Shown here piece by piece: positions 1 to 42,465 of a stretch of 42,465 nt of DNA. Origin of the DNA: Candidatus Paralachnospira caecorum (lineage in GTDB: Bacteria > Bacillota > Clostridia > Lachnospirales > Lachnospiraceae); the NCBI GenBank assembly GCA_904379015.1, contig CAJFHG010000021.1, forward strand, positions 1-42,465, in the 5' to 3' direction. The notes beneath the pieces were generated by a model, which saw nothing but the letters and a program-made list of their open reading frames with translations, did not search any database and had not been told where the DNA came from. The position numbers and the translations under genes were made by a program. Every line of letters begins with the position of its first letter. Position 1 is the stretch's first letter.

Positions 1-52
1 CATGGCATAAATCTCCTTTGTGAAAATGGTTTCTGGCAATTCCATTATAGCA
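1..52 (-). promoter_or_regulatory. Promoter and ribosome binding site of a gene that leaves the left edge
   Basis: Read on the minus strand there is an extended -10 box (TGC before TATAAT, 44-52) with no good -35, then an AAAGGAG ribosome binding site at 13-19. Two start codons follow, ATG at 6-8 (4 nt spacing) and ATG at 1-3 (9 nt spacing, the better fit). The gene body lies outside the window, so nothing can be said about its product. Confidence 0.6.
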
Positions 53-133
53 AACGGAACGTATTTATGCCTTTTTTATTGGTTGAAATATTGAATTTTC
101 AAGGTTCAACACACCTTATTGGTGTGGGAAGTC

Positions 134-388
134 TTAGTCAGATATACTCTCTATCAGCTCATTCAATACAACCCCTAAATCCCATTCTTCTTTTTCTTCT
201 GTCCTTAATGTCCAAAAGCCCTCGAGATGTTTATTTGTCAAAGGCGAAATCCGTGTTTCTTTACGGGTTTTACAATTTGTCGGAGTAATCCCCAAACGCT
301 CTGTGATCGAGTACACATCAAAATCATTCTCAAAAACCATATGCATCTCTGCATAAATTGTGCAGTTATTGCTCGTCTTTCTTGTCAT
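134..388 (-). CDS. Short DUF4279-like protein, probably truncated
   Basis: This 84-aa protein resembles the start of the DUF4279 family: a beta strand (IYAEMHMVFENDFDVYSI), then an RLGITPT segment and a tryptophan-containing strand (FWTLRTEEKEEWDLG) followed by a helix. Family members as I remember them are about 130-150 aa, so the C-terminal half seems to be missing; a TAA stop follows ESISD. A GAGGA sequence lies about 11 nt before the ATG. Function of the family is not established; such small orphan genes often sit in immunity-gene clusters, which is inference here. The neighbouring genes are also small, AT-rich and on the same strand. Confidence 0.5.
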   Translation of the reverse strand: MTRKTSNNCTIYAEMHMVFENDFDVYSITERLGITPTNCKTRKETRISPLTNKHLEGFWTLRTEEKEEWDLGVVLNELIESISD

Positions 389-493
389 TTTAAAACATGT
401 CCTCTTTTTAAAGCTTTTTTATGGGATCCGCAGTGAACATAAATTTAATTGTATGATGCCAGTTACTATTTTCCCCAATATCATAAACCGCTT

Positions 494-934
494 TTATGGA
501 TTATGCATAATTATATTTTCACAGGCAATCGTCAGTCGATCCCCAGAAATAAATGTGATCACAGTTTCAATATATTTTTCTTGATCATCCAAAAAACTAT
601 CTGGGCAGTCATGTTCCTCTTTGATTTTAAATAATTTGGGAATAATAAAACGGTCATCATGTTCTACATATTCAAAGTCCAGAATTCGAGGAGAACATCC
701 CCAAAAATCACATGCTGTCATTTCAAAACCTATTACATGCTGAAAATCTATAGAATACTTTAAATCCTTTTCTCCACACTTTGAATTGAAAAGCTGCAGC
801 CGCCGTTCTCTGCGCTCAAAATAGAGTTCTTCAAGCACATCATCATGAATATATACATCTTTCACATATTTTGAAAAAATAATTTTTCCATTTAACTCAT
901 TGATTAATATCATAATTAATTCATATGCTCCCAT
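494..934 (-). CDS. Hypothetical protein, 146 aa, possible immunity-type protein
   Basis: I do not recognise this protein with certainty. It has no signal peptide or membrane segment. The layout is mixed beta/alpha: a strand-rich start (KIIFSKYVKDVYIHDDVLEEL), a motif CDFWGCSPRILDFEYVE near the middle, and a closing TVITFISGDRLTIACENI strand pair, which looks like a complete small soluble domain. The first ATG (934) has no clear ribosome binding site; an in-frame ATG at 913 is an alternative start with GGGAG too far upstream to be convincing. AT-rich codon use matches its neighbours and differs from the housekeeping genes after 2.2 kb. An antitoxin or immunity role is only suggested by size and neighbourhood. 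Confidence 0.55.
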   Translation of the reverse strand: MGAYELIMILINELNGKIIFSKYVKDVYIHDDVLEELYFERRERRLQLFNSKCGEKDLKYSIDFQHVIGFEMTACDFWGCSPRILDFEYVEHDDRFIIPKLFKIKEEHDCPDSFLDDQEKYIETVITFISGDRLTIACENIIMHNP

Positions 935-1098
935 AAAACAGCTGATATATGCGCTGCACGAATTACAAATTATGTTTTTTTATCACCTATCTGCAGCTCC
1001 TTTTATTGCTGCTTTTCCAGTTTCTTCAATTTTCCTCTATTTCAACACCTCACCTGCTTAAAGTGTCTCTGAGTACCTGTTCATCCTCTTCGTAATAA

Positions 1099-1314
1099 AT
1101 GTATTCCTTTGCTGGCATTTTGGGAACCTTTGCCGGATCTCTCTTAAAAATATATATACAGATGAAAAAGGATGCATCGCAAAAACTTGAATATATGTAT
1201 TGGGATATATTTTATAATCCTGCCTTACGCGATAAGGTGAAAGAAAAAGTCCCCCTTGAAAATAGCTTTCAGAACTGGATTTTAAAAAATTTCGGTAATC
1301 TTCTTATTGTTTAA
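1099..1314 (+). pseudogene. Possible gene fragment, 71 codons, unknown
   Basis: An open stretch on the plus strand whose second half (from ATG at 1162: MKKDASQKLEYMYWDIFYN onward to a helical WILKNFGNLL) looks protein-like rather than random. There is no ribosome binding site at 1099 and no recognisable family. It lies in an AT-rich patch between minus-strand orphan genes and may be the tail of a decayed gene. It could also be chance. Confidence 0.25.
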
Positions 1315-1530
1315 ATGATATGCTATTAAATTTTATTGTACAATCTTCACAACAATCAGTCAATTCATTCTCGCGTGTTATCAAAATCTTAACTAAAAAT
1401 TTAAATAACTCACTTTTTCTTTTGGCAAAGTACTACAAACACCCATTTTATTCTCACCAATTTTAATACGGTACGTCAGTACTCTTCATGATTCGTTTTT
1501 GTTAAAAATTTCCCCTGTCTCTGCAGTTGA
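1315..1530. other. AT-rich stretch with no supported gene
   Basis: No convincing gene is present. On the minus strand a frame ending at about 1485 encodes a helical tail (SSAADQLQRQGKF...HEEY) that continues from the reading frame upstream only if one A of a short A run near 1548-1552 is removed, so it may be part of a decayed gene together with 1531-1709. Confidence 0.3.
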
Positions 1531-1709
1531 TCAGCCGCACTGCTTATTTTTCTTGAGAACTGCATCCCCGAAGATCAATCTCAACAATGCAGTCAATCGG
1601 TGAAACTGGTTAAAAAAAACTCCAATACAAACCTCAGTTTGTATCAGAGTTAAATAAAAACTCGCCAGATACTGCCGTTTGCATCGGCCTTTTGAGCCGC
1701 TTCGATCAT
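1485..1709 (-). pseudogene. Decayed coding remnants downstream of the DUF2691 gene
   Basis: Protein-like pieces occur in different minus-strand frames: MIEAAQKADANGSIWRVF (1709 to 1650, then stop), a middle piece FHRLTALLRLIFGDAVLKK in another frame, and a tail MQFSRKISSAADQLQRQGKF ending near 1485. Together they suggest one old gene broken by frameshifts and deletions. I cannot name the family. The long open frame 1531-1767 is not a real gene in my view because it mixes these frames. Confidence 0.25.
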
Positions 1710-1766
1710 ATACCATGAAGAGTCCAGATCCTGCTTTTATGGAACAATTCACTTCAGCCCAAGCCA

Positions 1767-2225
1767 TTATACTTCAAAACGATATCTGCTGTCGTTATCT
1801 TTATATATTCCAGCGCAGCTGTTTCCGTATTGCTTTTTACACTTTTTCAATAAAACATCGGGATCTTTCGAGTATATTTCTACGTACTGGCAGTCATATA
1901 CTAATATTACCATGACGCAGCCTGAAGTGATAAATTCCTGATAATTTCCTACTTCCCTGATGTTTTTCGAAGACGGTTCACTCCAGATCTGTAAATTGAG
2001 ATGAATGATATAGCTTTCTTCTTTTTCTGCTTCTGCCAGCAAATCAGAAAACCAATATTCTCCGCAGTCAAACAGACTTTGCATTTTCCTGTCGTACACT
2101 TCACTTTGTATGATCAAACATTTCTGCGGATTCTGTCGCTCTGCCAGCTTCAAAAAATCGTTTAAATACTTTCCGTGTTGATTTGGAATTTCAAAACTCA
2201 CTCCTCTTAGTTCCTGATTTATCAT
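1767..2225 (-). CDS. DUF2691 family protein
   Basis: The 152-aa product opens with RGVSFEIPNQHGKYLNDFL, which matches the characteristic start of DUF2691 proteins (RGISFEIPNEYGK...), and contains the family-like YQEFITSGCVMVILVYDCQYVEIY segment. Length agrees with the family (about 150 aa). No function is established. I chose the ATG at 2225 because GGGGGA stands 7 nt before it; the ATG at 2240 abuts its purine run without spacing. It lies 34-49 nt downstream of the yolD-like gene on the same strand but is richer in A+T, so it belongs to the accessory patch rather than to the polymerase operon. Confidence 0.75.
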   Translation of the reverse strand: MINQELRGVSFEIPNQHGKYLNDFLKLAERQNPQKCLIIQSEVYDRKMQSLFDCGEYWFSDLLAEAEKEESYIIHLNLQIWSEPSSKNIREVGNYQEFITSGCVMVILVYDCQYVEIYSKDPDVLLKKCKKQYGNSCAGIYKDNDSRYRFEV

Positions 2226-2274
2226 GTCAGTATCCCCCATCCTTCCTCAGATCCCAGCGTCAGCGCAGCTCCGC

Positions 2275-2688
2275 TCATTGATCAGTCACATCATTCACAT
2301 CCAAAATATCGGGAATCGGGATCCGGAGTCCATCCTCCATCTGGAGGACACCTGCCGCATGGTCGATGCGCCGGACAACGCCGGACGCTGTGACATAAGC
2401 TCCTCCTGCCTTTTTCTGGTCCGGCCGGTAATAAGTGACGGCTGTTTTCTTCCGCTCATTGAGGTGCTCCGCCAGATCATCCAGCTTTCGTTTGATCTCT
2501 TCCTGGCTGCTCTCACTCAATTCCAGCCTGGGAACTGTCAGACGCGCCGTCTCCTGAATAACCGCTCCGTATCCGGTAAGCGCGGCAAACGGCGAAAACT
2601 GGGCAGCCCGTTCCTCCATAGACATCTGAGGATGCACACAGGAAACATGATGCGGAAGTTCTATGATATCGTCATATGGATTCTTCAT
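2275..2688 (-). CDS. YolD-like protein, partner of a UmuC-like polymerase
   Basis: A 137-aa protein with the typical clostridial YolD-like start: a Y-D-D-I-I-x-L-P-H-H-V segment, then HPQMSMEERAAQFSPFAALTGY, followed by a helical middle and a C-terminal beta part (VVRRIDHAAGVLQMEDG). Such proteins are regularly encoded next to Y-family polymerases and are thought to act as UmuD-like accessories. The start overlaps the polymerase stop by 4 nt (2685-2688) and is preceded by GGAGGG, so the two are translated as one unit. The protein lacks the UmuD serine-lysine autoprotease region. Confidence 0.85.
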   Translation of the reverse strand: MKNPYDDIIELPHHVSCVHPQMSMEERAAQFSPFAALTGYGAVIQETARLTVPRLELSESSQEEIKRKLDDLAEHLNERKKTAVTYYRPDQKKAGGAYVTASGVVRRIDHAAGVLQMEDGLRIPIPDILDVNDVTDQ

Positions 2689-4208
2689 GCTTTATGCCCT
2701 CCGATCTGTCCGTTGCGTTCTCTGGCAGTCGCGCCCTCCTCAAAGCTCATGCCCCGCAGGACCGCATTCTTCCCATATTTCTTTTTAATGTCCAGCATTG
2801 CTTTCTGCCACCGTTTCTCCCGATCCAGATCCGCAGCCTCCTTTTCCCGCTGTTTTTCCAGCGCCTCATAATCCGTAAAAAGGTCCATCTGCTCATAGGC
2901 GCCGGTTTCCGGGGCCATCGCTTCCGCCGTCACATGCGCGGCAGTCAAATAGATGCGCCGCACCAGAAGATCCGGATTTACAATCCTGTCGAACAGCTCT
3001 GCGGCAGAGGACATCAGGATTTTGGATGACGCTGTGTATTGCTTCAGATTTTCCGTACCATGCGCCTGCTTCGGAACCGCTCTCCCATAACGGTCCGCGG
3101 TGATTTCACCCTCATAAGCTCCCGTATCCCCGGATCTCCGCAGATTTTCCCGGTCATATCCCACCGTCAGGACCAGCTGATCCGTCACCAGTCCCTGGTC
3201 TACCAGATCCAGCGACAGCATGTCAGCCATCTCACGCAGGACAAGCCTGGCCTTCTCGAAAGAATACGGGCAGGAGAGCACCTGACCGGAACCAATGCTG
3301 GAGGATGCCGGCTTATACGCCTTAATATCCGCGATCGTACAGGGCTCCCACCCCCAGGCATGATCGATGAGCAGCTCCGCGTTGACCCCAAACAGCCGGT
3401 ACAGCAGCTCCTCATTGTACAGATCCGTCTCCGCTCCCAGGGAACACCTCGCAATATCTCCCATGGTAAACAGTCCGTGCTCCTCCAGCTTTTTCGCGTA
3501 CCCCCGCCCGATCCGCCAGAAATCTGTCAGCGGGCGGTGGCTCCAGAGGAGCCTGCGGTAGCTTTGTTCATCCAGCTGCGCGATCCGGACGCCGTTTTCA
3601 TCCGGCTCAGTATGCTTCGCCTCAATATCCATGGCCACCTTTGCCAGGTACAGATTCGTTCCCATACCGGCAGCCGCCGCAACGCCCACAGTCTTCTGTA
3701 CATCCAGAATGATCTTTGCCGCCAGTTCACGGGCGGACAGTCCGTATGTCCTCAGATATCCGGTGATATCCATGAACACCTCATCAATCGAATAAACATG
3801 GATATCCTCCGGCGCGATATACTTGAGATAAATCTCATAAATTCTGGCGCTGTACTGCATATAAAGCGCCATCTGAGGCGGCGCCGTCAGATAATCCACC
3901 GCCAGCTCCGGCAACGCTTTGAGCTCTTCCGCGCGACAGGAAGAACCGGTCAGTCTGCGCCCCGGGGCCCGCCGCCTGCGCTCCGCGTTGACCTGCCGGA
4001 CCTTCTGCGCCACCTCGAACAGCCGGGGACGGCCCGGTATGCCGAAGGCTTTCAGGGAAGGAGAGACCGCCAGACAAATGGTCTTCTCCGTGCGGCTCGG
4101 ATCCGCGACCACCAGATTGGTCGTCATGGGATCAAGCCCCCGCTCCAGACATTCCACCGACGCATAAAACGATTTCAGATCAATCGCAAGATATACTCTG
4201 TCCGACAT
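2685..4208 (-). CDS. Y-family DNA polymerase (UmuC/ImpB-like)
   Basis: A 507-aa translesion DNA polymerase of the UmuC/DinB superfamily. The palm residues are visible: AIDLKSFYASVE at the N-terminus (first catalytic Asp) and YSIDEVFMD near residue 145 (second catalytic acidic pair). A helix-hairpin-helix-like region (RIGRGYAKKLEEHGLFTMGDIA) and a little-finger region follow. I chose ATG at 4208 because GGGAGG precedes it by 5 nt and it starts right at the conserved MSDRVYLAIDL; the upstream ATG at 4244 gives 12 unrelated residues. It forms an operon with the overlapping yolD-like gene. In clostridia such pairs can be chromosomal or plasmid borne. No LexA-type box was clearly seen upstream. 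Confidence 0.93.
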   Translation of the reverse strand: MSDRVYLAIDLKSFYASVECLERGLDPMTTNLVVADPSRTEKTICLAVSPSLKAFGIPGRPRLFEVAQKVRQVNAERRRRAPGRRLTGSSCRAEELKALPELAVDYLTAPPQMALYMQYSARIYEIYLKYIAPEDIHVYSIDEVFMDITGYLRTYGLSARELAAKIILDVQKTVGVAAAAGMGTNLYLAKVAMDIEAKHTEPDENGVRIAQLDEQSYRRLLWSHRPLTDFWRIGRGYAKKLEEHGLFTMGDIARCSLGAETDLYNEELLYRLFGVNAELLIDHAWGWEPCTIADIKAYKPASSSIGSGQVLSCPYSFEKARLVLREMADMLSLDLVDQGLVTDQLVLTVGYDRENLRRSGDTGAYEGEITADRYGRAVPKQAHGTENLKQYTASSKILMSSAAELFDRIVNPDLLVRRIYLTAAHVTAEAMAPETGAYEQMDLFTDYEALEKQREKEAADLDREKRWQKAMLDIKKKYGKNAVLRGMSFEEGATARERNGQIGGHKA

Positions 4209-4319
4209 GTTTTCCTCCCTTCCGCTCCCTTTTCCGTTACGCAAACCGGAATCTTACACCCATTATAATACAACCCGGTCTCCCGTTCAAGAAAACCGGA
4301 CAGGCCAAAAATGGCAGAG

Positions 4320-4382
4320 AAAAAGACAGCCCCGGGCGGATCCGGCCTCCTGAAAGCCTTACATCCCCGCAGGACTGTCTGT
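4320..4382 (-). terminator. Probable intrinsic terminator between the lipoprotein and polymerase genes
   Basis: On the minus strand AGACAGTCC pairs with GGGGCTGTCT across a long, itself structured loop containing GGCCGGATCC, and is followed by TTTTTCT. It would stop transcripts from the PrsA-like gene before the polymerase gene. The long loop makes it less certain than a compact hairpin. Confidence 0.45.
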
Positions 4383-4405
4383 TCGATTTCCAATCTTCGT
4401 TCTCT

Positions 4406-4482
4406 CTGATCTTAATTTTTTCTGATCTTAATTTTTTCTGATCGTGATTTTTCTAATCTTAATTTTCTGACCTTGATTCTAT
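4406..4482. repeat. Degenerate tandem repeats, about 15 bp, five copies
   Basis: Units of the type CTGATCTTAATTTTTT start at 4406, 4422, 4438, 4453 and 4467, with period shrinking from 16 to 14 bp and increasing divergence. They lie just after the stop codon of the PrsA-like gene. No coding potential is visible; the unit is AT-rich unlike the flanking genes. Confidence 0.8.
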
Positions 4483-4504
4483 GATCGGATTCGGATCTGC
4501 GCTC

Positions 4505-5788
4505 TTACTGCGCGGCCGTCGTTTCCGCCGCGGTCACGGTCTCTGATTCCCCGGCAGACGCGGGATCCCCGGCGCTGCTCTCCGATCCGCCGGAAGCTGC
4601 CGTGGTATTCTCCGCACTGGTCTCCGTGCTGCTGTCTGACGCGCCGGACTCCGCAGAAGTATCCTCCGCAGCGCTGCTTTCCGATCCGTCGGAAGCTGCC
4701 GTGGTATCTGCCGCAGTATCCTCCGCAGCCGTCTCTGTGCCGCTCTCCGTCTCATCGACGGCCGCCGTAGTATCTCCGGACGCCTCCGTGGATTCTGTTT
4801 CAGCCACATAGAGATTGTCATCGAAGCTTACCAGATCCCACACATCCTCGTCCACCTCAAATTCGGGCATGTCCTTCAGCCATTCGTCATAGGTGCTCTG
4901 GAACAGCTCGGTTCTCCGGGTCTCCACGATCTGATCCTTCTCGGCTTCCGTGGCTTCTTCGTCAAAATCGGTATCGCAGTATACCACATACCAGCCGTAT
5001 CCGTCCTCATAGACTGTGCCGACCTCCCCTGTCTCCAGGGTAAGACCGAAATCACCCAGCGTATTGTCATAATCACCCTCGCCGTAGGTGGTCTGGGAAT
5101 AGGTGCAGTTGTCATAATCCGCCACCATATCCTCCGACATGGTCTCTCCGTCTTCCACCCGTGTCTTCAGCTCCTCAGCCAGCTCAGCCGCCGCGTCCGC
5201 GTCATCCCCGTCCGTGACCAGGATATAACTGATGGTTCTCTGCGCCGCCTCTTCGTCGCTGACCTCCGTATCCACATCCTGAACCGCATAGGCATACACT
5301 TTATTGGCCAGCGCGTTCTTGGTAATGATCTCGGTCAGAAGTTCCTCCGTAATATTGGTCGCGTCCTTCACCACCCGGGGGATCTCCTCCATACTTCCCG
5401 ATACAGCCTCCTCTACCTTGGCCTGATCCTCCTCATCCAGAGAAATTCCCAGATCTTCGGCCTTGGCATCCAGAACAAGGGTCTGGCAAATAGCAGTCAT
5501 AACGCTTTCCTTCGTATACGCCTCCAGCGTCTTGCTGCCCAGCTCCGTATCCCACATGGTACTGATGTCATATCCGATCATGCTGTAATACATCTCACTG
5601 TTATACTGTTCTGTTCTCGCCAGATAGTTTGCTTCATCCAGATAAATATTGGTATCGCCGAATGTGGCAACCACGGTTGTCGGATAATCCTCCAGCGCCA
5701 CCTGGCTGCTGCCGCAGCCCGCCAGCACGCCTCCCGCTGTCAGAACGGCGGTCAGTGAAAGCGCCAGCTTTTTCATGATTCTGTTCAT
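4505..5788 (-). CDS. Lipoprotein of the PrsA/parvulin-like foldase type
   Basis: A 427-aa exported lipoprotein. The signal peptide (MNRIMKKLALSLTAVLTAG) ends in the lipobox VLAGC with Cys25 as the lipidated residue, so it should sit on the outer face of the membrane. Residues about 40-180 resemble the SurA/PrsA N-terminal helical domain, and about 185-290 resemble a parvulin domain (ISYILV..., then LGDFGLTLETGEVGTVYEDGYGWYVV). The usual catalytic His of ARHIL is replaced by ISYIL, so isomerase activity is doubtful and a chaperone role is more likely. From about residue 330 the protein is a low-complexity tail of Ser, Ala, Glu and Thr with repeats also visible in the DNA. AGGAGG lies 11 nt before the ATG. 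Confidence 0.8.
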   Translation of the reverse strand: MNRIMKKLALSLTAVLTAGGVLAGCGSSQVALEDYPTTVVATFGDTNIYLDEANYLARTEQYNSEMYYSMIGYDISTMWDTELGSKTLEAYTKESVMTAICQTLVLDAKAEDLGISLDEEDQAKVEEAVSGSMEEIPRVVKDATNITEELLTEIITKNALANKVYAYAVQDVDTEVSDEEAAQRTISYILVTDGDDADAAAELAEELKTRVEDGETMSEDMVADYDNCTYSQTTYGEGDYDNTLGDFGLTLETGEVGTVYEDGYGWYVVYCDTDFDEEATEAEKDQIVETRRTELFQSTYDEWLKDMPEFEVDEDVWDLVSFDDNLYVAETESTEASGDTTAAVDETESGTETAAEDTAADTTAASDGSESSAAEDTSAESGASDSSTETSAENTTAASGGSESSAGDPASAGESETVTAAETTAAQ

Positions 5789-5846
5789 AATACTGCTATC
5801 CTCCTAGACTGTTTCCTCTTAAAATCTGCACAGACAGACACCTGTT

Positions 5847-5875
5847 ATTATAGTACCAAACGGTCAAACTAGCAA
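5847..5875 (-). promoter_or_regulatory. Promoter of the PrsA-like lipoprotein gene
   Basis: TTGCTA (5870-5875) and TATAAT (5847-5852) are separated by exactly 17 bp on the minus strand. The -35 box lies inside the last codons of mfd, so the lipoprotein gene can be transcribed independently of mfd. Confidence 0.75.
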
Positions 5876-8800
5876 CTCTTTTATGGCATTTAACAGGATT
5901 TTCACCCTCTCAAGCATCTGTCCCCACTCTTTTATCTCCCGTTTTCTGTCCGCAAATGTGAAATACGGCTGCTCCGCCGCGGTAAATTTCAGCGCGCCTT
6001 TATAACGGTCCACAAGCTCCGGAATCTTCTCTACATGGAAGGGCGCCTTCTCGTACATCTTCAGCCGCACCTCCTGCCTGTTTCCGGAAAGCTCCGTCAC
6101 ATAAGCCTGATGGGCGGCGGCCTTGATCAGGGCGATCTCCAGCAGATTGTCCACGGACCGGGGCATATCCCCGAACCGGTCCATCAGCTCATCCCGCATA
6201 TCCATGGCCTCCTCTTCCGTCTCAATGGCGGAAATCCGCTTGTAGATCTCCAGCTTCTGGGCTTCATTCCTGATATAAGAAGGCGGAATATAGGCATCGA
6301 TGGTAAATTCCACGGAGGTCTCGAAGGATTCCTCCTCCCTGCCGCCTTTCAGGGCCTTCACCGCCTCATTCAGCAGCTTGCAGTACAGATCATATCCCAC
6401 TGCCTCCATGTGCCCGTGCTGCTCGGCCCCCAGAAGATTGCCCGCTCCCCGGATCTCCAGATCCCGCATGGCGATCTTGATTCCCGAACCGAATTCCGTG
6501 AATTCCCGGATGGCGGCCAGCCGTTTTTCCGCCTCTTCCTTCAGCAGCTTATTCCGCCTGTACATCAGAAACGCGTAGGCCGTTCTGTTGGAGCGTCCCA
6601 CCCGCCCCCGCAGCTGATAAAGCTGGGACAGGCCGAACCGGTCCGCGTCATGGATAATGATGGTGTTGACATTTGAAATATCAAGCCCCGTCTCGATGAT
6701 GGTGGTGGAAACCAGCACATCGATCTCCCCGTCGATGAAGTCCAGCATGATCTTCTCCAGCTGCCGCTCTCCCATCTGGCCGTGGGCATAGACTACCGCG
6801 GCATCAGGCACCAGCTTCGCGACCCTGTCAGTGATCTCTTCAATGTCCTTTACCCGGTTGTACACATAAAAGACCTGGCCGCCTCTGGCCCGCTCCCGTT
6901 CTATGGCCTCCCGCACCATTTCTTCATTATATTCCATCACATAGGTCTGGACCGGCACCCGGTCCAGGGGCGGCTCCTCCAGCACGCTCATATCCCGGAT
7001 CCCCACCAGGCTCATATGAAGCGTTCTGGGGATGGGAGTCGCCGTCAGCGTGAGCACATCCACATTCTCCCGCATCTTCTTGATCTTTTCCTTGTGAGCC
7101 ACGCCGAAGCGCTGCTCCTCATCTATGATCAGAAGCCCCAGATCCTTGAACGCCACATCCGAGGACAGGACGCGGTGAGTCCCGATGACAATGTCCACCA
7201 GCCCCTTCTTCAGATCCGCCAGCGTCTTCTTCTGCTCGGCGGCGCTTCTGAATCTGGACAGCAGCTCCACCCGGACCGGGAAATTCATCATGCGCTGGGA
7301 AAAGGTATTGTAATGCTGCTGGGCCAGAATGGTTGTGGGGACCAGATAGACCACCTGCTTTCCCTCCTGCACCGCCTTAAAGGCCGCGCGGATGGCAATT
7401 TCCGTCTTGCCGTAGCCCACGTCGCCGCAGATCAGACGGTCCATGATCTTCGTGCTCTCCATGTCCTGCTTGGTCGCCTCGATGGCCGCCTCCTGATCCT
7501 CTGTCATCTCATAGGGAAATAACTCCTCAAATTCCCTCTGCCAGACTGTATCCGGCCCATACTGGAATCCGTCCGTCTGCTGCCTGGCCGCGTAAAGCTC
7601 TACCAGATCTCTGGCGATCTCCTTCACAGCGCCCTTCACCCGGGACTTGGTCTTCCCCCACTCCTGGCCGCCCAGACGGTTGAGCTTCGGCTTTCTGGCC
7701 CCGGCTCCCGCGTACTTCTGGATCATGTCAAGCTGGGTCACCGGAAGATACAGGCATCCGTTTCCCGCGTACTCGATCTTGATATAATCCTTTACGACCC
7801 TGTCGACCTCGATCTTCTCGATCCCGCGGTAAATCCCCAGTCCGTGGTTTTCATGGACCACGTAATCTCCGGCGGACAGCTCCGTGAAGCTCTGGATCTT
7901 CTTGCCTTCATAGGCGGTCCGCTTTTTCCGCTTTTTCTTTTCGGTCCCGAACATGTCGCTCTCCGGGATCACCACAAATTTGACCAGCGGATACTCAAAT
8001 CCCCGATGGAGACTGCCGTAAAGGATGCAGATCTCGCCGGGTCTGATCTCCTTGTCTTCCTCTTCAGTGTAATAGCTCCTCAGATCATACTGTTCCTGCA
8101 GGTCATGGGCCAGCCTGGCGCCCCTGGTCCTGGAGCCGCACAGCAGCGCCACCCGCCAGCCGTCCCTCTTCCACCGCTTCAGGTCCCCGATCAGAAGCTC
8201 AAAACCGTTCTGGTAGGAATTCCCGTTCTTCACGGTCACGCTGCAGCGTTTCTTTACCGGCATGACCTTCTGGTCCAGGGTGGAAAACAGAACGCTCCGG
8301 TTCCTGAGAAGCTTCGCCTCCACCTCCGCGGAGGAATACAGGATATCTGTCTGAGAGGGAAGCAGATATCCTTTTTCCAGGCGGTTGGTCATGCTCTCCC
8401 GGAACTCCGTCTCCACTGTCCCGGCTTTTTCCATGATCCTGGAGGGCTCGTCCAGGAACACCGGCGCGTCCTCCGGAAAATAATCCAGAAATGAAACCGG
8501 ATCTTCGCAGAAATAGCGGATGCAGCCCTCAAGAGCTCCCAGATAGCAGCCCGCCTCCAGCTCCTCCGTCATCTCATCCACGATCGTCCCGATCCTGTGG
8601 GCCTCCTCCAGCTTCTTCAGCTCTCTGTATTGTTTCTTCAGCGCGTCCTTTTCCCCGTTTAATCTGCGGATTCCTTCTGAAAGCCGCTCCTTCGACAGCA
8701 CCAGCTCCCTGGCCGGATAGAGGCGCACCTGCGAAAGGCGCTCCAGGGAGCGCTGGCTTTCCGCGTCAAAAGAACGGACCGAGTCGATCTCATCTCCCCA

Positions 8801-9382
8801 CAGCTCAATCCTGACAGGATTTTCTTCCGTCAGGGGAAACAGATCCAGGATCCCGCCCCGTACACAGAACTGGCCCTCCTGCTCCACCTGGGCGCAGCTC
8901 TCATAACCCATATACACAAGCTGCTCCCGCAGCCTGCCGAAATCCACCTCCTGCCCCTCCTCGAGGACGATCACGCTCTCCTCAAAGGCTGACAGAGGCA
9001 TCAGATAATCCATACAGCCGTCCACAGTGGTGATCACGGTCCCCGCCTTCTTCTCCAGAAGCTGCTTCAGTACCGTGATCCGCCTCCTGGCCAGAAGGCT
9101 TCCCTGAATATCCGCGTTATAAAAGAGCAGATCCTTAGCCGGATACAAAAACACATCTCTGTCAAAATTTTTGTAATCCTCATAAATTGCCTTGGCTCTG
9201 TTCTCATTGTAGGTCACGACCAGCTTCAGGGGAAATTCCTTCCCCAGCTCGGCCATTTCATAAACTTTCTCTGAATCCGTGCCTCCACTGACCAAAACAG
9301 GACCCCTGCTCCTGCAGAGATCCTCTCTCGTATCCAAAAATTCCTTCAGCTCCGGCAGCGGACTGCGAAACGATGCCGCCAT
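5864..9382 (-). CDS. mfd: Transcription-repair coupling factor Mfd
   Basis: A 1172-aa protein of full family length that removes stalled RNA polymerase from lesions and recruits the UvrABC excision system. In order: a UvrB-like N-terminal module, a RNA-polymerase-interacting (CarD-like) domain around residue 500 (DYVVHENHGLGIYRGIEKIE), the translocase with Walker A GDVGYGKTE near 651, the DEEQ box (IIDEEQRFG) near 752, the SAT-like TLTATPIPRTL, the Q-R-x-G-R-x-G-R helicase motif (YQLRGRVGRSN), and the C-terminal TRCF domain. AGAGGTGA precedes the ATG. It lies 41 nt downstream of pth, a conserved neighbour, and is likely co-transcribed with it. Confidence 0.98.
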   Translation of the reverse strand: MAASFRSPLPELKEFLDTREDLCRSRGPVLVSGGTDSEKVYEMAELGKEFPLKLVVTYNENRAKAIYEDYKNFDRDVFLYPAKDLLFYNADIQGSLLARRRITVLKQLLEKKAGTVITTVDGCMDYLMPLSAFEESVIVLEEGQEVDFGRLREQLVYMGYESCAQVEQEGQFCVRGGILDLFPLTEENPVRIELWGDEIDSVRSFDAESQRSLERLSQVRLYPARELVLSKERLSEGIRRLNGEKDALKKQYRELKKLEEAHRIGTIVDEMTEELEAGCYLGALEGCIRYFCEDPVSFLDYFPEDAPVFLDEPSRIMEKAGTVETEFRESMTNRLEKGYLLPSQTDILYSSAEVEAKLLRNRSVLFSTLDQKVMPVKKRCSVTVKNGNSYQNGFELLIGDLKRWKRDGWRVALLCGSRTRGARLAHDLQEQYDLRSYYTEEEDKEIRPGEICILYGSLHRGFEYPLVKFVVIPESDMFGTEKKKRKKRTAYEGKKIQSFTELSAGDYVVHENHGLGIYRGIEKIEVDRVVKDYIKIEYAGNGCLYLPVTQLDMIQKYAGAGARKPKLNRLGGQEWGKTKSRVKGAVKEIARDLVELYAARQQTDGFQYGPDTVWQREFEELFPYEMTEDQEAAIEATKQDMESTKIMDRLICGDVGYGKTEIAIRAAFKAVQEGKQVVYLVPTTILAQQHYNTFSQRMMNFPVRVELLSRFRSAAEQKKTLADLKKGLVDIVIGTHRVLSSDVAFKDLGLLIIDEEQRFGVAHKEKIKKMRENVDVLTLTATPIPRTLHMSLVGIRDMSVLEEPPLDRVPVQTYVMEYNEEMVREAIERERARGGQVFYVYNRVKDIEEITDRVAKLVPDAAVVYAHGQMGERQLEKIMLDFIDGEIDVLVSTTIIETGLDISNVNTIIIHDADRFGLSQLYQLRGRVGRSNRTAYAFLMYRRNKLLKEEAEKRLAAIREFTEFGSGIKIAMRDLEIRGAGNLLGAEQHGHMEAVGYDLYCKLLNEAVKALKGGREEESFETSVEFTIDAYIPPSYIRNEAQKLEIYKRISAIETEEEAMDMRDELMDRFGDMPRSVDNLLEIALIKAAAHQAYVTELSGNRQEVRLKMYEKAPFHVEKIPELVDRYKGALKFTAAEQPYFTFADRKREIKEWGQMLERVKILLNAIKELLV

Positions 9383-9423
9383 TTGATCACCTCTGCTGCG
9401 TTTCCATTTTTATGCCCCGCGGC

Positions 9424-10008
9424 TCACTGCGGAGCGTCTGACTTCTGCTTCCCGTTAAACTGATTCATGGCCGCCGCTACGCCTCCGTTCACGATCATGG
9501 CCGCCGCCCGGGCCGCCCGGGCGATGCCCTCCCGGACAGCCGGAAGCTCCTCCTCCGGAAAATGTCCCAGCACATAATCCGCCAGATCCATGCGGGGAGG
9601 CTTTGCCCCCACTCCGATCCGCACTCTGGGGAACAGGTCCGTTCCCAGTCTGGCAATGATATTCTTCATCCCGTTGTGGCCTCCCGCGCTGCCCTTTTCC
9701 CGGATGCGCAGCTGCCCCACATCCAGATTGATGTCATCATAGATCACCAGCAGCTGTTCCGGAGGCAGCTTGTAATAATCCATGGCTTCCCGGATGCATT
9801 CGCCGCTCAGGTTCATATAGGTCATGGGCTTTAAAAGAATCACCTTCTGCCCTTCGATCACGCCTTTTCCCAGAAGTCCTTTATGCTTTTTCGCATCAAT
9901 CCCGATGCGGTATCTGTCAGAAAGCTCATCCAGAGCTCCGAACCCCACATTATGCCTTGTCCCCGCATAGGCGGCGCCCGGATTTCCAAGTCCTGCTATT
10001 ATAAACAT
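9424..10008 (-). CDS. pth: Peptidyl-tRNA hydrolase
   Basis: A 194-aa Pth that releases tRNA from peptidyl-tRNA dropped by ribosomes. Visible family motifs are GLGNPGAAYAGTRHNVGF with the catalytic His, the YDDINLDVG segment with the catalytic Asp, and GGHNGMKNI with the conserved Asn. Length is normal. AAAGGA stands 5 nt before the ATG. It sits between trkH (15 nt upstream) and mfd; the pth-mfd order is the usual Firmicute arrangement, while coupling to the trk genes looks lineage-specific. Confidence 0.97.
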   Translation of the reverse strand: MFIIAGLGNPGAAYAGTRHNVGFGALDELSDRYRIGIDAKKHKGLLGKGVIEGQKVILLKPMTYMNLSGECIREAMDYYKLPPEQLLVIYDDINLDVGQLRIREKGSAGGHNGMKNIIARLGTDLFPRVRIGVGAKPPRMDLADYVLGHFPEEELPAVREGIARAARAAAMIVNGGVAAAMNQFNGKQKSDAPQ

Positions 10009-10023
10009 ATGGTTCCTTTCCCG

Positions 10024-11478
10024 TTAATATGATTTTCTCCATGTGGACGGCACAAACAGGATCAGCATGGGGAACAGCTCCAGACGCCCGGCCAGCATAC
10101 AGAAGGACAGCACCAGCTTGCTGAACGCCGAATAGCCGCCGAAATTTCCCATGGGACCCACCGTTCCCAGACCGGGCCCGATATTTCCGAGGGCGGACAG
10201 CACCGCCGAAACGTTGGTTTCCACATCGAATCCGTCCAGAGAAACAAGGATCATGGACACGACCGCGATCGTAATATATGTGAAGAAAAAGATCAGGATT
10301 CCTCTAACAACGCCCGTTTCAATGATCTTGCCGTCCATTCTCGGCGCGCTGACCACCCTCGGGTGGATCAGATGGCGGATTTCCTGCTTTACCGTTTTAA
10401 AGAGCACCAGAAGCCGGCTCACCTTGATGCCGCCGCCGGTGGAGCCCGCGCAGGCGCCGACGATCATCAGCAGCAGGAGCAGCATCTTGCTGAACACCGG
10501 CCAGAGATTAAAATCCGTACTGCTGTAGCCGGTGGTGGTCATGATCGTGGAAGCCTGGAAAAAGGCCGAGCGCAGGGCGTCATTCCAGGAACCGCCGCAG
10601 TAGTCCTGCACGATATTTCCGGCGATCAGAAGGGTGACGCCCACCATGATCGCCACATAGAGCCGCAGCTCCGCGTTTTTGAAAAAGCCCTTCACATCCC
10701 GCTTCAGCAGCAGATAATACAGGCTGAAATTCACGCCGAACAGCATCATGAACACGCCCAGGATCCACTCCGCCGCGGGATTGTGGTAGGCGCCCACGCT
10801 CAGGTTCCTGTTGGAAAAGCCGCCGGTCCCGGCGCTTCCCATGGCATGGATCACAGAATCATAAAGCGGCATGTCCGCCAGCACCAGACACAGGATATTC
10901 AGAATGGTCATCCCGAAATAGATCAGATACAGGATCCGGGCCGTCTCCCGGAGCCGGGGCACCACCTTGCCCGGCATGGGGCCCGGACTCTCTGCCCGGA
11001 GAAGCTGCACGCTGGATCCGTCCATGTTGGGCAGGAAGGCCAGCACGAACACCAGGATTCCCATGCCGCCTACCCAGTGGGTGAAGCTCCGCCAGAACAT
11101 GAGCCCGCCGTTTTTCAGCCCTTCCACATCGGAAAGGATGGTAGAACCGGTCGTGGTAAATCCGGACACGGTCTCAAAAAAGCAGTCCACATAGCTGTTG
11201 AAATATCCGCTGAAATAAAAGGGCAGCGCGCCGAAGGCAGAGAGAAAGATCCAGGCCAGAGCCACTGACACCAGTCCTTCCTTCATCCGCATCCGCATGA
11301 CCTTCGGCTTCCTGAAGGACAAAAGCACCCCCACGATCACCAGCGGGATCATCGCGTAGACAAAATACATCCAGTCGCCCACTCCCGTCACAAAGGCGAC
11401 GCCGATCGGCAGAAGCATCAGAACTGCCTCCATGCACAGGACGTGTCCCACCACATATAACACAAGCGCAATATTCAC
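10024..11478 (-). CDS. trkH: Potassium uptake protein TrkH, channel subunit
   Basis: A 484-aa polytopic membrane protein of the TrkH/KtrB superfamily, which moves K+ into the cell. Four pore loops are visible through their conserved glycines, including SGFTTTGSTIL, GSAGTGGFSNRN, TTTGYSSTDF and the region around NIGPGLGTVGP. The loop GSTGGGIKVSR between the third pore and the next helix is typical of TrkH. Translation starts at a GTG that overlaps the trkA stop (GTGA), with GGGGAGG 8 nt upstream, so the two subunits are translationally coupled. TrkA provides the NAD/nucleotide-responsive gate. Confidence 0.93.
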   Translation of the reverse strand: MNIALVLYVVGHVLCMEAVLMLLPIGVAFVTGVGDWMYFVYAMIPLVIVGVLLSFRKPKVMRMRMKEGLVSVALAWIFLSAFGALPFYFSGYFNSYVDCFFETVSGFTTTGSTILSDVEGLKNGGLMFWRSFTHWVGGMGILVFVLAFLPNMDGSSVQLLRAESPGPMPGKVVPRLRETARILYLIYFGMTILNILCLVLADMPLYDSVIHAMGSAGTGGFSNRNLSVGAYHNPAAEWILGVFMMLFGVNFSLYYLLLKRDVKGFFKNAELRLYVAIMVGVTLLIAGNIVQDYCGGSWNDALRSAFFQASTIMTTTGYSSTDFNLWPVFSKMLLLLLMIVGACAGSTGGGIKVSRLLVLFKTVKQEIRHLIHPRVVSAPRMDGKIIETGVVRGILIFFFTYITIAVVSMILVSLDGFDVETNVSAVLSALGNIGPGLGTVGPMGNFGGYSAFSKLVLSFCMLAGRLELFPMLILFVPSTWRKSY

Positions 11479-12857
11479 CGTTCATTCCTCCCCGCCTGGG
11501 CTTCGAACACATCGTTCAGATCATTGATGACATTGGATGAGCTTGTCACCACGATCACGCTGTCATTGACCTTGATGCAGTCCGTTCCTGTAGGGATGAT
11601 CAGTCTTCCGCCGCGGACAATGGCCGCCACCAGGACATTCTTCCTGAACCGGATATCCCGGAACGGAATCTCCAGGTTCCGGCTTCCTGATTTCACCACA
11701 AACTCCAGCGCTTCGGCGCGGCCGCCGGCGATTTTATGTAAGGTCACCACATTGCTCCCGATGGCGTTTCTCAGGGCCCTGACATAGCGGATGATCTGGG
11801 CCGCCGTAACGTTCTTGGGACTCACGATGGAATCGATGCCCATCTCCTTGATGATGCCTTCATAATTTCCCCTGTTGATCTTGGCGATCACCTTGGGCAC
11901 TTTAAGTCTGCTGGCGTAAAGAGCTGTCAGAAGATTTTCCTCATCGCGCCCGGTCAGCGTCACCACCGCGCCCGCCGCGTCGACGCACTCTTCCTCCAGA
12001 AGCATTTCGTCAGTTCCGTCCCCATGGATGATGGTACAGTCGGGAAGCAGTTCGTCCAGTTCCTCGCATCTCTTTTTATTCTGCTCGATGATCTTGATCT
12101 TCATGCCCATATGGCTCATGCCGAGTCCCAGATAGTAGGCGATGCGGCCGCCGCCGATGATGACCGCGTTCTTCACCTGCTTTTTGTACTGACCCTCATA
12201 TTTGAAAAACGCGGTGATCGCGGAGGGCATTCCGGCAATGTACATCAGATCCCCTTCCAGGGGAACGAAGCTTCCGTCCGGGATCACCACCTGCTCGCCC
12301 CGGACCGCCGTGCAGAACAGAACGGGAAGACGGATCTCTCCCATCACGCCCGCCAGCGTCCTGCCGGCGATGCGGTCGCCCTTTCTGATCCTGAACGCCA
12401 CCAGCTCCACCTTTCTCGAAGCAAAGGTTTCCACATTAATAGCCGTAGGGAAACGCAGGACCCGCCCGATCTCATTGGCCGTCTCCAGCTCCGGATTAAT
12501 GACCATATTCAGACCCAGTTCCTGCTTCAGAACGGAAACCTCCTTGGCATACTCCGGATCCCGGATCCTCGCCACCGTATTTTTGGCGCCCAGGCGTTTT
12601 GCCGTCAGACAGCAGAGCATATTGATCTCATCAACGGAAGTGGTCGCAATGATCAGATCCGCCTCGCGCACGCCCGCCTCCAGAAGCGCGCCTGTGCTCA
12701 GGCCGCTGCCTCTGACGCAGAACACATCAAGATTGTCCCCTGCCCTGTCCACTGTCTCCTGTGATTTGTCGATCACAGCCACATCATTGCCTTCTGCTGA
12801 CAGATGCTCTGCCAATGTGTATCCGACTTTTCCGATACCCACAATGATAACCTTCAT
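11475..12857 (-). CDS. trkA: Trk system potassium regulator TrkA
   Basis: A 460-aa cytosolic regulator with the duplicated RCK architecture: TrkA_N with Rossmann motif IVGIGKVGYTLAEHL and acidic VIDK strand end, TrkA_C, then a second TrkA_N (VIIGGGRIAYYLG, ending KIIEQ) and second TrkA_C. It binds nucleotides and gates TrkH, encoded immediately downstream with a 4-nt overlap. I chose ATG at 12857 (MKVIIVG) over the open frame start at 12944 because the Rossmann fold begins there, AGAAGG precedes it, and a promoter lies within the extra 87 nt. Confidence 0.93.
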   Translation of the reverse strand: MKVIIVGIGKVGYTLAEHLSAEGNDVAVIDKSQETVDRAGDNLDVFCVRGSGLSTGALLEAGVREADLIIATTSVDEINMLCCLTAKRLGAKNTVARIRDPEYAKEVSVLKQELGLNMVINPELETANEIGRVLRFPTAINVETFASRKVELVAFRIRKGDRIAGRTLAGVMGEIRLPVLFCTAVRGEQVVIPDGSFVPLEGDLMYIAGMPSAITAFFKYEGQYKKQVKNAVIIGGGRIAYYLGLGMSHMGMKIKIIEQNKKRCEELDELLPDCTIIHGDGTDEMLLEEECVDAAGAVVTLTGRDEENLLTALYASRLKVPKVIAKINRGNYEGIIKEMGIDSIVSPKNVTAAQIIRYVRALRNAIGSNVVTLHKIAGGRAEALEFVVKSGSRNLEIPFRDIRFRKNVLVAAIVRGGRLIIPTGTDCIKVNDSVIVVTSSSNVINDLNDVFEAQAGRNER

Positions 12858-12915
12858 CTTTCGAACCTTCTTTAGCGATCTATTGCATCCCGCCCGCCGC
12901 CGGATGTCTAGACCC

Positions 12916-12944
12916 ATTATATAGGCGGCTTTCGGAATTATCAA
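12916..12944 (-). promoter_or_regulatory. Promoter of trkA-trkH
   Basis: TTGATA (12939-12944), 17-bp spacer, and a perfect TATAAT (12916-12921) on the minus strand, about 60 nt before the trkA start. A strong sigma-A type promoter. The stretch of T residues at 12957-12975 just upstream belongs to the end of the preceding repeat/terminator element. Confidence 0.85.
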
Positions 12945-12965
12945 CCTGAAACCTTATTTTTTGAC

Positions 12966-13065
12966 GAAAAAAATACGCCGCAGTGCGGTCCTGCGGAGCA
13001 TTTTTATTTCATAGGGAACGCAGTTTCCTATGAAACAAGAGAAGGGGACGCCCTGAGGGCGTCCC
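12966..13065 (-). terminator. Terminator region after spoVG
   Basis: On the minus strand three hairpins follow the spoVG stop: GGGACGCCC/GGGCGTCCC (13045-13065), the long palindrome at 13005-13038, and CCGCAG/CTGCGG (12978-12996) directly followed by TATTTTTTT. The last hairpin plus T run is a good intrinsic terminator separating spoVG from trkA. Confidence 0.7.
12976..13040. repeat. Intergenic double-hairpin repeat, copy A
   Basis: A 65-bp element matching 30772-30836 at 59 of 65 positions. It holds a small stem CCGCAG/CTGCGG and a long stem (TTTCATAGGGAAC, loop GCA, GTTTCCTATGAAA). In the other copy the T-A pair in the long stem is C-G, a compensatory change. See the repeat finding. Confidence 0.85.
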
Positions 13066-13080
13066 GCCATCCATGCCGCT

Positions 13081-13356
13081 CTATTCTTCCTCTTCTGATT
13101 CCAGAAGTGTCGACTCATATTTCGCGAGAATGATATTCTGGATCTTGTCCCGCGTTTCTGAATTGATGGGATGCGCGATATCCCGGTACTCGCCATCCGC
13201 CGCCTTCCGGCTGGGCATGGCGATAAACATGCCTTTTTCTCCCTCGATCACCTTGATATCATGTACCACAAATTCATTGTCCAGGGTAATGGACACGATT
13301 GCCTTCATCTTGCCTTCTTTCGATACTTTTCTTACCCTCACGTCCGTAATCTGCAT
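13081..13356 (-). CDS. spoVG: Septation/regulatory protein SpoVG
   Basis: A 91-aa protein matching SpoVG over its whole length: [11 protein letters not shown] start, [14 protein letters not shown], the very conserved [10 protein letters not shown] and [16 protein letters not shown]. SpoVG is a small nucleic-acid binding protein needed for asymmetric septation during sporulation in Bacillus and acting as a global regulator in other Firmicutes. AAGGGGA precedes the ATG. It lies 41 nt after glgD on the same strand, with no promoter seen in the gap, so it is probably read from the glgC promoter; normally it lies near purR and glmU instead. Confidence 0.97.
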
Positions 13357-13397
13357 CTTTCAGGTCCCCTTCCTTTGTCTCTCAGCCGCTGTCCGGT

Positions 13398-14519
13398 CTA
13401 AAGTACAAATCTTTCATTTTTTTCAAGCACGATCCTGATGTCATCGGGTCTTCCGATGTACGTCATATTGGCCCGGATCGTATCTCTGCTCTCTACGATA
13501 CAGTTTTCAATCCGGGTATTGTCCCCGATATACACATCGTTGAGCACGATTGAATTTTTGATCACGCAGTTATTGCCGATATACGCTTTCTTGAATAAAA
13601 TGGAATTTTCTACTTCGCCGTTGATGATGCAGCCGCTGGAAACCAGGCTGTTCTTCACATTTGCCCCCACATTGTATTTTGCCGGCGGATTGTCGTCCAC
13701 CTTGGAATAAATATCCGGATAGGTATTGAAGAAATAATTTCTGACCTCCGGCTTAAGGAATTCCATATTGGTCTTGTAATAGGCGTCCACGCAGGAGATA
13801 TTGCTCCAGTAGGACTCCAGCTTGTACGCGTAGATCCGCTTCATGTTTTTATACCGGATCAGGATATCCTGCACAAAGTCGTAGCGGTCTTCCTCCGCGC
13901 ATTTTTCGATAAGCTCGATGAGCTGACGGCGGCGGATCACGTAAATACCGCAGGAAACGGTATGCGATGTGGCCACCATGGGCTTCTCATCAAACTCGAT
14001 GATCCTTCCGTCGCTGTTGGTCTTTACCAGACCGAACCGGCTCACATCGGCATCGCTGGGCATATCCTTGCATACAACAGTGATATCCGCCTGCTTCGCG
14101 ATGTGATACTCCAGTACCTTGTTGTAGTCCAGCTTATAGATGCCGTCTCCGGAAGCGATGACCACATACGGCTCGTGGCTGCTCTTCAGATAGTTCAGAT
14201 TCTGCCACAGAGAATCCGCGGTGCCTCTGTACCAGTTGCTGTTGTCCGCGGTCAGCGTGGGCGTGAACACAAACAGGCCGCCCTGCTTTCTTCCGAAATC
14301 CCACCATTTGGATGAGCTCAGATGCTCATTCAGGGAAGTGGAATTGTACTGGGTGAATACCGCTACCTTCTTTATATGGGAATTGGACATATTGCTCAGA
14401 GAAAAGTCAATGGCTCTGTAGCTGCCGGCAACCGGCATAGCCGCAACCGCGCGCTTCTGCGACAATTCCCTCATTCTCTTGTTATTTCCGCCTGCCAGAA
14501 TTATACCGATCGCTCTCAC
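13398..14519 (-). CDS. glgD: Glucose-1-phosphate adenylyltransferase subunit GlgD
   Basis: A 373-aa GlgD-type subunit of ADP-glucose pyrophosphorylase. It has the nucleotidyltransferase fold ([13 protein letters not shown]..., but with the GGxGxRL signature altered to [10 protein letters not shown], as in the regulatory subunits) and a C-terminal left-handed beta-helix of hexapeptide repeats ([20 protein letters not shown]...). GlgD alone is usually weakly active and modulates GlgC. The start is a GTG overlapping the glgC stop (GTGA), with AGGTGG upstream, indicating translational coupling and a heteromeric enzyme. Confidence 0.95.
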
Positions 14520-15790
14520 TTTTCGCCACCTGCCTTTATAATATAATCTCCGCTGTCCAGTTTTCCGTCAGGATAATCAGATGCCTCTGTCACTCCGGAA
14601 ATGGCCGTGTTTCTTCCCACAGATACGCCGTCCGGAATATAAGACTCTTCCCCTATGGTCACCAGGTCAAAGGCATAGACCTTGGGGTTCAGCTTGCTGG
14701 GCGCAAACTCGCCCACGCCGAGGTGCACATTGGCTCCGACCTCCACATTATCCGCGATGATCGCCTTGTCCACCACTGTGCCGTCTCCGATCACGACGCC
14801 GGACATGAGAATGGAATCCCGTATCACGGCTCCCTTTCCGATCTTCACGCCCACGCCGATGACAGAATTGTAAACCTCTCCGTATACTTCGGTCCCCTCC
14901 GCGATGATGCTCCGCTCGATCACAGAATCGGAGGAAATATACTGAGGCGGAAGGATATCGCATTTGGTATAGATTTTCCAGAACTCTTCATACAGGTTGA
15001 AGACGGGGATAATGTCTACCAGCTCCATATTGGCCTCCCAGTAGGAGCCCAGCGTTCCCACGTCCTTCCAGTAGCCATTGTACTCGTAGGCAAAGATCCG
15101 GTCACCGCGTCCATGGCAGTAGGGAATGATATGCTTTCCGAAATCACAGCTCGGTTCGTCGGACATCTTGACCAGAGCTTCCTTCAGTACCTTCCAGCTG
15201 AAGATATAGATTCCCATGCTCGCCAGATTGCTTCTGGGATGCTCCGGCTTCTCCTCGAACTCAATGATACGGTTCGTCTCGTCTGTAATGACCACGCCGA
15301 AACGGCTCGCCTCCTCGATCGGTACGGGCAGCGCTGCAATGGTGATATCCGCATTATTGGCCTTATGATAGTCCAGCATAACTTCATAATCCATTTTGTA
15401 GATATGATCCCCTGAAAGGATCAGCACATATTCCGGATTATATGTTTCCATAAATTCCATATTCTGGTATATGGCATTGGCAGTGCCCGTATACCATTCG
15501 CTGTTTTTGCTTTTCTCATAGGGAGGAAGTACGGAGACGCCTCCTATGTTTCTGTCCAGATCCCACGGAATCCCGATTCCGATATGCGCGTTCAGCCTGA
15601 GAGGCTGATACTGGGTCAGAACGCCTACTGTATCTATGCCAGAATTAATACAGTTGCTGAGCGGAAAGTCAATAATCCGGTACTTGCCGCCAAATGCCGT
15701 CGCCGGCTTTGCCACCTTTGAGGTCAGTACCCCAAGCCTGCTGCCCTGGCCGCCAGCCAGCAGCATTGCAATCATTTCTTTTTTAATCAC
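14516..15790 (-). CDS. glgC: Glucose-1-phosphate adenylyltransferase, catalytic subunit GlgC
   Basis: A 424-aa ADP-glucose pyrophosphorylase that makes ADP-glucose for glycogen. The N-terminal catalytic domain shows [56 protein letters not shown] and FEEKP; a beta-helix domain with hexapeptide repeats follows. It starts at a GTG (15790) with GAGGTGA just upstream. First gene of glgC-glgD-spoVG. No glycogen synthase gene is in the window, so the pathway is completed elsewhere. Confidence 0.97.
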
Positions 15791-15825
15791 GCTATCACCT
15801 CATTGCTGTAATATTTTGTATCATT

Positions 15826-15854
15826 AGTGTACCATATATTTTGGAATAAGTGAA
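15826..15854 (-). promoter_or_regulatory. Candidate promoter of glgC
   Basis: TTCACT (15849-15854) and TACACT (15826-15831) are spaced 17 bp on the minus strand, with a TG dinucleotide in the extended -10 position. The -35 match is moderate. Confidence 0.5.
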
Positions 15855-15935
15855 CAATTTTTTTACAATATTAGCCTAAAATTTATGCAATATATAGAAG
15901 GAAGTTCCAAAAAACTTCTTTTCCCCTGATACTTA

Positions 15936-15944
15936 TGCTATAAT
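15936..15944 (+). promoter_or_regulatory. Extended -10 promoter of yhaO-yhaN
   Basis: TGC followed by TATAAT (15939-15944) on the plus strand, about 90 nt before the yhaO start, with no clear -35. A small hairpin (GAAGTT/AACTTC, 15901-15918) lies upstream of the box. Confidence 0.55.
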
Positions 15945-16033
15945 AAGGCCAACATCGGGGGATCCGGCTGTCTGCCGGTCCTGAAAATTCCCCCTGATCC
16001 GAATTGATACCATTCAGAAAGGAACCGTTCTCC

Positions 16034-17134
16034 ATGAAATTTATCCATGCAGCAGACATTCACCTGGGCTGTCAGCCCGACCGGGGCTTTCCCTGGTCCC
16101 GTGAGCGCTCTTTTGATATTCTGGCCGCTTTCCGGGATCTGATCGACGCCTGCAGGACGGAGCGCGCCGATCTTCTCCTGCTGTCCGGCGACATTTTCCA
16201 CAGACAGCCGGCGCCGGCGGAGCTGAAGGAAGCCGAAGCTCTGTTTTCCAATATTCCGCAGATCCCCATCGTGATGATCAGCGGCAACCACGATCCGGTC
16301 CGTCCGGGTTCCGCCCTGGCGGAATACGCCTGGCCGTCCCACGTTTCCTTTTTGTCTTCCAGGGAACTATCCAGCGTATCCTTTCCCGACCTGAAGACTG
16401 TCGTCCACGGCTTCAGCTATCATACCCGGGAAATCCGGGAACCCCTGTACGACAGCCTCACCGCCCCCGGAGACGGGAACTTCCATATTCTCCTGGCGCA
16501 CGGCGGCGACGCCTCCCATATCCCCATCGACAGAGAAAAGCTGGCGCGCTCCGGCTTTTCCTACATCGCGCTGGGCCATATCCACAAACCGGAGCTCGAT
16601 CCTGATCACCGGCTGGCTTTCGCCGGCTCTCTTTCCCCCATCGATCTGACCGAGACCGGCAGCCACGGCTATATTGTGGGCGAGCTGGAAGAAAACGGGG
16701 AATCCGGCGATCTGGCGCTGCGGTTTGTGCCGCTTCCATCCCGCTCATATATCCCCTGCGCGGTCAAGGTGACGCCCCGCACCACTCATCAGTCTTTGTA
16801 TCAGACCGTAAAAAAATTCATTGAACAGCACGGCGTCTCTAATATCTACAGGCTGACCCTGACCGGACAGCGGGACCCGGACATCACCTTTGACCAGACT
16901 TATCTGTCGGACGCGGGCAGAATCATCTCCTACAAAGACGAGACCGTGCCGGCTTATGACCTTCCGACTCTGTACCGCGACCACCGCCGCGACATCATCG
17001 GCGCTTTCATCGACGCGTTTTCAAAAGGAGAAGCCGGACAGAGTGAAAACGACTCCGTCAGAAGCCAGGCCTTTTATTACGGCCTGGACGCGCTCCTTTC
17101 CAATTTTGACTCAGATACAGGAGAATCACAATGA
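16034..17134 (+). CDS. SbcD/YhaO-family DNA repair nuclease
   Basis: A 366-aa calcineurin-like metallophosphoesterase. All metal-ligand motifs are present in order: FIHAADIHLG, LLLLSGDIFHR, MISGNHDPV, ILLAHGGD and ALGHIHKP. This is the SbcD/Mre11-type nuclease fold; Firmicute YhaO proteins look like this. I start at ATG 16034 because it begins the conserved MKFIHAADIH; the frame upstream adds ten unrelated residues. Its stop overlaps the start of the ATPase gene by 4 nt, so they should act as a two-part nuclease/ATPase complex on DNA ends. Substrate and exact role are not shown by the sequence. Confidence 0.9.
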   Translation: MKFIHAADIHLGCQPDRGFPWSRERSFDILAAFRDLIDACRTERADLLLLSGDIFHRQPAPAELKEAEALFSNIPQIPIVMISGNHDPVRPGSALAEYAWPSHVSFLSSRELSSVSFPDLKTVVHGFSYHTREIREPLYDSLTAPGDGNFHILLAHGGDASHIPIDREKLARSGFSYIALGHIHKPELDPDHRLAFAGSLSPIDLTETGSHGYIVGELEENGESGDLALRFVPLPSRSYIPCAVKVTPRTTHQSLYQTVKKFIEQHGVSNIYRLTLTGQRDPDITFDQTYLSDAGRIISYKDETVPAYDLPTLYRDHRRDIIGAFIDAFSKGEAGQSENDSVRSQAFYYGLDALLSNFDSDTGESQ

Positions 17135-19035
17135 TATTAAAAAATCTTCACGTTTCCGGCTTCGGAACCTTCATACAGAAGGATTTTTCCTTCTCCGAGG
17201 GAATCAATGTCATATACGGCGAAAACGGATCGGGAAAATCCACGCTTCACGCCTGTCTGAAAAGCATGCTCTTCGGCATGGAGCGCGGCCGGGGAAAAGC
17301 GGCCCGGCACGATGCCTACTCCCGTTATTATCCCTGGAACGGCGCTTCCGCATACGGAGGATCTCTGTCCATATCCCTGGGAGAGGAAGATTATTTCATC
17401 GAGCGGGTATTTGACATCAGGAACAAATCCGTCACGCTGCGGCGCCATGACAGCGGCCGCGTGATCGGATCCGACCAGGAATGCATCGACCGCCTTCTCG
17501 GCTCTCTCACCGAGGAAACCTACCGCAATACCATCAGCATCGGACAGATGAACGCGAAAACGGACGTTTCTCTCAACACGGTCCTGAAAAACCATCTGTC
17601 CAGCGTCGCCCTGGCCGGCGCCTCTACCCTGGATGTCACCAGGGCCCTGGCTTCTCTGAAGGAACAGAAAAAACTGCTCCGGCAGCAGATCGATCCGGAG
17701 GCTTCCTCCCGTTACCAGGCTCTGTTTCAGGAAATCTGCGAAATCGAAGACCACCTGAAAGCCATGAGCGGCCGTTCCGACCAGGCGGAATCAAATGCCA
17801 GAAAGCTGGAGGCTGCCCTGGCCGCGGAAAACAGCCGGCGGGAAACGCTGGATCAGCGCCTGAAGGAAACGCAGACAGAAGCGGCCGGGAAAAGTCTCTC
17901 CGGCATCAAGGACACCCGGCTTTACCGGGAACGGCTGCAGGACGCCTGGAGCACATGGCAGGCCGCGTTCTATGAGCGCAGCAAGCCCCGGAAGCGCCGC
18001 CCCCGGCTGCGGGATATGATCCCGGGACTCCTGTCCTTCCTGATCTTCTTCTGCCTGGGCCTCGGCACCGCCTTTTACGAAGCGCTTCCGTTTACGGACA
18101 CGCCCTTTCCCTTCCCCAGGCCGCCTTTTGTGATCGGATTTTTCTCTGCCTCCGCGGTCTGCCTGCTGATCACTTTTATTCTGTCTGTCCGCTCCGGAAA
18201 ACCCGTTTCCGGCTCCGACGGCGTGCTTCCCGAGACCGCGCACTTTCTGGAGCACGAGTTCCTTTCCCACCTGTCCTCCTCGGATATCATTCCGGAGAAC
18301 AAAAAGGCGCTGGACAGAAAAATCGATGAATACGACAGACTGCTGCAGAAACTGGAGCAGATCCGCGCTGCCGCGGACGCCTCGCTGAAAAAGACCGTCG
18401 CGCTGCAGGAACAGCTCCGCACAGCCCAGGCCGAGGTGAGCAGGTGCCAGAAAGAAGCATGGGAATATGAGCAGACCTGCAAACGCCTCTCCGAACTGGA
18501 GGACCAGAAGACGGCTCTGGGACGCACCATGGAACGCAACCGGGAACTGGGGGAAAAGATCCGGGCCGTGACCCTGGCGGAGGAGACCATCTCTTCTCTT
18601 TCCTCCAGGATCCATGAAACCTTCAGCCCCGTACTGAACAGCAGAGTCTCTGAAATCATCCGATCAGTCACAGGAAGCGCCTGCGACGCCGTCTTCATCG
18701 ACGAGGATCTGAGCGTCACCCTGCGGGCCGGCGGCCGCAGCATCCCCCTGGAGTCCTTAAGCCGCGGAACGATCGAACAGATTTACCTGGCGCTGCGCAT
18801 CAGCGCCGCGGAGATCCTGTGCCCCGACATGACGCCGCCCCTTCTGCTGGATGATACCTTCGCCTATTACGACGACGCCCGGCTGGAAAACACCCTGAAA
18901 TGGCTGGCCGAGCATTATCCGGGCCAGGTGCTCCTGTTTACCTGTCACAGACGCGAAGCGTCTGTGCTCTCCCGGATGGGCGCTCCCTATCATTTTATTT
19001 CCCTTGGCCAGCAGCCGGACAGAGCCCTTCCCTGA
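17131..19035 (+). CDS. SbcC/YhaN-like AAA ATPase with membrane segments
   Basis: A 634-aa ATPase of the Rad50/SbcC/YhaN type. N-terminal half-domain has Walker A GENGSGKST (residues 30-38); the C-terminal half has the ABC-like signature LSRGTIEQIYLALRI, Walker B PLLLDDTFAYYD and a following TCHRRE switch region. Coiled-coil arms lie about residues 195-260 and 385-490. Between them are two hydrophobic segments near 300-322 and 332-353, which would tether the complex to the membrane; Bacillus YhaN (about 960 aa by memory) is longer, so the arms here are short. Encoded 4 nt overlapping the nuclease gene. Confidence 0.88.
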   Translation: MILKNLHVSGFGTFIQKDFSFSEGINVIYGENGSGKSTLHACLKSMLFGMERGRGKAARHDAYSRYYPWNGASAYGGSLSISLGEEDYFIERVFDIRNKSVTLRRHDSGRVIGSDQECIDRLLGSLTEETYRNTISIGQMNAKTDVSLNTVLKNHLSSVALAGASTLDVTRALASLKEQKKLLRQQIDPEASSRYQALFQEICEIEDHLKAMSGRSDQAESNARKLEAALAAENSRRETLDQRLKETQTEAAGKSLSGIKDTRLYRERLQDAWSTWQAAFYERSKPRKRRPRLRDMIPGLLSFLIFFCLGLGTAFYEALPFTDTPFPFPRPPFVIGFFSASAVCLLITFILSVRSGKPVSGSDGVLPETAHFLEHEFLSHLSSSDIIPENKKALDRKIDEYDRLLQKLEQIRAAADASLKKTVALQEQLRTAQAEVSRCQKEAWEYEQTCKRLSELEDQKTALGRTMERNRELGEKIRAVTLAEETISSLSSRIHETFSPVLNSRVSEIIRSVTGSACDAVFIDEDLSVTLRAGGRSIPLESLSRGTIEQIYLALRISAAEILCPDMTPPLLLDDTFAYYDDARLENTLKWLAEHYPGQVLLFTCHRREASVLSRMGAPYHFISLGQQPDRALP

Positions 19036-19076
19036 TAAAAAGACAGGCACGGCAGCCGCTTGGCGGGCTTATCGCA

Positions 19077-19127
19077 CAAAAAAGGATGTTTGAGACAAAT
19101 CCATTTTTGTCCTGACATCCTTTTCTT
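19077..19127. terminator. Bidirectional terminator between yhaN and prs
   Basis: AAAGGATGT (19081-19089) pairs with ACATCCTTT (19115-19123), with an inner GACAAA/TTTGTC stem; an A run precedes and a T run follows, so it works for both converging genes. Confidence 0.8.
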
Positions 19128-19135
19128 TCGTAGCT

Positions 19136-20341
19136 TTATTTCCGCGGACCGTCCTGCTGCTCCGCTTTCATCTCTCCGTTTCTGTACCGCTCCAGCAGAC
19201 GGTTGATCCTGTCTGTAGGATTCAGCAGATGGTTCAGTGAAACATCATGGTTCATATAATCCACCAGCAGCGCGATATATTTGCTCATATCCACATCGAT
19301 ATAATAGGGTTTCGCCAGAAGTTCCGGCGGCTGATAGATCAGGTTGGTCGTCAGCATCCTGTCGATCAGGCCGTTTTCATAATATTCATCGAATTTCTTC
19401 AGACCGCCCGTAAACAGTCCGAAAGTCGCGCAGATAAACACTTTTCTTGCCTTCCTGCGCTTCAGCTCTCTGGCCACCTCCATCACGCTGTCTCCGGAAG
19501 AAATCATATCGTCGATGATGATGACGTCCTTTCCCTCCACGGGAGCCCCCAGAAACTCATGGGCAACAATGGGATTTCTGCCGTTTATGATCTTCGTGTA
19601 ATCGCGGCGCTTATAAAACATGCCCACATCGAGACCAAGCACGTTGGCAAAATAAATGGCGCGCTTCATCCCGCCCTCGTCGGGGCTGATGACCATCATA
19701 TGGTCGCTGTCGATCTGAAGCTCCGTCTCATGCCTCAGAAGATGCTTGATGAACTGGTAGATCGGCTGCACCGTCTCAAAGCCCTTCAGGGGAATCGCGT
19801 TCTGCACCCGGGGATCATGGGCATCAAAGGTGATGATGTGATCCACTCCCATATACACCAGCTCCTGCAGAGCCAGGGCACAGTCAAGGGATTCTCTCCC
19901 GTTTCTCTTATGCTGCCTGCTCTCGTACAGGAACGGCATCACGACGGTAATCCTTCTGGCTTTTCCTCCCACGGCGGCAATGATCCGCTTCAGATTCTGA
20001 AAATGATCGTCCGGCGACATATGATTGATCTGGCCGCACAGAGAATACGTCAGACTGTAGTTGCAGACATCTACCATAATAAACAGGTCGTCTCCGCGCA
20101 CCGATTTGTCAATCACGCCCTTTGCCTCGCCCGATCCGAATCTCGGTACATGGCTGTCTATGATATAGCTGTTTTTTTCATATTCCGAGAAAAGAACCGA
20201 CGTCTTGTGTTCATTCTGCCGTTTCTTTCTCCATTCGACCAGATAGGCATCCACCTTCCGCCCCAGCTCCTGACATCCGTCAATGGGTATCAGGCCCAGA
20301 GGCCCCACCGGTATGGTATTCAAATCATGCTCCTGCTGCAT
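19136..20341 (-). CDS. prs: Ribose-phosphate pyrophosphokinase
   Basis: A 401-aa PRPP synthetase (ribose 5-phosphate + ATP to PRPP + AMP). The PRPP-binding loop is plain: VIIIDDMISSGDSVMEVA. Other family pieces are VVMPFLYESRQHKR, ITFDAHDPRVQNAIPL and VISPDEGGMKRAIYFA. It is about 80 residues longer than the classic 315-aa enzyme, with an N-terminal extension before the first conserved segment and a longer tail, a divergent form that I associate with clostridia. ATG 20341 is chosen since GGAGGG lies 9-10 nt upstream; the open frame to 20530 runs through the promoter. Confidence 0.93.
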   Translation of the reverse strand: MQQEHDLNTIPVGPLGLIPIDGCQELGRKVDAYLVEWRKKRQNEHKTSVLFSEYEKNSYIIDSHVPRFGSGEAKGVIDKSVRGDDLFIMVDVCNYSLTYSLCGQINHMSPDDHFQNLKRIIAAVGGKARRITVVMPFLYESRQHKRNGRESLDCALALQELVYMGVDHIITFDAHDPRVQNAIPLKGFETVQPIYQFIKHLLRHETELQIDSDHMMVISPDEGGMKRAIYFANVLGLDVGMFYKRRDYTKIINGRNPIVAHEFLGAPVEGKDVIIIDDMISSGDSVMEVARELKRRKARKVFICATFGLFTGGLKKFDEYYENGLIDRMLTTNLIYQPPELLAKPYYIDVDMSKYIALLVDYMNHDVSLNHLLNPTDRINRLLERYRNGEMKAEQQDGPRK

Positions 20342-20501
20342 TCTTTTTATCCCTCCTGCGTCTGGCTGCACGTTTCCGGCCAGTCCTGCGCGCTTCTCTT
20401 TTGACTGATATGAACGAAAATCCAAAGAGCCCTGCGGCGCGTTCCAAAGCCGGCCCGGCCGGCTTCCGCATCTTTCTGCAGCCGCATGTCTCCCATTTAA
20501 A

Positions 20502-20530
20502 AGGGTAACATTGCCACTTTGGAAAGTCAA
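20502..20530 (-). promoter_or_regulatory. Candidate promoter of prs
   Basis: TTGACT (20525-20530), 17-bp spacer with TG at the extended -10 position, and TACCCT (20502-20507). It would give a 5' leader of roughly 150 nt. A second TTGACT stands 12 bp further upstream. Confidence 0.5.
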
Positions 20531-20554
20531 GATAAAGTCAACTTTTTTTAAAAT

Positions 20555-21553
20555 TCACCTTAATTTTTCCGCCAGCTTTTTCTTGATGCGGATGTCCCCT
20601 CCGAAAAGGGGAATGACCCGGTAGCTGCTGATGATCCTGGAAAATATCCGTTCCGAATAAAGATCCCGGAGCTCATTCATCGTCAGATTGGTGGAGATGA
20701 TCGTGGATTTTCCGCGCTGCTGCCTTGTGTTGATGCAGTAAAACAGCTCCGCGTTGGTAAAACTGTTGGTCAGCTCCGTCCCCAGATCATCGATGATCAG
20801 AAGACCGCACTCAAGAATACCCTGGTACTTCTCTTCCCGGTCTTCCTCGCCATGCTCAAACCGCTTGTCGGAAATCATCTGGAACAGATCCGCCGATGTC
20901 AGATAAAGCACGGCCTCCGCGCGGCCCAGCAGCTCGCAGGCAATGCAGTTGGTCAGAAAAGTCTTCCCTGTGCCTGCCGGCCCCGTGAACAGGATATTTC
21001 CTCCTCCCTTCCCGAACCCTGCCGCGTAATTTCTGCATTCCTCCACCACTGCCTTCATATATTCATACTGGCTGATTTTCTTTTCTTCATTGATGATCAG
21101 ATTTTTATCATAATACTCAAAGCTGAGATGAGCGAAATTCTCGGTCTTCAGTATGTTCTGCAGGTTGGACTGACCGTAAAGGAGTTCGATCTGGGCCTGT
21201 CTCAGGCACCTGCATTTTTTTCCGTCCACATATCCTCTGTCCCTGCACAGCGGACAGGTATAGACCGGCTCCATATAGTCCCGGGGAAAGCCGCCCATGG
21301 CCAGGAGCGCTTCTTTTTCTTCCTTCAGCTCTCTGAGCTTGAACCGGAGACGCTCCAGAGCGTCCTCCTCTCCTCCCAGAAGGCGCTTCGCCTGCTCCAG
21401 CGCCACCGCGCCGATCTCTCTGTCGAATTTTTCCATCCGGGGAATGGCCCGGTAAACCTCCCGGATCCGTTCCTCCTGCTTATGCCGGTTATCCAGCCGC
21501 CGCTTTTCAAAACTTCTCATCACAGCGTCATACTGCGCGTTGGTAAGTGCCAC
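20555..21553 (-). CDS. DnaI/DnaC-like helicase loader ATPase
   Basis: A 332-aa AAA+ protein. An N-terminal part has a four-cysteine zinc site (Cys100, 103, 114, 116; CPLCRDRGYV...KCRC) as in Firmicute DnaI; the AAA+ domain shows Walker A GPAGTGKT (191-198), Walker B LLIIDDLGTE near 240, sensor-1 region STIISTNLT and an arginine-finger region YSERIFSRI. Such proteins load the replicative helicase at origins and restart sites. GTG start with GGGAGG 7 nt before. It follows the DnaD-like gene by 35 nt, the expected loader operon. Confidence 0.92.
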   Translation of the reverse strand: MALTNAQYDAVMRSFEKRRLDNRHKQEERIREVYRAIPRMEKFDREIGAVALEQAKRLLGGEEDALERLRFKLRELKEEKEALLAMGGFPRDYMEPVYTCPLCRDRGYVDGKKCRCLRQAQIELLYGQSNLQNILKTENFAHLSFEYYDKNLIINEEKKISQYEYMKAVVEECRNYAAGFGKGGGNILFTGPAGTGKTFLTNCIACELLGRAEAVLYLTSADLFQMISDKRFEHGEEDREEKYQGILECGLLIIDDLGTELTNSFTNAELFYCINTRQQRGKSTIISTNLTMNELRDLYSERIFSRIISSYRVIPLFGGDIRIKKKLAEKLR

Positions 21554-21588
21554 TTGTCTTCCTCCCTGCTGCCGTCAGCGCCGCCGTC

Positions 21589-22734
21589 TCAGATCCCGTT
21601 GATCTGCTTGAGCAGCTCGTCACAGTCATAATCCCGCTCCGTAAAATTGTGGAACCGGTTGGTGTTTTTCGCCGCCTCTCTGTCCGCGGTCCTTTTTCTG
21701 GCGCCGCCTTTTCCGCCCTTCGCCTCCGCCGGTTTCGGGTCCAGCCTGCTGATGTCCTCTTTTTCACGGATCCCCTTCTCCTTCCAGTCCCGCAGGATCC
21801 TGTCCGCATATTCAAAGCTGGGCTGGTGGATGGTCCGCATGGTCTTGTCACAGGCCTCCAGGACCATATCTACAGAAAACCCGTAATCATGGAACCACTG
21901 GTCGATCATCTGCCGTTCTCCGGCCGCCGGGTTCCTGCCTCCCAGGCCGAAGGCCTTCAGCACCGCATAGGTATTTTTCCCACCCGCGGCAGTCTCCGCC
22001 TTGGCCTGCTCTACCGTGCGGATCCCCCGGACATTCCAGTCGAGGGCGACGGTCTCAATATAACGCATGCTCTTATGGCCCCCGGAAACACAGTACTCGA
22101 TCAGATACTCCAGAAGCTCCGCCGGCATCCCCACGGTACTGTACAGGTTTGCCAGCACGTCACAGTCTCTCGCGGTCAGATTTTTCTGGGTATACCGCCC
22201 GGCCAGATAAAGCAGCTGGCAGAACGCCTCATCTTCCTTCAGGATCTGAAGATCCGGCCGGGGACGTTTTTCCGCGTCCGGCGCGTTTCCCGCCGCCGGT
22301 TCTGCTCCGGCAGCCTTCGGCTCCGTCCCGTCTCCCCGTCTGCCCGGGAAGACGCCCTCCGGCTGTCCCTCCGCCGGCCCCGGAGCCTGTCCCTGGTCGA
22401 GGGCCGCGGCGGTTTCAGCAGCAGCCGCCGCTTCCCCGTCCGGCCCCGGCTGAAGAATGATCCCCCTCAGCGCCCCGTCCGCTCCGTACTCCAGCTTTAG
22501 AAGCTTCATCTTCTCCCAGTATTTCAGTGCGCGCAGCACATCCTTCTCCGTATTGTTCAGTACATCCGCCAGACGGGAAACTGACAGGCCGCCTTCCCCG
22601 GACGCCTGCCGCAGAAGGATCAGATACACTTTCACAAATTCCCCGTTCGCCTCTGGTAGGAACTGGTCGATAAACCAGTCCGGCACCATCGTTACGCCGC
22701 TGTCCTGCCGGTTCACCAAAAATAATCCTGCCAT
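21589..22734 (-). CDS. DnaD-domain replication initiation protein
   Basis: A 381-aa DnaD/DnaB-type protein. The N-terminus is a winged-helix module (DWFIDQFLPEANGEFVKVYLILLRQ, then a wing ending ...DGALRGIIL). After a Gly/Ala/Pro-rich linker (about 115-165) come two DnaD-like helical domains, the second closing with the YADRILRDWKEKGI motif typical for DNA-binding DnaD ends. These proteins remodel origin DNA and help the DnaI-like loader. GAGGTG lies before the ATG. Located immediately downstream of a DnaA-box cluster. Confidence 0.92.
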   Translation of the reverse strand: MAGLFLVNRQDSGVTMVPDWFIDQFLPEANGEFVKVYLILLRQASGEGGLSVSRLADVLNNTEKDVLRALKYWEKMKLLKLEYGADGALRGIILQPGPDGEAAAAAETAAALDQGQAPGPAEGQPEGVFPGRRGDGTEPKAAGAEPAAGNAPDAEKRPRPDLQILKEDEAFCQLLYLAGRYTQKNLTARDCDVLANLYSTVGMPAELLEYLIEYCVSGGHKSMRYIETVALDWNVRGIRTVEQAKAETAAGGKNTYAVLKAFGLGGRNPAAGERQMIDQWFHDYGFSVDMVLEACDKTMRTIHQPSFEYADRILRDWKEKGIREKEDISRLDPKPAEAKGGKGGARKRTADREAAKNTNRFHNFTERDYDCDELLKQINGI

Positions 22735-22856
22735 GTTTTCACCTCTCTTGATGCCAAAGCCACTGCCGCTCGATCTTTACGCACATTATAACACACCCGG
22801 GGGAAAATGAGAACGGAAAAACCGGCGCCGGGTTTTCCACATCCGCGGACGAATGC

Positions 22857-23091
22857 TGTGGATTTTCCTTGTGGATATTGTGGCTTTTGTGGATAACCTG
22901 TCTGCCCCTCCTGATTTTCTCCTTCTTTTCCCCGAAAAACGTCGAATTTACAAGATAGTTATGTATTTAACAACTTGTGGATAAAGTTGAAAAATCCACA
23001 TACTTTTCCCCAAAAATTGTTGATAAACATGTGGATATTGTGGATAACTATCTAAAATACCCGTAAAATAAGGCTTTCTGAGTGTGGATAA
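22857..23091. promoter_or_regulatory. Cluster of DnaA boxes
   Basis: Four perfect TGTGGATAA boxes, all in the same orientation, lie at 22888-22896, 22976-22984, 23039-23047 and 23083-23091. Single-mismatch copies are at 22870-22878, 23018-23026 and 23030-23038, and weaker ones at 22857-22865 and 22992-23000 (opposite strand). AT-rich spacers lie between them. DnaA is the established binder of TTATCCACA. dnaA itself is not here, so a regulatory or titration site is more likely than the main origin. Confidence 0.85.
22945..22973 (-). promoter_or_regulatory. Candidate dnaD-dnaI promoter within the DnaA boxes
   Basis: TTGTTA (22968-22973), 17-bp spacer, TAAATT (22945-22950) on the minus strand. 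A perfect DnaA box ends 2 bp upstream of the -35, so bound DnaA would touch RNA polymerase. The -10 has two mismatches. Confidence 0.4.
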
Positions 23092-23153
23092 AAATTTTTC
23101 CCGGATTTTTTCTGTTTCCCGGAATCCGTCCCTCTGTGAAACCGCCGGCCGCG

Positions 23154-23180
23154 TCTCCTGGAAACGCAGTTTCCAGGAGA
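23154..23180. repeat. Perfect hairpin sharing the core of the intergenic repeats
   Basis: TCTCCTGGAAAC and GTTTCCAGGAGA form a 12-bp stem with loop GCA. The centre GGAAACGCAGTTTCC is the same as in the repeats at 13.0 and 30.8 kb, but the outer arms differ. It has no adjacent T run and is an uncertain terminator for murC. Confidence 0.6.
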
Positions 23181-23258
23181 CGGAAAAAAGCTGCACTGGG
23201 CAGATACCCGGCACAGCCATCTCTCCTGTTTCCGCTTCTTTCCTGATTCCGCAGAGCA

Positions 23259-24644
23259 TCACGACAGTCCCAGCAGATTTTCTCCGATCTTCACCACATC
23301 TCCGGCTCCCATTGTGATCAGCAGCTCGCCGGGAACCAGCTTCTCCAGCAGAAAATTTTCTATTTCATCAAAGGTTTCAAAATAATGCGCCTTTTTCCCC
23401 AACGCCTCCAGCTCCGCGGCAAGATCGGCAGAGCTGATCCCCAGATCGTCCGTCTCTCTGGCCGGGTAGATCTTTGCCAGCACCACCTCGTCAGCCAGGG
23501 CCAGAGCCCGGGCAAACTCCTTCAGGAGCGCCTTGGTCCGGGTATAGGTATGGGGCTGAAACACACACCAGATTTTCTTTTGATCCAGCTTTCTGGCCGC
23601 CAGCAGCGTTGCCCGTATCTCATCAGGATGGTGCGCGTAATCATCCACCACCGTAACGCCGCCCAGGGTTCCCTTGAACTCAAACCGGCGTTCTGTGCCC
23701 GTATATCCGTCCAGCCCTTTTTCAACAGCCTCCTCCGGCAGGCCCAGCACATCGCCCACCGCCGCCGCCGCCAGGGCATTCGCCACATTATGCTCTCCCG
23801 GCACCTCCAGATCGATATGTCCGATCCGGACGCCTTTTCTGACAATGTCAAACGAAGCGAATCCCTTCTCATTATAACGGATCTGCTCCGCCTGATAATC
23901 CGCCTGCCTGTTTTCCAGGGCAAAGGTGACCACCCGGCAGGAGGTGTCTCCCAGGATCTCCTCATAATCGGGGATATCCCCGTTGATGATCAGCGTGCCT
24001 CCCTCCGGAAGCAGCTTCACAAATGTATGGAATGAATCTCTGATATCCGCCAGGTCCCGGAAAAAGTCCAGATGATCCTCCCGGATATTGAGGATCACCT
24101 CCACCGTCGGGAACAGGGCATGATAACTGTTGGTATATTCACAGGCTTCCGTCACAAAACAGCCGTCCTGTCCGATCCTCACGTTGCCTCCGATGCTGTG
24201 CAGGATCCCGCCCACCGATATGGTCGGATCTGCGCCGGCCGCCAGCAGGATCTCTGTCACCATGGAAGTGGTCGTCGTCTTCCCGTGCGTGCCGGCGATC
24301 GCTACGGCATCCTGATAATTCCGCATGATCTGTCCCAGCAGCTGGGCTCTCGTCAGGACCGGAATGCCCCGGCGCACCGCTTCCGCCAGCTCCGGATTAT
24401 CCTCATGCACCGCCGCTGTATACACCACAACATCCACATCCTCCGCGAGATTGGAGGCCCTCTGCCCTCTGTAGACCACAGCCCCGTCATCCTGAAGATG
24501 CTCCGTCAGAGTATTTTCCGCCGAGTCAGAGCCGCTGACCCGAAATCCTCTGGCCAGCAGGATCTCGGCCAGGCCGCTCATGCTGATTCCGCCGATCCCA
24601 ATAAAATGTACTGCCGCAGGTTTTCTAAAATCTATCTGATACAT
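23259..24644 (-). CDS. murC: UDP-N-acetylmuramate--L-alanine ligase MurC
   Basis: A 461-aa cytosolic ligase adding the first amino acid to UDP-MurNAc. Motifs: nucleotide-sugar loop GIGGISMSGLAEIL at residue 16, ATP loop AGTHGKTTTTSM near 117, EACEYTNSY, ILNIREDHLDFF, and the C-terminal VVDDYAHHPDEI with FQPHTYTRTK. The normal length and order of the three Mur-ligase domains are intact. AAAGGG precedes the ATG. Single gene unit with its own promoter. Confidence 0.98.
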   Translation of the reverse strand: MYQIDFRKPAAVHFIGIGGISMSGLAEILLARGFRVSGSDSAENTLTEHLQDDGAVVYRGQRASNLAEDVDVVVYTAAVHEDNPELAEAVRRGIPVLTRAQLLGQIMRNYQDAVAIAGTHGKTTTTSMVTEILLAAGADPTISVGGILHSIGGNVRIGQDGCFVTEACEYTNSYHALFPTVEVILNIREDHLDFFRDLADIRDSFHTFVKLLPEGGTLIINGDIPDYEEILGDTSCRVVTFALENRQADYQAEQIRYNEKGFASFDIVRKGVRIGHIDLEVPGEHNVANALAAAAVGDVLGLPEEAVEKGLDGYTGTERRFEFKGTLGGVTVVDDYAHHPDEIRATLLAARKLDQKKIWCVFQPHTYTRTKALLKEFARALALADEVVLAKIYPARETDDLGISSADLAAELEALGKKAHYFETFDEIENFLLEKLVPGELLITMGAGDVVKIGENLLGLS

Positions 24645-24739
24645 CGCTGAATCCCTTTCTCATCATCCATCCGGCTGCTTCCGTCCCGGCGCTTCCGCAG
24701 GCGACGGCTCCGGCCGGCAGGCGCCCGTTTTTTCTCCTT

Positions 24740-24768
24740 ATTATATCATAAAAGGCAGCATCTTCCAA
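24740..24768 (-). promoter_or_regulatory. Promoter of murC
   Basis: TTGGAA (24763-24768), 17-bp spacer and a perfect TATAAT (24740-24745) on the minus strand, about 95 nt before the start codon. Confidence 0.75.
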
Positions 24769-24829
24769 CACTGTCTTACGGGGCCTTCGCTTCCCGTCCT
24801 CACGTCCATATTTTATACTGTCCATTTTC

Positions 24830-25175
24830 CGGGGCCGGCATACCGGTTTTCATCCTGCTCTTCCGCGGCCGGATCCGGAATTATACGGTGTCTGCCCCGA
24901 AAATCGCGCCCCGGTACCGGTTCAGGACGGCCAGGAGCAGATATCCCAGACCGCGCCGCCGCCCAGAATATCAGCCAGAAGACACCCGCGAAGACTCCGG
25001 GAACGGCCGCGGGCGTAAAAAACGGCAGGACCGTAAGGGCCTCTGAAATCCTGAACTGAACCGGTCCAAAGGAAACCGGGGCAAACGCCATCGTGATGAT
25101 CACATAGACAGCCGCGATCACGGCTCCCTGAACGGTCAGCAGCACGGCTTTTGATGATCTGTTGTTTCTGTTCAT
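24830..25175 (-). pseudogene. Broken QueT-family transporter gene
   Basis: The first about 60 codons match QueT-type (queuosine precursor) ECF membrane subunits: a helix (AVLLTVQGAVIAAVYVIITM), AFAPVSFGPVQFRISEALTVLPFF and TPAAVPGVFAG. Then the frame shifts: the family continuation GCLLADILGGGAVWD is in the next frame, which ends after CSWPS, and a helix-like GYLLLAVLNRYRG is in the third frame ending at a TAA about 24888. A functional QueT has five or six helices and about 160 aa, so the middle is lost. AAAGGAG is 11 nt before the ATG, 21 nt after the shikimate-kinase-like gene. No preQ1 riboswitch is seen here. Confidence 0.7.
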
Positions 25176-25196
25176 GAACCCGACTGCTCCTTTGGC

Positions 25197-25712
25197 TTAT
25201 CTTCCCCACTCAACCATGGCTCTCAGCTCGTCCACCACCTGCCCGCTGGTCTTTCCGGTTTCATCGATGGTAACGTCCGCGTATTTTTCATAGATCGGAA
25301 CTCTCTCATGATACAGGTCGAGGAGCGTCATGCCGTCCTTCAGAGCCACGCCTCTGTCCTTCAGATTGCCCAGGCGCCGCTCCAGGTCTTCATAGCTGAT
25401 CTTCAGATACACGACCGTTCCGATCTCTTTCAGATGCTCCATGGCAGAAGGGCCGTAAATCACGCTCCCGCCGGGGGCGATCACCGCTTTTTTCACCTGA
25501 ATGTCCCGGTTTACCTGCTCTTCGATGGCAAGGAATCCGTCCAGCCCCTCCTCGGCAATGATCTCCTTGAGAAGACGTTTCTCCTGTTCCTGGATCAAAA
25601 TATCGCAGTCTATGAATTTATAGCCCAGCCGTTTCGCCAGCAGCACGCCGATGGTGCTCTTGCCGGAGGCCGGCATTCCGATCAGTGTAATATTGTCCCA
25701 GTTATAACCCAT
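25197..25712 (-). CDS. Shikimate-kinase-like P-loop kinase
   Basis: A 171-aa protein with the shikimate kinase fold: Walker A GMPASGKST (residues 12-20), DCD (35-37, where the substrate Asp34 sits in shikimate kinase), a GG motif at 81-82, a lid and an RVPIYEKYADVTID ending. But three shikimate-binding features differ: the Arg in FRxxE is Leu (FLAIE, 60-64), the GGG loop is GGS, and the lid RPLL is RGVA. It may phosphorylate another small molecule. GGAGG is 8 nt before the ATG. The gene follows the pyrophosphatase by 67 nt and precedes queT, an apparent operon. Confidence 0.75.
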   Translation of the reverse strand: MGYNWDNITLIGMPASGKSTIGVLLAKRLGYKFIDCDILIQEQEKRLLKEIIAEEGLDGFLAIEEQVNRDIQVKKAVIAPGGSVIYGPSAMEHLKEIGTVVYLKISYEDLERRLGNLKDRGVALKDGMTLLDLYHERVPIYEKYADVTIDETGKTSGQVVDELRAMVEWGR

Positions 25713-25779
25713 TTTCTTTTCCTCCCTGTTCTATTTCCTCCCGGCCTGCCGCCCCGATGTCCCGTATTCCGGACCGCGG

Positions 25780-27432
25780 TCAGCTCTGAAGCACCATCAT
25801 CAGTGCGGGAACAAACTGCTTTTTCCTGGATACGACCCCCGGCAGCGACACTGCCTGATTCTGGGGCCGGCATCCCGGAAACGCCTGTTCCAGGATCTGT
25901 TCTCCGTTCACGCTGTCGCAGAGCACCTCCGTGGATTCCTCCAGAATGCTCGTGAGCATGAAAAACAGCATGTCGACACTGTGCTTGCTCCGCATCGTCT
26001 CCAGGAACGGCGCCATCCTGGTCTTCAGATCCTGCAGCTCTTCTTCATCCATGGAACTGATCTGCGAAATACCCACCGTAGTCCCGTCCACATTAAATAC
26101 CTTGTAATCCTGATAGAAAATCTCTTTCTCTGTTTTCTGCTTCAGGTCGCTGCCCGCGGCAAACATCTCCCTGGCCAGCTGCCCCGTGTTCACGCCGGCG
26201 ATCTTTGCCAGCTGCTCCGCGGTCCGCCTGTCCACCTCCGTACAGGTGGGAGAACGGTAAAGCAGAGTATCCGATATAATGGCGCTGCACAAAAGCCCCG
26301 CTATTTCCGGGCTGATCTGCGCTCCCGCCTCCTGATACATCTGGTAAATGATCGTGGCCGTACAGCCGAGCGGCTGATTGCGGAAAAAGACCGGCGCGAT
26401 CGTCTCCAGGCTTCCCAGACGGTGATGATCGATGATCTCCAGAATATCCGCGCCCTCAATTCCTTCCACTGCCTGCGCCCGTTCATTGTGATCCACCAGG
26501 ATCACCTGCTTGCGCTTCATCCCCAGCAGGTTCCGCCTGGAGATCATGCCCTTGTAATGGCCGTCCTTGTCAAGGATCGGGAAATCCCGGTGCCGCTTGC
26601 TGGCCATAATGTCTTTGATATCGTCCGTATAATCCTCAATGTCAAAGCTGATGATATTGCTGGTCTTCATGAAATAGCCGATGGGCATGCTCTGGTTGAT
26701 CAGTCTGGCCGCCGTAAATGTATCAAAAGGTGTGGAAATGACGGTGCAGTGATGCTCCTCGGCCAGCTTTCTGATCGTCATGGACACGGGGGCTCCGTCG
26801 CAGACCACAATGCATCCCGCGTTCATTTCGATGGCGCACAGCTGGGATTCATAACGGTTGCCCAGGATCACCAGGTCGTGCTCCTCGATATAGGATTCCA
26901 TCAGATCCGGATTGGCCGCCGCCACCAGCACCTTGCCCTGACTGAAGTAATTTTTTTCATCTCCGACGATCACGACGCCTTCCAGCGTCTCCTTGATATT
27001 CATATACTGGGTATTGGCCGCCGACAGGATCGCGCTGTCGTACACGTTCATATAGGAGTTGGCAATGTCTCCGATGGTGATCAGCCCTTCCAGATAATTG
27101 TCCTTCGTGATCGGCAGCGTGACGACGCCCAGCTCCTTCATCAGACTCCAGGCCTTCTTCAGGGATATGTTGGAGCGGACGCCCTTCGTCTTCCGGATCT
27201 CAATGTCCTTGATCTGGGTTCTGACATCTTCCCTGAGCTCCGGCGCCGGAATATTGAATTTCTGAAGAACATATTCAGTTTCAGGATTGAGCATTCCCGC
27301 CCGGCATGGAATATGCTCCGTCCCTGTAATCGCCTGCTTCAGCCTTGCGTAGGCAATGGCGGAACAGATCGAATCTGTGTCGGGATTTTTATGCCCGATC
27401 ACGATCACCTTTCTTCCCGTTTCATTTACCAT
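25780..27432 (-). CDS. Manganese-dependent inorganic pyrophosphatase with CBS and DRTGG domains
   Basis: A 550-aa family II (DHH) pyrophosphatase. The DHH domain opens with VIGHKNPDTDSICSAIAYA and includes EIIDHHRLGSLE; the C-terminal DHHA2 part carries SIMDEEEL-like and MLTSILEEST segments. Between the two DHH blocks, residues about 60-250 form a regulatory insert of CBS domains interrupted by a DRTGG-like region (VLVAAANPDLMESYIEEHDLVILGNR). CBS-type enzymes of this class are known to respond to adenine nucleotides. I chose ATG 27432, with AAGGAG 7 nt ahead, since the open frame upstream adds unrelated residues. Confidence 0.9.
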   Translation of the reverse strand: MVNETGRKVIVIGHKNPDTDSICSAIAYARLKQAITGTEHIPCRAGMLNPETEYVLQKFNIPAPELREDVRTQIKDIEIRKTKGVRSNISLKKAWSLMKELGVVTLPITKDNYLEGLITIGDIANSYMNVYDSAILSAANTQYMNIKETLEGVVIVGDEKNYFSQGKVLVAAANPDLMESYIEEHDLVILGNRYESQLCAIEMNAGCIVVCDGAPVSMTIRKLAEEHHCTVISTPFDTFTAARLINQSMPIGYFMKTSNIISFDIEDYTDDIKDIMASKRHRDFPILDKDGHYKGMISRRNLLGMKRKQVILVDHNERAQAVEGIEGADILEIIDHHRLGSLETIAPVFFRNQPLGCTATIIYQMYQEAGAQISPEIAGLLCSAIISDTLLYRSPTCTEVDRRTAEQLAKIAGVNTGQLAREMFAAGSDLKQKTEKEIFYQDYKVFNVDGTTVGISQISSMDEEELQDLKTRMAPFLETMRSKHSVDMLFFMLTSILEESTEVLCDSVNGEQILEQAFPGCRPQNQAVSLPGVVSRKKQFVPALMMVLQS

Positions 27433-27748
27433 GGCCTTTCTCCTTCCCCTTGCGGTTTTCCGAAACCGTCTCCATTTCAAAAGTTTTAATATTTATACTT
27501 TATTCACGGGTTGTTCATATTTTGTTCACATTCTCTTGTTATGCTATTTGTACAAAAACAAAGGAAATCAAATCGGTTTTTCGTCAAAATGCATATAGAT
27601 TTTTCATAATTATCCCGGGGCGTTATGCTCCGGGAACTCCTCGTTTCAGGGATAATTTTATGCGATCTAGCAGGGGAACCGCGCAAATCAACAATAGAGG
27701 GTGTGTGCTACACCCTCTATTTTATGCCCGCTCCCGGGCTGTCCTTCC
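27433..27748. other. Non-coding stretch between pyrophosphatase and small membrane protein genes
   Basis: No gene is supported. It contains the terminator at 27694-27720 and a minus-strand structured element (27608-27657) in which GGGATAATT can pair with AATTATCCC or its GGG can join a competing CCGGG/CCCGG hairpin. The last 100 bases before the pyrophosphatase are AT-rich and presumably hold its promoter, but I could not pick a clear one. Confidence 0.5.
27694..27720. terminator. Intrinsic terminator downstream of the small membrane protein gene
   Basis: ATAGAGGGTGT and ACACCCTCTAT form an 11-bp perfect stem with a 5-nt loop; on the minus strand it is followed by TTGTTGATTT, on the plus strand by TTTTAT. 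Lies 28 nt after the stop codon of the gene at 27749. Confidence 0.75.
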
Positions 27749-28156
27749 TTATTGTGCCGCACTGCTTTCCTCAGCGCCTGAGCTTTCTTCTGCCGCGCTG
27801 CTCTCTTCCGCGGCTGAACTTTCTTCTGCCGCCGTCTCCTCCGCCGCGCTGCTTTCCTGTTCACTGTCTGTCTGTGCGCCAGTCTCCTCTGAAGATTCCG
27901 CTGTGGACTCCTCCAGAACGCCTGCCATGTCCTGTATTACCAGAGCATTGCTGGTATAATCCGGCTTCGCGTTCTGCGCCTGAATGTACTGGTTGCGGAT
28001 CGTAAAGCCGATGCCGGTCCCGATCCCCGCTATGACAACGATCACGACCAGAATCGTCACGACCCTGGCGATCTTTCTGTTCCGGCGCTCCTTCTGTATC
28101 AGCTCTTTTCTTTTCGCTTTCTGCTCTTTATATTTGTCTACTTTCTGCTGGCTCAT
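27749..28156 (-). CDS. Small single-pass membrane protein with low-complexity tail
   Basis: A 135-aa protein. A basic N-terminus (KVDKYKEQKAKRKELIQKER) precedes one transmembrane helix (residues about 30-55: VVTILVVIVVIAGIGTGIGF), which predicts an N-in, C-out orientation. After about residue 85 the tail is nearly all Ser, Ala and Glu with AAEESS repeats, so it would be a flexible acidic tether outside the membrane. No known family. An AAAGGA site is 12 nt from the ATG, long but usable. Promoter at 28234-28262. Resembles in composition the tail of the PrsA-like lipoprotein at 4505. Confidence 0.75.
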   Translation of the reverse strand: MSQQKVDKYKEQKAKRKELIQKERRNRKIARVVTILVVIVVIAGIGTGIGFTIRNQYIQAQNAKPDYTSNALVIQDMAGVLEESTAESSEETGAQTDSEQESSAAEETAAEESSAAEESSAAEESSGAEESSAAQ

Positions 28157-28186
28157 AATCGCAATGGTTCCTTTCTCTGCTTCTTA

Positions 28187-28226
28187 CCGGCCGACCCCGG
28201 CATTCCGCGCTTTTTTGCGGCCGGTA
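28187..28226. other. Leader hairpin of the small membrane protein gene
   Basis: ACCGGCC and GGCCGGT at the ends pair over a 26-nt loop just after the start of transcription inferred from the promoter at 28234-28262, so the mRNA 5' end starts within or right beside this hairpin. Confidence 0.4.
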
Positions 28227-28233
28227 CTTCGTT

Positions 28234-28262
28234 ATCATACCATAGATCCCCGGATTATTCAA
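28234..28262 (-). promoter_or_regulatory. Promoter of the small membrane protein gene
   Basis: TTGAAT (28257-28262), 17-bp spacer ending TGG, and TATGAT (28234-28239) on the minus strand, about 75 nt before the start codon. Confidence 0.7.
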
Positions 28263-28336
28263 GAACTTCATCGCCTGCCCCGGATGGGATTTCGCGGATT
28301 TTTCAGCCGTTCCACGAAAGCCCCCGGCAGAATTTT

Positions 28337-29296
28337 CTAGCCGCGGTCCGCGTCCACGGCCATCTTCGCGGCCCCGTAAATTCCCGCGTCATTTCCCAGG
28401 GTCGCCAGCGCCAGCTTCGCCTTTTCTTTTGTCAGGACGATCATGGGATCATAATGTTTCCGGATCAGATCCAGAAGATACTGTCCCGCTTTTGAGACAC
28501 CTCCGCCGATCACGAACAGCTCCGGATCCACCACCTGCGAAATATAACTCATGGCTCTGGCCAGATACATCATGCAGTGGTCCGCCACCCGCTGCGCCAG
28601 GGCATCCCCCGCCTTGGCGGCATCGAACACATCCTTTGCGGTTACCTTCTCTTTGTCCCGTAAAAGGGACGCTTCGCTGCTCTCCGCCAGAAACATCTCC
28701 GCGTGCCGGGCAATTCCGGTGGCAGAGGCGATCTGTTCCAGGCAGCCTCTGTTTCCGCAGTTGCAGGCATCGGGCCCCTTCCAGTTCCAGTCCATAACCA
28801 TATGTCCGATTTCTCCGCCCATGCCCTTGCTGCCGGCCACGATCCGGCCGTCAAGGATCACGCCGCCGCCCACTCCGGTTCCCAGCGTCACTGCCACCAC
28901 ATCCTTGTATCCTTTTCCGCCGCCCTGCCAGACCTCGCCCAGCGCCGCCACATTGGCGTCATTTCCGCCCTGGACCGGAATGCCCCCGAGAAGGGCGCTC
29001 AGCTCCTTCACCGGATTCATGTCCCGCATTCCGATATTGACGCAGACCTCCAGGTATCCGTCCGGGCGGATGGGCCCCGGAACTCCGATCCCGGCCCCTG
29101 CCAGACGGACACTGCCGTCCCGCATCTTGTCAAGATGCTCCCGGACGGAGGCGGCAATGTCGGGAATGACCTGCCGTCCGCCGTTTTCTTTTCTTGTCGG
29201 AATCTCCCATTTTTCCACCAGCTCCGCTCCGCTGCCGAACAGCCCCAGCTTTGCCGTCGTTCCTCCCAGATCCACTCCTGCGTATATCCGTTCCAT
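28337..29296 (-). CDS. ROK-family glucokinase
   Basis: A 319-aa sugar kinase of the ROK family, which phosphorylates glucose with ATP. The phosphate-1 loop (GVDLGGTTAKLGLF), GVGVPGPI-type loop (GAGIGVPGPIR), the active-site region GNDANVAALGE, GTGVGGGVILDGRI, the zinc-binding CNCGNRGCLE and the adenosine site (FVIGGGVSKAGQYLL) are all seen. ATG 29296 is preceded by AGGAGG at 9 nt; the alternative upstream start adds six residues. No DNA-binding domain, so it is a kinase and not a repressor. Stand-alone gene. Confidence 0.93.
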   Translation of the reverse strand: MERIYAGVDLGGTTAKLGLFGSGAELVEKWEIPTRKENGGRQVIPDIAASVREHLDKMRDGSVRLAGAGIGVPGPIRPDGYLEVCVNIGMRDMNPVKELSALLGGIPVQGGNDANVAALGEVWQGGGKGYKDVVAVTLGTGVGGGVILDGRIVAGSKGMGGEIGHMVMDWNWKGPDACNCGNRGCLEQIASATGIARHAEMFLAESSEASLLRDKEKVTAKDVFDAAKAGDALAQRVADHCMMYLARAMSYISQVVDPELFVIGGGVSKAGQYLLDLIRKHYDPMIVLTKEKAKLALATLGNDAGIYGAAKMAVDADRG

Positions 29297-29394
29297 AAAG
29301 GCAGACCTCCTCATCGCACCATTTATTTTACTGCTGCACTACTCATTTCTTTTCTTATATTTTACCCGAAATTCACAGTTTTTCAAGCTTCACA

Positions 29395-29433
29395 GAAAAG
29401 AGCAAAGCTTCCTCTGAAAAGAAGCCCTGCTCT
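29395..29433 (-). terminator. Intrinsic terminator of metK
   Basis: On the minus strand AGAGCA-GG-GCTTC pairs with GAAGC-TT-TGCTCT around a 9-nt loop, followed by TTTT. Lies 30 nt after the metK stop. Confidence 0.85.
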
Positions 29434-29462
29434 TCCATGTTCCGCGCCCTTCAGACGCCTGC

Positions 29463-30656
29463 TCAGTCGTTCAAGTATTGTTTCAGCATATCCACCTTAT
29501 CCAGACGCTCCCAGGTCAGGTCCAGATCGTTGCGTCCGAAATGGCCGTAAGCCGCCGTCTGCCTGTAAACGGGCTTTCTCAGATCCAGCATCTGAATGAT
29601 TCCCGCCGGACGCAGGTCAAAATTCCCGCGGATGATCTCCACCAGTCTTTCATCGGAAAGCTTTCCTGTTCCGAAGGTGTCCACCATAATGGACGTGGGA
29701 CGCGCCACTCCGATGGCGTAGGACAGCTGGATCTCGCACTTGTCCGCCAGACCGGCAGCCACCAGATTCTTCGCCACATAACGGGCCGCGTAAGCGCCGG
29801 AACGGTCAACCTTTGTGCAGTCCTTTCCGGAAAAGGCTCCGCCGCCGTGCCTTGCGTAGCCGCCGTAGCTGTCGACAATAATCTTTCTTCCGGTCAGTCC
29901 GCTGTCGCCGTGGGGTCCGCCGATCACGAAGCGGCCGGTGGGATTGATGAAGATTTTTGTTTCACTGTCCACCATTTCCGCGGGAAGCACCGGATCCAGC
30001 ACATACTTCCTGATGTCCTGATGGATCTGCTCCTGCGTCACATCCGGATCATGCTGCGCGGAGATCACCACCGCGTCCAGGCGGACAGGCTTTCCGTTTT
30101 CATCATATTCCACTGTCACCTGGCTCTTTCCGTCGGGCCGCAGGTACTTCAGCGTGCCGTCCTTTCTGACCCTGGTCAGCTGCTTTGCCAGCTTGTGGGC
30201 CAGCGCGATGGGATACGGCATATATTCCTCTGTTTCATTGGTGGCATAGCCGAACATCATGCCCTGGTCGCCCGCGCCGATGGCTTCGATCTCTTCATCG
30301 GACATGGTATGCTCCTTTGCCTCCAGGGCGCGGTCCACGCCCATGGCAATATCGCTGGACTGTTCGTCGATCGCGGTCAGCACCGCGCAGGTATGCCCGT
30401 CAAACCCATATTCTGATTTATCATAGCCAATTTCCAGGATGGTGTCTCTTACGATTTTCTGGATATCTACATAAGCCTTGGTGGTGATCTCGCCCATCAC
30501 CATCACAAATCCCGTATTGGTGCAGGTTTCGCAGGCCACCCGGCTCATGGGATCCTGCCGGAGCAGTTCATCAAGGATCGCGTCTGAGATCGCGTCGCAC
30601 ATTTTATCCGGATGTCCCTCAGTAACGGACTCGGATGTAAACAAGTATCTTTCCAT
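29463..30656 (-). CDS. metK: S-adenosylmethionine synthetase
   Basis: A 397-aa MetK that makes SAM from methionine and ATP. Motifs: [20 protein letters not shown] at the start, [12 protein letters not shown], and the phosphate-binding [18 protein letters not shown], followed by GGGAFSGKD. Full length. AAAGGAG lies 4 nt before the ATG. A SAM-I riboswitch with its own terminator is 180-320 nt upstream, so the gene is repressed when SAM is high. Confidence 0.98.
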
Positions 30657-30836
30657 ATTTCTCCTTTCTGCTGTTTCTGCCTGTACGTCAAAGCAGTCTC
30701 TTTTCCCGAACCATTGGTTCTGCAGGGAACAGGATTCCCGCGCCGGATCGCTTCAGCGATATATTCCACTCCGCCGCAGTGCGATCCTGCGGAGCATTTT
30801 TGTTTCACAGGGAACGCCGTTTCCTGTGAAACAAAA
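30657..30836. repeat. Train of five hairpins between the riboswitch terminator and metK
   Basis: Going from the riboswitch toward metK: a long stem (TTTGTTTCACAGG type, 30798-30834), CCGCAG/CTGCGG (30774-30792), ATCGC/GCGAT (30747-30761), GGGAA/TTCCC (30724-30738), and GAACC/GGTTC (30710-30722). The first two are the repeat copy B (30772-30836) that matches 12976-13040. They lie in the 5' leader read only if transcription passes the riboswitch terminator. Confidence 0.7.
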
Positions 30837-30837
30837 G

Positions 30838-30980
30838 AAAAAGCCCGCGTAAGCGGACTCGATCGCATTTGTATCAAATCCTCTTATTGTTCGATCACTC
30901 GCTCAGGTTGGCACCTTCCGCTCAGGGGGTTGCCGTGGCTTCTCAGGTCCTCTGTACCTCCACCACTCTGAATAAGGGAA
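30838..30980 (-). promoter_or_regulatory. SAM-I (S-box) riboswitch with terminator, upstream of metK
   Basis: On the minus strand the aptamer runs 30980-30881: a CTTATTCAGAG...GGTGGAGG start, a GAAGCCACGGCAACC core, GGAAGGTGCCAACC, and GATCGAACAATAAGAG closing P1 (CTTATT with AATAAG). It is followed by a terminator, GTCCGC-TTAC-GCGGGC (30843-30858) with TTTTT (30838-30842). Matches the established SAM-I class; binding SAM should favour the terminator. Confidence 0.95.
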
Positions 30981-30989
30981 TTGCAGACT

Positions 30990-31140
30990 CTCTTTATGAA
31001 ATTGTAATCTGTCTGCCGGGGCGGCTGTCCCGGGGACCGGCCATGCCCTCCGCAGAAAGTACAGGCAATACATGTGTACTGTAGTGTATTGTATGCTGCC
31101 CGAATTGCCGTACAGCATCCATACGGCAGATCACGACTAT
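30990..31140 (-). other. Long 5' leader between promoter and riboswitch
   Basis: About 150 nt lie between the predicted start of transcription and the aptamer. Two hairpins are visible: TGCCGTA/TACGGCA (about 31105-31127) and CAATACA/TGTATTG (about 31066-31091), plus a GC-rich CCGG stem near 31012-31045. No gene is supported. Confidence 0.35.
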
Positions 31141-31169
31141 AAAATAACGCAGTTTTCACGGGCTGTCAA
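31141..31169 (-). promoter_or_regulatory. Promoter of the metK riboswitch transcript
   Basis: Perfect TTGACA (31164-31169), 17-bp spacer, and TATTTT (31141-31146) on the minus strand. It lies 34 nt past the murA stop codon. Confidence 0.65.
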
Positions 31170-31202
31170 GCAGTTTAGAAAAATTTCATGAACGGCCGCC
31201 GG

Positions 31203-32492
31203 TCACACTGCCTCCAGCTTCAGCCGCCTCACATCCTTCTCATCTTCTGCCTGTTCGATATCGGCTCCAAGAGAGCGGAGCTTCTCATCAAACCGCTCGT
31301 AGCCTCTCAGGATATATTTGGTCTCATCCACCACGGTATAGCCCTCCGCTCCGAGACCGGCCAGCACCAGCGCCGCTCCGGCTCTCAGGTCCGGCGCGCT
31401 CACATCTGCCCCGGTCAGGCGGCTGACACCGTTGATCACCGCCACATTGCCTTCCACCTTGATATCCGCGCCCATCCTGGCCAGCTCATCCACATATTTG
31501 AACCGGTTCTCGAAAATACTCTCCGTCACCATGCTGGTTCCCTCTGCCACAGACAGCGCCACGGAAATCTGAGGCTGCATATCCGTAGGAAATCCGGGAT
31601 AAGGAAGGGTCTTTACATGGGTATGGCGCAGTCTTGATTTGCAGACAACACGCACCGCGTCGTCAAACTCCACCACCTCGCAGCCCATCTCGATCAGCTT
31701 CGCGGAAATGGCCTCCAGATGCTTGGGGATCACGTTTTTCACTGTCACGTCCCCTCTGGTCACGGCTGCCGCGAACATAAAAGTCCCGGCTTCGATCTGA
31801 TCGGGAATGATGGAATATACGGTCCCGTGAAGCCTCTGCACGCCGCGGATGCGGATGATATCAGTTCCCGCGCCCTTGATATTGGCGCCCATGCTGTTGA
31901 GCATATTGGCCACGTCCACAATATGAGGCTCTTTCGCCGCGTTTTCCAGAATGGTATTGCCGTCAGCCAATGCCGCCGCCAGCATGATATTGATGGTCGC
32001 GCCCACGGAAACCACGTCCAGATAAATGTGGCCGCCGCTTAAATGGTCCGCGCTGGCCACCACCATGCCGTGATCCACCTCAGCTCTGGCGCCGAGGCCG
32101 CGGAAGCCCTTCAGGTGCTGGTCGATGGGCCGGCTTCCGATATTGCAGCCGCCCGGAAGAGACACTTCGGCCCTCCTGTATTTTCCAAGGAGCGCGCCCA
32201 GAAGATAATAGGACGCGCGGATCCGCTTGATATAGTCATCGTTTACCCGGATCGTATTGATCGCGCTTCCGTTGATGCGGACCGTATGCGGGTCCAGACG
32301 GCAGACAGCAGCGCCGATGCCTTCGATCGCCTCCAACAGTACATTGATGTCCCGCACATCCGGCAGGTTTTCTATCACCACATCCTCATCGGACATGATC
32401 GCAGCCGCTAAAATGCCCAGAGCCGCGTTTTTCGCGCCTCCGATCACGACGTCACCCACCAGCGGGCTGCCGCCTTTTATCACATATTGCAT
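31203..32492 (-). CDS. murA: UDP-N-acetylglucosamine 1-carboxyvinyltransferase MurA
   Basis: A 429-aa EPSP-synthase-fold enzyme, the first committed step of peptidoglycan synthesis. The catalytic cysteine loop PGGCNIGSRPIDQHLKGFRGLG is intact, so the protein should be active and fosfomycin-sensitive in principle. GGAKNAALGILAAAI near the start and the closing RAGAALVLAGLGAEG region agree with MurA. GAGGTG is 5 nt before the ATG. Firmicutes often carry two murA paralogues; neighbourhood (ywmB two genes away) is like that of the second copy. Promoter at 32565-32593. Confidence 0.97.
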   Translation of the reverse strand: MQYVIKGGSPLVGDVVIGGAKNAALGILAAAIMSDEDVVIENLPDVRDINVLLEAIEGIGAAVCRLDPHTVRINGSAINTIRVNDDYIKRIRASYYLLGALLGKYRRAEVSLPGGCNIGSRPIDQHLKGFRGLGARAEVDHGMVVASADHLSGGHIYLDVVSVGATINIMLAAALADGNTILENAAKEPHIVDVANMLNSMGANIKGAGTDIIRIRGVQRLHGTVYSIIPDQIEAGTFMFAAAVTRGDVTVKNVIPKHLEAISAKLIEMGCEVVEFDDAVRVVCKSRLRHTHVKTLPYPGFPTDMQPQISVALSVAEGTSMVTESIFENRFKYVDELARMGADIKVEGNVAVINGVSRLTGADVSAPDLRAGAALVLAGLGAEGYTVVDETKYILRGYERFDEKLRSLGADIEQAEDEKDVRRLKLEAV

Positions 32493-32564
32493 GATGACAC
32501 CTCATCTATATCTCTCATATTAAAAGGACCCCAGTCCTGACCGCCAAGGTATTGCTATTGATTT

Positions 32565-32593
32565 ATTATAGCAATCTCTTTCTTATTTGTAAA
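32565..32593 (-). promoter_or_regulatory. Promoter of murA with overlapping inverted repeat
   Basis: TTTACA (32588-32593), 17-bp spacer ending TGC (extended -10) and perfect TATAAT (32565-32570). An inverted repeat ATTGCTA/TAGCAAT (about 32551-32574) overlaps the -10 box, so a repressor could bind there. Confidence 0.75.
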
Positions 32594-32696
32594 ATCATTT
32601 TTAATTTTTGTAAGATTTCCTTAATTTCACCGGGCTGTCAGGAACCGTTCCGGGCATGGTGCCCACACATCCCGCCTTCCGGTTTCCATTTTCCGG

Positions 32697-35246
32697 TCAG
32701 CGGTTCTGCACCCAGCTGACAAAGGGATATCCGTAGGAAGCATAATAAGCCTCCGCCGTATCCTGAGCCGTCACATAAGTGGTCCCCGTGAGCGGATCAT
32801 AAATGATCAGGTTTGTATAGGCGTCATAGCCCACGATCAGCTCCGCCCTGTTTCCTTCCGTCAGCGCCAGCACCGGATAGCCCTGATCCACATAATACAG
32901 GATCTGGTTGATGCTGCAGCCCTGCAGGTTCAGGGCCCCGCCGGAAAACGCCTCATTGAGGATCTCGTAGGCCGTCTTTCCTTCTGCCAGGGCACTGTTC
33001 ACATCCATGGAAGCATTCCCCAGCCTCAGCATGATGGACAGGCACGCCGACAGGCTTTCCTCCTGCGACGCGGCCGGCGTCACCGCGCCCAGATCGATCA
33101 GCGCCTCTGTGCTCCTGTTCGCCCTGGTCCAGACCTGGCCCGACCTGCTGTCGACAACCACTCCCATCTGATCATACACAAGGGCAATGGCTTCATTCGC
33201 GGACGAGCGGATGCCCTGCAGCCGGCCGCAGGCATAGGCATAATACTGACTGTCCACCGCCCCGGCCTGGGCGGTGGAGACCAGGTTCAGCTCTCTGCCC
33301 GCTTCTCCCACCGTCTCCTTGGGCGTCGTAATGCTGAGCACGTTTTCCGTATTGCCTGACCCGGAAAGATTCAGGGTGTAGGTCGTCCTCCTGGTATCGG
33401 AATACTGGCTGGTCACCACAGACTCCTGATCGGCAGACGCCTGATTCTGGAGCAGCGCGTCATCGGCCGCCGCGGAAAAACTGCCGTCCTCATTCCTGGT
33501 TTCCCGGCTGATCCGGATCTTTCCATCCTCCACCTGCACGCCGCTGATGTAGATGCCGTCTCTCTGATAAGTGGTCAGCACCTGCATGTTCCGGTCCATG
33601 ATCTCCAGAACGTACATGGGATAATGGACCACCAGGCCATTTCTCTGGATCTCTGATTCTCTGGCCTTTCCATAAATAAAATCGCCGTTTATAAATCCCA
33701 GGGCGCGGATGGTCTCGCCCTCATCCGCATGGATGGTGAGATCTGTGCCGTCGTCCATATAAAAAATATGAATGGTCTTTCCGCCGTAAATATCTTCCTC
33801 TTCCTGCCACGCCACCGCGCTGGAATCCTCACTGATCACATAAGCGCCTTCCCGCAGCCCGCTGATGATCTCCACATATTCTTCTCCGGAAAAGTCAATG
33901 GCGTAAATGCTGTTTCCGAACATCAGATAAAACAGATTGTTGCTTCCCACATAGGACAGAGTGCCGATCTCTTCCTTCAGCACCTGATACGGCTCGTCGG
34001 AAGGAATGAAAAACACCTCCCTGACTGCGTTTTCTTCCCGGCTGTACTGATAAAACACAAGGCCGCACCGGCCTTCATGGCTTCCCCGGTTCATATAACC
34101 GTACACGGTAAAGGCCACATCCCCGTTTTCTGACACGCTGATCACGCGGAACCGGTGCTGGTCATACAGGGTCCGGATTCCGTCGTCGTTCTCCTGCTTG
34201 AAGGAAAACAGCCGGAGCGCCTCGTTGGACGCCTGATCATATCCCCAGAGCTCGCCGTCCGCCACGAATACCGTATAATTCCCGGCGCTTTCCAGCTCTA
34301 CCGGAAGATTCCGGGAGCCGATGACGCCCAGATCGACGGTTCCGCCCTGAATGGTCTGATCCGACGGCGAAAAGGTCTGGTCCACGGTCCTTTCATAGGC
34401 GATCAGCCACAGCTTTCCGCTGACATACCGCACGCAGAGGAACTCCCGGACCCAGTAAGAATCCGTACCGCCGCTCTCATTCTGGGCGGTGATCTGATAA
34501 GTCAGCTGCACCGAAGCCACCATTTCATTCAGCTCTTTGATGTCCATCCGGATCTCGCCTGTCCGTGAGGGGTTCAAATCCCCCCAGGTCACCTGCCGGT
34601 AGCTGGACTTGATGTCCGTATATCCGAAGGAACTGTTGTCCGCCGCGCTGTCTGTCTCCAGCTGCGCCGTGATCTCCTCCGGACTCTCCTTCGTAAAGGT
34701 CAGTTCGCTGAACCGGGACGCGAAGGCGATCTGCTCCCCGATATGCGTATCGTCATAATACCGGATCCTCGTATAATAATAAGCCGGATCCCAGTCATCC
34801 GTCCTGAGCTTCAGGACCAGCACATATTCTCTTCCCCGTTCCAGCAGATCCTGCAGGGTAAGCTCCGCCTGGACCGCATCGCCGTTCTCCGCATACGTAT
34901 CGCAGGTACCGGACTCGATCAGGTTTTCCCCGTCCAGGCTCCTCACTTCAAACTCGATGGACCGGAGCTCGTTTCCATAGGTACTGATCCGGAAAGGAAG
35001 CCGCCTGTCCTGGGGAAGCGGCGTGATGGTATCGCGCATATAGGGAATATCCATGGACTGGGTATATCCGTGCAGCGTATTGACCGCGCTTCCTTCAAAT
35101 TCCATGGTCACCACCGGAAGCGTGGCCTCGCTCATCACCGCGTAAACCGTTTCCTGTTCCTGATTTCTGGTAAAAAATAAAACTGCCGCCACTGCCGCCA
35201 CAAAAATGAAAAGCAGGACCAGCAGCCGCTTCAACAATTTTTTCAT
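32697..35246 (-). CDS. Membrane-anchored protein with degenerate C39-like C-terminal domain
   Basis: An 849-aa protein, envelope located. One N-terminal membrane helix (KRLLVLLFIFVAAVAAVLFF) anchors a long extracytoplasmic part with beta-rich, propeller-like stretches (residues about 300-660: repeated strands such as VFVADGELWGYD, FRVISVSENGDVAFTVYG, LFYLMFGNSIYAIDF). Residues about 730-845 look like a C39/papain-like domain: ACLSIMLRLGN with Cys735, YEILNEAF, GYPVLALTEG, LIVGYDAYTN and IYDP (Asp817). Where the catalytic His should be stands Glu802 (RAELIVGYD), so it is probably not an active peptidase. I know of no named function. AGAGGA precedes the ATG. Confidence 0.7.
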   Translation of the reverse strand: MKKLLKRLLVLLFIFVAAVAAVLFFTRNQEQETVYAVMSEATLPVVTMEFEGSAVNTLHGYTQSMDIPYMRDTITPLPQDRRLPFRISTYGNELRSIEFEVRSLDGENLIESGTCDTYAENGDAVQAELTLQDLLERGREYVLVLKLRTDDWDPAYYYTRIRYYDDTHIGEQIAFASRFSELTFTKESPEEITAQLETDSAADNSSFGYTDIKSSYRQVTWGDLNPSRTGEIRMDIKELNEMVASVQLTYQITAQNESGGTDSYWVREFLCVRYVSGKLWLIAYERTVDQTFSPSDQTIQGGTVDLGVIGSRNLPVELESAGNYTVFVADGELWGYDQASNEALRLFSFKQENDDGIRTLYDQHRFRVISVSENGDVAFTVYGYMNRGSHEGRCGLVFYQYSREENAVREVFFIPSDEPYQVLKEEIGTLSYVGSNNLFYLMFGNSIYAIDFSGEEYVEIISGLREGAYVISEDSSAVAWQEEEDIYGGKTIHIFYMDDGTDLTIHADEGETIRALGFINGDFIYGKARESEIQRNGLVVHYPMYVLEIMDRNMQVLTTYQRDGIYISGVQVEDGKIRISRETRNEDGSFSAAADDALLQNQASADQESVVTSQYSDTRRTTYTLNLSGSGNTENVLSITTPKETVGEAGRELNLVSTAQAGAVDSQYYAYACGRLQGIRSSANEAIALVYDQMGVVVDSRSGQVWTRANRSTEALIDLGAVTPAASQEESLSACLSIMLRLGNASMDVNSALAEGKTAYEILNEAFSGGALNLQGCSINQILYYVDQGYPVLALTEGNRAELIVGYDAYTNLIIYDPLTGTTYVTAQDTAEAYYASYGYPFVSWVQNR

Positions 35247-35460
35247 GTGTATTCATCCTCTTTATATCTCAAGTCCGCCCGCGAAGCCCCGGTCTTCCCT
35301 TCCGCCGCCATCCCGGCCGGCGTCCGCCGCGCTCCGCCGCGTTCCATACAGTCCGCACAATTACGGCAGGGCCCGAATCTAATATAGCCATGGTCCTGCC
35401 ATGACTATATTGTAAGATCAAACGTTGAAAACCTCAACCGCTTTTTTTCTTAACTTTTTC
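35247..35460. other. Gap with an inverted repeat before the 849-aa gene
   Basis: No gene seen. The inverted repeat AATATAGCCATGG / CCATGACTATATT (35381-35411, one mismatch, 5-nt loop) could be a terminator stem without T run, or an operator. Confidence 0.45.
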
Positions 35461-35925
35461 TTACCAATATCTTTTCCTCCAGGTTCTGCGCCTGATGCGC
35501 CTCGCGCAGATCTCATGACAGAACAGTACTTCTATGGCCGCTTTCATCCATTCTGCCTCCGCCTCTCCGGCGTCCTCCTGCAGTTCTCTCCTGTAGATTT
35601 CCCCGCAGAGCCTGCGCACGCCCACTCTGTCCGGATACTCGTCGTAAAGGATGCTTCCCTCATAGTCAATGGTATCGCACAGATCGCTGATGCTCCGCTG
35701 CAGACGCTTCATCTTTTCCGGATACATGGCGCGGAAATATTCCATATCTTTTCCCGCCTCCTGATCCTCCTGCCATCCGGACGGATCCCCGGCCCGCCCG
35801 CTTCTTCCGTCCAGAGCTGCCGCCCTCAGCCAGGGAGCCGGATGGATCGCGGCACCGGACCATCCCCTGCGGAACGGACGGCCTCCATAATAATCCCAAA
35901 CGAAATCACTGAATTGTTCTGCCAT
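35461..35925 (-). CDS. Conserved hypothetical protein, 154 aa
   Basis: A soluble, charged protein without signal peptide. A tail-to-middle block reads MYPEKMKRLQRSISDLCDTIDYEGSILYDEYPDRVGVRRL, which I recall as a recurrent pattern in Lachnospiraceae proteins of unknown function (a MYP..KRLQ helix followed by DYEGS..YDEYPD). A short His/Cys-containing end (EVLFCHEICARR) follows. AAGGTGG is 7 nt before the ATG. Lies between ywmB and the 849-aa membrane protein, so it may share an envelope or sporulation job, but nothing in the sequence proves it. Confidence 0.65.
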   Translation of the reverse strand: MAEQFSDFVWDYYGGRPFRRGWSGAAIHPAPWLRAAALDGRSGRAGDPSGWQEDQEAGKDMEYFRAMYPEKMKRLQRSISDLCDTIDYEGSILYDEYPDRVGVRRLCGEIYRRELQEDAGEAEAEWMKAAIEVLFCHEICARRIRRRTWRKRYW

Positions 35926-35999
35926 CTAGCTGCCACCTTATTATCCATAATCTACTACAGGATATGCGGTAACCGTCAAATGGGTTCCCGGTTCCGGCG

Positions 36000-36779
36000 T
36001 CAGTATTCTGTCCCGATCATGGGACATCCCAGCCTGAACACTGTCCTGTCCAGTTGTTCGTCATACGTCACCGCCAGATTCACATTGACAGGAACGCCCG
36101 CCACGCTCCGGGCTTCTCCTCCGTCGGAGGAATAACCGTACACCGTATAAAGCTCCTCTTCGTCGATTTCATCCCTCCGGACAGCCTTCATCCTGTCAAA
36201 AAGAGTTTCCGCCGCGATCCGCTGTTCTTCCCTGGACATCTTCCCTTCGTAATATCCGGAAATCTCAATAACCACTTCATCCTCCAGCCCGGCCGCGCCG
36301 GTCGCCTCCCGGAGCCGTTCCTGCTCCTCCAGCGCTTCTCCCGCATCGGGCTCCCGGCTCAGGAAGATCTCCGCCCGCAGATAATTGTTCCGGCTCTCCG
36401 TCCCGTCTTCTTCCGTCTCCTCCGTCAGAAATGTGAGACGCAGCGTTTTTGTCCCATCCTCTGTACTCTGCTCATACACCACGGCATTCTCTGCCCCGGC
36501 GCAGCCCCCGCCTTTCTCCTCCGCGTTTCCTGCCTTTTCCTGTCCCATAATCGTCTCACCCAGACATTCCAGGAACGCGGCTTTTTCCTCTGCTTTATAA
36601 TGGTTATCATCCAGATAGCCTTCCCGGTATATATGGCAGCTTCCCCCGGCAAAGTTGGCCTGCGCAAAGGCATTCAAAACCGTTTCTCTCGCCTCCGGCC
36701 GCGGTCCCCAGAGCATCATCGCCGCCGCGCCGGCCGCCAGCACGGCCAGAGCAAAGGCCTTCCATCTGCCCACAGTCAT
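36000..36779 (-). CDS. YwmB-like exported protein
   Basis: A 259-aa protein with an N-terminal signal/anchor helix (WKAFALAVLAAGAAAMMLWG) and an alpha/beta fold of the YwmB (TATA-box-binding-like) type: an EAFAQANF-type helix, two acidic strand regions (LRLTFLTEETEED, RNNYLRAEIFLS), and the closing MKAVRRDEIDEEELYTVYGYS and VNVNLAVTYDEQLDRTVFRLGCPMI. In Bacillus ywmB lies next to murAB and spoIID; here murA is three genes downstream, consistent with the same neighbourhood. Start chosen at 36779 (MTVGRWKAF), with GGAAGGGAAGG ahead. The family has no proven function. Confidence 0.65.
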   Translation of the reverse strand: MTVGRWKAFALAVLAAGAAAMMLWGPRPEARETVLNAFAQANFAGGSCHIYREGYLDDNHYKAEEKAAFLECLGETIMGQEKAGNAEEKGGGCAGAENAVVYEQSTEDGTKTLRLTFLTEETEEDGTESRNNYLRAEIFLSREPDAGEALEEQERLREATGAAGLEDEVVIEISGYYEGKMSREEQRIAAETLFDRMKAVRRDEIDEEELYTVYGYSSDGGEARSVAGVPVNVNLAVTYDEQLDRTVFRLGCPMIGTEY

Positions 36780-36879
36780 CCCTTCCCTTCCTCTGTGATT
36801 AGTTTCAGAATCTCCAAAAAGAGGAATGTTTATGCAGGAAATCAAAATAATAACATCATTCAGACAAAGGAGGCAAAAC

Positions 36880-37512
36880 ATGAATCCAACATCCTACGGT
36901 TATATCCGCGTTTCCACAAAAGAACAGCATGAAGACCGCCAGCTGATCGCGCTCCGGGAATTTCCCGTCAGAGAAGACAGGATCTACATGGACAAACTGA
37001 GCGGCAAAAATTTTGACCGGCCCCAGTACCGGAAGCTGATCCGAAGACTCAGTCCGGGCGATGTGCTGGTCATAAAGGCGATCGACAGACTGGGAAGAAA
37101 CTATGACGACATCCAGGAGCAGTGGAGGATCATCACAAAAGAGATCCGGGCCGACATCGTTGTGCTTGACATGCCCCTCCTGGACACCCGGAAAAAGGGA
37201 CGGGACCTGACAGGAACCTTTATCTCGGACATGGTTCTTCAGATTCTCAGCTATGTGGCCCAGATCGAGCGGGAAAACATCCGCTCCAGGCAGGCCGAAG
37301 GCATCGCGGCCGCGAAAGCAAAGGGAATCCGGTTCGGCCGGAGCCGGAAAGAAATCCCGGACCAGTTTACAGGGCTCTACAGGAGCTACCGGGAAGGAAG
37401 CATTTCCGCCAGGGCGGCCGCCAGACTCCCCGGCATTTCCCACAGCACCTTCCTGCGCTGGGGAAACGCGGGGGACGGCGCCGAAAAAGAACGGACGGAT
37501 TCTGGTCTGTAA
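36880..37512 (+). CDS. Small serine recombinase (resolvase/invertase type)
   Basis: A 210-aa site-specific recombinase. The catalytic serine is in SYGYIRVSTKEQHEDRQ, and the resolvase arginine region LVIKAIDRLGRNYDDI follows; a C-terminal helix-turn-helix (ISARAAARLPGISHSTFLRW) would bind DNA. Length fits Tn3-type resolvases. ATG at 36880 is preceded by a strong AAAGGAGG at 6 nt; the frame upstream is not needed. It starts 100 nt from the divergent ywmB gene and precedes tetR. It may be left from a mobile unit or serve an inversion; no partner transposase of the Tn3 kind is nearby. Confidence 0.9.
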   Translation: MNPTSYGYIRVSTKEQHEDRQLIALREFPVREDRIYMDKLSGKNFDRPQYRKLIRRLSPGDVLVIKAIDRLGRNYDDIQEQWRIITKEIRADIVVLDMPLLDTRKKGRDLTGTFISDMVLQILSYVAQIERENIRSRQAEGIAAAKAKGIRFGRSRKEIPDQFTGLYRSYREGSISARAAARLPGISHSTFLRWGNAGDGAEKERTDSGL

Positions 37513-37629
37513 AGTAGACTTTATGATCCACCGGAAATCCAACTGTATTTTCCCGCGGCCGGATGCCCCGGATGCTGAAAATTATTATATCACGGCCGGA
37601 ATATAAAGTCTGATTTATGATCCGCCGGA
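37510..37629. repeat. Two 26-bp direct repeats flanking the tetR promoter region
   Basis: TAAAGT-N4-TTTATGATCCACCGGA (37510-37535) and TAAAGT-N4-TTTATGATCCGCCGGA (37604-37629) agree at 21 of 26 positions; the four mismatches in the N4 and one later. The first contains the perfect palindrome TAAAGT-AG-ACTTTA. The first overlaps the recombinase stop and the second ends 36 nt before the tetR start. They could be TetR operators or recombinase sites. Confidence 0.65.
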
Positions 37630-37665
37630 CAAATACGGCAGAACAGGCTGCAAGGAGGAAAACCA

Positions 37666-38268
37666 TTGAGACTGAGATACGAAAACAGAAAAAGAAAACT
37701 GCTGGAAACAGCCATACATATCGTGGCAGAGGAAGGACTCGGTTCTTTTTCCATGAGAAAGACCACAGAACAGGCCGGCGTGTCTGAGGCCCTGATCTAC
37801 AAGCATTATGAATCAAAGGAAAATCTGCTGCGCGTCTGCTTTGAGACCGTCAGCGGCGAGATCCGCACATTGTTTTCTGGTGTGTCCGCAGAACGGGACA
37901 TCAGTCCCGAAGCGCTTCCCGGTTCCGTACACGCGCTCTGGACGCGCATCTTTTCCTTTTTTATCAGCAGCGGCGGACACGCGCTCTTTTATTTTGAATA
38001 TCTGAATTCCAGGTATTCCGGCGGAGAGCTCCCGTTCTGGCTTCCGCTCCTGCTTCCTTCTGCCGCGGCTTCCCGCTTCCAGGACCCGGTTCTTTTATGG
38101 GACTTTATTCTGGACACCACCTGCTGCTTCGCCAGACGGATCATCCAGGGTCAAATACCGGACACACCGGAAATTTACGACACAGTATGGAAACTGATTT
38201 CCTCCGGAATTTTCACTCCGCGCACTGTGAGAATTCCCGGCGCCGCCGGCCGTTTCAGCGCAAAATAA
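37666..38268 (+). CDS. TetR/AcrR-family transcriptional regulator
   Basis: A 200-aa regulator with a TetR helix-turn-helix at the N-terminus (KLLETAIHIVAEEGLGSFSMRKTTEQAGVSEALIYKHYESKENLL) and a diverged all-helical ligand domain. Start is TTG at 37666, with AAGGAGG 7 nt ahead; no closer ATG fits. Genes of this kind next to ABC exporters usually repress them and sense the transported compound. The neighbouring ABC genes start 380 nt downstream in the same direction. Confidence 0.85.
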   Translation: MRLRYENRKRKLLETAIHIVAEEGLGSFSMRKTTEQAGVSEALIYKHYESKENLLRVCFETVSGEIRTLFSGVSAERDISPEALPGSVHALWTRIFSFFISSGGHALFYFEYLNSRYSGGELPFWLPLLLPSAAASRFQDPVLLWDFILDTTCCFARRIIQGQIPDTPEIYDTVWKLISSGIFTPRTVRIPGAAGRFSAK

Positions 38269-38312
38269 TTTTACCAGGAGCCGGATCCCGGAAAAATTTT
38301 TTAAAATTGCTT

Positions 38313-38341
38313 TTGAAATTTTTCGATTTCAGCTGTATAAT
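38313..38341 (+). promoter_or_regulatory. Promoter of the ABC exporter operon
   Basis: TTGAAA (38313-38318), 17-bp spacer ending TG, and perfect TATAAT (38336-38341). Transcription would start about 38348, about 300 nt before the first exporter gene. Confidence 0.8.
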
Positions 38342-38373
38342 CCTATTATCAACTGAACAGAACTGCTTAATCT

Positions 38374-38418
38374 ACGATACAAGAGCACTGCCTCTGATAC
38401 GATACAGGAGCAATTGCC
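38374..38418 (+). repeat. Paired leader repeats
   Basis: ACGATACAAGAGCACTGCC (38374-38392) and ACGATACAGGAGCAATTGCC (38399-38418) are near copies. The second supplies the 5' arm of the first terminator; the first could pair instead with the same TTGTATCGT arm and so act as an antiterminator partner. Confidence 0.6.
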
Positions 38419-38434
38419 TTTTGTATCGTTTTTT
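38399..38434 (+). terminator. First terminator in the exporter leader
   Basis: ACGATACA (38399-38406) pairs with TGTATCGT (38422-38429), with inner AGG/CCT; followed by six T. Confidence 0.75.
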
Positions 38435-38466
38435 GCGCGTACCGAAAGGTAGGCGCTATTTTTTTT
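38435..38466 (+). terminator. Second terminator in the exporter leader
   Basis: GCGC(G)TACC, loop GAAA (38444-38447), GGTA(G)GCGC, then TA and eight T (38459-38466). It starts directly where the first T run ends. Confidence 0.85.
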
Positions 38467-38649
38467 CGCGACACGCCCGGAAAGGCGCTGTGTGCCGGCG
38501 GCACGCATTCAGCGCCGGCCGGAGCGGAGCGAAGACCCGCCGTGCCTGCACGGGGCAGGCATCCGACGGACCGCTGCCATCAGGCGGCAATGCCGCTTAA
38601 GGGCGCTGCCGCCATAAAATAAACATCAAAAAAGAAAGAAGGTTTACAC

Positions 38650-40209
38650 ATGGTCAAAAAAATTCCGGGCTGCCTGCAGGAATACCGGGCAGCCGCCATC
38701 GCAACCATCATACTGACCGGACTGAAAACACTGCTGGAAATCATCGTTCCCTTTCTGCAGGCGGACATCATTGACAGGGGAATCTACGGCGGAGACCGCA
38801 GCGCTCTGGTCTCCACCGCATGGATCATGATCGGCTGTGTCGCCCTGGCCCTGGTATTCGGCCTGACTGCCAGCCGAACCGCTTCCGCCGCCTCCGGCGT
38901 AGCCCGGAACATGAGAACGGATATGTACAACAATATCCAGGATTTCTCCTTTGCCAACATTGACAAATTCTCAAGTGCCGGCCTCGTCACCCGTCTGACC
39001 ACCGATGTGATGAACATTCAGAATGCCTTCATGATGGTCATCCGCGTAGCAGTGCGCGCCCCTCTCATGATCGTTTTCGCCCTGATCATGGCTTTTGCGA
39101 TCAGTCCGCGGATCGCTTCCATGTATCTGCTGCTGATCCCCATCCTGGGCATCGCGCTGGCCGGCCTGATCCTGTACGCGAAACGGTATTTTGAAAAGGT
39201 ATTCGCCCAGTACGACAGGCTCAATCAGGTCGTACAGGAAAACCTAAGCGGCATCCGCGTCGTGAAAGGATTCTCCAGAGAGGAATATGAAAAGGAAAAG
39301 TTCCAGAACACCTCCACCGCCCTGTACAAAATCTTTAAAAAGGCGGAGGGCGTCATGGCTTACTCCTCCCCGGTCATGCAGCTGGTGGTGTATGCCTGCC
39401 TCCTGCTCATTTACTGGGTGGGCGCCGCCATGATCGTAGACAGCCGCAGCACCGTCCAGAACGGCGAGATCATATTCGACGGCGTATCCTTCCATTATTT
39501 CAGGGACAAAACCGGCGAATGCATTCACAATGTCAGCCTGGTCATCCCCTCCGGTTCGACAGTGGGCATCATCGGCGCCACCGGCGCCGGAAAAAGCAGT
39601 CTGGTGCAGCTGATCCCCCGTCTCTATGACGCGACCGCCGGAAAGGTCCTGGTCGGCGGCGTGGATGTAAAGGACTATAAACTGGACACCATCCGGAACG
39701 CCGTTTCCATGGTGCTGCAGAAAAATCTGCTGTTTTCCGGAACCATCAAAGAAAATCTCCGATGGGGCGACGAGAACGCCTCCGATGAGGAGCTGGTCCG
39801 CGCCTGCCGGCTGGCCCAGGCCGATGAATTCATCAGCCAGTTTCCCGATGGCTACGACACTTACATTGAACAGGGCGGAACCAATGTGTCCGGCGGCCAG
39901 AAGCAGCGGCTCTGTATTGCCCGCGCGCTGCTCAAAAAGCCCAAAATCCTGATCCTGGACGATTCCACCAGCGCGGTGGACACCAGAACAGATGCCCTGA
40001 TCCGGAAAGCGTTCCGGGAAGAAATCCCGGATACAACCAAGCTGATCATCGCCCAGCGCATCACCTCCGTGGAGGATGCCGATTTTACCATTGTTCTGAA
40101 GGACGGACGCATCGACGGCGTCGGAAATCATGCTTATTTGCTGGAACACAATGAAATTTACCGGGACATTTACACATCTCAGCAGCAGGGAGGGAAAGCA
40201 AATGAATAA
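38650..40209 (+). CDS. ABC exporter half, degenerate-site type, with internal deletion
   Basis: A 519-aa fused membrane/ATPase protein. Membrane helices cover about residues 10-260; the ATPase part has Walker A GATGAGKSS at 309-317, signature NVSGGQKQRLCIARALL, and Walker B ILILDDSTSAVD (Asp437, with Asp438 in place of the catalytic Glu) and switch QR instead of HR (IIAQRITSV). These changes mark the non-catalytic site of heterodimeric exporters of the TM287/BmrC type. Between residues 264 and 268 (DSRS then TVQNGEI) about 60 residues usually forming helix 6 and the linker are absent, so the usual length (about 580) is not reached. Its stop overlaps the next start by 8 nt. Confidence 0.85.
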   Translation: MVKKIPGCLQEYRAAAIATIILTGLKTLLEIIVPFLQADIIDRGIYGGDRSALVSTAWIMIGCVALALVFGLTASRTASAASGVARNMRTDMYNNIQDFSFANIDKFSSAGLVTRLTTDVMNIQNAFMMVIRVAVRAPLMIVFALIMAFAISPRIASMYLLLIPILGIALAGLILYAKRYFEKVFAQYDRLNQVVQENLSGIRVVKGFSREEYEKEKFQNTSTALYKIFKKAEGVMAYSSPVMQLVVYACLLLIYWVGAAMIVDSRSTVQNGEIIFDGVSFHYFRDKTGECIHNVSLVIPSGSTVGIIGATGAGKSSLVQLIPRLYDATAGKVLVGGVDVKDYKLDTIRNAVSMVLQKNLLFSGTIKENLRWGDENASDEELVRACRLAQADEFISQFPDGYDTYIEQGGTNVSGGQKQRLCIARALLKKPKILILDDSTSAVDTRTDALIRKAFREEIPDTTKLIIAQRITSVEDADFTIVLKDGRIDGVGNHAYLLEHNEIYRDIYTSQQQGGKANE

Positions 40210-42070
40210 AACAAATAAAAGAAGCGGCACACTGAGGCGTCTGCTCTCCTACATCGTCCGCAATTCCAGATGGATGTTCGCGGTTGTCTGCATCGCGGTC
40301 GTTCTTTCCACCGCCGCCAGCGTTCTGGGTTCGATGCTCACCCAGGTGGTCATCGACGATTATATCACGCCCCTTCTGACAGCCGGAAATCCTGATTATT
40401 CCGGCCTGAGGAACGCCATTCTCGGCATGGGCTGCATTTACCTGATCGGCGTAATCTGCACGTTCCTGTACAACCGTCTCATGGTGACGATCTCCCAGGG
40501 CTGCCTGAAGCACATCCGAGATGACATGTTTTACCATATGCAGAGCCTTCCCATCTCCTATTTTGATACCCATACCCACGGAGATGTGATGAGCCATTAC
40601 ACCAATGATACGGATACGCTCCGCCAGTTCATCAGCAACGCCCTTGCCCAGCTCATTGCCTGCCTCATCACGGCGCTGGCTTCTTTCATTGTCATGATCT
40701 GCTACAGCCGGGCGCTTGCCCTGATCGTCATTGCCGTCACCGTGATCGACGTTTTCATCACCCTGATCGTTTCGAGGAAAAGCGTCCGCTGTTTCTCCGG
40801 ACAGCAGACATCCATGGCCGCCATGAACGGCTATATTGAAGAAATGCTGAACGGCCAGAAGGTGATCAAAATCTTCTGCCACGAAAAGCAGTCCAAAAAC
40901 GGCTTTCAGGAGAAAAACACGGCGCTGTTCGAGAGCTCCCGGTCAGCCAACACGCTTGCCAACCTGATCATGCCGGTGCTGGGACAGATCGGAAATCTGC
41001 TGACCGTTCTGATCGCGTTCATCGGGGGAATCCTGATCCTGAACGGAAGCACCGCGCTCACCGCCGGCATTGTCGTGGCATTCTTGTCTCTGTCAAAATC
41101 CTTTGCCAATCCGATCCAGCAGGTCGGACAGCAGATCAGCCTGATCACGATGGCAATGGCAGGCGCCAGGCGTATTTTTGCCCTTCTGGACGAAGAACCG
41201 GAATTTGACGAAGGGTATGTGACCCTCGTCAACGCCCGGAAAAACGCCGACGGCACGCTGACAGAGTGCCCGGAGCGGACCGGCCTGTTTGCCTGGAAGC
41301 ATCCCCATCATGACGGCACGCTGACCTACACGGAACTAAAGGGCGACATCCGGATGTTTGATGTGGATTTCGGCTATGTTCCCGACAAGATCGTTCTGCA
41401 CAACATCACCCTTTACGCGGAGCCCGGGCAGAAGCTGGCCTTCGTCGGCGCCACCGGCGCCGGGAAAACGACCATCACCAACCTGCTCAACCGTTTTTAT
41501 GATATCGCGGACGGGAAGATCCGCTACGACGGCATCAACATCAACAAGATCCGGAAAAGCGATCTGCGCCGTTCCATCGGCCTTGTCCTCCAGGATACGA
41601 GCCTGTTCACAGAAACTGTCCTGGAAAACATCCGGTACGGACGGCCGGACGCCACGGATGACGAGTGCATCGAAGCGGCAAAGCTGGCCGGCGCGGATTC
41701 CTTTATTTCCAATCTGCCCCACGGCTACCACACCGTTCTGATGAACGCAGGCGCGGCCCTGAGCCAGGGCCAGCGGCAGCTTCTGAACATTGCCCGCGCC
41801 GTGGCCGCCAATCCGCCCTGCATGGTGCTGGATGAAGCCACCTCCTCCATCGACACCAGAACCGAACGCATTGTGCAGGAGGGCATGGATGCCCTGATGA
41901 AGGGACGGACCTCCTTTGTGATCGCCCACCGGCTTTCCACCATCCGCAACTCCGATGTGATCATGGTCCTGGACCACGGACGAATCATCGAGCGGGGCTC
42001 CCACGAAAAACTGATTGAAGACAAGGGTGTCTATTATCAGCTCTATACCGGCGCCTTTGAACTGGAATAA
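40202..42070 (+). CDS. ABC exporter half, catalytic type
   Basis: A 622-aa fused ABC exporter, partner of the preceding one. Six membrane helices span about residues 15-320; the ATPase has Walker A GATGAGKTT (416-424), signature ALSQGQRQLLNIARAV, Walker B MVLDEATSSID (Asp544, catalytic Glu545) and switch IAHRLST. Between membrane and ATPase parts lies a longer insertion (residues about 340-375: ARKNADGTLTECPERTG). GGAGGG is 7 nt before the ATG at 40202. With the degenerate-site partner it should make one normal ATP site; drug export is the common role. Ends 6 nt before the IS66-like frame opens. Confidence 0.92.
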   Translation: MNKTNKRSGTLRRLLSYIVRNSRWMFAVVCIAVVLSTAASVLGSMLTQVVIDDYITPLLTAGNPDYSGLRNAILGMGCIYLIGVICTFLYNRLMVTISQGCLKHIRDDMFYHMQSLPISYFDTHTHGDVMSHYTNDTDTLRQFISNALAQLIACLITALASFIVMICYSRALALIVIAVTVIDVFITLIVSRKSVRCFSGQQTSMAAMNGYIEEMLNGQKVIKIFCHEKQSKNGFQEKNTALFESSRSANTLANLIMPVLGQIGNLLTVLIAFIGGILILNGSTALTAGIVVAFLSLSKSFANPIQQVGQQISLITMAMAGARRIFALLDEEPEFDEGYVTLVNARKNADGTLTECPERTGLFAWKHPHHDGTLTYTELKGDIRMFDVDFGYVPDKIVLHNITLYAEPGQKLAFVGATGAGKTTITNLLNRFYDIADGKIRYDGININKIRKSDLRRSIGLVLQDTSLFTETVLENIRYGRPDATDDECIEAAKLAGADSFISNLPHGYHTVLMNAGAALSQGQRQLLNIARAVAANPPCMVLDEATSSIDTRTERIVQEGMDALMKGRTSFVIAHRLSTIRNSDVIMVLDHGRIIERGSHEKLIEDKGVYYQLYTGAFELE

Positions 42071-42090
42071 AGCTGCCTGATGAAGCAGAA

Positions 42091-42465
42091 ATGGAACAGG
42101 ATCCGTCCCTGCTGGAAGAAGAAACTGTGATCAAGGAACATACCCGTAAAAAGAAGGCAACCCATGAGGACCTCTTCAAAAGCCTGAAGGTTGAAAAAGT
42201 AGTGATCCCTCTTCCGGAAGAAGACCAGATCTGTCCGGTCTGCGGCACGCAGATGGTCCTGATCAGCGAGGAGTATGTCCGCCGGGAACTGGAATTCATT
42301 CCTGCTACTTGTAAAGTGATCGAATACTACAGCCAGAGTTATGGTTGCCCATCCTGCAAAGAAGGACTCGGCGATACGGAAAAGCCTGTGATCATAAAGT
42401 CTCAGGTTCCGGCGGCTCTGGTTGGGAAAGGTCCTGCCTCAGCATCCACTGTTGCATGGACCATG
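42091..42465 (+). pseudogene. IS66-family transposase, N-terminal part missing, runs off the right edge
   Basis: The open frame encodes the zinc-binding front of an IS66 transposase (TnpC): VVIPLPEEDQICPVCGTQM, RRELEFIPATCKVIEYY, GCPSCKEGLG and VAWTM-type start of the central domain. The usual N-terminal helical domain is missing; reading backwards a stop lies just after the ABC gene end, and the first in-frame ATG is 42091. So the element begins abruptly 20 nt after the exporter stop, suggesting truncation or an insertion boundary; the rest is beyond the window. Confidence 0.75.

What the first reader, a model, noticed from the sequence alone, without database searches (positions are those of the whole stretch)
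38348..38640. Structured leader with two tandem terminators before an ABC exporter operon
Seen: a strong promoter, two near-copy repeats, two adjacent intrinsic terminators with T runs, then GC-rich hairpins with mutually exclusive pairings reaching the ribosome binding site; no leader peptide ATG. The first repeat could pair with the closing arm of terminator 1. Known: drug exporter genes in Firmicutes are often controlled by premature termination. I do not recognise this RNA as a named class. Inference: a ligand-sensing or ribosome-linked attenuator working beside the TetR repressor.
Basis: partly seen in the sequence, partly recalled or inferred. Interest (0 to 1): 0.72.

Follow-up and report, generated by a model that had tools for sequence, protein, structure and literature searches.

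The report
Coupled double-terminator switch before exporters
A short RNA leader in front of a predicted drug-pump operon appears able to stop transcription at two successive terminators that one alternative hairpin could disable together; relatives of it sit in front of two unrelated kinds of pump, but the signal that flips it is unknown.

Summary
The tandem-terminator leader is real, but only about 96 nt (38371-38466) are the device. This cassette (R1, R2, R', T2) recurs at 8 other accepted loci: before the same ABC exporter in three relatives (one lacks T2) and at five MATE-type loci (one has lost the MATE gene). Among the four ABC loci the T1 part is 77-87% identical per longer sequence (29-40% after shuffling); flanks are mostly near shuffled level. 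The GC-rich hairpins (about 38456-38595) are a dispersed repeat with 7 other places in the genome, absent from the relatives' leaders.

New here: the 3' arm of terminator 1 can pair instead with the 5' arm and loop of terminator 2 (13 pairs; 78 of 78 cells in six sequences; one compensatory change). The layout is trp-like 1-2-3-4, with 1:2 and 3:4 both terminators and 2:3 a shared antiterminator. No conserved leader peptide, no shared neighbouring regulator seen, no Rfam match. That something masks R1/R2 is inferred; the agent is unknown. The window copy may be decaying: repeat insertion, a T2 mismatch, and 61 residues missing in frame from the first ABC protein.

The parts
38313..38341 (+). 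promoter, TTGAAA-17-TATAAT
   Evidence: 11 of 12 consensus letters; in 9 of 9 loci the best promoter-like match ends 25-32 nt before R1, although ties were scored in favour of a 17-nt spacer and L016 (225 of 300 shuffles as good), L015 (58) and L166 (49) are weak
38374..38385 (+). R1, region 1: 5' arm of terminator 1
   Evidence: Pairs with R' in the window fold; core ACGATACA kept in 8 of 9 loci (L166 has ACAATACA)
38394..38410 (+). R2: inner hairpin CTG-ATACGATA-CAG and second copy of R1
   Evidence: GATACGAWAC present in all 8 distinct cassettes; R2 can replace R1 in pairing with R' in the ABC loci
38417..38434 (+). R', region 2: 3' arm of terminator 1, then T run
   Evidence: also the 5' side of the antiterminator
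38435..38449 (+). region 3: 5' arm and loop of terminator 2
   Evidence: Pairs with R' in all six aligned sequences that have it (L149 lacks it; L167, not in that alignment, does not keep the pairing) and with region 4
38448..38467 (+). region 4: 3' arm of terminator 2, then T run
   Evidence: the window has a G.G mismatch in this stem
38456..38595 (+). dispersed GC-rich repeat inserted behind terminator 2
   Evidence: 7 other places in the own genome, union of query 157-296; 5 in G008
38636..38642 (+). ribosome binding site (AAGAAGG) of the first ABC gene
   Evidence: Read
38650..40209 (+). first ABC exporter half, 519 aa, lacking 61 residues present in L015 and L016
   Evidence: Pfam ABC_membrane and ABC_tran; alignment
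40202..42070 (+). second ABC exporter half; start at 40202 chosen by eye, the mechanical ORF begins at 40130
37666..38268 (+). TetR-type regulator gene; neighbour, not shown to belong to the device
   Evidence: Pfam TetR_N

Best explanation
A cis-acting transcription attenuator with two coupled terminators. Shown by sequence and computation: region 1 (R1, with a second copy R2) pairs with region 2 to make terminator 1; region 3 pairs with region 4 to make terminator 2; regions 2 and 3 can pair with each other instead, which breaks both. Inferred: in the basal state RNA polymerase stops at T1, or at T2 if it passes T1; when something masks R1 and R2 in the nascent RNA, region 2 captures region 3 before region 4 is made and transcription runs on into the exporter gene. 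The masking agent is unknown. Because the R1 core (ACGAUACA) and the R2 loop (GAUACGAWAC) are conserved in sequence, recognition of the RNA by a ligand or by a general RNA-binding factor is my preferred reading.
For: Cassette found at 9 loci, before ABC or MATE genes in 8 of them. T1 part 77-87% identical per longer sequence among four ABC loci against 29-40% after shuffling, more than the start of the ABC gene (69-76%); flanks mostly near shuffled level (five shuffles per pair). In L144 T2 ends about 5 nt before the GGAGG-type binding site and 20 nt before the MATE start, so there is no room for a promoter of its own. Antiterminator: 78 of 78 cells paired in six sequences, 35-56% when slid, one U-A to C-G change that fits only 2:3. 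Shuffling region 3 / region 2 gave as good a fold in 4 / 3 of 1000 (L164), 8 / 8 (L144), 11 / 7 (L166), 16 / 2 (L015), 90 / 32 (L016), 123 / 37 (window). Folding with nothing masked gives 1:2 plus 3:4 in 6 of 7 full cassettes; with R1 and R2 masked and region 4 not yet made, 2:3 forms in 7 of 7 (11 pairs in 5, 6 in L016, 3 in L167).
Against: No expression data. The compensatory change is one evolutionary event, and 27 of 500 column shuffles reach the observed covariation; for 1:2, inner and 3:4 helices together 147 of 500 do. The antiterminator is not above chance in L149 (222 / 388 of 1000), which lacks T2, nor in L167 (456 / 374). In the full cassette with R1 and R2 masked, T2 still beats 2:3 in the window, L016 and L167; and with nothing masked but region 4 not yet made, 2:3 already beats 1:2 in L144, L164 and L166, so the default state of the MATE group is less clear. 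The 2:3 structure was found on these same sequences. No signal is known.
Confidence: 0.66

Rival explanations
1. Ribosome-mediated attenuation, as in trp or ermK: a short peptide is translated over region 1, and stalled ribosomes free region 2.
For: The 1-2-3-4 layout is the same. In 3 of 4 ABC loci a start codon upstream of R1 opens a frame that covers R1 and stops at R2 (L015 TTG 11 aa, L016 ATG 11 aa, L149 GTG 12 aa). Attenuators of bmrCD and vmlR respond to ribosome-targeting drugs (passage of PMC5418344).
Against: None of these three starts has a Shine-Dalgarno-like motif; the window and all five MATE-type loci have no frame over R1; peptide sequences are not conserved.
Confidence: 0.13
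2. The ACGATACA repeats are DNA operator half-sites of a repressor (TetR or other), and their hairpin form is secondary.
For: Direct and inverted copies lie just downstream of the promoter; a TetR gene is adjacent in the window.
Against: Spacing between the copies changes among loci; no regulator gene was recognised next to the cassette in L015 or L016; T runs, T2 and the 2:3 pairing are not explained.
Confidence: 0.1
3. Constitutive insulation: two terminators that merely keep the exporter low, or end a small RNA, with no switch.
For: Strong stable terminators; no signal known.
Against: Conserved complementarity of region 2 with region 3 and sequence conservation of the R1 core and R2 loop are not needed for plain terminators; in L144 the gene can only be read by passing both.
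Confidence: 0.11
4. The window copy itself is decaying and no longer regulates a working exporter. This can be true together with the main explanation for the family.
For: Repeat insertion behind T2, G.G mismatch in T2, 61 residues missing in frame from the first ABC half relative to L015 and L016.
Against: Frames are open; R1, R2, R' and all 13 antiterminator pairs are intact; its promoter scores highest of the nine. The gap could be an assembly fault.
Confidence: 0.35

Closest known systems
trp- and ermK-type transcription attenuators
   Same: Regions 1, 2, 3, 4 with an antiterminator 2:3 and a terminator 3:4; for ermK antibiotic stalling favours an antiterminator (passage of PMC5418344)
   Different: Here 1:2 is also a U-run terminator, region 1 is present twice, and no conserved leader peptide was found. 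That ermK too has two terminators is recalled, not from a call
bmrCD and vmlR attenuators of B. subtilis
   Same: Attenuators of ABC resistance genes without dedicated leader peptides (passage of PMC5418344)
   Different: bmrCD depends on translation of bmrB (same passage); no such gene lies before the cassette here. Sequences were not compared
patAB attenuator of S. pneumoniae
   Different: One terminator described there; sequences were not compared
ABC-leaders of Naville and Gautheret 2010
   Same: Antiterminator-forming leaders, one before a multidrug export operon of lactobacilli (PMC2965389 section 9); a tandem terminator is described for some rimP leaders (passage)
   Different: Their alignments are in supplements I could not read; identity not tested

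Membership tests
Transcription attenuator (general kind) | Promoter, then an intrinsic terminator before the gene with no other promoter between | tested here: met
   in L144 T2 abuts the binding site. Promoters between T2 and the ABC gene were looked for only with the scan on the window (none listed there)
Transcription attenuator (general kind) | Mutually exclusive antiterminator | tested here: met
   by computation only, not above chance in L149 and L167
Transcription attenuator (general kind) | Read-through that depends on condition | not testable with these tools
   Needs expression data
Leader-peptide (trp/ermK) attenuator | Leader reading frame over region 1, conserved among relatives | tested here: not met
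   Frame over R1 in 3 of 9 loci, none with a Shine-Dalgarno-like motif
Known Rfam riboswitch or T-box | Covariance-model match | tested here: not met
   No hit at the leader at gathering score; five loci at E<=10 gave only sub-threshold matches
Riboswitch (any) | Direct ligand binding | not testable with these tools
   Needs in-line probing or similar
BglG/SacY-type protein antitermination | RAT hairpin overlapping the terminator and a cognate antiterminator protein | not tested
   No RAT model was searched; definition recalled

The most novel reading that the evidence does not exclude
A new RNA sensor class for exporter substrates: the nascent RNA itself (R1 and the GAUACGAWAC loop) binds a drug-like ligand or metabolite, and one strand exchange then unlocks two terminators at once; the same cassette serves two unrelated exporter families, ABC and MATE, because they share a substrate.
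Probability: 0.22. Interest if true: 0.82.

Novelty: new variant of a known kind. Interest (0 to 1): 0.57.

Why it matters
If true, one antiterminator controls two terminators without a conserved leader peptide, in a cassette of under 100 nt found before two unrelated exporter families. That makes the signal testable with reporters and could point to a substrate shared by both pumps. It also shows how a dispersed repeat can land inside a regulatory leader and be mistaken for part of the switch.

Tried and rejected
(1) GC-rich hairpins as a second switch: rejected, dispersed repeat. (2) A long-range helix closing the leader: strong in L016 (0 of 1000 shuffles), weak in L015 (62) and L149 (222), absent in window (202), L144 (760) and L164 (605); not a class feature. 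(3) Conserved leader peptide: not found; the recurring AFCIVF-like reading over R' follows from the conservation of R'. (4) Weak covariance hits: of the order search (4 of 392 genomes) I kept the window and L144; of the class search (16 of 391) the window and L149; of the family search (6 of 397) the window, L144 and L167; of the family of G642 (5 of 200) L015 and what looks like the L167 place again (L171, same contig coordinates). Dropped: L145, L146, L150-L163, L168-L170, L172-L174. They look like ordinary or tandem terminators without R1/R2; this was judged by eye, and not all were printed as alignments (shown: L145, L146; L150-L156, L158 and L159; L168; L169 and L170 only as sequence; L157, L160-L163 only as table rows; L172-L174 not looked at, taken for duplicates by coordinates). 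(5) Other ABC homologues: the cassette was found in 2 of 80 fetched loci; 78 others gave at most 15.0 bits, but at least 5 of these (L027, L029, L036, L074, L075) hold under 50 nt upstream of the gene and cannot tell. (6) Viral contigs, plasmids and phages: no match; the 7 viral stretches show no R' or T run and were dropped. (7) Enrichment of TACGATACA in the genome: 18 sites against 2 for the reversed pattern; 18 is about what uniform base composition predicts (my arithmetic), so not used. (8) Literature: eight searches of the open PMC library listed nothing that I recognised, from titles and abstract starts, as this element; three papers were opened (PMC2965389: outline with abstract, sections 9 and 17, passages; PMC4319486: passages; PMC5418344: passages).

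Full report
What was checked. The window is contig C21 of a 2.59-Mb genome in 55 contigs. The ABC operon starts at 38650; upstream on the same strand are a TetR gene (37666-38268) and a serine recombinase gene (36826-37512). Rfam lists nothing at the leader at gathering score; its one hit in the window is a SAM riboswitch at 30881-30978, minus strand.

The leader has two parts of different origin. A search of the window's own genome with 38300-38649 found 7 other places, all in the GC-rich part (union of query positions 157-296, window 38456-38595) and none covering R1, R2 or R'. Genome G008 of the same genus gave 5 more places; 9 other genomes of the genus gave none. In 6 of 8 own-genome copies the left end aligned and lies behind a hairpin followed by T-rich sequence; for L006 and L008 the left end did not align, and a similar arrangement is visible by eye. 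The L003 copy lies just behind an M-box riboswitch (Rfam). The stretch is not seen in the leaders of L015, L016 or L149. I take it for a dispersed repeat that landed behind T2.

The other part is a conserved cassette. A scan of genome contigs with the first ABC half kept 80 loci. The two closest, L015 (Ca. Lachnoclostridium avicola, Lachnospiraceae) and L016 (Ca. Avimonas faecium, Clostridia), protein identity 89% and 88%, carry the cassette; no other locus of the 80 exceeded 15.0 bits, though at least five lack upstream sequence. Whole-genome searches with covariance models gave: order, 4 of 392 genomes at E<=0.001; class, 16 of 391 at E<=0.05; family of G954, 1 of 16; genus of G604, 4 of 58; family, 6 of 397 at E<=0.01; family of G642, 5 of 200; family of G643, 1 of 225. 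The draws overlap, and hits that I judged ordinary terminators are listed under Tried and rejected. I accept L149 (ABC), L144, L164, L165 (leader identical to L164) and L167 (MATE), and L166, a MATE-type cassette after which no MATE gene but an insertion-like stretch follows (by eye). Pfam confirms MatE in L144, L165 and L167 and ABC domains in L149. Each of four genomes searched with model R1 at E<=1 held one copy.

The cassette is a bounded unit. Among the four ABC loci the T1 part is 77-87% identical per longer sequence (81-88% over aligned columns), against 29-40% after shuffling. The stretch upstream (29-40% against 26-37%), the promoter stretch (35-51% against 36-46%) and most spacers to the gene (16-51% against 13-29%, the L016/L149 spacer being clearly above) are near shuffled values. 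The first 300 nt of the ABC gene are 69-76% (five shuffles per pair). In 9 of 9 loci the best promoter-like match ends 25-32 nt before R1; ties favoured a 17-nt spacer, and in L016, L015 and L166 the match is weak (225, 58 and 49 of 300 shuffles as good).

Structure. 1:2 (R1 with R') is the predicted fold of T1 at -17.4 to -26.0 kcal/mol in 7 of 8 distinct cassettes; in L166, where the R1 core is changed, it is not. Without R1, R2 pairs with R' at -10.9 to -13.9 in the ABC loci; in L144, L164 and L166 that pairing has an A.A mismatch (-10.0 to -10.5) and in L167 it is lost. T2 keeps GCGCAUAC, ACGCAUAC, GCGCGUAC or ACGCGUAC as 5' arm in all seven cassettes that have it. A reason is that region 3 also pairs with region 2. 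2:3 has 13 pairs; 78 of 78 cells pair in six sequences (L149 has no letters there and L167 was not in that alignment), sliding gives 35-56%, and one pair changes on both sides between ABC (U-A) and MATE (C-G). That change gives A.C in 1:2 and lies in the loop of T2, so only 2:3 accounts for it. It is one event; 27 of 500 column shuffles reach it. For 1:2, inner and 3:4 helices together 147 of 500 shuffles reach the covariation score, because the sequences vary little. Free energies of 2:3 are -9.0 to -10.2 in window, L015 and L016 and -15.1 to -15.7 in L144, L164 and L166; shuffle results, including the negative ones for L149 and L167, are given under Best explanation.

Energetics. With nothing masked the full cassette folds as 1:2 plus 3:4 in 6 of 7 tested (L149 was not tested; L166 folds as 2:3). 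With R1 and R2 masked and region 4 not yet made, 2:3 appears in 7 of 7 (11 pairs in 5, 6 in L016, 3 in L167). With region 4 present and R1 and R2 masked, 2:3 persists in L015, L144, L164 and L166 and yields to T2 in the window, L016 and L167. Against a simple default-off view, with nothing masked and region 4 not yet made 2:3 already wins in L144, L164 and L166. So the switch looks close to bistable in the MATE group, where T1 would have to act before region 3 is made, and would have to be kinetic in most of the ABC group.

Mechanism, shown and inferred. Shown by sequence and computation: the parts, their conservation, the exclusive pairings. Inferred: that T1 and T2 terminate in the cell, that 2:3 gives read-through, and that something masks R1 and R2. 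A frame over R1 exists in 3 of 9 loci (L015, L016, L149), none with a Shine-Dalgarno-like motif, and I recognised no shared neighbouring regulator, so a ligand or a general RNA-binding factor is my preferred agent. Which one is open.

State of the window copy. T2 has a G.G mismatch, the repeat lies between T2 and the gene, and the first ABC half lacks 61 residues that both close relatives have, 1 near residue 79 and 60 between residues 268 and 269. Frames are open. This is description only; an assembly fault is possible.

Known kinds. The layout is that of trp-type attenuators (recalled), and attenuators of ABC resistance genes are known: bmrCD, vmlR, lmo0919 and ermK-type antitermination (passages of PMC5418344), patAB (passages of PMC4319486) and ABC-leaders (PMC2965389: abstract, sections 9 and 17 and passages). 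In the searches listed I saw no description of this cassette, of its presence before both ABC and MATE genes, or of two terminators coupled by one antiterminator without a leader peptide. The library holds open-access papers only, so this is weak evidence of absence.

Noticed in passing
window 38456-38595; L002-L008 (own genome), L010-L014 (G008): A GC-rich dispersed repeat of about 110-140 bp that lies directly behind intrinsic terminators in 6 of 8 own-genome copies by alignment and in the other 2 by eye; the L003 copy follows an M-box riboswitch. It may be an element that targets terminators.
   Followed up: partly
window about 39453: The first ABC half lacks 60 residues in frame (transmembrane/linker part) relative to L015 and L016, plus one residue near position 79.
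   Followed up: partly
window 37513-37635: Two imperfect copies of a stretch like AAAGTnnGAnTTTATGATCCnCCGGA lie upstream of the TetR gene (seen by eye); possible TetR operators.
   Followed up: no
window 30881-30978, minus strand: SAM riboswitch (RF00162), 65.4 bits.
   Followed up: no
L166: 1501-3099: A MATE-type cassette followed not by a MATE gene but by a stretch with a transposase-like ORF on the other strand (by eye); here the R1 core is changed and 2:3 is the predicted ground state.
   Followed up: partly
L016: about 2803-2814 and 2922-2933: A 12-bp inverted repeat (ATATGACTCCGC/GCGGAGTCATAT) encloses the cassette; 0 of 1000 shuffles as good, but not a feature of the class.
   Followed up: partly
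L015, L016, L149 leaders: Short frames of 11-12 codons that cover R1 and stop at the UGA of the R2 loop, without Shine-Dalgarno-like motifs; absent from the window and the MATE-type loci.
   Followed up: partly
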